Source: Halorhodospira halophila
GTDB lineage: Bacteria; Pseudomonadota; Gammaproteobacteria; Nitrococcales; Halorhodospiraceae
Assembly (NCBI RefSeq): GCF_016653405.1
Contig: NZ_NHSN01000017.1
Location: 186,001-250,000, forward strand
Direction: 5' to 3'
DNA: 64,000 nucleotides
How positions within the stretch are numbered: position 1 is the first letter of the stretch; the number at the start of each line of letters is the position of its first letter. A model generated the notes under the pieces. The model ran no database searches. It saw only the letters and a list, made by a program, of their open reading frames with translations, and had not been told where the DNA came from. This document shows, in pieces, positions 1 to 64,000 of the stretch. The position numbers and the translations under genes were made by a program.

Positions 1-647
1 AAACGCTCGAACTGCTCGGCGATCACATCGGCATCGCGCTGCGGGTCCAAGAAGACGTGGCGCACGGCGTTATCCACGCCCTGCTCATCGGCCATCCGCT
101 GAGCCACCGAGCGCGCCGAGGTACGACTGTCGATGAAGTACAGATCGTCGCGCGCCGCCAGTTCCTCCATCAACCACGTCATGTGCCCGGGGTGGCGCGT
201 GATGAGGCTGCCCATGTGGTTGTTGACGCCGGCGGCGTGGGGAACCGCCTCCAAGGCACGGGCCACAGTCTCGCGCACCTGCACCTCGTCCATATCGAGG
301 AACAACGCACCGGGGCCAGGATCGGCCCCGTTCTTTGCCTCCATGGGAAGGTGCAGCATCACCTCGCGACCGCGCTCATGGGCGCGCTCGGCCAGGTATC
401 GGCCGTGGGGGGTGTGCGGCAACACCGAGAGCGTCACCCCCGCATCCAGGTCAATGGCGCGCCGCCCCGCGGCCCGGTCGTCGCCGACGTCGTCGATGAT
501 CAGCGCCGCCGGCTGGCCGGCCGGCGTCTCCGCCCGCGGTTCGGGGAACGACATCCAGTCTGTGCCCGCCGGCCCATGCGCGGCGAGCGGCGCACCCCAG
601 ACCGCCAGGACGCCGGCCGCGAAGAACCCTCGATAACCCTTCGCCAT
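1..647 (-). CDS. yibQ: YibQ-type divergent polysaccharide deacetylase (partial, 3' end outside window)
   Basis: I read this directly from the minus strand, starting at the ATG at 647-645. The visible 215 residues begin with a signal-peptide-like segment (MAKGYRGFFAAGVLAVWGAP). A divergent polysaccharide deacetylase (DUF610/YibQ) domain follows, with LIIDDVG near residue 49, LPMEAK near residue 99 and NNHMGS near residue 140. The family is thought to be periplasmic and related to NodB-type carbohydrate esterases, but no firm substrate is known. The gene starts 2 bp after the ctpA stop and is the last visible gene of an envC-ctpA-yibQ run, an order also found near envC in enterobacteria. The C-terminus lies left of the window. 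Confidence 0.85.
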   Translation of the reverse strand, partial: MAKGYRGFFAAGVLAVWGAPLAAHGPAGTDWMSFPEPRAETPAGQPAALIIDDVGDDRAAGRRAIDLDAGVTLSVLPHTPHGRYLAERAHERGREVMLHLPMEAKNGADPGPGALFLDMDEVQVRETVARALEAVPHAAGVNNHMGSLITRHPGHMTWLMEELAARDDLYFIDSRTSARSVAQRMADEQGVDNAVRHVFLDPQRDADVIAEQFER

Positions 648-649
648 GC

Positions 650-1897
650 TCAACGCCCCTCGAACACGCGCAGCCCCTTGAGCAGGTTCAGCGCCTCGCT
701 CAGGACATAGTCATCCTGGGCCAGCTCCGCCGCCTGCTCGGCGTCATCGGCATCCGCCGGGGTATCCGGAACGACCTCGGCCTCCCGCTCCGCGGCCTCG
801 GCCAGACGCAGCTCCTCGACCACGATATCCGGCTGGATCCCTTCGTCCTGGATCGAGCGGCCCTGCGGGGTGTAGTAGCGGGCCGTGGTCAGTTTCATAG
901 CGGCCCCGCCGAGCGGCATAACGCTCTGTACCGAGCCCTTGCCAAAGCTCGCCCGACCCATGACCACGGCGCGTCGATGATCCTGCAGCGCGCCGGCGAC
1001 AATCTCCGAGCCCGAGGCCGACCCGCGATTGATCAGCACCACCATCGGGGCACCGCGGGCCCGGTCCACCGGCGTGGCCTCGAAGCTCATGCGCGCCTGG
1101 GGCATGCGCCCTTCGGTGTAGACAATCCGCCCCTCGGTGAGAAAGGCATCGGCCACGGCCACCGCCGGATCGAGCACCCCGCCGGGATTGTTGCGCAGAT
1201 CGAGGATGAGGCCGTGGAGACCGCCGCCGGCCTCATCGAGCAGGCGGTCGAGGGCGGGATAGAGGTCACTGGCGGTGCGCTCCTGGAACTGACTGATGCG
1301 CACGTAGCCGTAGCCCGGCTCGAGCATCCGGGCGCGCACGCTCTCCACCTGGATGGTGTCGCGCTCAAGCTCGAAGGTGCGGGTCCGGCCCTCTTCGTCC
1401 GTGCGCCGGATGGTCACCTCCACCGCGGTGCCCGGCTCACCGCGCAGACGCTGCACCACATCGTTGAGGCTGTTGCCACGCACGGGCTCACCGTCGATGC
1501 GCAGCAGCACGTCACCAGCCTGCAGGCCGGCCCGAGTTGCCGGCGTGTCGTCGATGGGGGCGACCACGCGGATCTCGCCATCCTGCCGGCTGAGTTCCAG
1601 CCCGACACCACCAAACTCCCCACGGGTACCCTCGCGAAGCTGCTCGAGTTCGCGCTCGTCGAGGTAGCTCGAGTGGGCATCGAGCTCGGAGAGCATGCCG
1701 CGGATGGCGGCGCGGAATAGATCCGCATCCTCCACTTCGTCGACGTAGTCGCGCTTGATCCGGCTGTAGACCTCGGTAAGCAGCTCCAGCTCGGCCATGG
1801 GCAGGTCGTCATCGACCTCCGCCGGCGGCGCGGCGGCGGCACCGCCGATACACAGCGCGAGCAGGGCAGCGGCCAGGGTCAGGCTCCAGGATTGCAT
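650..1897 (-). CDS. ctpA: Carboxy-terminal processing protease (S41 family, PDZ domain)
   Basis: 415 residues. The order is a signal peptide (about 1-23), an N-terminal helical segment, a PDZ domain (about 95-170, carrying GEFGGVGLEL) and the S41 catalytic domain. The predicted Ser-Lys dyad is S295 in GSASGSEI and K320 in SFGKGSV. The 25-residue spacing equals that of the E. coli Tsp dyad. The C-terminal tail (about 363-415) is rich in Glu and Asp. Known homologues cleave periplasmic proteins, including peptidoglycan hydrolases. Position between envC and yibQ fits a role in controlling wall hydrolysis. The start lies 27 bp after the envC stop. Confidence 0.93.
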   Translation of the reverse strand: MQSWSLTLAAALLALCIGGAAAAPPAEVDDDLPMAELELLTEVYSRIKRDYVDEVEDADLFRAAIRGMLSELDAHSSYLDERELEQLREGTRGEFGGVGLELSRQDGEIRVVAPIDDTPATRAGLQAGDVLLRIDGEPVRGNSLNDVVQRLRGEPGTAVEVTIRRTDEEGRTRTFELERDTIQVESVRARMLEPGYGYVRISQFQERTASDLYPALDRLLDEAGGGLHGLILDLRNNPGGVLDPAVAVADAFLTEGRIVYTEGRMPQARMSFEATPVDRARGAPMVVLINRGSASGSEIVAGALQDHRRAVVMGRASFGKGSVQSVMPLGGAAMKLTTARYYTPQGRSIQDEGIQPDIVVEELRLAEAAEREAEVVPDTPADADDAEQAAELAQDDYVLSEALNLLKGLRVFEGR

Positions 1898-1924
1898 TGC
1901 AGCTCCTTCATCGGGCCGGCGGAC

Positions 1925-3070
1925 TCAGCGTAGCCAGCTCAGCGGATTGCGCGGCTCGGCCCCCTCGCGGATCTCGAAGTAGAGCCCCGGATCCCGACGG
2001 CTGCCGCTGTTGCCCACGGTGGCGACCAGGTCACCGGCCTCGACCCACTCGCCGACGTCCACATAGAGCGATTCTGTATGGCCGTAGAGCGTCAGATAGC
2101 CATCGCCGTGATCAATAATGGCCAGCAGCCCGTGGCCACGCAACCAATCACTGAAGACCACCCGGCCCGGCGCCACGGCGTGGACCTCATCGCCCGTATC
2201 GGCGGCGATCACGACGCCGGTGCGCTGCAGACCACCAGCCCGGGCCTCGCCGAACGCCTCGGCCACCTCGCCCTCCACCGGCCACGGCAGCCGCCCCTGC
2301 GCCTCGCTGAAGGCCTCCACCTCGGCAGCCTCTTCCGGCACGTCGGCAAGGCGTTGGCGCAGATCCTCAAGGAGCGCCTCCTGCTCGGCCACCTCGGCCT
2401 CCAGGGACTCCGCCTCGGCCCCCCGCTCGGCGATGCGCGCCTCCAGCTGCTCGCGCCGGGCATCGCGCTCGGCGCGTTGCTCGGCCAGGGCCTGGCGCTC
2501 CTCGCGCGTCGCCTGCTCCAGGCGTTCAAGCTCGGTCAGTTCGGTGCGGAGCTCCTCGCGCAGGGCCGCCAGACTCTGCAGTTCCGCCATGGCCGCCTCG
2601 ATGTGCCCGGCCCGCGCCTCGTTGAAGTAGTCGTGGTAGACCAGCAGACGCTGGACTGCGGCCGGGTCCTGCTGGTTGAGCAGCAGGCGCAGGGGATCGT
2701 CGCCACCACTGACATAGGCAGCAACGATCTGCCCGGCGAGGGTCTCGCGGTGGCGGCCGAGGCGCTCGGCCTCCGCCTCGTAGTCCTCGCGCAGCTCCGC
2801 CACCCGCTCGCGGGCATGGGCGCGCTCCTCACGCAGGCGTTCCAACTCGCGGGCCGCCTCCGAGACCGCCCGCTCCAGCCGCGACAGCTCCTCCTCGACC
2901 TCGTCGCGCGCGGCCCGATCCGCCGCAAGCTGCTCCTGGATCGTCTCGAGATCGTCGCGCAGGGCCTCGAGCTGCTCGCGCTCGCTTTCGTAATCCGCCG
3001 ACGACGCACCGGCGAGCGCCATCAGTACGACACCCATCGCCAGACCTGTGCGCGGTCGCCTTGCGGCCAT
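1925..3070 (-). CDS. envC: EnvC-like murein hydrolase activator (degenerate LytM domain)
   Basis: 381 residues from the ATG at 3070, chosen because a GGAGAAGG ribosome site lies just upstream; an in-frame upstream extension to 3139 has no such support. A signal-anchor-like segment (about 8-25) is followed by a long Glu/Arg-rich coiled coil (about 28-250) and a C-terminal LytM/M23-like domain (about 285-381). The domain lacks metal ligands: the first His position is replaced in RTGVVIAAD, and the usual HLHFE motif reads GLYFEIR. That fits EnvC, which activates amidases at the septum rather than cutting peptidoglycan itself. It heads the envC-ctpA-yibQ run and is divergent from yibN. Confidence 0.88.
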   Translation of the reverse strand: MAARRPRTGLAMGVVLMALAGASSADYESEREQLEALRDDLETIQEQLAADRAARDEVEEELSRLERAVSEAARELERLREERAHARERVAELREDYEAEAERLGRHRETLAGQIVAAYVSGGDDPLRLLLNQQDPAAVQRLLVYHDYFNEARAGHIEAAMAELQSLAALREELRTELTELERLEQATREERQALAEQRAERDARREQLEARIAERGAEAESLEAEVAEQEALLEDLRQRLADVPEEAAEVEAFSEAQGRLPWPVEGEVAEAFGEARAGGLQRTGVVIAADTGDEVHAVAPGRVVFSDWLRGHGLLAIIDHGDGYLTLYGHTESLYVDVGEWVEAGDLVATVGNSGSRRDPGLYFEIREGAEPRNPLSWLR

Positions 3071-3197
3071 GCCCTTCTCCACTGCCTTACCACGGATCGC
3101 CCATGGTAGCGCGATCACGCCGTCCGGACCTGCAGGCACCGCGGACGGCTGGTATCATCCCCGCCTTGATCCCGGTGACAGAGGCACGGCAGCGTCC

Positions 3198-3638
3198 ATG
3201 CAGGAATTCCTCGAATTCGCACAAAACAATTGGGGCCTGGTGCTGGCCTTCGTGCTGATCCTCGGCTGGTGGATCGGCGGAGAGCTCTTCCACTGGTACA
3301 GCGGCGTAAAGATGATCGACGCCGAGACCGCCACGCGAATGTACAACCGTGAGTCGGCCCGGTTCATCGACATGCGCCCGCGCAAGGAGTTCGACGGCGG
3401 GCACCTGCCTGGCGCCTTTAGCCTGCCCGAGGCCGAGTTCGATCAGCTGATCGACAAGCTGCGCAAAGAGGCCGACGGTGATCCGCCGCTGATCGTCTAC
3501 GATGATCAGGGGCCGCAGGCGGCACGGGTCGGACGCAAGCTGCGCAAGGCCGGGTTCTCCCGCGTCTACCGGCTCAAGCACGGGCTGCGGGCCTGGCAGG
3601 GCAGCGGGTACCCGATGGAGAACGTCAAGAAGGGGTAA
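3198..3638 (+). CDS. yibN: YibN-like membrane-anchored rhodanese-fold protein lacking cysteine
   Basis: 146 residues from the ATG at 3198. A longer in-frame start at 3048 would overlap the divergent envC start and is not supported. One N-terminal membrane helix (about 12-30) precedes a rhodanese domain (about 38-140), with FIDMRPRKEFDGGHLPGA and the typical C-terminal GLRAWQGSGYP. The active-site loop reads IVYDDQGPQAA, so the catalytic Cys position is Asp, and I find no cysteine in the whole protein. It is therefore unlikely to be a sulfurtransferase. It sits 6 bp before secB. In enterobacteria the order is yibN-grxC-secB-gpsA; grxC is missing here. Confidence 0.85.
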   Translation: MQEFLEFAQNNWGLVLAFVLILGWWIGGELFHWYSGVKMIDAETATRMYNRESARFIDMRPRKEFDGGHLPGAFSLPEAEFDQLIDKLRKEADGDPPLIVYDDQGPQAARVGRKLRKAGFSRVYRLKHGLRAWQGSGYPMENVKKG

Positions 3639-3644
3639 GGGACG

Positions 3645-4163
3645 ATGGCAGAGAACAACGGCAACGGCAGCACCGGCGCCACCGACGCGGGTCAGCGGCA
3701 GCGCTTCCAGATCGCCAAGATGTACCTGCGCGATGTCTCCTTCGAGGCGCCGAGCGCCCCGGAGGCCTTCCGCGACGAGTGGAAACCGCAGCTGGACGTG
3801 GAGCTGGGCACCCGCCACCAGCCACTGGGCGAAAACACCTACGACGTGGTCCTGACCGTCACCGTGACCGCGCGCAACAACGAGCGCACCGCCTACCTCT
3901 GCGAGGTCAAGCAGGGCGGGGTGTTTCGCCTCGAGGGCTTCCCTGAGGCCGATATGGAGCGGGTGCTCGGTGCCTACTGCCCCGCGCAGCTCTTCCCCTT
4001 CGCGCGAGAGGCGATCAACGACCTGGTGGTCAAGGGCGGATTCCCGCAGCTGCTTCTGGCCCCGGTCAATTTCGAGTCGCTCTACCAGCAGCAGAAGCAG
4101 CGCCGTGAGCAGGGCAACGCCGACAGCGCCCCGGCCGGCGAGCAGGACGGGGGGAGGGCGTAA
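3645..4163 (+). CDS. secB: Protein-export chaperone SecB
   Basis: 172 residues. This is the cytosolic export chaperone, a homotetramer in known cases, that holds preproteins unfolded and hands them to SecA. The core FQIAKMYLRDVSFEAPSAP (about 22-42) and the FPFAREAINDLVVKGGFP segment (about 115-135) are SecB signatures. The N-terminal 20 residues (Asn/Gly/Thr-rich) and the C-terminal tail are low complexity, as is common. It is cotranscribed with yibN upstream (6 bp) and gpsA downstream (4 bp). Confidence 0.97.
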   Translation: MAENNGNGSTGATDAGQRQRFQIAKMYLRDVSFEAPSAPEAFRDEWKPQLDVELGTRHQPLGENTYDVVLTVTVTARNNERTAYLCEVKQGGVFRLEGFPEADMERVLGAYCPAQLFPFAREAINDLVVKGGFPQLLLAPVNFESLYQQQKQRREQGNADSAPAGEQDGGRA

Positions 4164-4167
4164 CGCC

Positions 4168-5163
4168 GTGGCGACCATCGCGGTACTGGGCGCCGGGGCC
4201 TGGGGCACCGCCCTGGCCTCGGTGCTGGGTCGCAATGGCCACGCGGTTCAGCTTTGGACCCGCGACGCCGAGCACGCCGCGGCGATCAACGCCGAGCGGG
4301 TCAACCGCCGCCATCTCCCCGACTGTCCGCTGCCGCAGAGCCTCGCTGCTACGGCCGATCTGGACACGGCCCTCGCCGGTACCGAGTGGCTGCTGATCGC
4401 CGTCCCCAGCAGCGCCTTCCGCGGCCTGATCGAGCGCCTTGCGCCCTATCGCCCCGGCAAGGTGGTCTGGGCCACCAAGGGGCTCGAATCGGAGTCCGGC
4501 GGCTTCCTGCACGGCGTCGTCGAGGGCGTCCTCGACCCGACCCCCGCTATGGCGGTCATCTCCGGGCCGAGCTTTGCCGCCGAGGTTGGACGCGGCCTGC
4601 CCACCGCGATCACCGTAGCGGCCACCGATTCGGACCTGGCCGCCGAGGTCGTCCACGCCTTCCACAACGACCGCTTCCGGCCTTACTCGAGCACCGACAT
4701 GATCGGCGTCGAGCTCGGCGGGGCGGTGAAGAACGTGCTCGCCGTGGCGACCGGCGTCAGCGACGGACTCGGGCTCGGCGCCAACGCCCGCGCCGCGCTC
4801 GTCACCCGGGGGCTGGCCGAGATCTCGCGCCTGGGCGCCGCCCTCGGCGCCGATCCACAGACGCTCATCGGTCTGGCCGGGATGGGGGATCTGCTGCTGA
4901 CCTGCACCGACGATCAGTCGCGCAACCGGCGCTTCGGCTTCGCCCTGGGGCAGGGAGCCGACGTGGATCGTGCGCTGGCCTCGGTGGGTAGCACCGTCGA
5001 AGGCGCACGCACCGCCGCCGAGCTGCACACCCTGGCGGCACGGCACGGGGTGGAGATGCCGATCTGCAACATGGTCTACCGGGTCGTCGGCGGGGATACC
5101 CCGCTTGAGCAGGCCGTACGCGAACTCATGGAACGAACGCCCAAGGCGGAGTTCGATGACTGA
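4168..5163 (+). CDS. gpsA: Glycerol-3-phosphate dehydrogenase [NAD(P)+]
   Basis: 331 residues from the GTG at 4168, which has a GGGAGGG ribosome site 7 bp upstream. The enzyme reduces dihydroxyacetone phosphate to sn-glycerol 3-phosphate for phospholipid synthesis. A Rossmann GAGAWGTALA motif (residues 8-17) binds the nucleotide. ISGPSFAAEV (131-140) and GGAVKNVLA are family signatures, with K188 the predicted catalytic lysine. The secB-gpsA pairing is conserved in Gammaproteobacteria. It is convergent with glnG, whose stop lies 15 bp away. Confidence 0.97.
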   Translation: MATIAVLGAGAWGTALASVLGRNGHAVQLWTRDAEHAAAINAERVNRRHLPDCPLPQSLAATADLDTALAGTEWLLIAVPSSAFRGLIERLAPYRPGKVVWATKGLESESGGFLHGVVEGVLDPTPAMAVISGPSFAAEVGRGLPTAITVAATDSDLAAEVVHAFHNDRFRPYSSTDMIGVELGGAVKNVLAVATGVSDGLGLGANARAALVTRGLAEISRLGAALGADPQTLIGLAGMGDLLLTCTDDQSRNRRFGFALGQGADVDRALASVGSTVEGARTAAELHTLAARHGVEMPICNMVYRVVGGDTPLEQAVRELMERTPKAEFDD

Positions 5164-5178
5164 GCGGCCACCGCCGAG

Positions 5179-6586
<1,408 letters not shown>

Positions 6587-6594
<8 letters not shown>

Positions 6595-7666
6595 TTTCCG
6601 TCTCCATGGGCAGCCAGATGGTGAACACCGTACGCCCCGGCTCGCTAACGCACTCGATCAGACCACCGAGGCGACTGATCAAGCTCTGGGCGATGGGCAG
6701 GCCCAGGCCCGTGCCCTCGGGGCGCGAGGTGACCATCGGATAGAAGATCTGCTCCTGCTGATCCAGGGGAATCCCCGGTCCGTCGTCGATGATGTCGATG
6801 CGGGCCACCAGGCGGTGGGGCTTGTCGGCGATGGTGAACTGGCGCTGTGTGCGCGTGCGCAGGGTGATGGTGCCACCCGGGCCGGCAGCCTGACGGGCGT
6901 TGCGCACCAGGTTGAGCACCGCCTGGACCAGATGGTTGTGCTCGGCGCTGACCGGCGGGATGCTGGGATCGTAGTCGCGCTCAAGCACAATCGGGCCACC
7001 ATCCTCGCGATTCTCGGCGTCCTCGGCGATGACCAGGGAACGGACGCGCTCGAGGACCTCGTGGATGTTCACCCACTCCGCCCGCGCCGGCGCATTGGGG
7101 CCGAGCAGGGCATCAACCAGCTGCTGCAGGCGGTCGGCCTCGCGGATGATCACCTGCGTATACTCGCGCTGATCGCGCTCGGGCAGCTCCGCCTCGAGCA
7201 GCTGCGCCGCGCCGCGCAGGCCACCGAGCGGATTCTTGATCTCGTGCGCCAGCCCACGTATGAGCTCTTGCACGGCTCGATTCTGCGACAGCAGGTGCTG
7301 CTCGCGCGTGATCCGGGCGTGCCGGTCAACCTCGGCGATCTCGATGAGCACCCGATGCGCCGACAGCGGCGTGATGGTGCAGTCGACGGTCACCGGGTGA
7401 TCGTCGCGCACTGGCAGGCGGCGCTCGCGCTGGGTGTAGGCACCGCCAGTGCGCTGGGTCTGGCGGATGAGTCCCTCGAGCAGCTCCGCACCGCGCAGGG
7501 CCGAGGCAAGGGGCTGGCCCAGCACCTGCCGACTGCTAACCCGGAACAACGTCTCGGCGGCGTGGTTAACGTGGAGGATGCGCACCTGATCATCCACCAA
7601 CAGCACGGCGGTCGTCAGTTCCTCGAGGATCTGCGAGTGGTCGCGCTCTTGTTCGTCCATGTCCAT
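6587..7666 (-). CDS. glnL: Nitrogen regulation sensor kinase NtrB
   Basis: 359 residues. An N-terminal PAS domain (about 12-115) is followed by a histidine-phosphotransfer domain, with the phospho-acceptor H141 in GLAHEIKNPLGG, and a HATPase domain with IIDDGPGIP and the TGLGLPIAQSLI G-box. There are no membrane segments, as expected for soluble NtrB. Two ATGs lie 6 bp apart (7666 and 7660). The second has the better-spaced AGGGA and may be the true start. The gene follows the glnA terminator and the NtrC palindrome, an arrangement like the internal glnL promoter of glnALG. Confidence 0.96.
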
Positions 7667-7671
7667 CCCTG

Positions 7672-7687
7672 TGCAAAGGCCGGGCCA
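7672..7687 (-). promoter_or_regulatory. Possible sigma-54 (-24/-12) element before glnL
   Basis: The minus strand reads TGGCCCGGCCTTTGCA. It matches TGGCACG-N4-TTGCA at all but one fixed position and has the required 10-bp gap between GG and GC. The predicted transcript start would fall at about 7660, on the second ATG of glnL, so the mRNA would be leaderless. That makes the call doubtful. Confidence 0.3.
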
Positions 7688-7738
7688 CCCCGACGGTCCC
7701 GCGTGGACCCGGTGCGGATGCGCCCATGATCAGGCAAC

Positions 7739-7761
7739 CATTGCACCATCCTGGTGCAATG
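7739..7761. promoter_or_regulatory. NtrC operator, perfect palindrome
   Basis: The core TGCACCATCCTGGTGCA (7742-7758) matches the enteric NtrC consensus TGCACCA-N3-TGGTGCA exactly, and the symmetry extends to 23 bp. It lies in the 157-bp gap between glnA and glnL, about 75 bp before the glnL start. It directly follows the glnA terminator, so it probably serves glnLG autoregulation rather than glnA. Confidence 0.8.
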
Positions 7762-7765
7762 CAAT

Positions 7766-7797
7766 AAAAAAGGGCGGCAGCCATCCGGCCCCGCCCC
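7766..7797 (-). terminator. Rho-independent terminator after glnA
   Basis: On the minus strand a GGGCGG...CCGCCC stem (7796-7791 with 7777-7772) is followed by six T. It begins 26 bp past the glnA stop and separates glnA from glnLG. Confidence 0.75.
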
Positions 7798-7823
7798 ATG
7801 GATGCAGCATCCGCCCGAAGGGC

Positions 7824-9239
7824 TCAGACGCTGTAGTACATGTCGAACTCCACCGGATGGGTGGTCATGCGCAGACGGGTGACGTCGTCCATCTTGAGGT
7901 CGATGTAGGCGTCGATCAGGTCGTCGGAGAAGACCCCGCCCTGCTTGAGGAACTCCCGATCGTTGTCCAGCGCCTCCAGCGCCTCGTCGAGCTGGAAGGC
8001 GACCTTGGGGATCTCCTTCTCCTCCTCCGGCGGCAGGTCGTAGAGGTCCTTGTCCATCGCCTCGCCGGGGTGGATCTTGTTGCGGATGCCGTCGAGACCG
8101 GCCATCAGCATGGCGGCGAAGGTCAGGTACGGGTTACCGGTGGGATCCGGGAAGCGTACCTCGATACGCCGCGCCTTGGGGTTGGCCACGTAGGGCACCC
8201 GCACCGAAGCGGAGCGGTTGCGCGCCGAGTAGGCGAGCAGCACCGGCGCCTCGAAGCCCGGCACCAGGCGTTTGTAGCTGTTGGTCGAAGCGTTGGCGAA
8301 GGCATTGATCGCCTTGGCGTGCTTGATGATCCCGCCGATGTAGTAAAGCGCCTCCTCAGAGAGACCGCCGTACTGGTCGCCGGCGAAGATGTTGTTACCG
8401 CCCTTGGAAATCGACTGGTGGACGTGCATACCGCTGCCGTTGTCACCCACCAGGGGCTTGGGCATGAAGGTGGCGGTCTTGCCGTAGGCGTGGGCAACGT
8501 TGTGCACGCAGTACTTGAGCGTCTGCAGCTCGTCGGCCTTCTTGACCAGGGTGCGGGCGGCGACACCGATCTCGCACTGCCCGGCGGTGGCCACCTCGTG
8601 GTGGTGGACCTCCGGCTCCAGGCCCATCTCTTCCATGGCCTGGCACATGGCAGCGCGGATGTCGTGCAGCGAGTCCACCGGCGGGACCGGGAAGTAACCG
8701 CCCTTCACGCCGGGGCGGTGGCCGATGTTGCCATCCTTGTAGACCCGCTCGGAGTTCCAACCGGCTTCCTCCGAGTCAATCTTGTAGAAGGTGCCGCTCA
8801 TGTCGGCGCCCCAGCGGACATCGTCGAAGACAAAGAACTCCGGCTCGGGACCGAACAGCGCGGTGTCCCCCAAACCGGTGGAGGCCAAATACGCCTCGGC
8901 GCGCCGGGCCACCGAGCGCGGATCGCGGTCGTAGCCCTGCAAGGTGCTCGGCTCGAGGATGTCGCAGACCAGGTTCAGGGTGGGCTCATCGTAGAAGGGG
9001 TCGAGGGTCGCGGAGTCGGGATCAGGGAGCATGATCATGTCCGACTCCTGGATCCCCTTCCAGCCCTGGATCGAGGAGCCGTCGAACATGGAGCCGTGCT
9101 CGAACAGATCCTCGTCGACCTGGGAGGCGGGCAAGGTCACGTGCATCTCCTTGCCGCGAGTGTCGGTAAAGCGAAGGTCGACGAATTTGACGTCTTCGTC
9201 CTCGATCAGCTTGAGGACATCTTCTCCGGTACGCGCCAT
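7824..9239 (-). CDS. glnA: Glutamine synthetase, type I
   Basis: 471 residues, the usual length for GlnA type I-beta. It makes glutamine from glutamate, ammonia and ATP in a dodecamer. [10 protein letters not shown] (51-60), the [11 protein letters not shown] metal-binding strand (130-140), [10 protein letters not shown] (267-276) and NRSASVRVP are family signatures. Y400 in [10 protein letters not shown] is the expected adenylylation tyrosine, so control by GlnE is likely. An AGAGG ribosome site precedes the ATG. No canonical NtrC operator was found in the 138 bp upstream. Confidence 0.98.
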
Positions 9240-9377
9240 AAGCTCACAGCCTCTGCGTGGGAAACAATGGGGCGGGGCGTGCGCCCGGAGGGTGCATCAA
9301 CCCCGCAGCCGCGCCTTATTGTGGGGCATTTCGCGCCCCGACGCACCTGTGGCGTGGTGCTACGGCCGGCATGGGCT

Positions 9378-9611
9378 TCACGCCCCACCGACCCGGATGC
9401 GGATCCGGTGCTCATCGCCGCTGGGCTCGGTGGCGATGACCTCATGACCGTGGACCCGGCACCAGGCCGGGATGTCCTCGAGGGCACCAGGGTCGGTGAC
9501 CACCACCTCCAGCTCATCGCCGGCGACCAATCGTGCCACCTGGGCCTGGGTGCGGATCACCGGCAGCGGGCAAAGCAGATGGCGGCAGTCGAGCTCGTTA
9601 TCCGTCGCCAT
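9378..9611 (-). CDS. TusA-family sulfur carrier protein
   Basis: 77 residues from the ATG at 9611; a longer in-frame start is inside the upstream gene and unsupported. The TusA/SirA/YeeD fold is marked by LDCRHLLCPLPVIRT, with the CPxP cysteine at C14 and a second cysteine at C9. Family members carry a persulfide on the CPxP cysteine and pass it to partners in tRNA thiolation, molybdenum cofactor or sulfur oxidation pathways. The gene overlaps the end of the MnmA-like gene by 14 bp, which strongly suggests that the two proteins act together. Which TusA subgroup it belongs to cannot be decided from the sequence. Confidence 0.88.
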   Translation of the reverse strand: MATDNELDCRHLLCPLPVIRTQAQVARLVAGDELEVVVTDPGALEDIPAWCRVHGHEVIATEPSGDEHRIRIRVGGA

Positions 9612-10662
9612 GATCGCCTCCCACGTACCACGCGTCGGGAACATTCTCCGGCGCCATCGGAGGCACGGCGAGCGATTGCACGTTGCCCTCGGTATCCTCG
9701 AGTTCCAGATCGACTCGTTCGGCATTCCGCCCGGAAGAGTAACGAGCCACCAACCGTGCCGCCAGCTCCAGGTCGTGCTCGTCCCAGGTGCCGTCGATCA
9801 ACGCCACCGGACCGCCGTGGCTGATCGTGCGCAGGTGCGGATAGCGGCGCTTGTAGCCCTGCAGAAAGCGGGTCTCACCGGCCTCACGGGCGATGATGAG
9901 CTTGAAGTGCTCGCGCGGGCGCAGATGACGGCCCACCTTGAGTAGCATGATGTCGTCCAGGTCGTACTCACGGGAACCGCGCGCCTGCCAAAGATCGGCC
10001 AGCTTGGCCGAGTAGCTGGCATCGGTCAGAAAACAGCAGCCGCCGGCGGGCTGCGCCCAGGCCTCGATGCCCAGGCTGCGCGCCAGCGCGAACTGGGGCT
10101 TGCGCGAGCGGCCATGCAGGTCGTGGAGGCGCTCACGATCCACCCAGCCCTCGCGCTCGGGCCGCGTCGGCTCCAGAAGCTTCGCCGAGAGCGGACGCAG
10201 GAGCAGGTCCTCGACCTCGGCATCCCGGGTGATCACCGGCAGCTTGTCCCGGGTCTGGGACTTGGGCCGCTGGCCGATCACCTCGCCGGTGACGATGAAA
10301 TCGAAGCCGTTGGCCTCGATCCACTCGCGGGCCTTACGCACCATGAACACCTTGCAGTCCAGGCAAGGATTGAGATTAGCGCCGTAGCCGTAGCGGGGGT
10401 TGGTGAGGACCTCCTTGTACTCCTCGATGACATCGACGATGTGTAGCGGCATACCCAGCTGCTCGGCCACCCACAGGGCGTTGTTGCGCTTGGGCCGTTG
10501 CTGATCCTTGCTGCGAATGGCGTGGGTGTGGCCCTCGACGCAGAAGCCGGTGTAGAAATTGATCCCCTCCACGTGGACACCCTGGTCCTGGACCACGCGG
10601 GCGGCCAGCATGGAATCGAGACCCCCGGAGATGAGCGCGACGGCTTTCGGTTGCTCGGGCAT
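9598..10662 (-). CDS. MnmA-like PP-loop protein (predicted nucleic-acid thiolase)
   Basis: 354 residues from the ATG at 10662; a TTG 9 bp upstream is also possible, and neither has a clear ribosome site. An ATP pyrophosphatase PP-loop SGGLDSM (12-18) is followed by NPCLDCK (C100, C103) and AGGCCFLTD (C209, C210). These correspond to the two catalytic-cysteine regions of MnmA. The C-terminal part (about 240-354) differs from MnmA and resembles the small RNA-binding NFACT-R-like domain reported in this subfamily (recalled, not searched). The expected chemistry is ATP-dependent thiolation with sulfur supplied by the overlapping TusA-like protein. It is not the canonical 2-thiouridylase, and its target is unknown. 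Confidence 0.75.
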   Translation of the reverse strand: MPEQPKAVALISGGLDSMLAARVVQDQGVHVEGINFYTGFCVEGHTHAIRSKDQQRPKRNNALWVAEQLGMPLHIVDVIEEYKEVLTNPRYGYGANLNPCLDCKVFMVRKAREWIEANGFDFIVTGEVIGQRPKSQTRDKLPVITRDAEVEDLLLRPLSAKLLEPTRPEREGWVDRERLHDLHGRSRKPQFALARSLGIEAWAQPAGGCCFLTDASYSAKLADLWQARGSREYDLDDIMLLKVGRHLRPREHFKLIIAREAGETRFLQGYKRRYPHLRTISHGGPVALIDGTWDEHDLELAARLVARYSSGRNAERVDLELEDTEGNVQSLAVPPMAPENVPDAWYVGGDHGDG

Positions 10663-10742
10663 GACACGCAACTGTATCGGAGTGGAGGGAGAATTCTACC
10701 AAAACGGTCGTTGAGCCCGTGCAAGTGCCCGGACCGGATCGC

Positions 10743-10748
10743 TATACT
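10743..10748 (+). promoter_or_regulatory. Possible -10 element for glyQS
   Basis: TATACT lies 45 bp before the glyQ start in the divergent gap. No convincing -35 hexamer is found at 16-18 bp spacing. Confidence 0.3.
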
Positions 10749-10793
10749 GCGCCGCTACTGCGCACTGAGCCGACGGGATCAACGGAGGCGAGC

Positions 10794-11700
<907 letters not shown>

Positions 11701-11708
<8 letters not shown>

Positions 11709-13791
11709 ACGCCGCCCCCTGCTCATCGAAATCGGTACCGAGGAACTGCCGCCGAAGGCCCTGCAGCGGCTGATGACCGCCTTCCGGGATGACCTCGCCG
11801 GCGCCCTGGAGGAGCAGCGCCTGCAGCCGCAGGGGGTGCAGGCGTTCGCCACCCCGCGGCGACTGGCGGTGCGCATTGAGGCCGTGGACACCCGCCAGGC
11901 CGACGAACGGATCGAGCGGCTCGGGCCCCGGCTTGACGCCGCCCAAGATGCCGATGGCAATCCCACCAAGGCTGCAGAGGGGTTTGCGCGCTCCTGCGGC
12001 GTCAGCGTCGAAGACCTGGAGAGCGTTGACACCGACAAGGGCCCACGGCTGGTCTGGCGCGGGGTCCAACCGGGCGAGGCCGCCGAGGCGATCATCCCCG
12101 GGCTGGTGGAGACCGCGCTCGGAAGACTGCCGATTCCCAAGCGCATGCGCTGGGGCAGCGGCGAGGTCGAGTTCGTACGGCCCATCCACTGGACGGTGGC
12201 GCTGCTCGGCGAGGCGGTGATCCCCGGTAGCATTCTCGGCATTCCCACCGGGCGGACCACATATGGCCACCGCTTCCACGGCCGGGGTCGCAGCGGGATC
12301 GACCTCCCCGAGCCCGGCGTCTACGAGCAATTGCTCGAGGAGGAAGGACGGGTCGTGGCGGACTTCGCCGATCGTCGGCGTCGCGTCGAGGCGGGTGTGC
12401 GCCAGGAGGCCGAGCGTGCCGGCGGCACACCGGTGGGTGACGAGGCGCTACTCGACGAGGTGACGGGCCTTGTGGAGTGGCCGGTGGCACTCTCCGGCGA
12501 CTTCGACCAACGCTTCTTGGCGATGCCCGAAGAGGCCCTCATCTCCAGCATGCAGGGACACCAACGCTGCTTCCCGGTGCGCGGTGCCGAGGGCCGACTG
12601 CTGGCAAGCTTCATCACGGTGGCCAACATCGACAGCCGCGACCCGCAGCAGGTCCGCCACGGCAATGAACGGGTGATCCGGCCCCGCCTGGCGGACGCCG
12701 AGTTCTTCTGGCGGCAGGACCGGCGCCTGCCCCTGGGCGAGCGGCTCGAGCAGCTGCAGCACGTAGTCTTCCACCGCCGCCTGGGCGATCTGCGCGCACG
12801 CAGCGAGCGAATCAGCCGTCTGGCGGAGCGGGTCACCGGGCAGATCGGTGCGGATGCCGATGCGGCAGGCCGCGCCGGGCTGCTGGCCAAGTGCGATCTC
12901 GTCACCGAGATGGTCGACGAGTTCCCTGAGCTGCAGGGGATCATGGGTGGCCACTACGCGCGGGCCGACGGCGAGGGCGAGGCCGTGGCGGCGGCCATCG
13001 GCGCCCACTATCGGCCGGCCTTTGCCGGTGATGCCCTGCCTCACACGCCGGAGGGGCAGGCTGTCAGCATCGCCGACCGCATCGATACCCTAGTCGGCAT
13101 CTTCGCCGCCGACGGCCCGCCCTCGGCGGACAAAGATCCCTTCGGCTTGCGCCGGGCGGCCATCGGCCTGCTCCGCTGCCTGATCGAGGGCGGCCATGAC
13201 CTCTCGCTGCGCGAGCTGCTGGACACCGCCGCCGGGATGATCGCCGACGAGTGCGGGGTGGCGACCGACGGCATCGCCGAACAGGTCGCTGGCTTCTGTC
13301 ACGAGCGGCTCCGGGGCTACTACGCCGAGCGGGGCTACGCCGCCGAGGTGTTCGAGGCGGTGGCCGCCGTCGAACCGGCTTCGCCTCTGGATTTCCACCG
13401 CCGCCTGGCGGCCTGTTCGGCGTTCCGCGAGCGCGCCGAAGCACAGACCCTGGGCGAGGCGAACAAGCGCATCGGCAATATCCTGCGCCGTGCCGGACTC
13501 GATCCTCAAACGCGGCCGGAGGCCGTGGCCGCCGGCGATGAGCCGGCCGAACAGGCACTGGCCGAGGCCCTGCGGGGGGCGTGGGCGGAGGCTCATCCAT
13601 GCATCGAAGCGGCCGATTACGGCGCAGCGCTCACCGCTCTGGCAGGCCTGCACGAGCCCGTCGACCGATTCTTCACTGATGTCATGGTGATGGCCGACGA
13701 CGAAGCGGTGCGCCAGCGCCGGCTGGAGCTCCTCGGGGCCGTCCGGCACGCCTTCCGCGCGGTGGCCGACCTCTCCCACCTGCCGGGCTGA
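11701..13791 (+). CDS. glyS: Glycyl-tRNA synthetase beta subunit
   Basis: 696 residues from the ATG at 11701, with AAGGAG 7 bp upstream and an 8-bp overlap with gly[21 protein letters not shown] is the characteristic beta-subunit start. FVRPIHW (about 160), [12 protein letters not shown] (about 283) and the metal-dependent phosphohydrolase-like middle region follow. A DALR-type anticodon-binding segment lies near the C-terminus (about 590-680). It is needed for tRNA-Gly recognition. Confidence 0.97.
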
Positions 13792-13801
13792 AGCCGCCGT
13801 T

Positions 13802-14347
13802 ATGCCGTGGCTCATCCTGGATCGGGACGGTGTCATCAATCGCGACTCCGAGGCCTTCATCCGGACCCCGCAGGAGTGGGTACCGATCCCCGGCAGCATC
13901 GAGGCCATGGCCCGGCTCAGCCGGGCCGGCTGGCGGGTGGCCATCGCTACGAACCAGTCCGGTCTGGCCCGGGGACTGTTCGACGCAGCGACCCTGGAAG
14001 CCATCCACGCTAAGCTCGAGCAGGCCGTCTCTGCAGCCGGCGGCTGTATCGATGCGCTGGCGTACTGCCCGCACGGTCCTGGGGACGGGTGTACCTGTCG
14101 CAAGCCGGCCCCCGGACTGTACCGCGAACTGGCCGAACGGCTGGAGGAGCGGCTCGAGGGCGTACCCGTGATCGGCGACTCGGCGCGGGACCTGGAGGCC
14201 GCCGCCGCGGTCGGCGCACGACCGATCTTGGTACGCACCGGCAAGGGCGAGGAAACGTTGGCGCGGGGCGGGCTGCCGCCGGGGACGGAGATCCACGCCG
14301 ACCTGGCCGCAGCGGCGGCGCGTCTGCTCGAGGAGGAGGAACCATGA
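13802..14347 (+). CDS. gmhB: D,D-heptose 1,7-bisphosphate phosphatase
   Basis: 181 residues. A HAD-family phosphatase with the catalytic LILDRDGVIN (D7, D9) and a zinc loop CPHGPGDGCTCRKP typical of GmhB. It removes the 7-phosphate during ADP-heptose synthesis for the LPS inner core. A threonine/asparagine catalytic motif (IATNQSG, about 42-48) and a late VIGDSARDLEAA acidic motif are present. It overlaps the acyltransferase by 4 bp (ATGA). Confidence 0.93.
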   Translation: MPWLILDRDGVINRDSEAFIRTPQEWVPIPGSIEAMARLSRAGWRVAIATNQSGLARGLFDAATLEAIHAKLEQAVSAAGGCIDALAYCPHGPGDGCTCRKPAPGLYRELAERLEERLEGVPVIGDSARDLEAAAAVGARPILVRTGKGEETLARGGLPPGTEIHADLAAAAARLLEEEEP

Positions 14348-15090
14348 CAATCAAGGGCGGCACTCCACGCGAGTGGCTGGGCAGCAGCCTACACCTGGCC
14401 TTGATGGCTGTCACCGCCCCGATCTGGACCGTGCTGGGGCTGCTTACGTATCCCCTCGGCTACTGGTCGCGCTACCGCTTTCTTAGCGCCTGGGGGCTGG
14501 TGGTCATCGAGTCGGCGCGCTGGTTGTGCAGCCTCGATTATCGGGTGCAGGGACTGGAGAACCGCCCCGAGGGAGCCGCGGTGGTCATGGCCAAGCACCA
14601 ATCGGCGTGGGAGACGCTAGCCCTACTGAAGTGGTTCTCGCCGCAGACGTGGGTGCTCAAGGAGTCATTGCTGCGCATCCCATTCTTCGGCTGGGGACTG
14701 CGGCTGCTCGAGCCGATCGCCATCGACCGCCAAGCCCGCGGCACCGCACGGCAACAGGTGATCGAACAGGGCACGGATCGGCTGCGGCGCGGGCGCTGGG
14801 TCATTATCTTCCCGGAAGGAACCCGGATCCCGCCAGGGCAGAAGGGCCGCTACCGCAGTGGCGGTGCCGAGCTGGCCATCCGGGCCGGGGTCCCGGTGGT
14901 GCCGGTGGCGCACAATGCCGGCTCGTTCTGGGGCCGTAACAGCCCGCTGCGGCGCAGCGGGCGGATCGAGGTTGTCATCGGTCCCCCTGTGGCCACCCAG
15001 GGCCGCAGCGCCGAGGAAATCACCGCGGAGGTCGAGGCCTGGATCGAGCGGCAGATGGTGGAGCTGGAGGGCCGGCCCCCGGACGGATAA
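14344..15090 (+). CDS. 1-acyl-sn-glycerol-3-phosphate acyltransferase family protein (PlsC/LptA-like)
   Basis: 248 residues. A hydrophobic N-terminal anchor (about 15-42) precedes the acyltransferase domain. The catalytic box reads KHQSAWE (H85...E90), with Glu in place of the usual Asp of HX4D. The substrate box is FPEGTR (156-161). It probably acylates lysophosphatidate in phospholipid synthesis. The same gene sits between gmhB and gyrB in Pseudomonas. It is convergent with gyrB across a GC-rich hairpin. Confidence 0.88.
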   Translation: MTIKGGTPREWLGSSLHLALMAVTAPIWTVLGLLTYPLGYWSRYRFLSAWGLVVIESARWLCSLDYRVQGLENRPEGAAVVMAKHQSAWETLALLKWFSPQTWVLKESLLRIPFFGWGLRLLEPIAIDRQARGTARQQVIEQGTDRLRRGRWVIIFPEGTRIPPGQKGRYRSGGAELAIRAGVPVVPVAHNAGSFWGRNSPLRRSGRIEVVIGPPVATQGRSAEEITAEVEAWIERQMVELEGRPPDG

Positions 15091-15121
15091 CCGCGCCGGG
15101 GGCGGCAACGCCCCGGCGCGG
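15091..15121. terminator. GC-rich hairpin between convergent genes
   Basis: A perfect 11-bp stem, CCGCGCCGGGG with CCCCGGCGCGG, has a 9-nt loop and starts right after the acyltransferase stop. No T tract follows on either strand, so it may be a weak or Rho-aided bidirectional terminator. Confidence 0.5.
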
Positions 15122-15156
15122 CCGCCCCGCCGTGGTCGCCGGGAGCGACCGCGGTA

Positions 15157-17595
<2,439 letters not shown>

Positions 17596-17638
17596 TCAAG
17601 GGGTGCGTCTGGACCGGGGGTCCGGCCGTAAAACGGCA

Positions 17639-18688
17639 TTATACCATCGCTGACAGGCTGCCTTCGCGTACGTCGTACCAGTGGCCCGGGGGCAGATTGA
17701 CCGGGAGGGCGTCGCCGTCGATGGCGGTCAGGAAGATCTGGGTCGGCTGATCGGTCACGGTGTGCAGCACCGTGCGCAAGTGCACCGGATCGAGTTCGGC
17801 AGGCAGATCATCGATCAGGAGCAGGGGCGCCAGACCCTGGCGTGCCCAGAGCTGAACTTCGGCGACCAGCAATGCGACGACCAGCAGCTTCTGCTGGCCC
17901 CGGGAAAGGGCGTCGGCGGCAGGGATGCGCTCGCGGCTGAGTAGCAGGTCGGCCCGGTGCGGGCCGCGGTGGGTGAAACCGGCGGTGCGGTCGCGCTCGA
18001 GCTGCTCATCGAGGACATCCTCCCACGCGGCTTCGGCGGCAGCGCCCCGATAGTAGCGCAGCTCCAGGTTCTCCAGGCCGAGCCACTGGCGCGCCAGATC
18101 GGCCCACGTCGGGCGGAGGGCTTGGATGAAGCGGTGGCGGGCGGCATCGACGGCCGTCGCGCAGTGGATGAGCACAGGGGTCCAGGCTTGCTCGCTGCGG
18201 CGGTCACCAACCCGCAGGGCGGCGTTGCGCTGGCGCAGCGCGTGTTGGTAGCGCTGCGCCAGCGCGCGGTAGCCGGGCTCCAGGTGGAAGGTGCCCCAGT
18301 CGAGGAACTGGCGGCGGACCCGGGGTCCATCGAGCAGCAGGCGCTGGTGCTCGGTGTTGATCAGCTGCACCGGTAGGCGGGCTGCCAGCGCCGACCGGGT
18401 GCTGGCGTCGGCGCCGTTGAGACGCAGCCGGGTATGGCCGGGGGAGCGGGCCACCCCCAGGCGATCCTGGCCGCGGCCGGCGATGACCCGCGCCTCGTCC
18501 GCCCCCCAGCGGATCAACCGATCGCTCTGCCGGGTGCGGAAGGAACGAACCCGCGAGAGGAAGTAGATTGCCTCGAGCAGGCTGGTCTTGCCCGCGCCGT
18601 TGGGCCCGATCACCACGTTGACGTGAGGGTGGGGCCGCAGCTGGGTCTCATCCAGATTGCGGAAGCCGTGGACCTCCAGGCGTTCCAT
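17639..18688 (-). CDS. recF: DNA replication and repair protein RecF
   Basis: 349 residues. An SMC-like ATPase with Walker A GPNGAGKTSLLEA (about 29-41), signature LSRGQQKLLVVAL, and Walker B LLLIDDLPAELD. RecF loads RecA at gaps with RecO and RecR. The gene starts 5 bp after the dnaN stop, so it is translated from the dnaN-recF transcript. Confidence 0.96.
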   Translation of the reverse strand: MERLEVHGFRNLDETQLRPHPHVNVVIGPNGAGKTSLLEAIYFLSRVRSFRTRQSDRLIRWGADEARVIAGRGQDRLGVARSPGHTRLRLNGADASTRSALAARLPVQLINTEHQRLLLDGPRVRRQFLDWGTFHLEPGYRALAQRYQHALRQRNAALRVGDRRSEQAWTPVLIHCATAVDAARHRFIQALRPTWADLARQWLGLENLELRYYRGAAAEAAWEDVLDEQLERDRTAGFTHRGPHRADLLLSRERIPAADALSRGQQKLLVVALLVAEVQLWARQGLAPLLLIDDLPAELDPVHLRTVLHTVTDQPTQIFLTAIDGDALPVNLPPGHWYDVREGSLSAMV

Positions 18689-18693
18689 TCAGC

Positions 18694-19794
18694 TCAGAGC
18701 CGCATCGGCATCACGACGTAGCGGGCGTTGTCCAGGCCCTCCCCGCGGATCAAGCCGCTGCTGCTGGCATCGGTCAGGGTGACCTGCACGCGTTCGGTGT
18801 CCAGGGCGCCGAGGGCGTCGAGGAGGTAGTTCGCGTTGAAACCGAGCTCCACGGCGTCACCGCCATAGTCGACGCTGACTTCCTCCTCGGCCTCTTCCTG
18901 TTCGGGATTGTGCGAACCGATGCGAAGGGTGTCGCCCTCCACCGCAAAGCGGATGCCCCGGTATTTCTCGTTGGAGAGGATGGCGACGCGGGTCAGGGCC
19001 TGACGCAGGTATTGGCGGTCGATCAGCACGTGCTTGTCGCCGTCCTGGGGGATCACCCGATTGTAGTCGGGGAAGACACCATCGATGAGCTTGGAGGTGA
19101 AGCGCACCGATTGGAGGGTGACGCGAACGTGGTTGGTGCCGAATTCCAGGGTGGCGGATTCATCAGCGTCATCGAGCAGGCGCAAGAGCTCCTGGACACC
19201 TTTGCGCGGCACGATGACCTGCCGAGGTTGGGAGACGCTCACCGGGCTGTCGCTCTCGGCCAGGGCGAGGCGGTGACCGTCGGTGGCCACCGCACGCGCG
19301 CCGCTGCCGGTGAGCTCGAGGAGCAGACCGTTGAGGTAGTAGCGGACGTCGTGCTGCGCCATGGAGAAATGGGTGCGCTCGATCAGTTTGCGCAGCTCCG
19401 TGCGTGGTATATCGACGGACTCGGTTTGGCCGATGGACTCTACCTCGGGGAATTCGTCGGCCGGCAGGGTGGCGAGGGAAAAACGGCTGCTGGCGGCACG
19501 AAGCGTAGCGCGATCCTGGTTCGTTTCGATGCTGATCGAGGCACCTTCCGGAAGATTACGGCAGATATCCAGCCATTTCCGCGCAGGAAGAGTAATGACA
19601 CCCTCGTCTTGGGTGTGAGCCTCGAGGTAGGCGACGAGTTCCACCTCGAGGTCGGTGGCGGTCAGCTGGAGCTGTTCCGGGCGTGCTTCGACCCGGATAT
19701 TGCCGAGAACGGGCAGGGTCTGGCGGCGCTCGACGACCCCGACGATGGACTGGAGAGCGGCGAGCAGGGGTTCGCGTTGGACCTCGAAGCGCAT
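18694..19794 (-). CDS. dnaN: DNA polymerase III beta sliding clamp
   Basis: 366 residues, matching E. coli (366). Three repeated clamp domains are seen. The N-terminus MRFEVQREPLLAALQSIVGV and the C-terminal YVVMPMRL are typical of DnaN. It forms the dimeric processivity ring. The region upstream (19795-20014) carries DnaA-box-like nonamers, so DnaA may influence its transcription. Confidence 0.98.
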   Translation of the reverse strand: MRFEVQREPLLAALQSIVGVVERRQTLPVLGNIRVEARPEQLQLTATDLEVELVAYLEAHTQDEGVITLPARKWLDICRNLPEGASISIETNQDRATLRAASSRFSLATLPADEFPEVESIGQTESVDIPRTELRKLIERTHFSMAQHDVRYYLNGLLLELTGSGARAVATDGHRLALAESDSPVSVSQPRQVIVPRKGVQELLRLLDDADESATLEFGTNHVRVTLQSVRFTSKLIDGVFPDYNRVIPQDGDKHVLIDRQYLRQALTRVAILSNEKYRGIRFAVEGDTLRIGSHNPEQEEAEEEVSVDYGGDAVELGFNANYLLDALGALDTERVQVTLTDASSSGLIRGEGLDNARYVVMPMRL

Positions 19795-19821
19795 GTTCGT
19801 CCTCGTTGGCTGTAATGACTG

Positions 19822-20002
19822 CTTAGGAAAAGAGAAAGCTTGTTGTTGTTATTGGCCCCGCGTCAACCTGTGGAAAGCGTTGATAAGGCACTGTCTGGGA
19901 AGGAACAAAGAGTTCACAACAAGTACCGGTGCCAGTGGTGTGCCACGTGTGGAAAACCTGGGGAGGAAAATGAGGCGGGAAAGCCTCCACGGGTTTTCCA
20001 CA
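19822..20002. other. dnaA-dnaN intergenic region with DnaA boxes and an AT-rich tract (possible origin element)
   Basis: The 220-bp gap holds two exact TTTTCCACA nonamers (19994-20002 plus; 19948-19956 minus) and one near match, CTTTCCACA (19869-19877, minus). An AT-rich stretch (19822-19855, with repeated TTG triplets) lies 13 bp from the near match. This could be a duplex-unwinding element, a dnaN control region, or both. Confidence 0.5.
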
Positions 20003-20014
20003 GCTTGCCCCCGG

Positions 20015-21364
20015 TTAAGTACTCAGGGTTCTCAACAGGTTGTCGTAGTCCTCGGCGAGGCGTGCATCGTCCTCGATCAGCGATTTGATGTTGCGGCAGG
20101 CGTGGAGGACGGTGCTGTGGTCGCGACCGCCGAAGGCGTCGCCGATCTCGGGCAGTGAGTGGGAAGTCAGTTCCTTAGCCAGGACCATGGCCATGTGGCG
20201 GGGCCGCGTGATGGACCGGCTGCGACGCTTGGAGAGCAGATCGCCGACGCGGATCTTGTAGTAGGCCGCCACGGTCTTCTGGATGTTGTCGATGGTTACT
20301 AGCTTGTCCTGGAGCGCGAGGAGGTCGCGCAGGGCTTCCTTGGCGAAGTCGACATCGATGGCGCGGCCGGTGAACTGCGCATTGGCGGTGATGCGGCGCA
20401 GGGCGCCCTCGAGCTCGCGGACGTTCGAGCGCAGGCGTTTGGCCACAAAGAAGGCGACTTCATCGGGGAGATCGACGCCGTCGCGGATGGCCTTGCTTTT
20501 GAGAATGGCGACGCGGGTTTCGAGTTCGGGTGGCTCAATGGCCACCGTGAGCCCCCAGCCGAAACGGGACTTCAGACGCTCTTCGAGGCCGTTGACCTCC
20601 TTCGGGTAGCGATCGCAGGTCATGATCACCTGCTGCTCACTTTCGAGCAGGGCGTTGAAGGTGTGGAAGAACTCCTCCTGTGAGCGCTCCTTGCCTGCGA
20701 AAAACTGGATGTCGTCGATGAGCAGGGCATCCAGGTTGCGATAATGGCGCTTGAACTCGTTGATCGCATTGTGCTGGAGCGCCTTGACCATCTCGGCGAC
20801 GAAGCGTTCCGAGTGCAGGTAGAGGACGCGGGCCTCGGGGCGGGCCGTGCGGATGGCGTTGCCGACGGCGTGCATCAGGTGGGTCTTGCCGAGACCGACC
20901 CCGCCGTAGAGGAAGAGGGGGTTGTAGGCGCCGCCCGGGTTGTCGGCGACCTGCATGCTGGCAGCACGGGCAAGCTGGTTCGACTTGCCCTCGACGAAGG
21001 AATCGAAGGTGAAGCCGGGGTTGAGATTGGAGTCGACGGGTCGCTGTCGCGGTTCGGAGCTGCGCTGCGTGGACGCCTGCGCCGTACCGCCGGTGCTGCC
21101 CTGGCGCTGTTCCGGCGTGGGCGGGGAGCCGATCTCAAGCTCCACGCGCAGCGCTTCACCGGGACGGATCTCGGCGAGGAGTTCGCCGATGCGCGCGGAG
21201 AAGTTGTCGCGCACCCAATCGAGGACGAAGCGGTTCGGCGCATAGAGGCGCAGGGCGTCGCCCTCGAGCTGCGCCTGCAGGGGTCGAATCCAGGTGTTGA
21301 GCTGCTGCTCGGGGATCTCGCGCTCTAGCTGCTGAAGGCACGCGCTCCAGACCGAGTCGTCCAT
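20015..21364 (-). CDS. dnaA: Chromosomal replication initiator DnaA
   Basis: 449 residues. Domain I (1-85) is followed by a linker rich in Gln, Ser and Thr (about 86-110). AAA+ domain III has Walker [17 protein letters not shown] and Walker [10 protein letters not shown]. Domain IV carries the DNA-binding signature [16 protein letters not shown]. DnaA opens oriC and also regulates transcription. It is divergent from rpmH across 226 bp containing strong DnaA boxes, so autoregulation is likely. Confidence 0.98.
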
Positions 21365-21414
21365 CGTGACGGCTACCTCGTTGTTCCGGGTGGTGGGCCG
21401 GGAAGGCCGGGGGT

Positions 21415-21477
21415 TGTGGACGACACAGTCTAAATGGGGGTCCGGAGGTTATCCACAGGTTTCCCCGGTTTTCCACA
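21415..21477. other. DnaA-box cluster between dnaA and rpmH (candidate oriC part)
   Basis: TTATCCACA (21449-21457), the consensus R1-type box, and TTTTCCACA (21469-21477) lie 20 bp apart in the same orientation. A weaker inverted match lies at 21415-21423. In Pseudomonas the origin occupies the same dnaA-rpmH gap. The gap is only 226 bp and has no long AT-rich tract, so it may be just the dnaA operator. Confidence 0.55.
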
Positions 21478-21502
21478 GCAACGCGGTGCGTCGCTGTAGC
21501 AA

Positions 21503-21531
21503 TTGACAGGCCCTTGATGGCGAAGTAGATT
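21503..21531 (+). promoter_or_regulatory. Sigma-70 promoter for rpmH
   Basis: A perfect -35 TTGACA (21503-21508) is 17 bp from TAGATT (21526-21531), leaving a leader of about 52 bp before rpmH. This is among the strongest promoter-like sequences in the window, as expected for a ribosomal protein operon. Confidence 0.7.
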
Positions 21532-21590
21532 CGCGGCTCACTGGCCGGAGGACGGCCTCCCGATCCCTTTCTATGAATGAGTCGTGAACC

Positions 21591-21731
21591 ATGAAACGCA
21601 CGTATCAGCCGAGTAATATCAAGCGTAAGCGGACCCACGGGTTCCGCGCCCGCATGGCCACCCGGGGCGGTCGCCTCGTGCTCAAGCGCCGCCGCGCCAA
21701 GGGGCGCAAGCGTCTGACCCCGACGGCCTGA
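21591..21731 (+). CDS. rpmH: Ribosomal protein L34 (bL34)
   Basis: 46 residues, read directly because the gene is very short. [20 protein letters not shown] is the invariant L34 start. The rest is Arg/Lys-rich ([20 protein letters not shown]). It belongs to the large ribosomal subunit. It opens the plus-strand run that moves away from dnaA and lies 19 bp before rnpA. Confidence 0.98.
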
Positions 21732-21750
21732 TCCGGGTCCCTGCTTCCTC

Positions 21751-22119
21751 TTGTCGGTCGACGAGAGGTTCCCGCGGGCCGCACGGCTGCTCCAGCGTGC
21801 GGAGTTCGAGGGAGTGCTCCGAACCCCGGAGTGGCGGGCGTCGAACCGCTACTTCCGCATCAGCGCGCGGCAAAATGGGTGCGGGCGCCCGCGGCTGGGG
21901 CTGGCCGTGCCCAAACGGGTACTGCGCCGGGCCACACAACGGCACCGAGTCAAGCGGATCATCCGCGAAAGTTTCCGGGTCCGGCAGGCGGCTCTGCCGG
22001 ACCGCGATTTTGTGGTTGGGGTGCGCGGTGCCGTCGCCGAGGCGGACAACGCGACCCTTTTCAGCGCGCTGGAGGAACTCTGGGCGCACGCGCGGGGGCG
22101 GCCATGCGATGGCTCCTGA
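21751..22119 (+). CDS. rnpA: Ribonuclease P protein component
   Basis: 122 residues from a TTG at 21751. No better start or clear ribosome site is visible, so the exact N-terminus is uncertain. The signature region [13 protein letters not shown] (about 68-80) is the RNR-type RNA-binding helix. It helps the RNase P RNA mature tRNA 5' ends. The rpmH-rnpA-yidD order is nearly universal. It overlaps yidD by 16 bp. Confidence 0.93.
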
Positions 22120-22337
22120 TCGGGGTGATTCGAACCTATCAGTATGTGGTGAGCCCGTTTCTGGGGCCGCGCTGCCGTTTCCTCCCGACCTGTTCTGAAT
22201 ACGCCGCAGAGGCGATCTCCCGTCACGGTCCGTGGCGCGGAGGTTGGCTGGCGGTGAAGCGTCTGGGCAAATGTCACCCGTGGCATCCGGGCGGGCTCGA
22301 CCCCGTACCGGAGCGCACCGACCGTACGCGAGAGTAG
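22104..22337 (+). CDS. yidD: Membrane protein insertion efficiency factor YidD
   Basis: 77 residues from the ATG at 22104, inside the end of rnpA. The family motif [18 protein letters not shown] (about 22-39) and [10 protein letters not shown] are both present, with three conserved cysteines. A short amphipathic N-terminus associates with the membrane. It assists YidC insertion and lies 6 bp before yidC. Confidence 0.95.
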
Positions 22338-22343
22338 ATCCCC

Positions 22344-23996
22344 ATGGAGAATCAACGCCTCATCCTCCTGATCGCCCTGGCCGGGATCAGCCTGCTGTTG
22401 TACTTCGCCTGGGAGCGGGAGCAGATGGAACCCGCGGAAACAGTGGTGGAGGAACAGGAGGTCGAAGTCGACGACGAGGCACCGGATGCACCGTCCCGGG
22501 CCGAGGAGCCCGACGCCGGGGACCCGATGGCGGAAGGGGTCGTGGATCCGGACGAGGAGGATGCCAAGCGGGTGCGGGTGAGGACCGATCTGGTTGAGGC
22601 GGAGATCAGCACCCGGGGCGGTGACATTCGGCAACTGGATCTGCTCAAGCACCAGAAGGCTTCGGACGACCCGACGCCGTACCGGCTGTTGCGCGATGAG
22701 GGTGAACCGTTGTTCGTCGCTCAGGCGGGGCTCGGCGGCGATGGACCTGTACCAGGCCGAGACGCCCGCTACGAGGTGGAGCAGGAGGCGTTCGAGCTCG
22801 GCGAGGGTGAGGACACCGTCGAGGTTCCGTTGGTCTGGGAGCAAGACGGCGTCAAGGTGCGCAAGGTCTACACCTTCCGGCGGGACAGCTACCTGGTGGA
22901 TGTCCGCCACGAGGTCGAGAACAACGCCGAGGCGGACTGGAGCGGGTTCCAGTTCATCCAGCTGCGTCGGCGGCCGGATCCGCCGGGCACCACGCCGTGG
23001 TACATCCACAGCTTCACCGGGGGGTCGCTGTATACGCAGGAGGATCGCTTTAGCCGGATCTCCTTCAGCGACATGGAGGACTCGGACCTGTCGCGGGACG
23101 TGCGTGACGGGTGGGCGGCCATGCTCCAGCATCACTTCCTCGGGGTGATGATCCCGGAGCGTGGCGAGACGTACCGTTACTACACGCGGGCACTCCCGCA
23201 GGAGACGTACCTGCTCGGCATGTCTTCGCCGTGGCTGCAGCTCGAGGCGGGGGAAAGCGGGCAGAAGACGAACCGGCTGTTCATCGGCCCGAAGGAGCAG
23301 GACCGGCTTACGGCGGTGGGGTCGGCGCTGGAGGTCGACGACCTGCGTCTGACCGTGGATTACGGGTTCCTGACCATCCTCGCCAACCCGCTGTTCTGGG
23401 CGTTGGATCAGATCGAAAACCTGGTCAAGAACTGGGGCGTGGCGATCCTGATCCTGACGCTGTTGATTAAGATCGCCTTCTATAAGCTCTCTGCGATCAG
23501 CTATCGCTCGATGGCGAAGATGCGCAAGGTTCAGCCGAAGATGCAACAGATCCGGGAGCGTTACTCGGATGATCGGCAGCAGATGAACCAAGCGCTGATG
23601 GAGCTCTACAAGAAGGAGAAGATCAACCCGCTGGGCGGCTGCCTGCCGATCCTGGTGCAGATCCCGGTGTTTATCGCCCTGTACTGGGTCCTGGTCGAGA
23701 GTGTCGAGCTGCGGCACGCGCCGTTCATGCTCTGGATCCAGGATCTGTCCAGCCGCGATCCCTACTTCATCCTGCCGTTGCTGATGGGCGCGAGCATGCT
23801 GGTGCAGATGAAGCTGAACCCGCCGCCGATGGATCCGATCCAGAAGCGGGTGATGCAGGTCCTGCCCTTCGTGTTCACCGGCTTCTTCATGCTGTTCCCG
23901 GCGGGACTGGTACTCTACTGGCTGACCAACAACATCCTGTCGATCGCACAGCAATGGTACATACTGCGTCAGGTGGAGAAATCCGACACAGCGTAG
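22344..23996 (+). CDS. yidC: Membrane protein insertase YidC
   Basis: 550 residues. An N-terminal membrane anchor (5-20) is followed by a very acidic linker (about 25-75, packed with Glu and Asp), the periplasmic P1 beta domain (about 80-330) and the conserved 60KD insertase core with five membrane helices (about 340-545). The core contains the cytosolic hairpin [18 protein letters not shown] and the [20 protein letters not shown] helix. It inserts membrane proteins alone or with SecYEG. The acidic linker is stronger than in E. coli and fits a halophilic proteome. Confidence 0.97.
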
Positions 23997-25363
23997 ACGA
24001 CGGCCGGCAGGCCGACACGATCTGTGCGATGGCGACCCCGTCCGGGCAGGGCGGGGTCGCTGTCGTTCGGGTATCCGGTCGGCGGGCACTGGCGGTCGCG
24101 GAAGCGGTGGCCGGTCCGCTGCCGGCGGCGCGGGAGGCGGCACTGCGGCGCTTTCGGGATGCGGCCGGGGAAGTGCTCGATCAAGGGCTGGTTCTGGTTT
24201 TCAAGGCGCCGGCGTCGTATACCGGGGAGGACGTGGTGGAGCTGCAGGGCCACGGGAGCCCTGCGGCGGTGGGAGCGATCCTCGGGGCGCTCTGCGCGGC
24301 GGGAGCGCGTCCGGCTGGGCCCGGGGAGTTCTCGGAGCGCGCCTTCCTCAATGGTCGGCTGGATCTGACGCAGGCCGAGGCGGTGGCGTCTTTGATCGAG
24401 GCGGAGACGGACAGCGCTCGTCGGGCGGCGCTGCGCGCTCTTTCCGGCGCTTTCGGGCAGCGGGTGGATCGGCTCGGGGAGCGCATGCTCGAGCTGCGGG
24501 CGCATGTGGAAGCCTTCCTGGATTTCCCGGACGACGAGGACGTGCCGGCCGATCCGCCGGAGCTCGGCAGAGAGGTTCGAGGTTTGCTGGGGGAGCTTGA
24601 GGAGATTCGGCGGCGTGCATCGGCAGGGGTCCGACTCGGCGATGGAATGCGGGTGGTGCTCATTGGGCCGCCGAACGCGGGGAAATCGAGCTTGCTGAAC
24701 GGACTGAGCGGGGAGGAGGCGGCGATTGTCTCGGGTCGCGCGGGCACCACGCGGGATGTGGTGCGGCAGCGGGCGGTGATCGGGGCGAGGCGGGCGGAGC
24801 TGCTGGATACGGCCGGATTACGGCGTGCCGAGGAGCAGGACGAAATCGAGGCTGAAGGCGCCCGGCGTGCACGGGCGGCTGCAGCGGAGGCGGATCTGCT
24901 TTTAGTGGTTGTGGAGGCCGGTGGGGCGCTCGACGGGGAGCTGCGAGAGCGGCTGGAGGCGCAGGCGCCCGGGCCGGCGGTTGTGGTCTGGAACAAGATC
25001 GACGAGACCGGGGAGGCACCCGGGTGGGAAGAGGGTGGCGCACTCGGTGGGCACGTGTCGGTGGCGCGGGTCAGTGCGCGGACCGGGGCTGGCATGGAGG
25101 CGTTTCGCGACGGTCTGGAGTCGCTGGTGGCCGGCGAGGCTGGGGACGACGCCTGGGCGGCGCGGCAGCGTCATTTGGATGCGCTGGATCGGGCCGCCGG
25201 AGAACTCGAAGAGGCGCTGGGGGCAGCGACGCGGGGCGGTGAGGAAGAGCTGGTCGCGGAGGCCTTGCGTCGGGCGCAGAGCTCGCTGGGCGAGATTACA
25301 GGCCGCGTCAGCCACGAAGCACTACTGGATCGGATCTTCTCTGGGTTCTGCATCGGCAAGTAG
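23954..25363 (+). CDS. mnmE: tRNA modification GTPase MnmE
   Basis: 469 residues. The start is uncertain. The ATG at 23954 overlaps yidC by 43 bp and lacks a ribosome site, but a later ATG at 24029 would cut into [22 protein letters not shown], the conserved N-terminus. The tetrahydrofolate-binding domain is followed by a helical domain with an inserted G domain ([26 protein letters not shown]) and the C-terminal CIGK, which holds the catalytic cysteine. With MnmG it makes the (carboxymethyl)aminomethyl group on wobble uridine. Its stop codon lies within a parS site. Confidence 0.93.
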
Positions 25364-25377
25364 TTCCACGTGGAACA
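25362..25377. promoter_or_regulatory. parS site 1 (ParB-binding)
   Basis: AGTTCCACGTGGAACA has the full 14-bp core GTTCCACGTGGAAC (25363-25376) known for gammaproteobacterial parS. It overlaps the last two bases of the mnmE stop codon and lies about 3.5 kb before parB. Confidence 0.88.
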
Positions 25378-25419
25378 CTCCGGTTTTGGGGAGGGGAGCC
25401 CAGTCGGGGGGGTGTGCAC

Positions 25420-25435
25420 TGTTCCACGTGGAACA
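25420..25435. promoter_or_regulatory. parS site 2 (ParB-binding)
   Basis: TGTTCCACGTGGAACA is a perfect 16-bp palindrome and the exact parS consensus. Its centre is 58 bp from that of site 1, in the mnmE-mnmG gap. Confidence 0.92.
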
Positions 25436-25476
25436 TCCCCCTTGAGGGTTCTGCCCCGGCGGCCCAAAATCCCCGC

Positions 25477-27378
25477 ATGAACACCAACCGCTACGATGTC
25501 ATCGTTATAGGCGGCGGCCATGCCGGCACCGAGGCCGCCGCTGCGGCCGCCCGTCTGGGGCGTTCGACCCTGCTGATCACGCACAATCTTGAGACTATTG
25601 GTGCGCTCTCCTGCAACCCCGCCATCGGCGGGATCGGTAAGGGGCACCTGGTGCGTGAGATTGATGCCCTTGGCGGCGTCATGGGGCGCCTTGCCGACGC
25701 CTCGGCTATCCACGCGCGCGTGCTGAACCAGCGCAAGGGCCCAGCGGTTCGTGCGACCCGCATCCAAGCGGACCGACCGACGTACGCCCGTGCCGCTCGA
25801 CAGGCACTCGACGTCCTTCCCAGCCTCGCGCTCTTTCAGGATGCTGCCGACGAGCTGCTGATCGAGGGTGATCGCTGTTGCGGCGTACGGACCGAAAGCG
25901 GTGCCCGCTTCCATGCCCCAGCAGTGGTCATCACGGCCGGAACCTTCCTGGCCGGACGGATCCACATCGGGGCCTCCCGCCACAGCGCGGGGCGTGCCGG
26001 CGATCCGGCGGCCGATCAGTTGGCGGCATCGTTGCGCGATCTCGGTCTGCCGGTTCAGCGGCTGAAGACCGGCACCCCGCCGCGCATCGACCGCCGCAGC
26101 GTCGCGGTTGACCGTTTAGACGCCCAACACGGGGACAACCCGCGCCCACTGTTCTCGCCGTTCTGTCCGCCGGAGCGCCCGCTCCCCGAGGCGGCTTGCC
26201 TGATCAGCTGGACGACCCCCGAGACCCACCGCATCATCCGTGATGCGCTCGATGAGTCGCCGATGTACAGCGGTGCCATCCAGTCCTCTGGGCCGCGCTA
26301 CTGTCCGTCCATCGAGGACAAGGTGGTACGTTTCGCCGATCGCGATCACCATCAGGTGTTCCTCGAGCCCGAGGGGCTCCACGCCACTGAGCTCTACCCC
26401 AATGGCGTCTCCACCGGGCTCCCATTTGCCGTTCAGGAGGCCCTGATCCGCAGCATGCCGGGCCTCGAGCAGGCACAAATCACCCGCCCCGGCTACGCCA
26501 TCGAGTACGACTATCTCGACCCCCGCGGACTGACCCCTTGGCTGGAAAGTGCCACCGTCGGCGGGCTCTATCTGGCTGGGCAGATCAATGGCACCACCGG
26601 CTACGAGGAGGCCGCCGCCCAGGGACTGATCGCCGGACTCAACGCAGCCCGTGTACCCGCCGGCGAGGATCCTTGGTTCCCGACGCGGGATGAGGCTTAT
26701 ATCGGCGTGCTGATCGACGATCTGGTCACCACCGGCGTCACCGAGCCGTACCGAATGTTCACCAGCCGTGCCGAGCACCGACTGCGTCTGCGTGATGACA
26801 ACGCCGAGGACCGCTTGACGCAGATCGGCCGCGGCCTGGGCTCGGTCGGAGAGGCGCAGTGGGCCGGCTTCGCGCGCTACCGGGATGCGCTGGAGAGCGA
26901 GCGCCAGCGCCTGCAGGCGACGCGTGTTCAGCCGGGGGGGCTCTCCGCTGCGCAGGAGGAGCGTCTGGGCGCACGTCTTCGGCGCGATCAGAGCCTCTAC
27001 GACCTTCTGCGCCGCCCCGAACTCTCGTACGACGATGTCCGATTCATCGGCGCCCTGGAGACCGACCGGCCAACCGAGCGTGCCGTGCGGCAGCTGGAGA
27101 TCGAGGCGCGCTACGACGGCTACGTGGAACGGCAGGACCTGGAAAACCAGCGCCACCAGCGCTATTCGAGCGTCCGTATCCCGGACGCCCTGGACTATGG
27201 GGCCATCGATGGCCTCTCGACCGAGGTGCGCGAGCGGCTGACCCGTATGCGCCCAACAACGGTGGGGCAGGCCGCACGCCTGCCCGGCGTGACCCCTGCT
27301 GCCATCTCGCTGCTGCTCATTCATCTGCGCCGCCGCGGGTGGCTGCGGGCTGTCAGTGAGGATGAAGATGCCGCGTAA
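25477..27378 (+). CDS. mnmG: tRNA uridine-5-carboxymethylaminomethyl modification enzyme MnmG
   Basis: 633 residues from the ATG at 25477; an upstream in-frame start at 25414 would run through parS site 2 and is rejected. The FAD-binding [10 protein letters not shown] motif (about 11-20), [23 protein letters not shown] and [16 protein letters not shown] are MnmG signatures. It partners with MnmE, the previous gene. The two parS sites separate the pair by 113 bp. Confidence 0.97.
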
Positions 27379-27997
27379 CCACCTGAATGCGCGCCTTGAG
27401 GAGCTCGATATCGACCTCGATGGCCCTGCCCGGCAGCGCCTCGAGGCGTACCTGTCCCTGCTCATGCGCTGGAATCGCGCGTACAATCTCACCGCTGCGC
27501 GGGATACCGGGACGCTCATCGATCGCCACCTGCTCGACAGCCTGGTGGTGCGGCACCATCTCCCGCCCGGCGCCCTGGCGGATGTCGGCAGTGGCGCAGG
27601 GTTCCCCGGTCTCGCTCTGGCCCTGGTGGAGCCCGAACGGCCGGTCACCCTGATCGACAGCAACGGCAAGAAGACGCGCTTCCTCCGCCAATGCGCCACC
27701 GAACTGGGTCTGAGCCACGTCCAGGTCCGTCAGGCGCGCATGGAATCGTTCGACCAGCGCACCTTTGCGGTTGTCACCGCACGTGCCGTTGCCCCACTGG
27801 TCAGACTGATCGAGGGAACACGGTGCCTGCTCGCGCCGGGCGGGGCGTTGCTCGCCCTCAAGGGCGAGCGCATCGAGGAAGAGTTGGCCGAGCTTCCCGG
27901 CGAAATTGCCGCGGAGCTCGAGGTTCACGAGTTGCCGGCCATCGCCGGTCAGGGGCGCGCCCGACTCGTCATCCGCCGCGCGCCCGTTCAACCCTGA
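27368..27997 (+). CDS. rsmG: 16S rRNA (guanine-527-N7)-methyltransferase
   Basis: 209 residues from the ATG at 27368, chosen because GAGG lies 6 bp upstream; GTG 27356 and ATG 27362 are alternatives. It overlaps the end of mnmG by 11 bp. The SAM-binding [15 protein letters not shown] and [14 protein letters not shown] motifs are typical of RsmG/GidB. It methylates G527 of 16S rRNA in the streptomycin-binding region. Confidence 0.95.
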
Positions 27998-28035
27998 CCC
28001 CGGCCTGGCCGGGAGCCGAAACGCAGGAGAGTGTC

Positions 28036-28830
28036 ATGGGTCGGATCATCGCAATCACCAATCAGAAGGGCGGCGTCGGCAAGACCACCACCTGCGTCAA
28101 CCTGGCCGCCTCGCTGGCCGCCAACCGCAAGCGCGTCCTGCTCATCGACCTGGATCCGCAGGGCAACGCCACCGTCGGCTCGGGGCTGGATCGCCGCGCG
28201 ATTGCCCCGACCGCCTACGAGGTCTTGGCCGAGCAGGCGGCTGTCTCCGAGGCGATCCATGCCATCGAGGGCGCCGGCTTTGACGTCCTGCCCGCGAACG
28301 GAGACCTGACCGCCGCCGAGGTCGAGTTGCTGGAGGCGGACCGACGTGAACAGCGACTCAGTCGTCAGCTCCGCGCCGTCACCGAGGACTACGACTACAT
28401 CCTCATCGACTGTCCGCCCTCGCTGAATATCCTCACCCTGAACGCCCTGGTGGCCGCTCACGGGGTTCTGATCCCGATCCAGTGCGAGTACTTCGCCCTC
28501 GAGGGATTGACTGCGCTGCTCGATACCGTCCGCGGAGTCCAGGCCAGCGCCAACCCGAGCCTCGCCATCGACGGGCTGCTGCGTACCATGTATGACGCCC
28601 GCAATAACCTGGCCAATCAGGTCGGTGAGCAGCTCGCCGCCCACTTCGAGGCGCAGCTCTATCGCACCATGATCCCGCGCAACGTGCGCCTCGCCGAAGC
28701 GCCCAGCCACGGATTACCGGCCCTTGCTTACGATCGCGCCTCGCGCGGCGCCCTGGCGTATATGGCCCTGGCCACCGAGATGGAACGCCGCCACCGCAGC
28801 GGCCAGGCGGCCACGGCCGCCTCCGCCTGA
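28036..28830 (+). CDS. parA: Chromosome partitioning ATPase ParA
   Basis: 264 residues from the ATG at 28036, preceded by AGGAGA. The deviant Walker A KGGVGKTT (11-18), LIDLDPQGNAT and YILIDCPPSL are ParA signatures. It forms ATP-dependent DNA-bound gradients that move ParB-parS complexes. It lies 38 bp after rsmG and 38 bp before parB. Confidence 0.97.
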   Translation: MGRIIAITNQKGGVGKTTTCVNLAASLAANRKRVLLIDLDPQGNATVGSGLDRRAIAPTAYEVLAEQAAVSEAIHAIEGAGFDVLPANGDLTAAEVELLEADRREQRLSRQLRAVTEDYDYILIDCPPSLNILTLNALVAAHGVLIPIQCEYFALEGLTALLDTVRGVQASANPSLAIDGLLRTMYDARNNLANQVGEQLAAHFEAQLYRTMIPRNVRLAEAPSHGLPALAYDRASRGALAYMALATEMERRHRSGQAATAASA

Positions 28831-28868
28831 TCGACTCACCGCACGCAACCCGAGGAGAGAGCAGACGT

Positions 28869-29762
28869 ATGTCGAACAAGAAGCGTGGTCTCGGCCGCGG
28901 CCTGGATGCCCTGCTCGGTGCCGAGCCCGGTGCCGTCGCCGCCGGCCAGCCGGTGGATGGCGGCGAGCTTCATGACCTGCCCGTGGATCTGCTGGAGCGT
29001 GGCCCCCATCAGCCGCGGCGCCACTTTGACGATCAGGCCCTGCAGGAGCTGGCCGACTCCATCCGCGCCCAGGGCGTCGTCCAGCCGCTGGTGGTTCGCC
29101 CCACCGAGGCCGGCCGCTATCAGATCGTCGCAGGTGAGCGCCGCTGGCGGGCCGCTCAACGCGCCGGTATCGACCACGTGCCGGCGCTGGTCCGCGACAT
29201 CCCCGACGAGGCCGCCATTGCCGTCGGTCTGATCGAGAACCTCCAGCGCGAAGACCTCAACCCGCTGGAGGCCGCCGGTGCCCTGCAGCGGCTGATCCAC
29301 GAGTTCGGCCTCTCCCATCAGAAGACCGCCGAGGCGGTGGGGCGCTCCCGTACCGCGGTAACGAACCTGCTGCGGCTGCTCGAACTGAATGAGGATGTAC
29401 AGCGATTGGTCAGCGAAGGCCGCCTCGAAGCCGGGCACGCCAAGGCCCTGGCCGGACTGACGGGCACCGCGCAGAGCGAGGCGGCCGCCCGCGTAGCCCG
29501 CGATCAGCTGACCGTGCGCCAGACGGAATCCCTGGTCCGCCGCTACCAGAAGGCCGCCGCGGCGCCCTCGGAGAGCGAACAGGAGCAGGGCGGTGATGCC
29601 CGGCGCCTCGACCCGGATGTCGAGCGACTGCGCGATACGCTCGCCGATCGGCTGGGGGCGCCGGTGGACATCCAGCACAGCCGCCGCCAGGGCAAGGGTC
29701 GGCTGGTCATCCGTTACAGCAGCCTCGAGGAACTCGACGGCATCCTCGGACGTATCCGTTGA
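28869..29762 (+). CDS. parB: Chromosome partitioning protein ParB
   Basis: 297 residues. The N-terminal KKRGLGRGLDALLG motif contacts ParA. The ParB/Srx CTP-binding domain follows (QPRRHFD, GERRWRAAQRAG, LIENLQREDLNPLEAA), then the helix-turn-helix (HQKTAEAVGRSRTAVTNLLRLLEL) and a C-terminal dimerisation domain. A GAGGAGAG ribosome site precedes it. It should load at the two parS sites at 25.4 kb. Confidence 0.97.
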   Translation: MSNKKRGLGRGLDALLGAEPGAVAAGQPVDGGELHDLPVDLLERGPHQPRRHFDDQALQELADSIRAQGVVQPLVVRPTEAGRYQIVAGERRWRAAQRAGIDHVPALVRDIPDEAAIAVGLIENLQREDLNPLEAAGALQRLIHEFGLSHQKTAEAVGRSRTAVTNLLRLLELNEDVQRLVSEGRLEAGHAKALAGLTGTAQSEAAARVARDQLTVRQTESLVRRYQKAAAAPSESEQEQGGDARRLDPDVERLRDTLADRLGAPVDIQHSRRQGKGRLVIRYSSLEELDGILGRIR

Positions 29763-29777
29763 GTAAGGGAGCCTGAT

Positions 29778-29806
29778 TTGACCCCCCTGATGCCGCCGTT
29801 TAGACT
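29778..29806 (+). promoter_or_regulatory. Sigma-70 promoter for the atp operon
   Basis: TTGACC (29778-29783) is 17 bp from TAGACT (29801-29806), which lies 32 bp before atpI. It is the only promoter-like sequence in the 76-bp gap after parB. Confidence 0.6.
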
Positions 29807-29838
29807 CCGCCACTTATCGATGCCGTAGGGCGTAAAGC

Positions 29839-30261
29839 GTGGAAGTGAGCGAAGCCCTCAATCAGGATTACGAGCCACAGGGCATGTGGCGCAGCCGCCG
29901 CCCGGCGTTACGGGTGGTTATCGCCGTCCTGCTGACCCAAGCCGGCGTTGGCACCATAGCCACTGGCCTCTGGCTCCTGGACGGTGGTTGGTCGGCCATC
30001 GCCGCGGCCTGCGGTGCCGCGATCGCCATCGTCCCCTCGGCCTACTACGCGGCCCACGTCTTTTCCAAGGCGCCGGGGACGGCGCCCCGGCAAGTGCTCA
30101 GGGCTTTTTACATCGGAGAAGTCGTGAAGTTGATTCTCACGGCGGTGCTCTTTATTATCGCGCTCCGATGGTTAAGCGGGCACTTTCTGCCGCTGATAAC
30201 AACGTACGCAGCCGCCCTAGGCACCTACTGGTTCTTCTTCTTGGGGGCCCTCCGTACCTAG
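29839..30261 (+). CDS. atpI: ATP synthase subunit I
   Basis: 140 residues from the GTG at 29839; a second GTG is at 29845. Four hydrophobic segments (about 23-45, 48-68, 88-108, 112-135) fit the small AtpI membrane protein, which assists c-ring assembly in some species. The position just before atpB supports the call. Confidence 0.88.
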   Translation: MEVSEALNQDYEPQGMWRSRRPALRVVIAVLLTQAGVGTIATGLWLLDGGWSAIAAACGAAIAIVPSAYYAAHVFSKAPGTAPRQVLRAFYIGEVVKLILTAVLFIIALRWLSGHFLPLITTYAAALGTYWFFFLGALRT

Positions 30262-31101
<840 letters not shown>

Positions 31102-31123
31102 ACTGCCCCACTTTCGATACTGA

Positions 31124-31447
<324 letters not shown>

Positions 31448-31476
31448 AAGCCGCCAGCTCGATCGGAGGTGAAACC

Positions 31477-31947
31477 GTGAACTTTGGTGCCACGTTCTGG
31501 GGGCCGATGATCAGCTTCGCGCTGTTCGTCTGGTTCACCATGAAATTCGTCTGGCCGCCGATCCAACAGGCGCTTGCCGACCGGCAGAAGCAGATTGCCG
31601 ACGGCCTCGCCGCCGGTGAACGCGGCAAGGAGGAGCTGGAGAAGGCTCAGGCCGAGGTCGACGCCATGCTGCGGGACGCCCGCGAGCAGGCCAGCCAGAT
31701 CATCAACCAGGCCAACAAGCGTCAGGCCGAGATGATCGAAGAGGCGCGGGCCGAGGCCCGCACCGAGGCCGACCGGATCCTGGCCTCCGCCCGTGAGGAG
31801 ATCGATCAGGAGATCCAGCGGGCCCGCGAGGACCTGCGCAAGCAGGTCTCAACCATCGCCGTGCAGGCGAGCAGCCAGATCCTGAAGCGCGAGGTGGACG
31901 CCAAGGCGCACAAGGATCTGATCGACGATCTGGCGACGCAAATCTAG
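31477..31947 (+). CDS. atpF: F0F1 ATP synthase subunit b
   Basis: 156 residues from a GTG with GGAGGTG 5 bp upstream. One N-terminal membrane helix (about 8-26) is followed by a long charged coiled coil rich in Ala, Glu, Gln and Arg. The dimer forms the peripheral stalk linking F0 to the delta subunit. Confidence 0.97.
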   Translation: MNFGATFWGPMISFALFVWFTMKFVWPPIQQALADRQKQIADGLAAGERGKEELEKAQAEVDAMLRDAREQASQIINQANKRQAEMIEEARAEARTEADRILASAREEIDQEIQRAREDLRKQVSTIAVQASSQILKREVDAKAHKDLIDDLATQI

Positions 31948-31956
31948 GGAGGCGCC

Positions 31957-32493
31957 ATGGCCGAGCGCAGCACACTGGCCCGACCTTACGCGCGCGCCGT
32001 CTTCGAGCTTGCCGGTGACGACGCGACCGAGCGCGAGGCTTGGTCGCGTCGGCTTGCGGCGGTGGCCGAGGTGGTGCAGGTGCCCCAGCTCGCCTCGCTG
32101 CTCACCCACCCGCGGATCAGTGCCGAGGAACTCGCCGGCACAGTCTGCGAGGCGGCAGGCGACATCGGGCAGGCCGGGAAGAATTTCGTCCGGCTGCTGG
32201 CGAGCAACCGGCGCCTGCAGTACGCGCCGGAGGTCGCCCGGGTCTACGAGCAGCTGCGTGCCGAGGCCGAGGGCATCGTCGATGTCGAGGTGCTTTCGGC
32301 GACCCAGCTCGAGGACGCGCAGCAAGAACGCCTGGCCGAAGCGCTCCGCAAGCGCCTCGGCCGAGAGGTGCGGCTGCAGACGCGGATCGACGAGTCCCTC
32401 ATCGGGGGGGCGATTATCCGCGCTGGCGACACCACCATAGACGGCTCGGTGAAGGGCAAACTGGCCCGCCTCTCGAGTGCACTGGTTCATTGA
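31957..32493 (+). CDS. atpH: F0F1 ATP synthase subunit delta
   Basis: 178 residues. The N-terminal [14 protein letters not shown] helix bundle and the C-terminal [24 protein letters not shown] motif are AtpH signatures. It caps F1 and ties it to the b dimer. A GGGAGG ribosome site lies just upstream, 9 bp after atpF. Confidence 0.96.
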
Positions 32494-32505
32494 CGAGGTA
32501 GGACG

Positions 32506-34047
32506 ATGCAAGTCAATCCATCGGAGATCAGCGAGCTCATCAAGCGTCGCATTGAGAACTTCGACGCGGCGGCTGAGGCCCGCAACGAAGGCACCGTCGT
32601 CAGTGTCGGCGACGGCATCTGCCGCATCCACGGCCTCGCCGACGTCATGTTCGGCGAGATGCTGGAGTTCCCTGACGACACCTTCGGCATGGCCCTGAAC
32701 CTCGAGCGGGACTCCGTCGGTGCCGTCCTCCTCGGTGACTATCAGCACATCAAGGAGGGGGCCACCGTCAAGTGCACGGGCCGCATCCTCGAGGTGCCGG
32801 TCGGTGAGGCTATGCTCGGCCGTGTGGTCGACGCCCTGGGCCGCCCCTGCGACGGCAAGGGCCCGATCAAGACCGAGGCCAGCGAGCCCATCGAGAAGGT
32901 CGCTCCCGGCGTTATCACCCGTGAGGGCGTCGATCAGCCGGTGCAAACCGGCCTCAAGGCGATCGACTCCATGGTCCCGATCGGCCGGGGTCAGCGTGAG
33001 CTGATCATCGGCGACCGCCAGACCGGCAAGACCGCGGTGGCCGTCGACGCGATCATCAACCAGAAGGACAGCGGCATTAAGTGCATCTACGTCGCGGTCG
33101 GGCAGAAGAACTCGACGGTGGCCAACGTGGTGCGCAAGCTCGAGGAGCATGGCGCGATGGACAACACCATCGTCGTCAACGCCGGCGCCTCCGAGTCGGC
33201 CGCCATGCAGTACATCGCCCCCTACGCCGGCTGCGCCATGGGCGAGTACTTCCGTGACCGCGGCGAAGATGCGCTGATCATCTACGACGACCTGACTAAG
33301 CAGGCCTGGGCCTACCGCCAGGTCTCCCTGCTGCTGCGCCGGCCGCCGGGTCGTGAGGCGTACCCGGGTGACGTCTTCTACCTCCACTCCCGGCTACTCG
33401 AGCGCGCCTCGCGCATCAACGCCGAGGAAGTCGAGCGTCGCACCAATGGCGAGGTCAAGGGCCAGACGGGGTCGCTGACCGCGCTGCCCATCATCGAGAC
33501 CCAAGCCGGCGACGTGTCCGCCTTCGTGCCGACGAACGTGATCTCGATCACCGACGGGCAGATCTACCTCGAGACGGACCTCTTCAACTCGGGCGTGCGG
33601 CCCGCGGTGAACGCCGGTCTGTCGGTCTCCCGCGTGGGTGGCTCGGCGCAGACGAAGATCATCAAGAAGCTCGGCGGCGGTGTCCGCCTGGCGCTGGCCC
33701 AGTACCGCGAGCTGGCGGCGTTCTCCCAGTTCGCCTCCGATCTGGACGAGACCACGCGCCAGCAGCTCGAGCGCGGCAAGCGCACCATGGAGCTGATGAA
33801 GCAGGGGCAGTACGAGCCGCAGTCGGTCGGTGAGATGGCCTTCGTGCTCTTCGCCGCCAACGAGGGTTATGTCGACGACGTCGAGAACGACCAGGTGGTT
33901 CGTTTCGAGAAGGCGCTGCTCGACTACCTGCGTGCCGAGCACGCCGAGCTGCTCCAGCGCATCACGGAGACCGGCGATTACAACGACGAGATCCACGCCG
34001 AGATGCAGAAGGCGATGGACGCGTTCAAGAAAAATCGCACGTGGTGA
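32506..34047 (+). CDS. atpA: F0F1 ATP synthase subunit alpha
   Basis: 513 residues, as in E. coli. Walker [12 protein letters not shown] (about 169-179), the [31 protein letters not shown] region and the [10 protein letters not shown] arginine-finger loop are present. It provides the non-catalytic nucleotide sites of F1. It follows atpH by 12 bp. Confidence 0.98.
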
Positions 34048-34056
34048 GCACGCGCT

Positions 34057-34081
34057 GCCGGGGAGCTGCACGCTCCCCGGC
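34057..34081 (+). other. Intercistronic hairpin atpA-atpG
   Basis: A 9-bp stem (34057-34065 with 34073-34081, core CCGGGGAG/CTCCCCGG) has a 7-nt loop. No T tract follows and atpG begins 29 bp downstream. An mRNA processing or stability element is possible. Confidence 0.45.
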
Positions 34082-34110
34082 CGGCCCCTTAACGACACAT
34101 AGGTGACGGC

Positions 34111-36421
<2,311 letters not shown>

Positions 36422-36433
36422 TCCGGGGGTGCC

Positions 36434-36859
36434 ATGAGCACGCTCCAAGTCGACATCGTAAGTGCTGAAGAGCAGCTGTACGCCGGCCAGGCGAGCATGG
36501 TCATTGCGCCGGCGGCCGAGGGTGACGTGGGTATCGCCCCGCGTCACGCCCCGCTGCTGACCCGGCTGCGTCCGGGTGAGCTGCGCATCACCCCGGAGGG
36601 CGACGAAGAGGAATTCTTCTTCTACGCTTCCGGGGGCCTGCTCGAGGTCCAGCCGCACAAGGTGACGGTACTCGCCGATACCGCAGTGCGTGCACGTGAC
36701 ATCGACGAGGCCGCGGCCCTGGAGGCCAAGCGGCGGGCCGAGGAGAAGCTCCGCGAGCAGAAGGACGAGGTGGATTACAGCTCCGTCCAGGCGGAGCTTG
36801 CCGAAGCCATGGCGCAGCTGAGAACCCTCGAGAGCCTGCGCAAGCGGGCCAAGCGCTGA
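36434..36859 (+). CDS. atpC: F0F1 ATP synthase subunit epsilon
   Basis: 141 residues. A beta-sandwich domain (about 1-88) with LQVDIVSAEEQLYAGQ is followed by a C-terminal two-helix hairpin (about 90-140), the region that inhibits ATP hydrolysis in known homologues. It is the last atp gene; glmU starts 20 bp later with its own ribosome site. Confidence 0.97.
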   Translation: MSTLQVDIVSAEEQLYAGQASMVIAPAAEGDVGIAPRHAPLLTRLRPGELRITPEGDEEEFFFYASGGLLEVQPHKVTVLADTAVRARDIDEAAALEAKRRAEEKLREQKDEVDYSSVQAELAEAMAQLRTLESLRKRAKR

Positions 36860-36879
36860 CGCGAACGGAGGAACCGACC

Positions 36880-38301
36880 ATGCGGGCACCTGTTGCCGTG
36901 GTCATACTGGCTGCGGGCAAGGGGACCCGCATGCGTTCGGCCCAGCCTAAGGTGCTGCAGCCGCTGGCTGGGCGCTCCCTGCTCTCCCACGTGCTCGATA
37001 CGGCCCTCGCCTTGGGGCCGGAGCAGGTGCACGTGGTCTATGGTCACGGCGGCCAGGAGGTCGCCGCGGCGCACGCCGACTATCCGGTGCACTGGGTCGA
37101 GCAGCCCGAGCAGCTTGGCACCGGCCACGCGGTCGCCTGCGCCCTACCGCAGATCCCCGATGATCATCGGGTCTTGGTCCTCTACGGCGATGTCCCGCTG
37201 GTTACCCCGGCCACCCTCGAGCCGCTGGTGGACGGCCACGGCTTGGAGCTGCTGGCCGCCCGGGTGCCCGATCCCACCGGCTACGGGCGCGTGATCCGCG
37301 ATGCAGCCGGGGGCGTGGTGGCGATCGTCGAGGAGAAGGACGCCGACCCGGGGCAGCGGGGCGTAGATGAAATCAATACCGGGCTTATGGCGGCTCCGGC
37401 CGCCGACCTGCGCCGCTGGATGGCAGCCCTGTCGGCGGACAACGCCCAGGGGGAGTACTACCTGACCGATGCGGTGGCCGCTGCTGTCGCGGACGGCGTC
37501 CCGGTGCTCGCCCGGTTCACTGCGGACCCCGGCGAGGCCAGCGGCATCAACGACCTTGTCCAGCTCGCGGAAGTCGAGCAGGCGTACCAGCGCCGCGAGG
37601 CCCGGCGGCTGCTGCGCGGAGGCCTGCGTCTGGTGGCCCCCGAGCGTTTCACTCTGCGCGGTCAAGTGCGCTTCGGCACCGACTGCGCCATCGACCCCGA
37701 CTGTACCCTGGAAGGCGAGGTGGCGCTCGGCGACAACGTGCACATCGCCCAGGGCACCGTGCTCCGGGACTGCGTTGTCGAGGACGGGGCGCGCCTCGGA
37801 CCCTATACTGTCATCGAGCAGGCCCGGATCGGCCCCGGGTGCCGGATCGGCCCCTTCGCCCATCTCCGTCCCGGGACCGTGCTCGAGGAGGGCGCCCGGG
37901 TGGGGAATTTCGTCGAGACCAAGGCGGCTCGTCTGGGTCCCGGGGCCAAGGCTAATCACCTCACCTACGTCGGCGATGCTGAGGTCGGGGCCCGGGCCAA
38001 TCTCGGCGCGGGGACCATCACGTGCAACTACGACGGTGCCCGCAAACACCGCACGCGGATCGGCGACGACGCCTTCATCGGCTCGGGAAGCCAGCTGGTC
38101 GCCCCGGTCCAGGTGGGTGACCGGGCGACCATCGGTGCCGGAACAACGTTGACCAGCGACGCGCCGGCCGACGCCCTGACCGTCGCGCGCAGCCGCGCCC
38201 GGACCATCCCCGGCTGGCAACATCCCGGCTTGACGGGTCGTCGCGGACCTCCCGATGATAGCGATGCCACGCCGGCGTCCGACGGTGCCAAGGAAGAGTA
38301 A
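36880..38301 (+). CDS. glmU: Bifunctional GlmU (GlcNAc-1-P uridyltransferase / glucosamine-1-P acetyltransferase)
   Basis: 473 residues. The N-terminal pyrophosphorylase domain has LAAGKGTRMRSAQPKVLQ (about 11-28) and EINTGL. The C-terminal left-handed beta-helix acetyltransferase (about 255-455) has FVETKAARLGPGAKANHLTYVGDA and NYDGARKHRT. It makes UDP-GlcNAc for peptidoglycan and LPS. The tail is about 15 residues longer than E. coli GlmU and acidic. It follows atpC by 20 bp, as in many Gammaproteobacteria. Confidence 0.97.
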   Translation: MRAPVAVVILAAGKGTRMRSAQPKVLQPLAGRSLLSHVLDTALALGPEQVHVVYGHGGQEVAAAHADYPVHWVEQPEQLGTGHAVACALPQIPDDHRVLVLYGDVPLVTPATLEPLVDGHGLELLAARVPDPTGYGRVIRDAAGGVVAIVEEKDADPGQRGVDEINTGLMAAPAADLRRWMAALSADNAQGEYYLTDAVAAAVADGVPVLARFTADPGEASGINDLVQLAEVEQAYQRREARRLLRGGLRLVAPERFTLRGQVRFGTDCAIDPDCTLEGEVALGDNVHIAQGTVLRDCVVEDGARLGPYTVIEQARIGPGCRIGPFAHLRPGTVLEEGARVGNFVETKAARLGPGAKANHLTYVGDAEVGARANLGAGTITCNYDGARKHRTRIGDDAFIGSGSQLVAPVQVGDRATIGAGTTLTSDAPADALTVARSRARTIPGWQHPGLTGRRGPPDDSDATPASDGAKEE

Positions 38302-38310
38302 GGAGCGAGC

Positions 38311-39138
38311 ATGTTCGACCACACAGTCGTTGCGGTGCACTTCGAGTCCCCCTACCAGCCCCTGCTCGATGCCATCGGTGAGCTGCACAAGTTCGGGGCG
38401 AAGCAGTTTACGCTGGTCGATGTCCTGCGCATCGATGACCCGGACGATCTCAGCGAGAGCCATCGCGCCGAGGCCCGTCGGCGTCTGGCCCAGAAGCAGT
38501 CAGACCTCCAGGCGGCCGGCTACCAGGTCGACATCCAGCAGCCGATCGGCTTCCCCGCGCCGGAGCTCGCCAAGATCGGCCGCGGCTACGGCGCGCAGCT
38601 GATCCTGCTCGGCTCGCGCGGCGAGGGGCTGCTGCGCGAGTTCTATCACGGCTCCACGGTCCTCGAACTCGCCCGGCAGACCGCGCTGCCGGTGCTCATG
38701 GAGCGCATCGCCCCGGACCCGAATACCTTCGGCCACGGCGAGACGTTCCAGCGGCCCATGCTGGCCACCGACTTCTCCAAAAAGGCTGCCGCGGCCCAGG
38801 CCCTGGCCCAGGATATCGGCGAGCACACCGGTGCGCTCACCGTGCTGCACGTCACCGACGAGGACACCCGGACCGAGGGCCAGGAGCGCCTGCAGCACTT
38901 TGCCGAGCAGGCCGAGGCGCGGGGCATCGAGGTCACGACCCGGCTGGAGACCGGGACCCCGTCGCGGGTGATCCGCAACGTCGCCGAGAAGGAGCGCAGC
39001 AGCATGGTCGTGGTGGGCAAGCGCGGTGACGGCCCCGGGCGTGACCTCGCCCTGGGCAGCACGGCGCAGCAGGTCTGCCGCAATTGCCCCTGTTCGGTGC
39101 TGCTCGTGCCCAACGAGCAGGGCATCTGGATTCGCTGA
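38311..39138 (+). CDS. Tandem universal stress protein (two UspA domains)
   Basis: 275 residues with two UspA domains (about 1-140 and 146-275). Each ends with the ATP-binding signature G-x2-G-x9-G-S/T: GSRGEGLLREFYHGST in the first, GKRGDGPGRDLALGST in the second. It is soluble, with no membrane segment. Tandem USPs of this type are linked to stress survival, but the ligand and partner are unknown. The gene sits between glmU (9-bp gap, AAGGAG ribosome site) and glmS (1-bp gap), an unusual place. Confidence 0.9.
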   Translation: MFDHTVVAVHFESPYQPLLDAIGELHKFGAKQFTLVDVLRIDDPDDLSESHRAEARRRLAQKQSDLQAAGYQVDIQQPIGFPAPELAKIGRGYGAQLILLGSRGEGLLREFYHGSTVLELARQTALPVLMERIAPDPNTFGHGETFQRPMLATDFSKKAAAAQALAQDIGEHTGALTVLHVTDEDTRTEGQERLQHFAEQAEARGIEVTTRLETGTPSRVIRNVAEKERSSMVVVGKRGDGPGRDLALGSTAQQVCRNCPCSVLLVPNEQGIWIR

Positions 39139-39139
39139 T

Positions 39140-40972
39140 ATGTGCGGAATCGTCGGTGCCTGCGCGCAGCGAGACGTGGCCCCGGTCCTGCTGGAAGGCC
39201 TGAGGCGTCTGGAGTACCGGGGGTACGACTCCGCCGGAATGGCTGTTATCGATCCCGACGGCCGTCTGTCGCGGACCCGGGTCGCCGGCCGGGTCGATGA
39301 CCTGGCCAGCGCACTCGAGCCCCGGCTGCCGGCCGGCGGCACCGGCATCGCCCACACGCGCTGGGCCACCCACGGTGTCCCCAACGACATCAACGCCCAC
39401 CCGCACACCGCCGCCGGCGAGGTGGCCCTGGTCCACAACGGCATCATCGAGAATCACGAGCGGCTGCGCGAACAGCTGCTCGCCGCTGGTTACGAGTTTC
39501 AGTCGGAGACCGATACCGAGGTCGCGGTCACCCTTTTCGCCGACCGCCACACCCGCGGCGGCGTCGATCTGCTCGAGGCGGTACGGGGCGGGCTGCCGGA
39601 GCTCGAGGGCGCCTACGCCTTCGCTGTGGTCTCCGCCCGCGAGCCAGGACGGATGATCGCCTGCCGGCGCGGTAGCCCCCTGGTGATTGGTGTGGGTATC
39701 GGCGAGCACTTCGTCGCCTCGGACGTGGCGGCGCTGCTGCCGGTAACCCGTCAGTTCATCTTCCTCGAGGACGGCGATCTCGCCGACCTCTCGCGGGACG
39801 GTGTCACCATCTACGACGCCGAGGGGCGACCGGTCGAGCGACCGGTGCGCACCTCCGAGCTCAGTGCCGAGTCGGTGGAGCGGGGCGGCTACCGTCACTT
39901 CATGCTCAAGGAGATCCACGAGCAGCCGGCGGCGGTGGCCGAGACCCTGGAAGGCCGCCACGCGGACGGCCGCGTCCTCGAGGCGGCGTTCGGCCCCGGC
40001 GCCGAACAGCTCCTCGACCAGGCCGAGCGTCTGCAGATCGTCGCCTGCGGCACCTCGTACCACGCCGGGCTGATCGCCCGTTTCTGGGCCGAGACCTACG
40101 CTGGGCTGCCCTGCGATGTCGAGGTGGCCAGCGAATTCCGATATCGGGCCCACGCCGTCCCGCCGGGCACGTTGGTGGTGGTGATCTCTCAGTCCGGCGA
40201 GACCGCCGACGTACTCGCCGCGCTGCGCGAGTCGCGCCGGCTGGGTTACGGCGGGGTGATGGCCATCTGCAACGTCCCCGAGAGCTCGCTGGTGCGCGAG
40301 GCCGACCTGACCCTGCTGACCCGGGCCGGGCCCGAGATCGGCGTCGCCTCGACCAAGGCCTTCACCACCCAGCTGACCGCCCTGTTGCTGCTGGTCGGCG
40401 CCTTTGCCCGCCGCCGCGGCCGCCCGCAGGCCGAGCAGGAGTTGGTCCGGGCCGCGGTGCAGCTGCCCGGCGCCCTGGAGCGCGCCGTGGCCATCGAGCC
40501 CCAGGTGGCCGAGCTGGCCGAGCAGTTCGTCGACCGTGCCCACGCCCTCTTCCTGGGCCGTGGCGCTCACTACCCCGTGGCGCTGGAGGGCTCGCTCAAG
40601 CTCAAGGAGATCTCCTATATCCACGCCGAGGCGTACCCCGCCGGCGAACTCAAGCACGGCCCCCTGGCCCTGGTCGACGACGGCATGCCCGTGGTGGCGG
40701 TCGCCCCTCGGGACGATCTGCTCGACAAACTGCACTCGAACCTCCAGGAGGTTCGCGCCCGTGGCGGGCGTCTGTTCGTCTTCGCCGACGACGCCGCCGC
40801 CCTGCGCTCCGCGCGTGGTTTCCACGTCCTCCCAGTGCCTGCCGGCCCAGAGGCCATCTCGCCGGTGATCCACACTGTCCCGCTGCAGTTGCTCGCCTAC
40901 CACGTGGCGGTCCTGCGGGGCACCGACGTGGACAAGCCGCGCAACCTGGCCAAGTCGGTCACCGTCGAATGA
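39140..40972 (+). CDS. glmS: Glutamine--fructose-6-phosphate aminotransferase (isomerizing)
   Basis: 610 residues from the ATG at 39140, which exposes Cys2 (MCGIVGA) as the N-terminal nucleophile after Met removal; longer in-frame starts would block it. The glutaminase domain (1-240) is followed by two SIS sugar-isomerase domains (about 285-600) with CGTSYHAG and SQSGETADVL. It makes glucosamine 6-phosphate, the first step to UDP-GlcNAc. It lies 1 bp after the stress-protein stop. I see no ribozyme-like leader, and there is no room for one. Confidence 0.97.
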   Translation: MCGIVGACAQRDVAPVLLEGLRRLEYRGYDSAGMAVIDPDGRLSRTRVAGRVDDLASALEPRLPAGGTGIAHTRWATHGVPNDINAHPHTAAGEVALVHNGIIENHERLREQLLAAGYEFQSETDTEVAVTLFADRHTRGGVDLLEAVRGGLPELEGAYAFAVVSAREPGRMIACRRGSPLVIGVGIGEHFVASDVAALLPVTRQFIFLEDGDLADLSRDGVTIYDAEGRPVERPVRTSELSAESVERGGYRHFMLKEIHEQPAAVAETLEGRHADGRVLEAAFGPGAEQLLDQAERLQIVACGTSYHAGLIARFWAETYAGLPCDVEVASEFRYRAHAVPPGTLVVVISQSGETADVLAALRESRRLGYGGVMAICNVPESSLVREADLTLLTRAGPEIGVASTKAFTTQLTALLLLVGAFARRRGRPQAEQELVRAAVQLPGALERAVAIEPQVAELAEQFVDRAHALFLGRGAHYPVALEGSLKLKEISYIHAEAYPAGELKHGPLALVDDGMPVVAVAPRDDLLDKLHSNLQEVRARGGRLFVFADDAAALRSARGFHVLPVPAGPEAISPVIHTVPLQLLAYHVAVLRGTDVDKPRNLAKSVTVE

Positions 40973-40985
40973 CAGGACCCGTTGT

Positions 40986-41912
40986 ATGAACCTGCGCGAC
41001 CTCCGCTATCTGGTCGCCGTGGCCGAGCACCGGCATTTTGGGCGAGCGGCGCGTGCCTGCTACGTCAGCCAGCCGACGCTCTCCACGCAGCTCAAGAAGC
41101 TCGAGGAGTACCTGGAAGTCCAGCTGGTCGAGCGCAATCGCCGGCGGGTGCTGCTCACGCCGCTGGGTGAGCGGCTGGCGGAGCGGGCCCGCGGGATCCT
41201 CAGCGCCGTCGACGACATGGTCGAGGTGGCCCGTGCCCAGGCCGAGCCGATGACCGGTGATGTCCGCCTGGGGGTGATCCCCACCGTCGGACCGTACCTG
41301 CTGCCCCACGTCATCCCGGATCTGGCGCAGACCTTTCCCCGCCTGCGCCTGCACCTGCGCGAGGACCTGACGCAGCGGCTGCTCGATCAGCTGCGTGCCG
41401 GCAGCCTCGACGGTGCCATCCTTGCATCGCCGATCGGCGGTGACGACCTGGTCTCGGCGCCACTGTGTCACGAGCCGTTCTACCTAGCCGTGCCCCGTGG
41501 CCACGCGCTGGACCATCCGGAACCGGTCCACACCAGCGATCTGCAGCAGACCGAGCTGATGCTCCTGGAGGAGGGGCACTGCCTGCGCGAACAGGCCCTG
41601 GAGCTGTGCCGGCGCAACGACGTCGGTGAGGCGGCGGCTTTCCGTGCCACCAGCCTCGAGACCCTGCGCCAGATGGTGGCCGCCGGGGTCGGGGTCACCC
41701 TGCTGCCGGCCCTGGCGGCAGGCGCCTCCCGTCACGGGCCGGACCGCGGCGCCATCAGCCTCCGGCCATTCGCTGAGCCTGTACCCAGCCGCGACCTGGC
41801 TCTCTACTGGCGGGCCGGGACCGCCCGAGAACCCACTTTCCGGGAGCTGGTCGAACGCATGTGCACCGCCCCTGTCCTTCAGGATCCTACCGAGACCCTG
41901 CCTGCTGCCTGA
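40986..41912 (+). CDS. oxyR: OxyR-type peroxide-sensing LysR regulator
   Basis: 308 residues. An N-terminal LysR helix-turn-helix (about 1-60, RDLRYLVAVAEHRHFGRAA) is followed by the effector domain. The redox cysteines fall at C199 and C208 in LLEEGHCLREQALELC, the same numbers as in E. coli OxyR, so peroxide sensing by disulfide formation is expected. It is downstream of glmS (13 bp) and just before uvrD (1 bp), so it may be cotranscribed with cell-wall precursor genes rather than divergent from its targets, as is common elsewhere. Confidence 0.92.
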   Translation: MNLRDLRYLVAVAEHRHFGRAARACYVSQPTLSTQLKKLEEYLEVQLVERNRRRVLLTPLGERLAERARGILSAVDDMVEVARAQAEPMTGDVRLGVIPTVGPYLLPHVIPDLAQTFPRLRLHLREDLTQRLLDQLRAGSLDGAILASPIGGDDLVSAPLCHEPFYLAVPRGHALDHPEPVHTSDLQQTELMLLEEGHCLREQALELCRRNDVGEAAAFRATSLETLRQMVAAGVGVTLLPALAAGASRHGPDRGAISLRPFAEPVPSRDLALYWRAGTAREPTFRELVERMCTAPVLQDPTETLPAA

Positions 41913-41913
41913 T

Positions 41914-44085
41914 ATGCCGATCGATGGCCTGACCACAGACCTCAATGACGCCCAGCGCGAGGCCGTCTGCCTGCCCCCGGGACGAGCCCTGGTGCTCGCT
42001 GGCGCCGGCAGCGGCAAGACACGCGTGCTCACCCGGCGCGCCGCCTACCTCGTGCAGGCCGAGGGCGCCTCGCCGTTCTCGATCCTGGCGGTCACGTTCA
42101 CCAACAAGGCCGCCGGCGAGATGCGCGGCCGCATCGGCGAGCTGCTGGGTATCGCCACCGCCGGCATGTGGGTGGGCACCTTTCACGGCATCGCTCACCG
42201 GCTGCTGCGCCAGCACACCCAGCGTGCGGGGTTGCCCGAGGGCTTCCAGATCCTCGACGCCGACGATCAGCTACGGGTGGTCAAACGGGTCCTGCGCGCC
42301 CGCGGCACCGACGACTCCCGTTTTCCGCCCCGCCAGGTGCGGGGCTTTATCAGCGGCCGCAAGGAGGAGGGCGAGCGTCCCGCGGACGTGACCGAGGCCG
42401 CCGGCGACTATCAGCAAGAGCTGCTGGCGATCTATCACGACTACGAGCAAGCGTGCCGGCGGGGCGGGTTGGTGGACTTCTCCGAGCTGCTACTGCGCGC
42501 CTACGAACTGTTGCGCGACGACCCCGAACTGCTCGGTCACTACCAACGTCGTTTCGAGCATATCCTCGTCGATGAGTTCCAGGACACCAACGCCCTGCAA
42601 TACCGGTGGCTGAAGCTGCTCGCCGGCGCCCGGGCCGAGCTGTTCGTCGTCGGCGATGACGACCAGTCCATCTACGGCTGGCGGGGCGCGCGGGTGGAAA
42701 ACATCGAGCACTTCCGGCGCGAGATGGGGGATGTTCGGGTCGTGCGCCTGGAGCAGAACTACCGCTCCACCGGCACCATTCTGGACGCGGCCAACCGCCT
42801 GATCGAGCACAATGCCGGCCGGCTCGGCAAGCAGTTGTGGACCGACGGGGGCAGCGGCGAGCCTATCACCCTGTACGCCGCCTTCAACGAGATCGACGAG
42901 GCGCGTTGGGTGGTGGACCGGATCCGCCAGCTTATCGAAGATGGCGGTCACGGCCACGCCGACTTCGCCATCCTCTACCGCTCCAACGCCCAGTCCCGCG
43001 CCCTGGAGCACGAGCTGCACGCCGCTCGTCTGCCGTTTCGCGTCTACGGTGGGTTGCGCTTTTTCGAGCGCGCTGAGGTCAAGGACGCCCTGGCCTATCT
43101 GCGTCTGGTGGCCAATCGCCACGATGACGCCAGCTTCGAGCGTGTGGTGAACACCCCACCCCGGGGGATCGGTGCCAAGACCGTCGACGCTGTCCGCTAT
43201 GCCGCCCGGGAGGGCGATGTCTCGATGTGGCGCGCCGCCCGCGAGCTGGCGGGCGGGCGGGCCCTGGCGGCCCGGGCGCGCAACGCCCTGTCCGAGTTCC
43301 TGGCGTTCATCGATACCCTGGATCAGGAACTCGCCCACCGGCCGGTGCACGAGCAGGTGGAGCAGGCCATCACTCGCGCCGAGCTGCGCCGCTACCACGA
43401 ACGCGACGAGGCCCGCCTGGAGAACCTCGACGAGCTGGTGACCGCGGCGCGCACCTTTGCCCAGCGCGATGACCAAGAGGAGGACCAGGACCCGCTGGCG
43501 GCCTTCCTGAGCCACGCCGCCCTGGAGGCGGGCGAGGGGCAGGCCGACGACTGGGAGCACTCCGTGCAGCTGATGACCCTGCACTCGGCCAAGGGGCTGG
43601 AGTTCCCCGTGGTCTTCCTGGTGGGCCTGGAGGAAGGGCTGTTCCCGCACCGCATGTCCGTCGAGGAGCCCGGCCGGCTTGAGGAGGAGCGCCGGCTGTG
43701 CTACGTGGGCATGACCCGGGCCCGCCAGCGGTTGATCCTGACCCACGCCGAGAAGCGTCGCCTGCACGGGGTTGACCAGTTGGCCCGGCCGTCGCGCTTT
43801 CTCACCGAGCTGCCCGGAGAGGGTCTGGAGGAGGTGCGCCCGCGCATGTCGGTGCGCCGGGGGCCGCCGCCGGCCACCGCCCCAAGCGGACCCTCGCTGC
43901 CGGGGGACCAACCGCCGGCGGGGTTGAGCTTGGGCAGCCGGGTGCGTCACCCGCGCTTTGGCGACGGCATCCTGCTCCAGTGCGAGGGCAGTGGCCCGAA
44001 TGCCCGCCTGCAGGTCCGTTTCGACGAGGCCGGCACCAAGTGGTTGATCGCCGACCGGGCCGGCCTGGAGCCGGCTACCAGCTAA
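41914..44085 (+). CDS. uvrD: DNA helicase II UvrD
   Basis: 723 residues from the ATG at 41914 (E. coli 720). An upstream in-frame start would overlap oxyR deeply and adds non-family sequence. The SF1A helicase motifs are GAGSGKT (30-36), TFTNKAAGEMRGRI, VDEFQDTN, GDDDQSIYGWRGA, QNYRST and TLHSAKGLEFPVVF. The C-terminal Tudor-like tail is SLGSRVRHPRFGDGILL. It acts in nucleotide excision and mismatch repair. Its end overlaps the convergent DUF2782 gene by 11 bp. Confidence 0.95.
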   Translation: MPIDGLTTDLNDAQREAVCLPPGRALVLAGAGSGKTRVLTRRAAYLVQAEGASPFSILAVTFTNKAAGEMRGRIGELLGIATAGMWVGTFHGIAHRLLRQHTQRAGLPEGFQILDADDQLRVVKRVLRARGTDDSRFPPRQVRGFISGRKEEGERPADVTEAAGDYQQELLAIYHDYEQACRRGGLVDFSELLLRAYELLRDDPELLGHYQRRFEHILVDEFQDTNALQYRWLKLLAGARAELFVVGDDDQSIYGWRGARVENIEHFRREMGDVRVVRLEQNYRSTGTILDAANRLIEHNAGRLGKQLWTDGGSGEPITLYAAFNEIDEARWVVDRIRQLIEDGGHGHADFAILYRSNAQSRALEHELHAARLPFRVYGGLRFFERAEVKDALAYLRLVANRHDDASFERVVNTPPRGIGAKTVDAVRYAAREGDVSMWRAARELAGGRALAARARNALSEFLAFIDTLDQELAHRPVHEQVEQAITRAELRRYHERDEARLENLDELVTAARTFAQRDDQEEDQDPLAAFLSHAALEAGEGQADDWEHSVQLMTLHSAKGLEFPVVFLVGLEEGLFPHRMSVEEPGRLEEERRLCYVGMTRARQRLILTHAEKRRLHGVDQLARPSRFLTELPGEGLEEVRPRMSVRRGPPPATAPSGPSLPGDQPPAGLSLGSRVRHPRFGDGILLQCEGSGPNARLQVRFDEAGTKWLIADRAGLEPATS

Positions 44086-44440
44086 ACAGCCGCCACAGCG
44101 GCGTGCGCGGGGGCTCGAGCGGGTCGTGCTCACCGCCGCTGCCGTCAAGTACGCCGTCTCCGGTGGTGTCGTAGAGCAGGTAAGGTGGGCCGACCGCCGG
44201 TTGGATGCGTACCGCGTAAATCTGCCCCGCGATGCGGTACTCCTCGATGACCGCCCAGTCGCGCTCGACGATGGTCACCGTCGGCTCGAGATCCGGTTCG
44301 TCGCGGATCAGCCCCTCGGGTGGGGGAGGCGGGGTCACCGTGATCCGTTCATCGGCCTCGAAGCCGCCGGCGGTGGTGGCCACCAGCATCCCCGCCAGGA
44401 CCAGCCCCCCGGCACCCGGCGCACCCCGACTGCTGCTCAT
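44075..44440 (-). CDS. DUF2782 family small secreted protein
   Basis: 121 residues from the ATG at 44440, chosen for GAGGAAGGG upstream; a GTG at 44446 is an alternative. A signal-peptide-like hydrophobic segment (about 11-25) precedes a Pro-rich stretch (ITVTPPPPPEG) and the DUF2782 core (TVTIVERDWAVIEEYRIAGQIYAVR, quoted in part; then VGPPYLLYDTTGDG). Function is unknown. Such proteins are often encoded near polA, as here. The stop lies inside the end of uvrD. Confidence 0.8.
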   Translation of the reverse strand: MSSSRGAPGAGGLVLAGMLVATTAGGFEADERITVTPPPPPEGLIRDEPDLEPTVTIVERDWAVIEEYRIAGQIYAVRIQPAVGPPYLLYDTTGDGVLDGSGGEHDPLEPPRTPLWRLFSW

Positions 44441-44453
44441 GGCCACCCTTCCT

Positions 44454-45179
44454 CTAGAGATCGAGCAGAATCTCCCGCTCCTCGCGGGAGGGCTGGAAGC
44501 CGCGGTCTTCGTAGTGGTCGAAGATGGCCGTGACCACCTCCTCCGGTGTATCCACGACCTTGAACAGGTGCATGTCCTCGGCGTCGATGGCCTCCTCGGC
44601 CACCAGTCGCTCCTGGAACCACTCCACCAGCTTCTCCCAGAAGGGGCTGTGCACCAGGATGATGGGGATGCGCGGCGTCTTCCCGGTCTGCACCAGGGTC
44701 AGGATCTCGGCCAGCTCGTCCAGCGTCCCGAACCCGCCGGGCAACACCACGTAGGCCGAGGCGTACTTGACGAACATCACCTTGCGCGAGAAGAAGTGCC
44801 GGAAGTGCAGGGCGATGTCTTGGTACGCATTGGCCTCCTGCTCTTTCGGCAGCTGGATGTTGAGCCCCACACTGGGCGACTTCCCGGCCTGGGCGCCCTT
44901 ATTGGCCGCCTCCATGATGCCGCCGCCGCCGCCGCTGACCACCGAGAAGCCGGCGTCGGAGACCTCGCGGGCAACACGCTCGGCCAACTGGTAGTAGGGG
45001 TGGTCCGGGGCGACGCGGGCCGAGCCGAAGATGCTCACCGAGGGCTTGATCGACGAAAGGCGTTCGAAGCCCTCCACGAACTCGGCCATGATCTGGAAAA
45101 TCTTCCAGGATTCACGGGTCAGCGTGGCGCCGTTGAGCGGGATGCGCTCCTGGTGCGCGAACGGGTTCTTGGGGTCCAT
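44454..45179 (-). CDS. LOG family protein (TIGR00730-type nucleotide phosphoribohydrolase)
   Basis: 241 residues from the ATG at 45179, which has CGGAG upstream. The Rossmann-like lysine-decarboxylase-like fold shows SGGGGGIMEAANKGA (82-96) and the signature PGGFGTLDE (147-155). Plant and bacterial LOG proteins release bases from nucleoside 5'-monophosphates. The older label lysine decarboxylase is wrong for this family. It lies 13 bp before the DUF2782 gene in the same direction and is divergent from polA. Confidence 0.85.
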   Translation of the reverse strand: MDPKNPFAHQERIPLNGATLTRESWKIFQIMAEFVEGFERLSSIKPSVSIFGSARVAPDHPYYQLAERVAREVSDAGFSVVSGGGGGIMEAANKGAQAGKSPSVGLNIQLPKEQEANAYQDIALHFRHFFSRKVMFVKYASAYVVLPGGFGTLDELAEILTLVQTGKTPRIPIILVHSPFWEKLVEWFQERLVAEEAIDAEDMHLFKVVDTPEEVVTAIFDHYEDRGFQPSREEREILLDL

Positions 45180-45269
45180 AAGGCTCCGTGGCTGGGCTGT
45201 TGATCGTCTCCGGGACTGCAACCTTTATCATAGCCGCGTAGCCCGCCAACAGTCACAGAGAGCGATTGC

Positions 45270-47984
45270 ATGACACAACCGGACGACCGCCTGGTCCTGG
45301 TGGACGGTTCCTCCTACCTCTACCGCGCCTTCCACGCCCTGCCGGCGCTGAGCAACGCCGACGGTGAGCCCACCGGAGCGCTCTACGGCGTGGTCAACAT
45401 GCTTCACAAGCTGCTCGCCGACGAGCCCGAGGCGCGCTTCGCGGTGGTCTTCGATGCCCCGGGCCGGACCTTCCGCGACGAGCTTTTCGAGCAGTACAAG
45501 GCCCACCGGCCGCCCATGCCCGACGAGCTGCGCGCCCAGCGCGAGCCGCTCAAGCAGATCATCGCTGCGCTCGGCGTGCCCGTGCTTGAGGTGGACGGGG
45601 TTGAGGCCGACGATGTCATCGGTACGCTGGCGGTGCGTGCCCCGGGGCCGGTGATCATCTCGACCACCGACAAGGACATGGCGCAGCTGGTGGACGAGCG
45701 TGTCTCCCTGCTCAACACCATGAGCGGCACCCGGCTGGATCCGGCGGGCGTGCGCGAGAAGTTCGGCGTGCCGCCGGAGGCGATCCGCGACTACCTCGCC
45801 CTGGTGGGCGATACCTCCGACAACATCCCCGGTGTCCCCAAGGTCGGACCGAAGACCGCGGCCAAGTGGCTCAATGCCTACGGCAGTCTAGAGGCGCTGC
45901 GCGAGCGCGCCGACGAGATCCGCGGCAAGGTCGGCGAGAGCCTGCGCGCCCATCTCGACGAACTGCCGCTCTCGGTGGACCTGGCCACCATCCGTTGCGA
46001 CCTGGAGCTCGATGTCGCCCCCGAGGACCTTGTCCGTCGGACGCCGGATCGGGAAGCCCTCGCGGCGCTCTACCGGCGCTACGGCATGCGCCGCTTCCTC
46101 GCCGAAATCCAGGCCGGCGATGCTGCTGCCGCGGCCGATGGCACGGGCGCCAGCCTCCCTCCGGAGGCCCCGGAAACGGACTATCAGATCGTCCTCGACG
46201 ACGACGGGTTCGACACCTGGGTCGAGCGCCTGCGCGCCGCCCCGGCGTTCTCCGTCGACCTGGAGACGGACAGCCTGAACTACATGGACGCGGCCATCGT
46301 CGGTGTCTCGGTGGCCGTCGAGCCGGGGCAGGCCGCCTACCTGCCGGTTGCCCATTGCGGCCCCGGTGCCCCCGAGCAGCTGGACCGCGACCGGGTGCTT
46401 GAGGTGCTGCGGCCCCTGCTTGAGGCCGAGCAGCCCGAGAAGATCGGTCAGAACCTCAAGTACGACATGAGCGTCCTGGCCCGCTACGGCATCGAGCTGC
46501 GCGGCGTGGCCTATGACAGCATGCTCGAATCCTACGTCCTGGATTCCACTGCCACCCGTCACGACATGGACTCGCTGGCCAGCAAGTACCTGGGCGTCGA
46601 GGTCACCAGCTACGAGGAGCTCTGCGGCAAGGGGGCCCGGCAGGTGCCGTTTGCCGAGATCGACGTCGAGCGTGCCGGCCACTACGCCGCCGAGGACGCC
46701 GACATCGCCCTGCGCCTGCACCGGCTGCTCCATCCCCGCCTGCAGGCGGAGCCGGGCCTGCTGCGGGTCTTCAATGAGCTGGAGATGCCCCTGCTGCCCG
46801 TGCTCTCGCGCATGGAGCGCCACGGGGTGCGCGTTGACCGCGGGCTGCTCGAGCGCCAAAGCGAGGAGCTGGCCGCGCGCATGGCGGAAGTGGAGCAGCA
46901 CGCCCACGAAGAGGCCGGCGAGGCGTTCAACCTCGGCTCGCCCAAGCAGATCCAGGAGATCTTCTTCGAGCGCATGGGATTACCGGTAATCCAGCGGACC
47001 CCCAAGGGCCAGCCCTCCACCGCCGAGTCGGTGCTCGAGGAGCTCAGCGCCCGAGGCCACGAACTGCCGCGCCTGATCCTGGAGCACCGTGGGCTGTCCA
47101 AGCTCAAGTCCACCTACACCGACAAGCTCCCGCAGCTGATCCACCCGCAGACCGGCCGGGTGCACACCTCTTACCACCAGGCCGTGGCCGCCACCGGGCG
47201 GCTCTCCTCCTCGGACCCCAATCTGCAGAACATCCCCGTGCGCACGCCCGAGGGGCGGCGCATCCGCAAGGCCTTTGTGGCCAGCCCGGGGCACCGGCTG
47301 ATCACCGCCGACTACTCCCAGGTGGAGTTGCGCATCATGGCCCATCTCTCCGCCGATACCGGGCTGCGGGGGGCCTTCGAGCAGGGCGAGGACATCCACC
47401 GGGCCACCGCTGCCGAGGTCTTCGCCACCGCCGAGGCCAACGACGAGCAGCGCCGCGCCGCCAAGGCGATCAACTTCGGGCTGATCTACGGCATGTCCGC
47501 TTGGGGGCTGGGCCGTCAGCTGGGCATCCCCCGCGATGAGGCGCAGACCTACATCGACCGCTATTTCGAGCGTTACCCGGGGGTGCGCACCTTCATGGAC
47601 CGCGCTCGTGAGCAGGCGCGCGAGCAGGGCTTCGTCGAGACCGTCTTCGGTCGCCGCCTGCACGTGCCCGAGATTCACAGCCGCAACCGCCAGCGCCGCG
47701 AGTACGCCGAGCGCACCGCTATCAACGCTCCCATGCAGGGCACCGCCGCGGACGTCATCAAGCGGGCCATGATCGATGTCGATGCCCTGCTCGCCGAACG
47801 CTTCCCCGAGGCCCGGCTGGTCATGCAGGTGCACGACGAGCTGGTGCTGGAGGTGCCGGCTGGGCAGGAGACGACCATCGGCGACGAGGTGCGCCGGCTG
47901 ATGACGGCGGCCGATGGCGGCATGCTGTCCGTGCCCTTGGAAGTCGAGGTCGGTGTTGGCGATGATTGGGAGCAGGCGCATTGA
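45270..47984 (+). CDS. polA: DNA polymerase I
   Basis: 904 residues. The N-terminal 5'-3' exonuclease (1-290) has LVDGSSYLYRAFHA and TPGVREKFGV-like helix-hairpin-helix elements. The 3'-5' exonuclease keeps its acidic DLETD motif near residue 330, so proofreading is probably intact. The polymerase domain (about 500-904) has DYSQVELRIMAHLS, RRAAKAINFGLIYG and VMQVHDELVLEV. It fills gaps in repair and removes Okazaki primers. The gap upstream is shared with the LOG gene. Confidence 0.98.
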   Translation: MTQPDDRLVLVDGSSYLYRAFHALPALSNADGEPTGALYGVVNMLHKLLADEPEARFAVVFDAPGRTFRDELFEQYKAHRPPMPDELRAQREPLKQIIAALGVPVLEVDGVEADDVIGTLAVRAPGPVIISTTDKDMAQLVDERVSLLNTMSGTRLDPAGVREKFGVPPEAIRDYLALVGDTSDNIPGVPKVGPKTAAKWLNAYGSLEALRERADEIRGKVGESLRAHLDELPLSVDLATIRCDLELDVAPEDLVRRTPDREALAALYRRYGMRRFLAEIQAGDAAAAADGTGASLPPEAPETDYQIVLDDDGFDTWVERLRAAPAFSVDLETDSLNYMDAAIVGVSVAVEPGQAAYLPVAHCGPGAPEQLDRDRVLEVLRPLLEAEQPEKIGQNLKYDMSVLARYGIELRGVAYDSMLESYVLDSTATRHDMDSLASKYLGVEVTSYEELCGKGARQVPFAEIDVERAGHYAAEDADIALRLHRLLHPRLQAEPGLLRVFNELEMPLLPVLSRMERHGVRVDRGLLERQSEELAARMAEVEQHAHEEAGEAFNLGSPKQIQEIFFERMGLPVIQRTPKGQPSTAESVLEELSARGHELPRLILEHRGLSKLKSTYTDKLPQLIHPQTGRVHTSYHQAVAATGRLSSSDPNLQNIPVRTPEGRRIRKAFVASPGHRLITADYSQVELRIMAHLSADTGLRGAFEQGEDIHRATAAEVFATAEANDEQRRAAKAINFGLIYGMSAWGLGRQLGIPRDEAQTYIDRYFERYPGVRTFMDRAREQAREQGFVETVFGRRLHVPEIHSRNRQRREYAERTAINAPMQGTAADVIKRAMIDVDALLAERFPEARLVMQVHDELVLEVPAGQETTIGDEVRRLMTAADGGMLSVPLEVEVGVGDDWEQAH

Positions 47985-48012
47985 GGGCCGACCGGCGCCG
48001 CTGCATCGGCCC
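47985..48012 (+). terminator. Hairpin after polA
   Basis: A 7-bp stem, GGGCCGA with TCGGCCC, with a 14-nt loop starts right after the polA stop. No immediate T run follows, but an AT-rich tract begins 11 bp later. Weak support. Confidence 0.35.
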
Positions 48013-48023
48013 AAGGACGGGTG

Positions 48024-48048
48024 GTTATTTAGAAATCTTTTAGTTAAG
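48024..48048 (+). promoter_or_regulatory. AT-rich leader before cydA
   Basis: About 20 of 24 bases are A or T here, against a very GC-rich background, 87-110 bp before cydA. It probably contains the cydAB promoter or a regulator site. I cannot assign clear -35 and -10 hexamers. Confidence 0.4.
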
Positions 48049-48134
48049 GTTCCGTTGATTCAAGCGCCCAATCGGCGCTGCCGGCACCGCGCGGCGGTGT
48101 CGGATACAGCTGTCAGGCAGGAGGTGCCGCAACG

Positions 48135-49547
48135 ATGGAAGCCCTCGACCCGCTGCTCTTATCGCGGATGCAATTCGCCTTCGTGGTTTCGTTCCACGCC
48201 CTGTTCCCGGTGTTCACCATCGGCCTCGCGGCCTACATCGCCGTCCTCGAGGCGCTGTGGTATCGCACCGACAGCCCGGTCTACCGACGGCTGTCCGAGT
48301 TCTGGATCAAGATCTTCGCCGTGGTCTTCGGCATGGGCGTGGTCTCCGGCGTGGTCATGTCCTTCCAGTTCGGCACCAACTGGAGCGAGTTCTCCTTCGC
48401 CACGGCCAACTTCCTCGGGCCGATCCTCTCCTACGAGGTGCTCACCGCCTTCTTCCTCGAGGCCGTCTTCCTCGGCATCCTGCTCTTCGGCCGCGATCGG
48501 GTCCCGCGCGGGACGCACCTGTTTGCCGCCTGCATGGTGGCCATCGGCACGTTCATCTCCTCGTTCTGGATCCTCTCGGCCAACTCCTGGATGCAGACCC
48601 CGCAGGGCTTCGAGTTCCGGGATGGCATCGTCCACGTCACCTCGTGGGCCGAGGCGATCTTCAACCCCTCGCTGTGGCCGCGCTTCGGCCACGTGGCGCT
48701 GGCCTCGCTGCTGACCGGCGGCTTCGTCGTCGCCGGCGTCAGCGCCTACTTCCTGCTGCGCAACCGCGCCGTGGAGATGAACCGCAAGGCGTTGAGCATG
48801 ACCCTGTGGCTGCTGCTGCTGGTCGCACCGGCGCAGATCTTCATGGGCGACATCCACGGGCTGAACTCCTTTGAGCACCAGCCGACCAAGGTCGCCGCCA
48901 TGGAGGGGGCCTGGGAGACCCGCGAGGGGGCGCCGCTCTATCTCTTCGCCATCCCCGACTCCACCGCCGAGACCAACCACCTGGCGGTGGGTATCCCCAA
49001 CCTGGCCAGCCTCATCCTCACCCACCAGTGGGATGGCGAGGTGCCCGGGCTCAAGGAGGTCAGCGCCGAGGAGCGCCCGCCGGTAGGGATCGTCTTCTGG
49101 TCGTTCCGCATCATGGTAGGCATCGGTGTGTTGATGCTGCTGGTCGCCCTGTGGGGCGCCTGGCTGCGCATGCGCGGGCGCCTGTTCGAGAGCCGGGCGT
49201 TTCTCAACACCCTGCAGCTGATGATCCCGCTGCCCTTCGTGGCGGTGCTCACCGGCTGGTTCGTCACCGAGATCGGCCGGCAGCCGTGGCTGATCTACGG
49301 CCAGATGACCCTGGCCGAGGGCGTGACCCCGTCGCTGACCGGGTGGATGGCACTGGCCACCCTGATCGGTTACGTGCTGGTCTACGCGGTCATCTTCACC
49401 GCCGGGCTCTATTACGTGACGCGCATCGTGCGCACCGGTCCGGAAGGGGTGGGCTCCGTGGAGGAGCCGGCGCACGCCAAGCGGCCCTTCTCGGCAGCCG
49501 ACGTGCCGTTCGACGACGACCCGGATTTCTCCACCAGCTCGCGGTGA
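48135..49547 (+). CDS. cydA: Cytochrome bd-type quinol oxidase subunit I (CIO-like)
   Basis: 470 residues with about nine membrane helices. Predicted heme ligands are H21 in SFHALFP, H186 in RFGHVAL and M329 in SFRIMVG; E101 and E109 occupy the proton-path positions. GRQPW (383-387) is present. The Q loop is short, as in cyanide-insensitive CioA-type enzymes. It oxidises quinol and reduces oxygen in the inner membrane with high affinity. GGCAGGAGGTG precedes the ATG, and cydB follows 9 bp later. Confidence 0.95.
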   Translation: MEALDPLLLSRMQFAFVVSFHALFPVFTIGLAAYIAVLEALWYRTDSPVYRRLSEFWIKIFAVVFGMGVVSGVVMSFQFGTNWSEFSFATANFLGPILSYEVLTAFFLEAVFLGILLFGRDRVPRGTHLFAACMVAIGTFISSFWILSANSWMQTPQGFEFRDGIVHVTSWAEAIFNPSLWPRFGHVALASLLTGGFVVAGVSAYFLLRNRAVEMNRKALSMTLWLLLLVAPAQIFMGDIHGLNSFEHQPTKVAAMEGAWETREGAPLYLFAIPDSTAETNHLAVGIPNLASLILTHQWDGEVPGLKEVSAEERPPVGIVFWSFRIMVGIGVLMLLVALWGAWLRMRGRLFESRAFLNTLQLMIPLPFVAVLTGWFVTEIGRQPWLIYGQMTLAEGVTPSLTGWMALATLIGYVLVYAVIFTAGLYYVTRIVRTGPEGVGSVEEPAHAKRPFSAADVPFDDDPDFSTSSR

Positions 49548-49556
49548 GGTAGCACT

Positions 49557-50558
49557 ATGGATCTGATCGACATCACCATCATCTGGATGGGGATCATCGG
49601 CCTCGGGGTGTTCATGTACATCCTGCTCGACGGCTTCGATCTGGGGGTGGGCATCCTCTACCCGTTCACCCCCAGTGAGCAGGTGCGGGATGACCTGATG
49701 AACACGGTGGCCCCGGTGTGGGACGGCAACGAGACCTGGCTGATCCTCGGCGGGGCCGGGTTGCTGGCCGCCTTCCCGGCGGTCTACGCCATCTATCTGC
49801 CGGCGCTCTACCTGGGTGTGTTCCTGATGCTCGCCGGCCTGATCTTCCGCGGCGTGGCCTTCGAGTTCCGCTTCAAGTCCTCGCGCACGCGCTGGTTCTG
49901 GAACGCCGCCTTCGCCGGTGGCTCGATTGTCGCCGCGGCGGCCCAGGGTTTCGTGGTCGGCACCTACATCCAGGGCTTCGAGGTGGAGGGCTTCACCTAC
50001 GTCGGCGGGCCGTTCGACTGGTTCACGCCGTTCACGGTCTTCACTGCTGTCTCGCTGGTGATCGGCTACGCGCTGCTCGGTGCCGCGTGGGGGGTGCTCA
50101 AGACCGAGGGCGCCACCCAGCAGTGGCTCTACCGGGTCACGCCCTGGCTGATCGTACTGCTCGCGATCTGCCTGCTCGGCATCTCGATCTGGACGCCGCT
50201 GACCTCGGAGCGGATCCTGGAGCGCTGGCAGGAGGCGTGGACCGTCCTCTGGCCGCTGCCCCTGCTCGGTCTCCTGGCCCTGACGGCGTGCTGGTACGGG
50301 ATTCGTCGTCGGCTTGAGATGCTGCCCTTCGTGGCCGGCCTGGGCCTGTTCGTCACCGTCTACCTGGGCCTGATCGCCAGCCAGTGGCCGTACATGGTCC
50401 CGCCGGAGATCACCTTCCGCGATGCGGCCTCGGCCCCCGAGGCGCAGCTTTTCCTGCTGCTGGGGATCCTCTTCCTGCTGCCGATCATCGTCGGCTACAC
50501 GGTTTGGACCTACTGGATCTTCCGCGGCAAGGTCGGCGCCGGCGGAGGCTATCACTGA
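49557..50558 (+). CDS. cydB: Cytochrome bd-type quinol oxidase subunit II
   Basis: 333 residues, about eight membrane helices. The N-terminal MYILLDGFDLGVGILYPF and APVWDGNETWLILGGAGLLAAFP are CydB signatures. It forms the heterodimer with CydA. No CydX-like small ORF is visible after it; cydD starts 3 bp later. Confidence 0.95.
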   Translation: MDLIDITIIWMGIIGLGVFMYILLDGFDLGVGILYPFTPSEQVRDDLMNTVAPVWDGNETWLILGGAGLLAAFPAVYAIYLPALYLGVFLMLAGLIFRGVAFEFRFKSSRTRWFWNAAFAGGSIVAAAAQGFVVGTYIQGFEVEGFTYVGGPFDWFTPFTVFTAVSLVIGYALLGAAWGVLKTEGATQQWLYRVTPWLIVLLAICLLGISIWTPLTSERILERWQEAWTVLWPLPLLGLLALTACWYGIRRRLEMLPFVAGLGLFVTVYLGLIASQWPYMVPPEITFRDAASAPEAQLFLLLGILFLLPIIVGYTVWTYWIFRGKVGAGGGYH

Positions 50559-50561
50559 GCC

Positions 50562-52307
50562 GTGACCGCACCGGCCGCTGACGGGGCAATCGACACCCGC
50601 CGGGCGGGCGCCTGGCTGCTGGAGCAGGCCCGCCAAGCCCGGGGCGCCATGGCCGCCACCGTCGGTGCCGGTCTGGCCGATGCGCTGCTGGTCGTGGCCC
50701 AGGCGGTGCTTATCGCCTGGGTCATCGACCGGGTGGTGATCCACGGCGCGCCCCTGGCCGAGCTTTGGGGGGCGCTGGGGCTGCTCGCAGCGGTCTTCCT
50801 GGCCCGGGCCGGGGCCACTTGGGCGCGGGCCGCCGCCGGTGCCAGGGCGGCGTGGATCATCACCGCGGCGGTTCGCCGGCGCCTCTACCGCCACCTGGCC
50901 GCCCTCGGTCCGGCGCGCCTGCAGGGCCACCAGAGCGGGGCCGTGGCCAGCGCCCTGGTCGAACAGGTCGAGGCACTGGAGGGCTACTACGCCCACTACC
51001 TGCCGCAGATGGTTCTGGCAGTGGCGGTCCCGGTGGTCCTGATCGCCATCGTCGCCGGCGTGGATCCGCTCGCCGGCCTGCTGCTGCTCATCGCCGCGCC
51101 GCTGGTCCCGCTGTTCATGGCCCTGGTGGGGATGGGGGCTGCGCGGCTTTCCCGGCGCCAGCAGCAGAGCCTGGCGCGTATCAGCGCTCACTTCCTCGAC
51201 CGTCTTCGCGGCCTGGCCACGCTGCGCATCTTCCGCGCCACCGACGCCGCCGCCGAGGCGGTGGAGGCCGCCGCAGATGAGTACCGGCGGCGCAGCATGT
51301 CGGTCCTGCGCGTTGCCTTTCTATCCTCGGCGGCGCTGGAGCTGATCGCGGCGATCTCCATCGCCCTGGTGGCCATCTACGTCGGTTTCTCCCTGCTCGG
51401 CTACCTGCACTTCGGCCCGGGCCCGGAGCTGGGGCTGTTCGCCGGGCTGTTCATCCTGCTCCTCGCCCCCGAGGTTTTCTTCCCGCTGCGCCGGCTGGCC
51501 CAGCACTACCACGACCGGGCCGCCGCCGTGGGGGCGGGGGCGGAGATCCTGCAGCTGCTCGATGAGCCGCTGCCGGCCACAGCGGCGAGCGCGGCCGGGC
51601 CGGCGACGGCGCCGGCGCGCCGCGATCCGGAAACCGGCCTGCCGGTCCCGCAGCCGCTGCCGGTCGCCTTCCAGCGGGTCACGGTGACCTTCCCGGGCGG
51701 GGAGGCCGCGGCCCTCGACCGGCTCGATTTGACCGTCTCCGCGGGCGAGCGAGTGGTCATCTCCGGACCCAGCGGGGCCGGCAAGTCGACCCTGCTGAAC
51801 CTGGCCGCCGGTTTCCTCCAGCCCGATAGCGGCGTGGTGACCGTCGGTGAGACGGTTCCCGCGGCCGGGGCGGTGGCCTGGGTGGGCCAGCGGCCCTGGT
51901 TGTTCCACGGCAGTGTGCGCGAGAACCTGCAGCTGGCCGATCCGGAAGCGGACGACCGGCGGCTGTGGGCCGCGCTGCGTCACGCCGACCTCGAAGGCGT
52001 CATTGCCGCCCTCCCGGAGGGGCTCGACACGCCGCTGGGCGAGGACGCCTACGGGCTCTCCGGGGGCCAGGCCAGCCGGTTGGCCCTGGCCCGGGCGCTG
52101 CTCTCCGGGGCACCGTTGCTACTCCTCGACGAACCCACCGCCGGGCTCGACCCGGACAGCCGCGAGCGGGTGCTGGCGGCGGTCGCCCGCCTGGCCGATG
52201 GCCGGCGTACGGTGCTGATGGTGGCCCACGACCGCGATACCCACGACTGGGGCGACCGACACCTGGTCATCGAGGCTGGTCGCTGCGTGGAGGATCGCCG
52301 TGCGTGA
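50562..52307 (+). CDS. cydD: Thiol reductant ABC exporter subunit CydD
   Basis: 581 residues from a GTG at 50562. Six membrane helices (about 30-340) are followed by an ATPase domain with Walker A GPSGAGKST, signature YGLSGGQASRLALAR and Walker B LLLLDEPTAGLD. CydDC exports cysteine and glutathione and is needed for bd oxidase assembly. The direct link to cydAB supports this role. It overlaps cydC by 8 bp. Confidence 0.92.
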   Translation: MTAPAADGAIDTRRAGAWLLEQARQARGAMAATVGAGLADALLVVAQAVLIAWVIDRVVIHGAPLAELWGALGLLAAVFLARAGATWARAAAGARAAWIITAAVRRRLYRHLAALGPARLQGHQSGAVASALVEQVEALEGYYAHYLPQMVLAVAVPVVLIAIVAGVDPLAGLLLLIAAPLVPLFMALVGMGAARLSRRQQQSLARISAHFLDRLRGLATLRIFRATDAAAEAVEAAADEYRRRSMSVLRVAFLSSAALELIAAISIALVAIYVGFSLLGYLHFGPGPELGLFAGLFILLLAPEVFFPLRRLAQHYHDRAAAVGAGAEILQLLDEPLPATAASAAGPATAPARRDPETGLPVPQPLPVAFQRVTVTFPGGEAAALDRLDLTVSAGERVVISGPSGAGKSTLLNLAAGFLQPDSGVVTVGETVPAAGAVAWVGQRPWLFHGSVRENLQLADPEADDRRLWAALRHADLEGVIAALPEGLDTPLGEDAYGLSGGQASRLALARALLSGAPLLLLDEPTAGLDPDSRERVLAAVARLADGRRTVLMVAHDRDTHDWGDRHLVIEAGRCVEDRRA

Positions 52308-53967
52308 ACTCAAGCCCTTCCTGCGCGACCTGCGCCGGGAGCGCGGGCGGCTGGTCCTCGGGACGCTGCTGCTGATCGTAAGCCTCGCGGCTAGCATCGG
52401 CCTGATGGGCCTGTCCGGTTGGTTCATCACCGCTACCGCCGTGGCCGGCCTGACCGGCGCCTACCTGGACATCTACCGGCCGAGTGCCGGTATCCGCTTC
52501 TTTGCCCTGGCCCGCTCCATCTCCCGCTACTTCGAGCGCCTGGTCCACCACGACGCTGTCCTCCGCACGCTGGCGCGCCTGCGCGGCTGGCTGTTCCGCA
52601 CCCTGGCGCCGCTACCCTTGGCCCGCGTCGGGCGCCTGCGCCGCAGCGACCTGCTCAACCGCATGACCGCGGACGTCGAGGCCCTGGACAACCTCTACCT
52701 GCGCATTGTCGGCCCGAGCCTGGCCGCAGTGGTCACCCTCGCCGCCACGGTCACCGTGCTAGTGCTCCTGGCCGGTCCGGCCGGGTTAGCGGTGGGCGCG
52801 GTACTGCTCGCCGGCGGTCTCGTCCTGCCGTTGTGGGCCTGGCGGCGCGGCTCGCCCCACGGTGAGGCGGTGGATCGGCACCTGCCGGCCCTGCGCGGGG
52901 CCGGGGTCGACGCGGTCCAGGGCCTGGCTGAGCTGCGCGCCTGCGGTGCGGTGGCACGCCACGAGCAGCGACTGATGGCCGCCGCCGATGGCCTGGCCGC
53001 CGCCCGGTCCCGGGCGGCGCGTCTGACCGGTGCCGGCGAGGGCGCGGTGGGGCTGCTGGCCCACGGCGCGCTCCTTGCCGCGCTGGTCGCCGGCATCCCT
53101 CTCTATCACGCCGGGACCATCAGTGGTCCGCTGCTGGCGCTGGTGGCGCTGGCCGCGCTCGCGGCTGGAGAAGCGCTCACCACGCTGCCCGGAGCGTGGC
53201 AGCACCTGGGGCGGACGCGGGCTGCGGCACGGCGCCTGCTCGAGCACGCCGATGCCGCCCCCGACACGGCGGCGCCGCCGCCAGAGGGTCCGCCGCGCCA
53301 GGCCCTGGGGCTGGCGCTGGAGGGGGTTACGTTCCGCCACGAAGCGCACCTGCCGCCGGTCCTGCGGGACTGCTCGCTGGCGCTGGCACCCGGAGAGACC
53401 GTGGTGATCCACGGCCCGTCCGGTTGCGGCAAGTCGACGCTGCTCGATCTGGCGGCGGGCCTGACCCGTCCCGAGAGCGGCACGGTCACCCTCGGCGGGG
53501 TCCCGGTTGCGCAGCTGCCTGAGGCGGAGCGTTTCGCCCGCATCACCTACCTGACCCAACGCACCGAGCTGTTCGCCGACAGCGTTGCGGGCAACCTGCG
53601 CATCGCCGATCCGCACGCCGACGAGGCGCGCATGTGGCGGGCGCTGCACACCGCGGGCCTCGAGGAACGGGTGCGCGCCGCGCCGCGGGGGCTGGACGAG
53701 TGGATTGGCGAGGGCGGCGGGCGGCTCTCCGGCGGCGAGGCGCGGCGGCTGGCTCTGGCCCGTTTGGTGCTGGTAGACGCCCCGGTGGTCCTGCTCGACG
53801 AACCCTTCCGCGGCCTCGACGATGCCACCGCGACCCAGGTCGCCCGGCGTCTGGCCCCGTGGCTGGCCGAGCGGACGGCGCTGATTATCAGCCACGACCC
53901 GGAGAGCGTGCCGGCCCACGACCGGCGCGTGCCATTTCTCGAACTGGTCACACCCGGCGGTGAATAA
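52300..53967 (+). CDS. cydC: Thiol reductant ABC exporter subunit CydC
   Basis: 555 residues from a GTG overlapping the end of cydD. The membrane domain (about 15-310) has the CydC-like motif GLMGLSGWFITATAVAGL. The ATPase domain has Walker A GPSGCGKST, RLSGGEARRLALARL and VVLLDEPFRGLDD. It is the partner half of the CydDC transporter. Confidence 0.92.
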   Translation: MRELKPFLRDLRRERGRLVLGTLLLIVSLAASIGLMGLSGWFITATAVAGLTGAYLDIYRPSAGIRFFALARSISRYFERLVHHDAVLRTLARLRGWLFRTLAPLPLARVGRLRRSDLLNRMTADVEALDNLYLRIVGPSLAAVVTLAATVTVLVLLAGPAGLAVGAVLLAGGLVLPLWAWRRGSPHGEAVDRHLPALRGAGVDAVQGLAELRACGAVARHEQRLMAAADGLAAARSRAARLTGAGEGAVGLLAHGALLAALVAGIPLYHAGTISGPLLALVALAALAAGEALTTLPGAWQHLGRTRAAARRLLEHADAAPDTAAPPPEGPPRQALGLALEGVTFRHEAHLPPVLRDCSLALAPGETVVIHGPSGCGKSTLLDLAAGLTRPESGTVTLGGVPVAQLPEAERFARITYLTQRTELFADSVAGNLRIADPHADEARMWRALHTAGLEERVRAAPRGLDEWIGEGGGRLSGGEARRLALARLVLVDAPVVLLDEPFRGLDDATATQVARRLAPWLAERTALIISHDPESVPAHDRRVPFLELVTPGGE

Positions 53968-53981
53968 TCCGCTCCGTCGGC

Positions 53982-54011
53982 TTGGCATTCTGCCCGGCGC
54001 GGCGGGATAAT
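53982..54011 (+). promoter_or_regulatory. Sigma-70 promoter for argS
   Basis: TTGGCA (53982-53987) is 18 bp from GATAAT (54006-54011); each hexamer has five of six consensus bases. It lies 35 bp before the argS start, downstream of cydC. Confidence 0.65.
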
Positions 54012-54045
54012 ACCGGGCTTTTCCTGACCCGAGCGGAGACCCTCC

Positions 54046-55800
54046 ATGAAGCGACACGTGGCCAGTCTCCTGGCGCAGGCCCTGGAGGCCATGCGCGAGG
54101 CCGGCGAGCTGCCGGCGGACCTCGAGCTGCCCGAGGTGCAGGTGGAGCGCGCCCGCGACCGCGCCCACGGTGATTATGCCGCCAACACCGCCATGGTGCT
54201 GGCCAAGGCCGCGCGGCAGAAGCCGCGGGATCTGGCCGAGACCATCCGCAGCCGCCTGCCGGCCTCTCCGTCGATCGCCGGCGTGGAGGTCGCCGGCCCC
54301 GGCTTCCTGAATTTCACGCTCACGGCCGCAGCGCGCCAGGAGAGCGTCCGCGAGGTCCTGCGCCAGGGGGCCGGGTACGGCCGCACCGACGTGGGGGCGG
54401 GGCACCGGGTGCACATCGAGTTCGTCTCGGCCAACCCAACCGGCCCGCTGCACGTCGGCCACGGGCGCGGTGCCGCCTTCGGCGACGCCCTGGCCAGCGT
54501 CCTCGAGGCTGCTGGCTACGACGTCCACCGCGAGTACTACGTTAACGACGCCGGCCGACAGATGGACATCCTGGCCGCCTCGCTGTGGCTGCGCTACCTG
54601 GAGGCCGCCGGCGAGCCCGTACCCTTCCCGGCCAAGGGCTACCAGGGGGCGTACATCGTCGCCCACGCCGGCGAGCTGCTCGAGACCGACGGTCGCGCGC
54701 ACGTTCGCGGCGCCGACGAGCTGACCGCCGGGTTGCCGGCGGAGGCCGACGACCCGGAGGGCTACCTCGACGCCCTGGTCGCCCGGGCCCGCGAGCTGCT
54801 CGGCGAGACGGCGTATCGGCGGGTTCTCGACTTCGCCCTGGAGGCCATCCTCGGGGATATCCGCGCCGATCTGGACGCCTTCGGGGTGCACTACCACCGC
54901 TACTTCTCCGAGCGCGAGCTGGTCGAGCAGGGCCGCATCGAGCACGCGCTGGCGCGGCTCGACGCCGCCGGCTTCACGTACCACGCCGACGGCGCCCTGT
55001 GGTTCCAGGCCTCGGCGTTTGGCGACGACAAGGACCGGGTCCTGCGCCGGGACAACGGCCTGACCACCTACTTCGCCGCCGATGTCGCCTACCACCTGGA
55101 TAAGATCGAGCGCGGTTTCGATACCCTGGTCAACGTCTGGGGGGCCGATCACCACGGCTACGTGCCCCGCGTCCAGGCCGCCCTGAAGGCCCTGGGGGTG
55201 GATGCCGAGCGCCTCGACGTGCGCCTGGTGCAGTTCGCTATCCTCTATCGCGGCGGCGAGAAGCTGCCCATGTCCACCCGCTCGGGGGAGTTCGTCACCC
55301 TGCGCGAGCTGCGTGATGAGGTGGGCAAGGATGCGGCGCGCTTCTTCTACGTTATGCGCCGCTCGGAGCAGCACATGGACTTCGACCTGGATCTGGCCAA
55401 GTCGGAGTCGGCGGACAACCCGGTCTACTACTGCCAGTACGCCCATGCACGCATCTGCAGCGTCTTCCGCCAGCTCGAGGAGCGCGGTCTGGCCTGCCGC
55501 GTCGCGCCCGAGCAGGCCGAGCTGGAGCGGCTTGAAGCCGAACACGAAGCCATCCTCCTCGATCTCCTCGGGCGCTACCCGGAGGTGATCGAGTCGGCGG
55601 CCCTCTCCCGCGAGCCGCACCAAGTGGCGCAGTACCTGCGGGAGCTCGCCGCCGCCTTCCACACCTACTACAACGCGGTGCCGTTCATCATCGACGACGA
55701 AGCGCTGCGCGATGCACGCCTGACCCTGGTGAAGGCCACTCGGCAGATCCTGGCCAATGGACTGGGGCTGCTTGGCGTCGACGCCCCGCAGAGCATGTAG
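54046..55800 (+). CDS. argS: Arginyl-tRNA synthetase
   Basis: 584 residues. The N-terminal Arg-tRNA-synthetase domain is followed by the class I signature [16 protein letters not shown] (HIGH = HVGH) near residue 127 and the KMSKS-like KLPMSTR near residue 406. A DALR anticodon-binding domain forms the C-terminus (about 460-584). It charges tRNA-Arg. A SPOR gene follows 9 bp later, as in Pseudomonas. Confidence 0.97.
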
Positions 55801-55809
55801 CGACGGATT

Positions 55810-56451
55810 ATGACCCAGCGGAGTACGAAGTCCCGGAGCCCCTCGCGCAGCAAGTCACGCGCCTCCGCCCGCAGCCGCGGCGGTGGGGCCCAGGCGCGGC
55901 GGACCGAGCGGCGCGCCGTGCCCGGCTTCGTTTGGCTGCTGCTCGGGGGAGTGCTTGGGGCGGTCGCGCTGCTGTTCGTGCAGTACCAGCAAGGTCGGGA
56001 GGACGCCGCCCCGGTGGACCCGGCTGCCGAGGTCGAGCCCGAGCCGGAGGAGGCGCCCACGGCGGACGAGGACGAGCGCAGCTACGACTTCTACGAGCTC
56101 CTGATGCAGGACGAGGTCACCGTCCCCGAGGAGGACCTGGGCCGGGCCGACGAACGTCGCACCGAAGATGAAGAGGAGGAGGCGATCTCCCGGGCCGCGA
56201 CCTTCGAGGAGGGGCGCAGCTACCTCCTGCAGGCCGGCTCCTTCCGGCGTCACGACGACGCCGAGAGCATGCGTGCCACCCTGGCCCTGGTGGGCCTGCC
56301 GGCGCAGATCCACACCGTTGAGCTGGATGAAGGCGAGGAGTGGCATCGGGTCCGGGTCGGCCCGTTCGACGACAGCGACCGGCTTGAAGAGGCGCGCACG
56401 CGCATGGAGGACAACGACATCCAGCCGCTGATGCTGCGGCAGGATGGTTAG
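55810..56451 (+). CDS. SPOR-domain inner-membrane protein
   Basis: 213 residues. A basic cytosolic N-terminus (about 1-35, Ser/Arg-rich) is followed by one membrane helix (about 38-57), a strongly acidic periplasmic linker (about 62-135) and a C-terminal SPOR domain (about 138-213, SYLLQAGSFRRHDDAESM). SPOR domains bind denuded peptidoglycan at the septum, so the protein is FtsN/DedD-like in layout. The pairing with argS is conserved. A terminator-like hairpin follows. Confidence 0.87.
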   Translation: MTQRSTKSRSPSRSKSRASARSRGGGAQARRTERRAVPGFVWLLLGGVLGAVALLFVQYQQGREDAAPVDPAAEVEPEPEEAPTADEDERSYDFYELLMQDEVTVPEEDLGRADERRTEDEEEEAISRAATFEEGRSYLLQAGSFRRHDDAESMRATLALVGLPAQIHTVELDEGEEWHRVRVGPFDDSDRLEEARTRMEDNDIQPLMLRQDG

Positions 56452-56452
56452 T

Positions 56453-56483
56453 TTTCAGGGTTCAGAGTCCAGATTTCAGGGTT
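56453..56483 (+). repeat. Short direct repeat TTTCAGGGTT
   Basis: Two exact copies of TTTCAGGGTT (56453-56462 and 56474-56483) start 21 bp apart, right after the SPOR stop. Copy number is only two, so chance is possible. Confidence 0.4.
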
Positions 56484-56497
56484 GAGCGGTCTGATGC

Positions 56498-56536
56498 CGG
56501 GGCTCTCGGCGGTGGGTCGGGTGCCCCGTTCTTTTT
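56498..56536 (+). terminator. Terminator-like hairpin after the SPOR gene
   Basis: CGGGGC (56498-56503) pairs with GCCCCG (56523-56528) across a 19-nt loop and is followed by TTCTTTTT. It ends 16 bp before the next start, so it may attenuate transcription of that gene. Confidence 0.5.
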
Positions 56537-56552
56537 CCGGAGGAGGGATTTC

Positions 56553-56900
56553 ATGATTGTGTTGCGCAGCATCCTGTTGCTCGCCACCGTTGCGTGCCTG
56601 GGCTTTCTCGGCTACACGCTCTACACCGCCGATGTGCTCGCCGACCCGGCCGCGGTGGTCACGGAGCTGGAGGCCCTGATCCTCAGCCCCTGGGTGCAGG
56701 TGGTGCTGGCCGCCTACTACCTGGGCGTGCTGTGCTTCCTCGCGGCCATCGTGGTCATCGAGAAGCGGGCGGTTCCGCGCATCGCCTGGGCCGTGGTTGG
56801 CCTCCTGCTGACCTATCCGGCGCTGGTCTTCTGGCTGCTGCTGCGCGGCCTGCCGGAGATGGGCGAGCGCAGCAGCCGTCGCCTGCGCACGCTCGGCTGA
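56553..56900 (+). CDS. Unrecognised small membrane protein
   Basis: 115 residues with three predicted membrane helices (about 4-27, 46-68, 76-98) and a basic C-terminus (SSRRLRTLG). A strong GGAGGAGGG ribosome site precedes the ATG, which supports a real gene. I do not recognise the family. The hydrophobic pattern could fit many small inner-membrane proteins, so no function is proposed. It stands alone between a terminator-like hairpin and a convergent dehydrogenase gene. Confidence 0.7.
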   Translation: MIVLRSILLLATVACLGFLGYTLYTADVLADPAAVVTELEALILSPWVQVVLAAYYLGVLCFLAAIVVIEKRAVPRIAWAVVGLLLTYPALVFWLLLRGLPEMGERSSRRLRTLG

Positions 56901-56914
56901 ACGCCGGGGTCGTG

Positions 56915-56943
56915 GCCCCCGGGGGTAAGCCGCCCGGGGGCCG
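56915..56943. terminator. GC-rich hairpin between convergent genes
   Basis: A perfect 10-bp stem, GGCCCCCGGG with CCCGGGGGCC, has a 9-nt loop. It lies between the small membrane protein and the dehydrogenase. No T tract is present, so termination is likely but not certain. Confidence 0.5.
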
Positions 56944-56947
56944 GCGC

Positions 56948-57817
56948 TCAGTCGGTGCCCAGGTCGCCCCTGCGCAGCCGATAGAGCGCCGAGATGTCCT
57001 CGTCCCCGTGCCCCTGCTCGATCAGGCGGTCGTAGTCGGCCAGGGTCCGCTCGATCAGATCCAGCTCGATGCCCTGGGCGGCCAGCACGTCGCGGACGAT
57101 GCCCAGATCCTTGCGGTGCAGGGCCAGCCGGAACCCCGGCGGGAAACGGTCCTCGACCATGTTCGGCCCGCGCTGCAGCAGCTGCCAGTTGCTGGCCGCC
57201 CCGGCGCCGAGCACCTCGATCACCTGCTGCAGATCGAGCCCCTGTCCCTTGCCGTAGGCCAGGGCCGAGGCCACCCCCTGCATGATGCCGGCGACCATGA
57301 TCTGATTCACCGCCTTGGTCGCCTGCCCGGCCCCGACCGGTCCCATGGCGTGGGCGGCGCTGCAGATCGGCTCGAGCACCGGGTGGATGCGCTCGAGCAC
57401 CGCCGTGTCGCCGCCGACCATCATCACCATGGTCCCCTGGCGGGCGCCCTCCGGCCCGCCGGAGACCGGGGCGTCGAGGAACGCCGCACCGCTCGGAGCG
57501 ATGCGCTCGGCGGCGAGTCGTGCCGTATCCGGTGCCACGGTGGAGGTGTCGACCACTACCTTGCCCGGTTCCAGGGCGTCCACCAAAGCGTCCAGGACCT
57601 CCAGCAGGTCGGCGTCGGCGTCGACGCTGATAAAGGTCACGTCCGCCGCGGTGGCCACCGTGGCCGGCTCGTCGGCCAGGGCCACGCCGTGCTCGCCGGC
57701 GAAGGCCTCGGCCTTCTCGCGGGTACGGTTCCACACCGCCGCCAGCTGTCCGCTTCGGGCCAGATTGGCCGCCAAGCCGCTGCCCATCGCGCCCAGACCG
57801 ATGACCCCTGCCTTCAT
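56948..57817 (-). CDS. NAD(P)-dependent beta-hydroxyacid dehydrogenase family protein
   Basis: 289 residues. Rossmann motif GLGAMGSGLAANLA (7-20), substrate loop DAPVSGGPEGA (115-125) and the catalytic lysine K168 in GQATKAVNQ mark the 3-hydroxyisobutyrate / tartronate-semialdehyde reductase family. The exact substrate cannot be told; succinic or glyoxylate semialdehyde reduction are options. An AAGGAGG ribosome site precedes the ATG. It lies 38 bp after speA in the same direction, so a role in amine or semialdehyde metabolism is possible. Confidence 0.85.
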   Translation of the reverse strand: MKAGVIGLGAMGSGLAANLARSGQLAAVWNRTREKAEAFAGEHGVALADEPATVATAADVTFISVDADADLLEVLDALVDALEPGKVVVDTSTVAPDTARLAAERIAPSGAAFLDAPVSGGPEGARQGTMVMMVGGDTAVLERIHPVLEPICSAAHAMGPVGAGQATKAVNQIMVAGIMQGVASALAYGKGQGLDLQQVIEVLGAGAASNWQLLQRGPNMVEDRFPPGFRLALHRKDLGIVRDVLAAQGIELDLIERTLADYDRLIEQGHGDEDISALYRLRRGDLGTD

Positions 57818-57855
57818 GCCGTTGCCTCCTTGTCCGTGCCCCTGCGCCGCGGCGC

Positions 57856-59736
57856 TCAGGGGCCTTCCAGATAGGTACCGCCGAGCAGCCCGGCCTCCAG
57901 ATCGGCCAGGCAGGCGCGGCGGGCCGCGTCATCCAGGTCAGCGGCGGCGATGCGGCGCCGGTAGGCGCCGCTGAGCTCGCGCTCATCAAAGCCCACCGAG
58001 CGCAGCACGCCGCCGATGCTGTCGCCGCGGCTGGCCGTCACGAACCGGTGGCCATGCTCGTCCACCTCCACGTTCACGGAGTCGGTGGCGCCGAAGAGGT
58101 TGTGCCGGTCGCCGAGGATCTCCTGGTAGGCGCCGACCAGGAAGATGCCCAGCCAGAGGGGCTCGCCGGGCTCCGGCTCGGGCAGCGGGAGGGTGCCCTC
58201 TACCCCATCGCCATCCACGTAGAGCGAGACCGTGCCGTCGGAGTCGCAGGTCAGATCCTGGACCACACCGCGCCGGCTGGCCGGCCGATCGAGCCCGGAG
58301 AGCGGCACGATGGGGAAGATCTGATCGATGGCCCAGACGTCGGGGATCGACTGGAATACCGAGAAATTGGCGAACAGCTTGTCGGCGAGCCCCTCGTTGA
58401 GGGCGTCGAGCACCTCCCGCTGATGCGGGCGGCCCGGGTTGAGTCGGCCGCGCAGGCGCATGCCGATGGCCTGGTAGCAGCGCTCGGCGTAGGCCCGCTG
58501 GGGCAGGTCGAGGACGCCGTGGAGGTAGAGCCCCCGTGCCTCCTGCAGGTAGTGGCAGGCGTCGTGGTACGCCTCGGTGGCCGGCCGCTGGGCGTGTTCC
58601 TCCAGGGTGCGGTAGAGCTCGCGCAGCACCTTGGGGGCGTCCGCCGGGGGTGGCTCCGGGGGGCCGGCCTCGCGGCTGTCGGTATCGATCACCGGCGTGA
58701 CCAGCACCGCGTGGTGGGCGGTCATGGCGCGGCCGCTCTCGGTGATCAGGGTCGGGTGGGGCAGCCCGGCCTCGTCGCAGGCCGCTTTGAGGGCGGCCAC
58801 CACGTTGTGGGCGTACTCGGTGATGCTGTAGTTCATCGAGCAGAACGCGCGCGAGCGGGTGCCCTCGTAGTCCACCCCCAGGCCGCCGCCGACATCCACC
58901 TTGTTTACCGGTGCCCCCAGGCGGCGCAACTCGGTGTAGAAGCGCGCCCCCTCGGAGAGGCCGGCGCGGATGTCGTGGACATTGGCAATCTGTGAGCCCA
59001 GGTGGAAGTGGAGCAACTCCAGGTGCTCAAGGAGCGCGGCCTCGTGCAGCTCCTCCACCACGGCCAGGGCGTCGGCGGCGGTCAGGCCGAACTTGGAGCG
59101 CTCGCCGCCGGTGTTCTGCCACTTGCCGGCCCCCATGGAGGCCAAGCGCACGCGCAGACCGAGCCGCGGCGCGACGCCGAGCCGGCGCGCCTCGCGGATG
59201 ATCAGCCGCGCCTCGGAGCGCTTCTCCAGGACCAGGTGGACCTGCAGGCCCAGCTGCAGTCCGCGCAGCGCCAGGCGGACGTACTCCGGATCCTTGTAGC
59301 CGTTGCAGATCACCGTGCCTCCGGCGGGCGCCAGTGCCAGTACCGCCATCAGCTCCGGTTTACTGCCGGCCTCCAGCCCGACGCGCTCGCCGTCGCCGAC
59401 AATCTCCTCGATCACCGAGCGTTGCTGATTGACCTTGACCGGGTAGACGGGCCGGTACGCGCCCCGGTAGCCGGCCTCGGCCATCGCCTCGCCAAAGGCG
59501 GCGCAGAGGGCGTCAACGCGGTCGCGCAGGATCGCCGGGAAGCGGATCAGCACCGGCGGTGATACGCCCTGATCGGGCAGGTCGGCGACGATCCGGCGCA
59601 GATCAACGGCCGGACCACGCCCGCGGTGGGGGCGGACCTGCAGCCGCCCCGCCGCCGAGATGTCGAAGTACCCCTCGCTCCAGCGCGGGACGTTGTAGAC
59701 CTCGCGGCCGGGTCGGTTGCTCCAGTCGTCGCTCAT
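57856..59736 (-). CDS. speA: Biosynthetic arginine decarboxylase
   Basis: 626 residues from the ATG at 59736; a longer in-frame start reaches into speE and is rejected. This is a fold-III PLP enzyme; the PLP lysine is K101 in YPVKVNQQ, and the C-terminal half has the DVGGGLGVDYEGTRS phosphate loop. It converts arginine to agmatine for polyamine synthesis. It is divergent from speE across 121 bp. No agmatinase or agmatine deiminase is in the window. Confidence 0.95.
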   Translation of the reverse strand: MSDDWSNRPGREVYNVPRWSEGYFDISAAGRLQVRPHRGRGPAVDLRRIVADLPDQGVSPPVLIRFPAILRDRVDALCAAFGEAMAEAGYRGAYRPVYPVKVNQQRSVIEEIVGDGERVGLEAGSKPELMAVLALAPAGGTVICNGYKDPEYVRLALRGLQLGLQVHLVLEKRSEARLIIREARRLGVAPRLGLRVRLASMGAGKWQNTGGERSKFGLTAADALAVVEELHEAALLEHLELLHFHLGSQIANVHDIRAGLSEGARFYTELRRLGAPVNKVDVGGGLGVDYEGTRSRAFCSMNYSITEYAHNVVAALKAACDEAGLPHPTLITESGRAMTAHHAVLVTPVIDTDSREAGPPEPPPADAPKVLRELYRTLEEHAQRPATEAYHDACHYLQEARGLYLHGVLDLPQRAYAERCYQAIGMRLRGRLNPGRPHQREVLDALNEGLADKLFANFSVFQSIPDVWAIDQIFPIVPLSGLDRPASRRGVVQDLTCDSDGTVSLYVDGDGVEGTLPLPEPEPGEPLWLGIFLVGAYQEILGDRHNLFGATDSVNVEVDEHGHRFVTASRGDSIGGVLRSVGFDERELSGAYRRRIAAADLDDAARRACLADLEAGLLGGTYLEGP

Positions 59737-59857
59737 CGGCCCGTCTGCGGCTGTGGCGGAGAGACTGCGGCGCAACGCGCCACACTGCCCCGGGATGGTA
59801 ACATTCGCGCATCCGCAGCGAGCGGAGCCGAACAACAACCCCACTGGCGGAGGCGCG

Positions 59858-60694
59858 ATGCGCGAGGGATGGTTTACTGAAGCGGTCGAGGACGAGGGCG
59901 TGGCCTTCTCCCTGGCCATCGATGACAGGGTCCACGAGGAGCAGAGCGAGTATCAGCACATCGAGGTCTACCGGACCCGGCGTTGGGGGCGGCTGCTGGT
60001 CCTCGACGGCTGCGTCATGCTCACCGAGCGCGACGAGTTCCTGTACCACGAGATGATGGCCCACCCGGCGCTCTTCGCCCACCGCGAGCCGCGGCGCGTG
60101 GCCATTGTCGGCGGCGGTGACTGCGGCATCCTGCGCGAGGTGCTGCGCCACCCCGGGGTTGATCACGCCCTGCAGGTGGAGCTCGACGAGCGGGTGACCC
60201 GGGTCGCCGAGACCCACTTCCCGGACCTGTGCGTCGCCAACGACGACGAGCGCGCCGAGTTGCGCTTCACCGACGGCCTGCGCTGGATCCGCGAGGCCGA
60301 GCCCGAGTCGTTGGATGTGGTCATCGTCGACAGCACCGATCCGGTCGGTCCGGCGGCGGGCCTGTTCACGCGGGAGTTCCTCAGCGACGTGCGCAGCGCC
60401 CTGGGGCCCGGGGGGATCGTGGTGCAGCAGAGCGAGTCACCGCTGCTCCACCGCGATTCGGTCATCGGCCCGTTGCACCGCGCCGCCGGCGAGGCCGGCT
60501 TCGACGGCGTGCACACGCTGACCTTCCCGGTGCCCAGTTACCCCTCGGGCTGGTGGTCCGCCACGCTGATGGTCAACGGCGGCGACCCGCGCAACTTCCG
60601 CGAGGCCGACTCGGAGGAGAAGCCCTTCGAGACTCGCTACTACAATGCCGACATCCACCGGGCCGCCCTGGCGGTGCCGGAACTGCTCAAGTAG
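59858..60694 (+). CDS. speE: Spermidine synthase (polyamine aminopropyltransferase)
   Basis: 278 residues from the ATG at 59858, with GGCGGAGGCG upstream. The SAM-type fold has IVGGGDCGILREVLRH (about 82-97) and DVVIVDSTDPVGPA (about 150-163). It transfers aminopropyl from decarboxylated SAM to putrescine. Together with divergent speA it suggests the arginine route to spermidine. It is convergent with fetB, with a 38-bp gap. Confidence 0.95.
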   Translation: MREGWFTEAVEDEGVAFSLAIDDRVHEEQSEYQHIEVYRTRRWGRLLVLDGCVMLTERDEFLYHEMMAHPALFAHREPRRVAIVGGGDCGILREVLRHPGVDHALQVELDERVTRVAETHFPDLCVANDDERAELRFTDGLRWIREAEPESLDVVIVDSTDPVGPAAGLFTREFLSDVRSALGPGGIVVQQSESPLLHRDSVIGPLHRAAGEAGFDGVHTLTFPVPSYPSGWWSATLMVNGGDPRNFREADSEEKPFETRYYNADIHRAALAVPELLK

Positions 60695-60732
60695 GCCCGC
60701 CGCCCCTGCGGCAGGCGCCCGGCGGCGGGCGC

Positions 60733-61530
60733 CTACCGCAGGCGGTCCAGGCGCAGGCGTTCGCGCTCGTCGAACAGCCGCCGGGCGGCGAACCAGACTG
60801 CTGCCAGGGTGCCGAAGCCGGTACCGACGGTGATCAGGAACATGATCAGGATCTGGTACTTCACCGCCTCCATCGGTGGTGCCCCGGCCAGGATCTGACC
60901 GGTCATCATGCCGGGCAGGCTGACGATCCCCGCCGCCGCCATGGCGTTGATCATCGGGATCATCCCCGAGCGCATGGCGTCGCGGCGGATCTGTTCCACT
61001 GCCACGCCCCACGGCTCCCCGAGCGCGAGCCGGGCCTCGATGACGTCGCGCTGCTGCCAGGCGCCGTCGGTCAGTCGGTCCACCGACAGGGCGATGCCGT
61101 TCATGGTGTTGCCCAGCAGCATGCCCAGCAGCGGGATAGCGTACTGCGGCTGATACCAGGGCTGCGGCTGCACCAGGGCGATCAGCGCCAGCACCGCCAC
61201 GCTGAACGAAGACAGGAACATCGCCGCCGTGCCCAGGCCGAAACCCCAGAAACCGGCGAAGCGCCGCTTCTGCCGGGCCATCACCTCATAGCCGGCGACC
61301 AGCAGCATGACCACGCCCATCAGCGCCACCCAGTAGAGCGTGGCGTGGGCGAAGAGCGTCTCCAGGACCAGGCCGACGAGCAGTAGCTGGATCACCGTGC
61401 GTGCTGCGGCGATCAGCAGTGAGCGCTCCACCCCCAGGCGCCCGGCCCACGAGAACCCGGCCAGGGCCACCACCAGGACGCCGGCGATGACCAGATCCAG
61501 CGGTTCGAGGCGGATCAGTTCCTGGGTCAC
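60733..61530 (-). CDS. fetB: FetB-like ABC transporter permease (UPF0014, iron export)
   Basis: 265 residues with about seven membrane helices. The family motifs LLGMLLGNTMNGIALSVDR and SLPGMMTGQILAGAPP are visible. In E. coli FetAB lowers intracellular iron and protects from peroxide. It overlaps fetA by 4 bp. The C-terminus is Arg/Leu-rich (ERERLRLDRLR). Confidence 0.9.
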   Translation of the reverse strand: MTQELIRLEPLDLVIAGVLVVALAGFSWAGRLGVERSLLIAAARTVIQLLLVGLVLETLFAHATLYWVALMGVVMLLVAGYEVMARQKRRFAGFWGFGLGTAAMFLSSFSVAVLALIALVQPQPWYQPQYAIPLLGMLLGNTMNGIALSVDRLTDGAWQQRDVIEARLALGEPWGVAVEQIRRDAMRSGMIPMINAMAAAGIVSLPGMMTGQILAGAPPMEAVKYQILIMFLITVGTGFGTLAAVWFAARRLFDERERLRLDRLR

Positions 61531-62132
61531 GGCGCCCCCTCCTCGGCGATCCCGTCGCGGATGGTAAAGCGGTGGGCGTCCAGGCGGCGGACCTGCTCCG
61601 GGTCGTGGGTGACCCAGACGATGGCCAGCCCGCGCCGGCGCTGCTCATCGATCACCCGCTCCACGGCCTCGGTGGTGGCCGTATCCAGGTTGGCGGTGGG
61701 CTCATCGAGGAGCAGCACCCGTGGCTGCAGGGCCACCGCCCGGGCCAGGCCCAGGCGGCTGCGCTCGCCGGTGGACAGCCGCCGCACCGACCACTGCGCC
61801 ACGTCGGCATCGAAGCCGAGTTCGGCCAGGGTATCGCTCTCCACGGCGGCTAGGTTCTCGCCCACGGTCTCGGCCCACCAGGCGCAGTCGGCGGCCAGGT
61901 AGATGACCCGGCGACGCCACGCGTGGCCGGTGTAGGCGTCCCGCGGGCTGCCGTCCAGGTGCACCGCGCCGTCATTGGGGTCGAGGTCGGCGATGGCGCG
62001 CAGCAGCCGGCTCTTGCCCGAGCCGGAGGGGCCGGCGAGGGCGGCGCAGCCCCCGGCCGGCACCGCCAGCCGTGGCCAGGCCGCCACCGCGCAGCGCAGA
62101 TCGCGGACCGTCAGGCGTGGCTCGGCAGCCAA
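61527..62132 (-). CDS. fetA: FetA-like ABC transporter ATPase
   Basis: 201 residues from a TTG at 62132 with a weak AGGG upstream. Walker A GPSGSGKS (34-41), signature LSTGERSRLG (119-128) and Walker B LLLDEPTANLD (140-150) are complete, so it should be active. It is shorter than E. coli FetA (225). It lies 9 bp after the outer-membrane protein gene and is coupled to fetB. Confidence 0.88.
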   Translation of the reverse strand: MAAEPRLTVRDLRCAVAAWPRLAVPAGGCAALAGPSGSGKSRLLRAIADLDPNDGAVHLDGSPRDAYTGHAWRRRVIYLAADCAWWAETVGENLAAVESDTLAELGFDADVAQWSVRRLSTGERSRLGLARAVALQPRVLLLDEPTANLDTATTEAVERVIDEQRRRGLAIVWVTHDPEQVRRLDAHRFTIRDGIAEEGAP

Positions 62133-62141
62133 GCCGACGCC

Positions 62142-62888
62142 CTAGAGCGGCAGGCTGGCGCCGATGCCAAAGGAGACATCGGGGCTGGCGTCGTAGAGCC
62201 CCAGACCGACGTAGGGGCGCAGGTGGACCTGCTCGACCTGCAGCCCGGCGCCGACAATCAGGTCCATGTGGTTGGAACCGGTGGGGTTCTCGTCGCCGCG
62301 CAGCTCGAAGTTGAGGTTGGTGCCGGTATCCAGGGGGTGGGCGTAGCCAATGCCCCAGCTGGCGTAGGTGCCGCCGACGTCCTCATCCTGGATGGTGTAG
62401 CCGAACTCGCCGTAGACTAGCCCCGGACCGAGGTCACGCTGCATGGGCAGGTTCACGTAGAAGTCCAGGCCGTCGTTGGGATACGGACGCACATCTTCGT
62501 CACCGCCGGCGCGGGCGCCGAGTTCCAGGGCGAAGTGCCGGTTGAGCTGGAGCTTGGCGAAGCCGGTGATCCCCTCCAGGCCGGAATCGTCCGGGGCGCC
62601 GTCGTCGTCGTCGGAGTTGCTGACGAAGCTGAAGTAGGCGCCGTACTCGAAGTCGTCGGTGAGCCCGTAGCGGAAGCCCAGCGGGCCCAGGCGCAGGTTG
62701 TCGTAGTCGCGTTCTCCAGCGTCTTCTCGCCCGAACTCATAGGCCGCGTGGCCGAAGAGCTCGGTGTTGTCGGTGCCGATTACCGGGACGCTGGAGAGGG
62801 TGATCGGCCGGTGGTCGGCGGCGCTGGCGACCGAGGCGCCGGCCACGGCGGCGACGGCGCAGGTCCACGGGATCCACTTGGAATGCAT
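62142..62888 (-). CDS. Predicted outer-membrane beta-barrel protein
   Basis: 248 residues from the ATG at 62888, fixed by GAGGAGAAAACC upstream. A signal peptide (about 1-24, ending ASVASAADH) is followed by alternating amphipathic strands with acidic turns (DNLRLGPLGFRYGLTDDFEYG; SNSDDDDGAPDDSG) and a terminal GIGASLPL strand, typical of a beta-barrel. The layout resembles the putative MetA-pathway outer-membrane transporter family, which I cannot confirm. It lies only 9 bp before fetA, so an operon with the FetAB iron exporter is likely. Confidence 0.75.
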   Translation of the reverse strand: MHSKWIPWTCAVAAVAGASVASAADHRPITLSSVPVIGTDNTELFGHAAYEFGREDAGERDYDNLRLGPLGFRYGLTDDFEYGAYFSFVSNSDDDDGAPDDSGLEGITGFAKLQLNRHFALELGARAGGDEDVRPYPNDGLDFYVNLPMQRDLGPGLVYGEFGYTIQDEDVGGTYASWGIGYAHPLDTGTNLNFELRGDENPTGSNHMDLIVGAGLQVEQVHLRPYVGLGLYDASPDVSFGIGASLPL

Positions 62889-62963
62889 GGTTTTCTCCTC
62901 GGAACGGGGACTTGGATGCTGGCACGCAGCGTACAGGATAGCGGTTCCGTCTACCCCCGTAGC

Positions 62964-62991
62964 AAAGAAAAGCGGGCGCCGAAGCGCCCGC
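62964..62991 (-). terminator. Rho-independent terminator after amtB
   Basis: On the minus strand the stem GCGGGCGC / GCGCCCGC with a TTCG loop is followed by TTTTCTTT. This is the best-formed terminator in the window. A second small hairpin (62996-63011) lies between it and the amtB stop. Confidence 0.85.
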
Positions 62992-63031
62992 AAGGTCTCC
63001 CGTTCGGGAGAGGAGGAGAGGATCGGTTGCC

Positions 63032-64000
63032 CTATTTGCGCCCGGCGGTGAAGTCCGGGTAGGCCTCCATCCCGCACTCGGTCACGTCCATGCCCTTCTG
63101 CTCGTCTTCCTCTTTGGCACGGATGCCCAGGGTGAAGCGCAGGATCAGCCAGACCACCAGGCTGGCCAGGAAGACGAAGGTGAAGATGGACAGGATCCCG
63201 GCGATCTGGGCGCCGAAGGTGGCGTCCGGGTTGGAGAGCAGCACCGCCAGGATGCCCCAGATGCCGGCCGTGCCGTGGGCCGAGATCGCGCCCACCGGGT
63301 CGTCGATCTTCAGCTTGTCGAGGGCGACGATGGAGAAGACCACCAGGACGCCGCCGACCCCGCCGATGATCGCGGCGAGCAGGGGCGAGGGAGTGTCCGG
63401 CCCGGCGGTGATCGAGACCAGACCGGCGATGGCGCCGTTGAGGGCCATGGTCAGGTCGGCCTTGCCAAACAGGGCGCGGGCCAGGAGCAGGGCGGCGACC
63501 ACACCGCCGGCGGCGGCCAGGTTGGTGTTCATGAAGATCGTCGCCACCGCGTTGGCCGCACCCGCCGACGAGACCGACAGCTCCGAGCCGCCGTTGAACC
63601 CGAACCAGCCAAGCCAGAGGATGAAGGTGCCCAGGGTAGCCAGGGGCAGGTTGGCGCCGGGGATGGCCCGCACCTCGCCGCGGGGGCCGTACTTGCCCTT
63701 ACGCGCACCCAGGACCAGGACACCGGCCAGGGCTGCCGAGGCACCCGCCATGTGGACGATGGCCGAGCCGGCGAAGTCCGAGAACCCCATCTGGTCGAGG
63801 AAGCCGCCGCCCCAGCTCCACAGCCCCTGGATCGGGTAGATGAAGCCAGTGAGCACCACGGCGAAGATCAGGAAGGACCAGAGCTTCATCCGCTCGGCCA
63901 CGGCACCCGAGACGATGGACATGGCCGTGGCCACGAAGACCACCTGGAAGAAGAAGTCCGAGAAGTAGGACTCCGTCGCCTCGCCGCTGCGCGCCATCTC
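63032..64000 (-). CDS. amtB: Ammonium transporter (partial, 5' end outside window)
   Basis: At least 322 residues are visible; about the first 100 of a typical Amt lie beyond the right edge. The twin pore histidines are in GSAIVHMAGAS and ISAHGTAGIWG, and WLGWFGFNGGSE is a family helix. The C-terminus ends GMDVTECGMEAYPDF plus a short tail, close to the GlnK-contacting tail of AmtB. It moves ammonium across the inner membrane under nitrogen limitation. The genes upstream (possibly glnK) are outside the window. Confidence 0.95.
   Translation of the reverse strand, partial: EMARSGEATESYFSDFFFQVVFVATAMSIVSGAVAERMKLWSFLIFAVVLTGFIYPIQGLWSWGGGFLDQMGFSDFAGSAIVHMAGASAALAGVLVLGARKGKYGPRGEVRAIPGANLPLATLGTFILWLGWFGFNGGSELSVSSAGAANAVATIFMNTNLAAAGGVVAALLLARALFGKADLTMALNGAIAGLVSITAGPDTPSPLLAAIIGGVGGVLVVFSIVALDKLKIDDPVGAISAHGTAGIWGILAVLLSNPDATFGAQIAGILSIFTFVFLASLVVWLILRFTLGIRAKEEDEQKGMDVTECGMEAYPDFTAGRK

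Follow-up and report, generated by a model that had tools for sequence, protein, structure and literature searches.

The window, a stretch of 64,000 nucleotides from Halorhodospira halophila, carries a pair of overlapping genes on its minus strand. The larger gene (9598..10662, with an in-frame ATG at 10662 and a stop codon ending at 9598) encodes a protein of 354 residues in which a PP-loop domain is followed by an NFACT-R_2 domain. The smaller (9378..9611, minus strand) encodes a TusA-type sulfur carrier of 77 residues. The coordinates of the two ORFs give an overlap of 14 bp (9598..9611, minus strand), through which their translation may be coupled, and a GGGAGG stretch lies just 5' of the tusA ATG. 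The coordinates, lengths and cysteines reported for the two genes in the first-pass annotation are right. Downstream of tusA and on the same strand are genes for a glutamine synthetase (7824-9239), a PAS histidine kinase (6587-7666) and a response-regulator-like frame, NtrC-like by eye (5179-6594). The gene for the alpha chain of glycyl-tRNA synthetase (10719-11708) is on the plus strand, opposite to the pair.

The pair is not a chance arrangement of open frames, as its products match the Pfam families NFACT-R_2, tRNA_Me_trans, ThiI and TusA. The C-terminal part of the 354-residue protein (residues 244-346, positions 9625..9933 of the minus strand) matches NFACT-R_2 (PF18297), the RNA-binding domain of RqcH/NEMF, over positions 1-104 of the 104 in the model, with an E-value of 2e-32 and 111.9 bits against a cut-off of 26.9. 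The first-pass annotation had described this C-terminus as unlike MnmA, which is correct, but the domain is a known one. The N-terminal catalytic domain (residues ~3-243, positions 9934..10656 of the minus strand), placed by its motifs and by VIA structural matches, is recognised about equally well by tRNA_Me_trans, the HUP domain of MnmA (1.4e-11), and by ThiI (1.5e-11). Its motifs are SGGLDS (residues 12-17), NPCLDC (98-103), TGEVIGQRPKSQ (125-136), RPL (156-158) and GGCCF (207-211), and the cysteines of the protein are C41, C100, C103, C209 and C210. The NCBIfam models for MnmA and ThiI score 28-46 bits, far below their cut-offs; the ThiI equivalog TIGR00342 reaches 42 bits (cut-off 264.5) and the MnmA equivalog TIGR00420 reaches 40.1 bits (cut-off 236.95). 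A Pfam search at E up to 1 found no THUMP domain, the PP-loop domain being the one that opens the protein, and matched none of the other domain models of MnmA.

In the databases the protein is closest to one from an Ectothiorhodospiraceae MAG, at 93% identity; among named species, Halorhodospira neutriphila comes nearest, at 77%. Conservation was assessed by aligning the window protein with 108 of the 111 sequences collected, 109 in all; L156 and L189 (partial) and L158 (a duplicate of the window) were omitted, and nine members from genome contigs had been hand-picked from 80. Unchanged in all 109 are C100, D102, C103, G126, E127, G130, S135 and Q136, together with R156-L158, G207, G208 and C210, while C41, C209 and Q131 are each kept in 106.

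An AlphaFold2 model of the 354-residue protein, built from the 109 sequences, has a mean pLDDT of 90.7 and a pTM of 0.86. Its PP-loop domain superimposes on ThiI in the ThiI-RNA complex 4kr6_A with a VIA Z-score of 14.9 (164 residues, rmsd 2.4, 29% identity) and on ThiI 2c5s with a Z-score of 13.9. The corresponding value for MnmA 2deu_A is 12.7 (172 residues, rmsd 2.8, 23% identity) and that for LarE 13.6; YcfA of Erwinia ties with ThiI at 14.6, with 16% identity. The order by Foldseek E-value is different, with MnmA first (2hma, 9e-8) and ThiI ninth (2c5s, 8e-7), a ranking that favours the MnmA-like label given to the protein by the first-pass annotation. The C-terminal domain of the model fits RqcH 8s1u_H with a Z-score of 14.0 (104 residues, rmsd 2.2, 16% identity), and also fits the bacterial RQC complex 7aqc_R (Z-score 11.7) and CCDC25. 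Its fold is thus common to the NFACT-R domains of RqcH/NEMF (8s1u_H, 7aqc_R, 5h3w) and to CCDC25, whereas the window protein differs from RqcH/NEMF in that its NFACT-R_2 domain is fused to a domain resembling a PP-loop thiolase.

The motifs of the catalytic domain can be followed into both families. With ThiI the window protein has in common SGGxDS, an ATP loop of the TG[E/D]..GQ..SQ type, RPL and a late CC pair. The loop, which is one residue longer here than in ThiI, has as its counterparts TGESLGQVASQ in B. anthracis ThiI and, in the ThiI proteins encoded by two genomes from the order of the window, TGDSLGQVASQ and SGDSLGQVASQ; at the places matching the loop and NPCLDC, the MnmA of the genome itself has TGHYARL and NPDILC. 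The C209-C210 pair is placed, by eye, like the DCC of the two sister ThiI proteins, the catalytic cysteine of ThiI being of the Cys344 type and placed on a loop of the active site. Neither of these two proteins contains a C..C motif, so the chemistry may differ from that of ThiI. In T. maritima ThiI, according to PMC4041423, a loop at the dimer interface that includes Gly286, Glu287, Gln291 and Gln295 contacts ATP, and we take this loop, judging from the spacing, as the counterpart of the SQ-type loop. ThiI (TIGR00342; 4kr6, 2c5s) differs in having an NFLD-THUMP module, instead of which the window protein has NFACT-R_2, and the window protein also has an added CxxC.

The cysteines lead towards MnmA. 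In E. coli MnmA the NPDILC cysteine, taken by us to be C102 of the catalytic pair C102 and C199, aligns with C103 within a significant stretch, and the GICF cysteine aligns with C210 in a sub-threshold stretch only. The PP-loop domain and, apparently, the NPxxxC and GxCF cysteines are common to the window protein and to MnmA/TrmU (TIGR00420; PDB 2der), from which it differs in having an SQ loop instead of TGH and in matching no MnmA C-terminal domains. TtuA and the cluster-bearing LarE are also among the structural matches to the PP-loop domain, and the CxxC plus C arrangement presumably resembles that of the [4Fe-4S] PP-loop sulfur transferases TtuA and TtcA; the RNA-binding part of the window protein is different from those of TtuA, TtcA and LarE. 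A CxxC is also a feature of the C-type MnmA described in PMC11784392. The catalytic domain is a mix of an MnmA-type cysteine set and a ThiI-type ATP loop. The label MnmA-like thus holds for the pattern of cysteines, and for the Foldseek ranking, but the SQ-type loop, the RPL, the CC pair and the better VIA Z-score are those of ThiI.

The product of the smaller gene matches PF01206 with an E-value of 7.3e-24 and 83.9 bits against a cut-off of 28.6, and carries the motifs CPLP (residues 14-17, with C14) and DIPAWC (with C51). It falls short of the TusA equivalog PRK00299, at 46.5 bits against a cut-off of 78. In a set of 79 TusA sequences, made up of 77 gene-linked proteins and that of the window counted twice, C14 is present in all and C51 in 92%. 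The genome of the window encodes one further TusA, with F and S in the positions that W50 and C51 occupy in the gene-linked type. We take the window TusA as a dedicated carrier for the PP-loop enzyme, to which it would pass sulfur directly.

The linkage of the two genes was followed across loci, counting a TusA domain as adjacent if it is encoded by the same strand and starts between -60 and +300 nt from the stop codon of the PP-loop gene. A TusA is found directly 3' of the PP-loop gene in 76 of the 80 nearest relatives, in 56 of 70 loci from the class and in 21 of 31 further loci. These counts omit L096 (from G030), a fragment of 60 residues of NFACT-R_2 with a stop and without a PP-loop relative. 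The class loci lacking an adjacent TusA number 14, of which three (L105, L115 and L156) are at contig ends, within 350 nt, so that TusA was not found within 300 nt in 11 class loci with room for it, nor in 10 further loci. Among the latter, a TusA lies beyond the limit at 302 nt in one and at 663-798 nt in three. In Halorhodospira abdelmalekii (L010) the sole TusA found in the stretch is 3.6 kb from the PP-loop gene. The arrangement differs from that of ThiI, as no TusA was found beside the ThiI genes of G161 and G144 in the stretches around them (L192, L193).

The genes flanking the pair differ between groups. In 99 loci whose neighbours were grouped (70 from the class and 29 from outside it, L156 and L189 being omitted), GlnA lies close by at 44 of the 70 class loci and at none of the 29 others, and ALAD at one of 70 and 26 of 29, respectively. 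The PP-loop protein, TusA and a cation-efflux protein are the only groups recurring in at least two loci of both sets, in a count that sets aside frames overlapping or opposite the genes for these three. From the 19 matches in the order, the neighbours examined were those in G000, G143, G147, G152, G163 and G170. The cation-efflux gene (PF01545; for example, L086:4684-5838) accompanies the module, in the same orientation, at 38 of the 70 class loci and at five of 29 outside, mostly right after TusA; in the window, tusA (9378) and glnA (9239) lie too close together to accommodate it. It is possibly a third partner or a relic of old synteny.

The assembly to which the window belongs (2.86 Mb in 45 contigs, 99.86% complete) was searched for the known thiolation enzymes. 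A full canonical MnmA is encoded at G000:C18:100428-101492, with 382 bits. The presence of a separate mnmA had been put forward in the first-pass annotation as a check on its idea of a two-gene sulfur module apart from canonical MnmA; that idea stands, the linkage to TusA being kept despite the differing surroundings, and the 354-residue protein is rejected as the canonical MnmA of its own genome. The TIGR00342 search of the genome matched only the PP-loop–NFACT-R_2 protein, below the cut-off as given above, so ThiI is absent by this search, and TtcA gave no match either.

The distribution of the module and of ThiI was compared in three samples that share some genomes (Fisher tests are one-sided and their p values ignore relatedness). 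In the class sample of 143 genomes, each of a different family, NFACT-R_2 is found in 72, ThiI over the cut-off in nine, both in none and neither in 62 (p 0.0014). In the order, 19 of 54 genomes have NFACT-R_2, 13 have ThiI, none has both and 22 have neither (p 0.0013). In the phylum sample of 397, with at most four candidates per genome scored for ThiI, the figures are 36, 120, zero and 241, respectively (p 1e-6). By genus within the order the test is weak (p 0.02, 17 genera). NFACT-R_2 can be read as the module in the class and phylum samples: besides that of the window, 70 of the 71 class matches lie in relatives of the PP-loop protein and one is a broken fragment, and all 31 phylum matches outside the class sample lie in such relatives. 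Swaps between the two are also seen among close relatives. The family of the window has the module in genera g1 (9/9) and g145 (2/2) and ThiI in g144 (one genome). Within family f144, the module occurs in one genus (G143) and ThiI in two (G144-G146); the module copy of G143 appears to be split over two frames, one of 313 residues and one of 99 residues with the PP-loop start. These close-range swaps weigh more than the Fisher p values.

Other thiolation enzymes served as controls. In the order, TtcA is over the cut-off in eight of 19 module genomes and in 15 of the 35 others, an odds ratio of 0.97, and MnmA passes its cut-off in 53 of the 54 genomes, including all 19 with the module. Genera g1 and g145, that of the window and its sister, have TtcA over the cut-off in none of their 11 genomes, compared with 23 of 54 in the whole order. 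PF18297 also matches seven or eight of 14 control genomes, several of which have ThiI matches too (Bacillus subtilis, Thermus, Deinobacterium, Thermotoga, Lactococcus, Haloferax and Sulfolobus); we suppose the PF18297 matches to be proteins of the RqcH/NEMF type. For this reason we confine the claim of exclusion to the phylum sampled.

The simplest reading of this distribution is that the module replaces ThiI. We consider it quite likely that the PP-loop–NFACT-R_2 protein and its TusA together form a non-orthologous replacement of ThiI that makes s4U8 in tRNA, the larger protein being probably the tRNA U8 4-thiouridine synthetase. The target is suggested to be U8 because the module and ThiI never occur together in the sampled genomes, and this exclusion points to the known target of ThiI. 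The first-pass annotation had proposed a target different from that of canonical MnmA; that this would be a new thiolation is not supported. The product, the role of NFACT-R_2 and the chemistry of the cysteines would then be as follows. Persulfide sulfur from a cysteine desulfurase would pass to the small TusA and from it to the large PP-loop protein. NFACT-R_2 would bind the tRNA, taking the role of the NFLD-THUMP module of ThiI, which measures from the CCA end to U8 (PMC4041423). The PP-loop domain would adenylate uridine 8 with ATP, and sulfur held at the C100/C103/C210 site would displace AMP to leave 4-thiouridine. Adenylation of the uridine followed by attack of sulfur is the mechanism outlined for MnmA and ThiI in PMC11784392. 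The sulfur could be held as a persulfide on C210, with C103 assisting, or could be bound as an extra sulfur by a [4Fe-4S] cluster with C100, C103 and C210 as ligands; the same choice between iron-sulfur and persulfide chemistry is also disputed for E. coli MnmA itself (PMC11784392). A more specific version is put forward tentatively, and we think it rather less likely to be right than wrong: that the module is a second, independent route to s4U8, in which an iron-sulfur (CxxC plus C) PP-loop thiolase finds its tRNA by a domain shared with RqcH/NEMF, rather than by the CCA-ruler of THUMP, and is supplied with sulfur directly by its own TusA, with neither the TusBCD-TusE chain nor a rhodanese domain in between.

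Several other functions have been considered. That the module, as proposed in the first-pass annotation, is dedicated to thiolating some other or novel site in RNA, or another substrate, its avoidance of ThiI being coincidental, is unlikely, although its RNA-binding domain is unlike that of ThiI or MnmA and its invariant CxxC is absent from the two sister ThiI proteins examined. As many genomes have neither system, the exclusion could partly be clade history. Set against this are the zero overlap with ThiI in three samples, including swaps between genera within a family, the lack of any such exclusion with TtcA and MnmA, and the ThiI-type ATP loop. The TtcA control bears equally on whether the module makes 2-thiocytidine at position 32 in place of TtcA. 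The invariant CxxC plus C would suit such an enzyme, as TtcA binds a [4Fe-4S] cluster (PMC11784392), and TtcA gives no match in the genome of the window and is over the cut-off in none of the 11 module genomes of g1 and g145. With TtcA present alongside the module in eight of 19 genomes of the order, however, and five genomes of g155 having ThiI but no TtcA over the cut-off, this was rejected as the main reading and appears very improbable.

We regard as similarly improbable a second MnmA, one that makes 2-thiouridine at U34 in a subset of tRNAs or only in certain conditions. It would account for the cysteines that align with those of E. coli MnmA, for the MnmA structures at the top of the Foldseek ranking, and for the TusA, which is the first carrier of the E. 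coli MnmA relay (PMC11784392). It has to contend with a canonical MnmA in all 19 module genomes of the order, with a ThiI-type loop where MnmA has TGH, and with MnmA's other domain models, none of which is matched at E up to 1. A function shared with ThiI in thiamine synthesis, by way of a rhodanese domain, was also rejected, since no rhodanese domain appears in the Pfam listing of the protein; the two ThiI proteins examined from the same order (open frames of 436 and 445 residues) look too short to have one themselves.

Replacement of ThiI, the reading we prefer, appears to have been anticipated. Burroughs and Aravind (RNA Biology 2014) are said to have predicted, from domain architecture and gene neighbourhood, that proteins with an NFACT-R-type domain act with TusA-like proteins in a new pathway of tRNA 4-thiouridylation. 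The window pair fits such a pathway, with NFACT-R fused to a ThiI-type PP-loop domain and TusA as a neighbour, and the window gene joins this already predicted family. A search of the open-access literature found no experimental test of the family as a thiolase. What is added here is the exclusion of ThiI with its TtcA control, the swaps at close range and the survey of cysteines, any of which may have been reported before. In passages of PMC11784392 and PMC4041423, s4U8 is credited to ThiI alone, and a genome without ThiI is therefore easily taken as one without s4U. If the pair does make s4U8, an s4U pathway exists in roughly half of the families sampled from the class (71 of 143 genomes, one per family, have a protein of this type) and in a group outside it, one that differs in its sulfur carrier, in its means of tRNA recognition and perhaps in its sulfur chemistry. 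This would also have a bearing on the dispute over iron-sulfur and persulfide thiolation that PMC11784392 describes for MnmA.

The 62 of 143 class genomes with neither ThiI over the cut-off nor NFACT-R_2 may have no s4U8 or may have a third system. The fragment left out of the linkage counts (L096; G030:C1:280563-280727) has an internal stop, has no PP-loop relative alongside and comes from a genome of 1.4 Mb; it is perhaps the remnant of a lost module.
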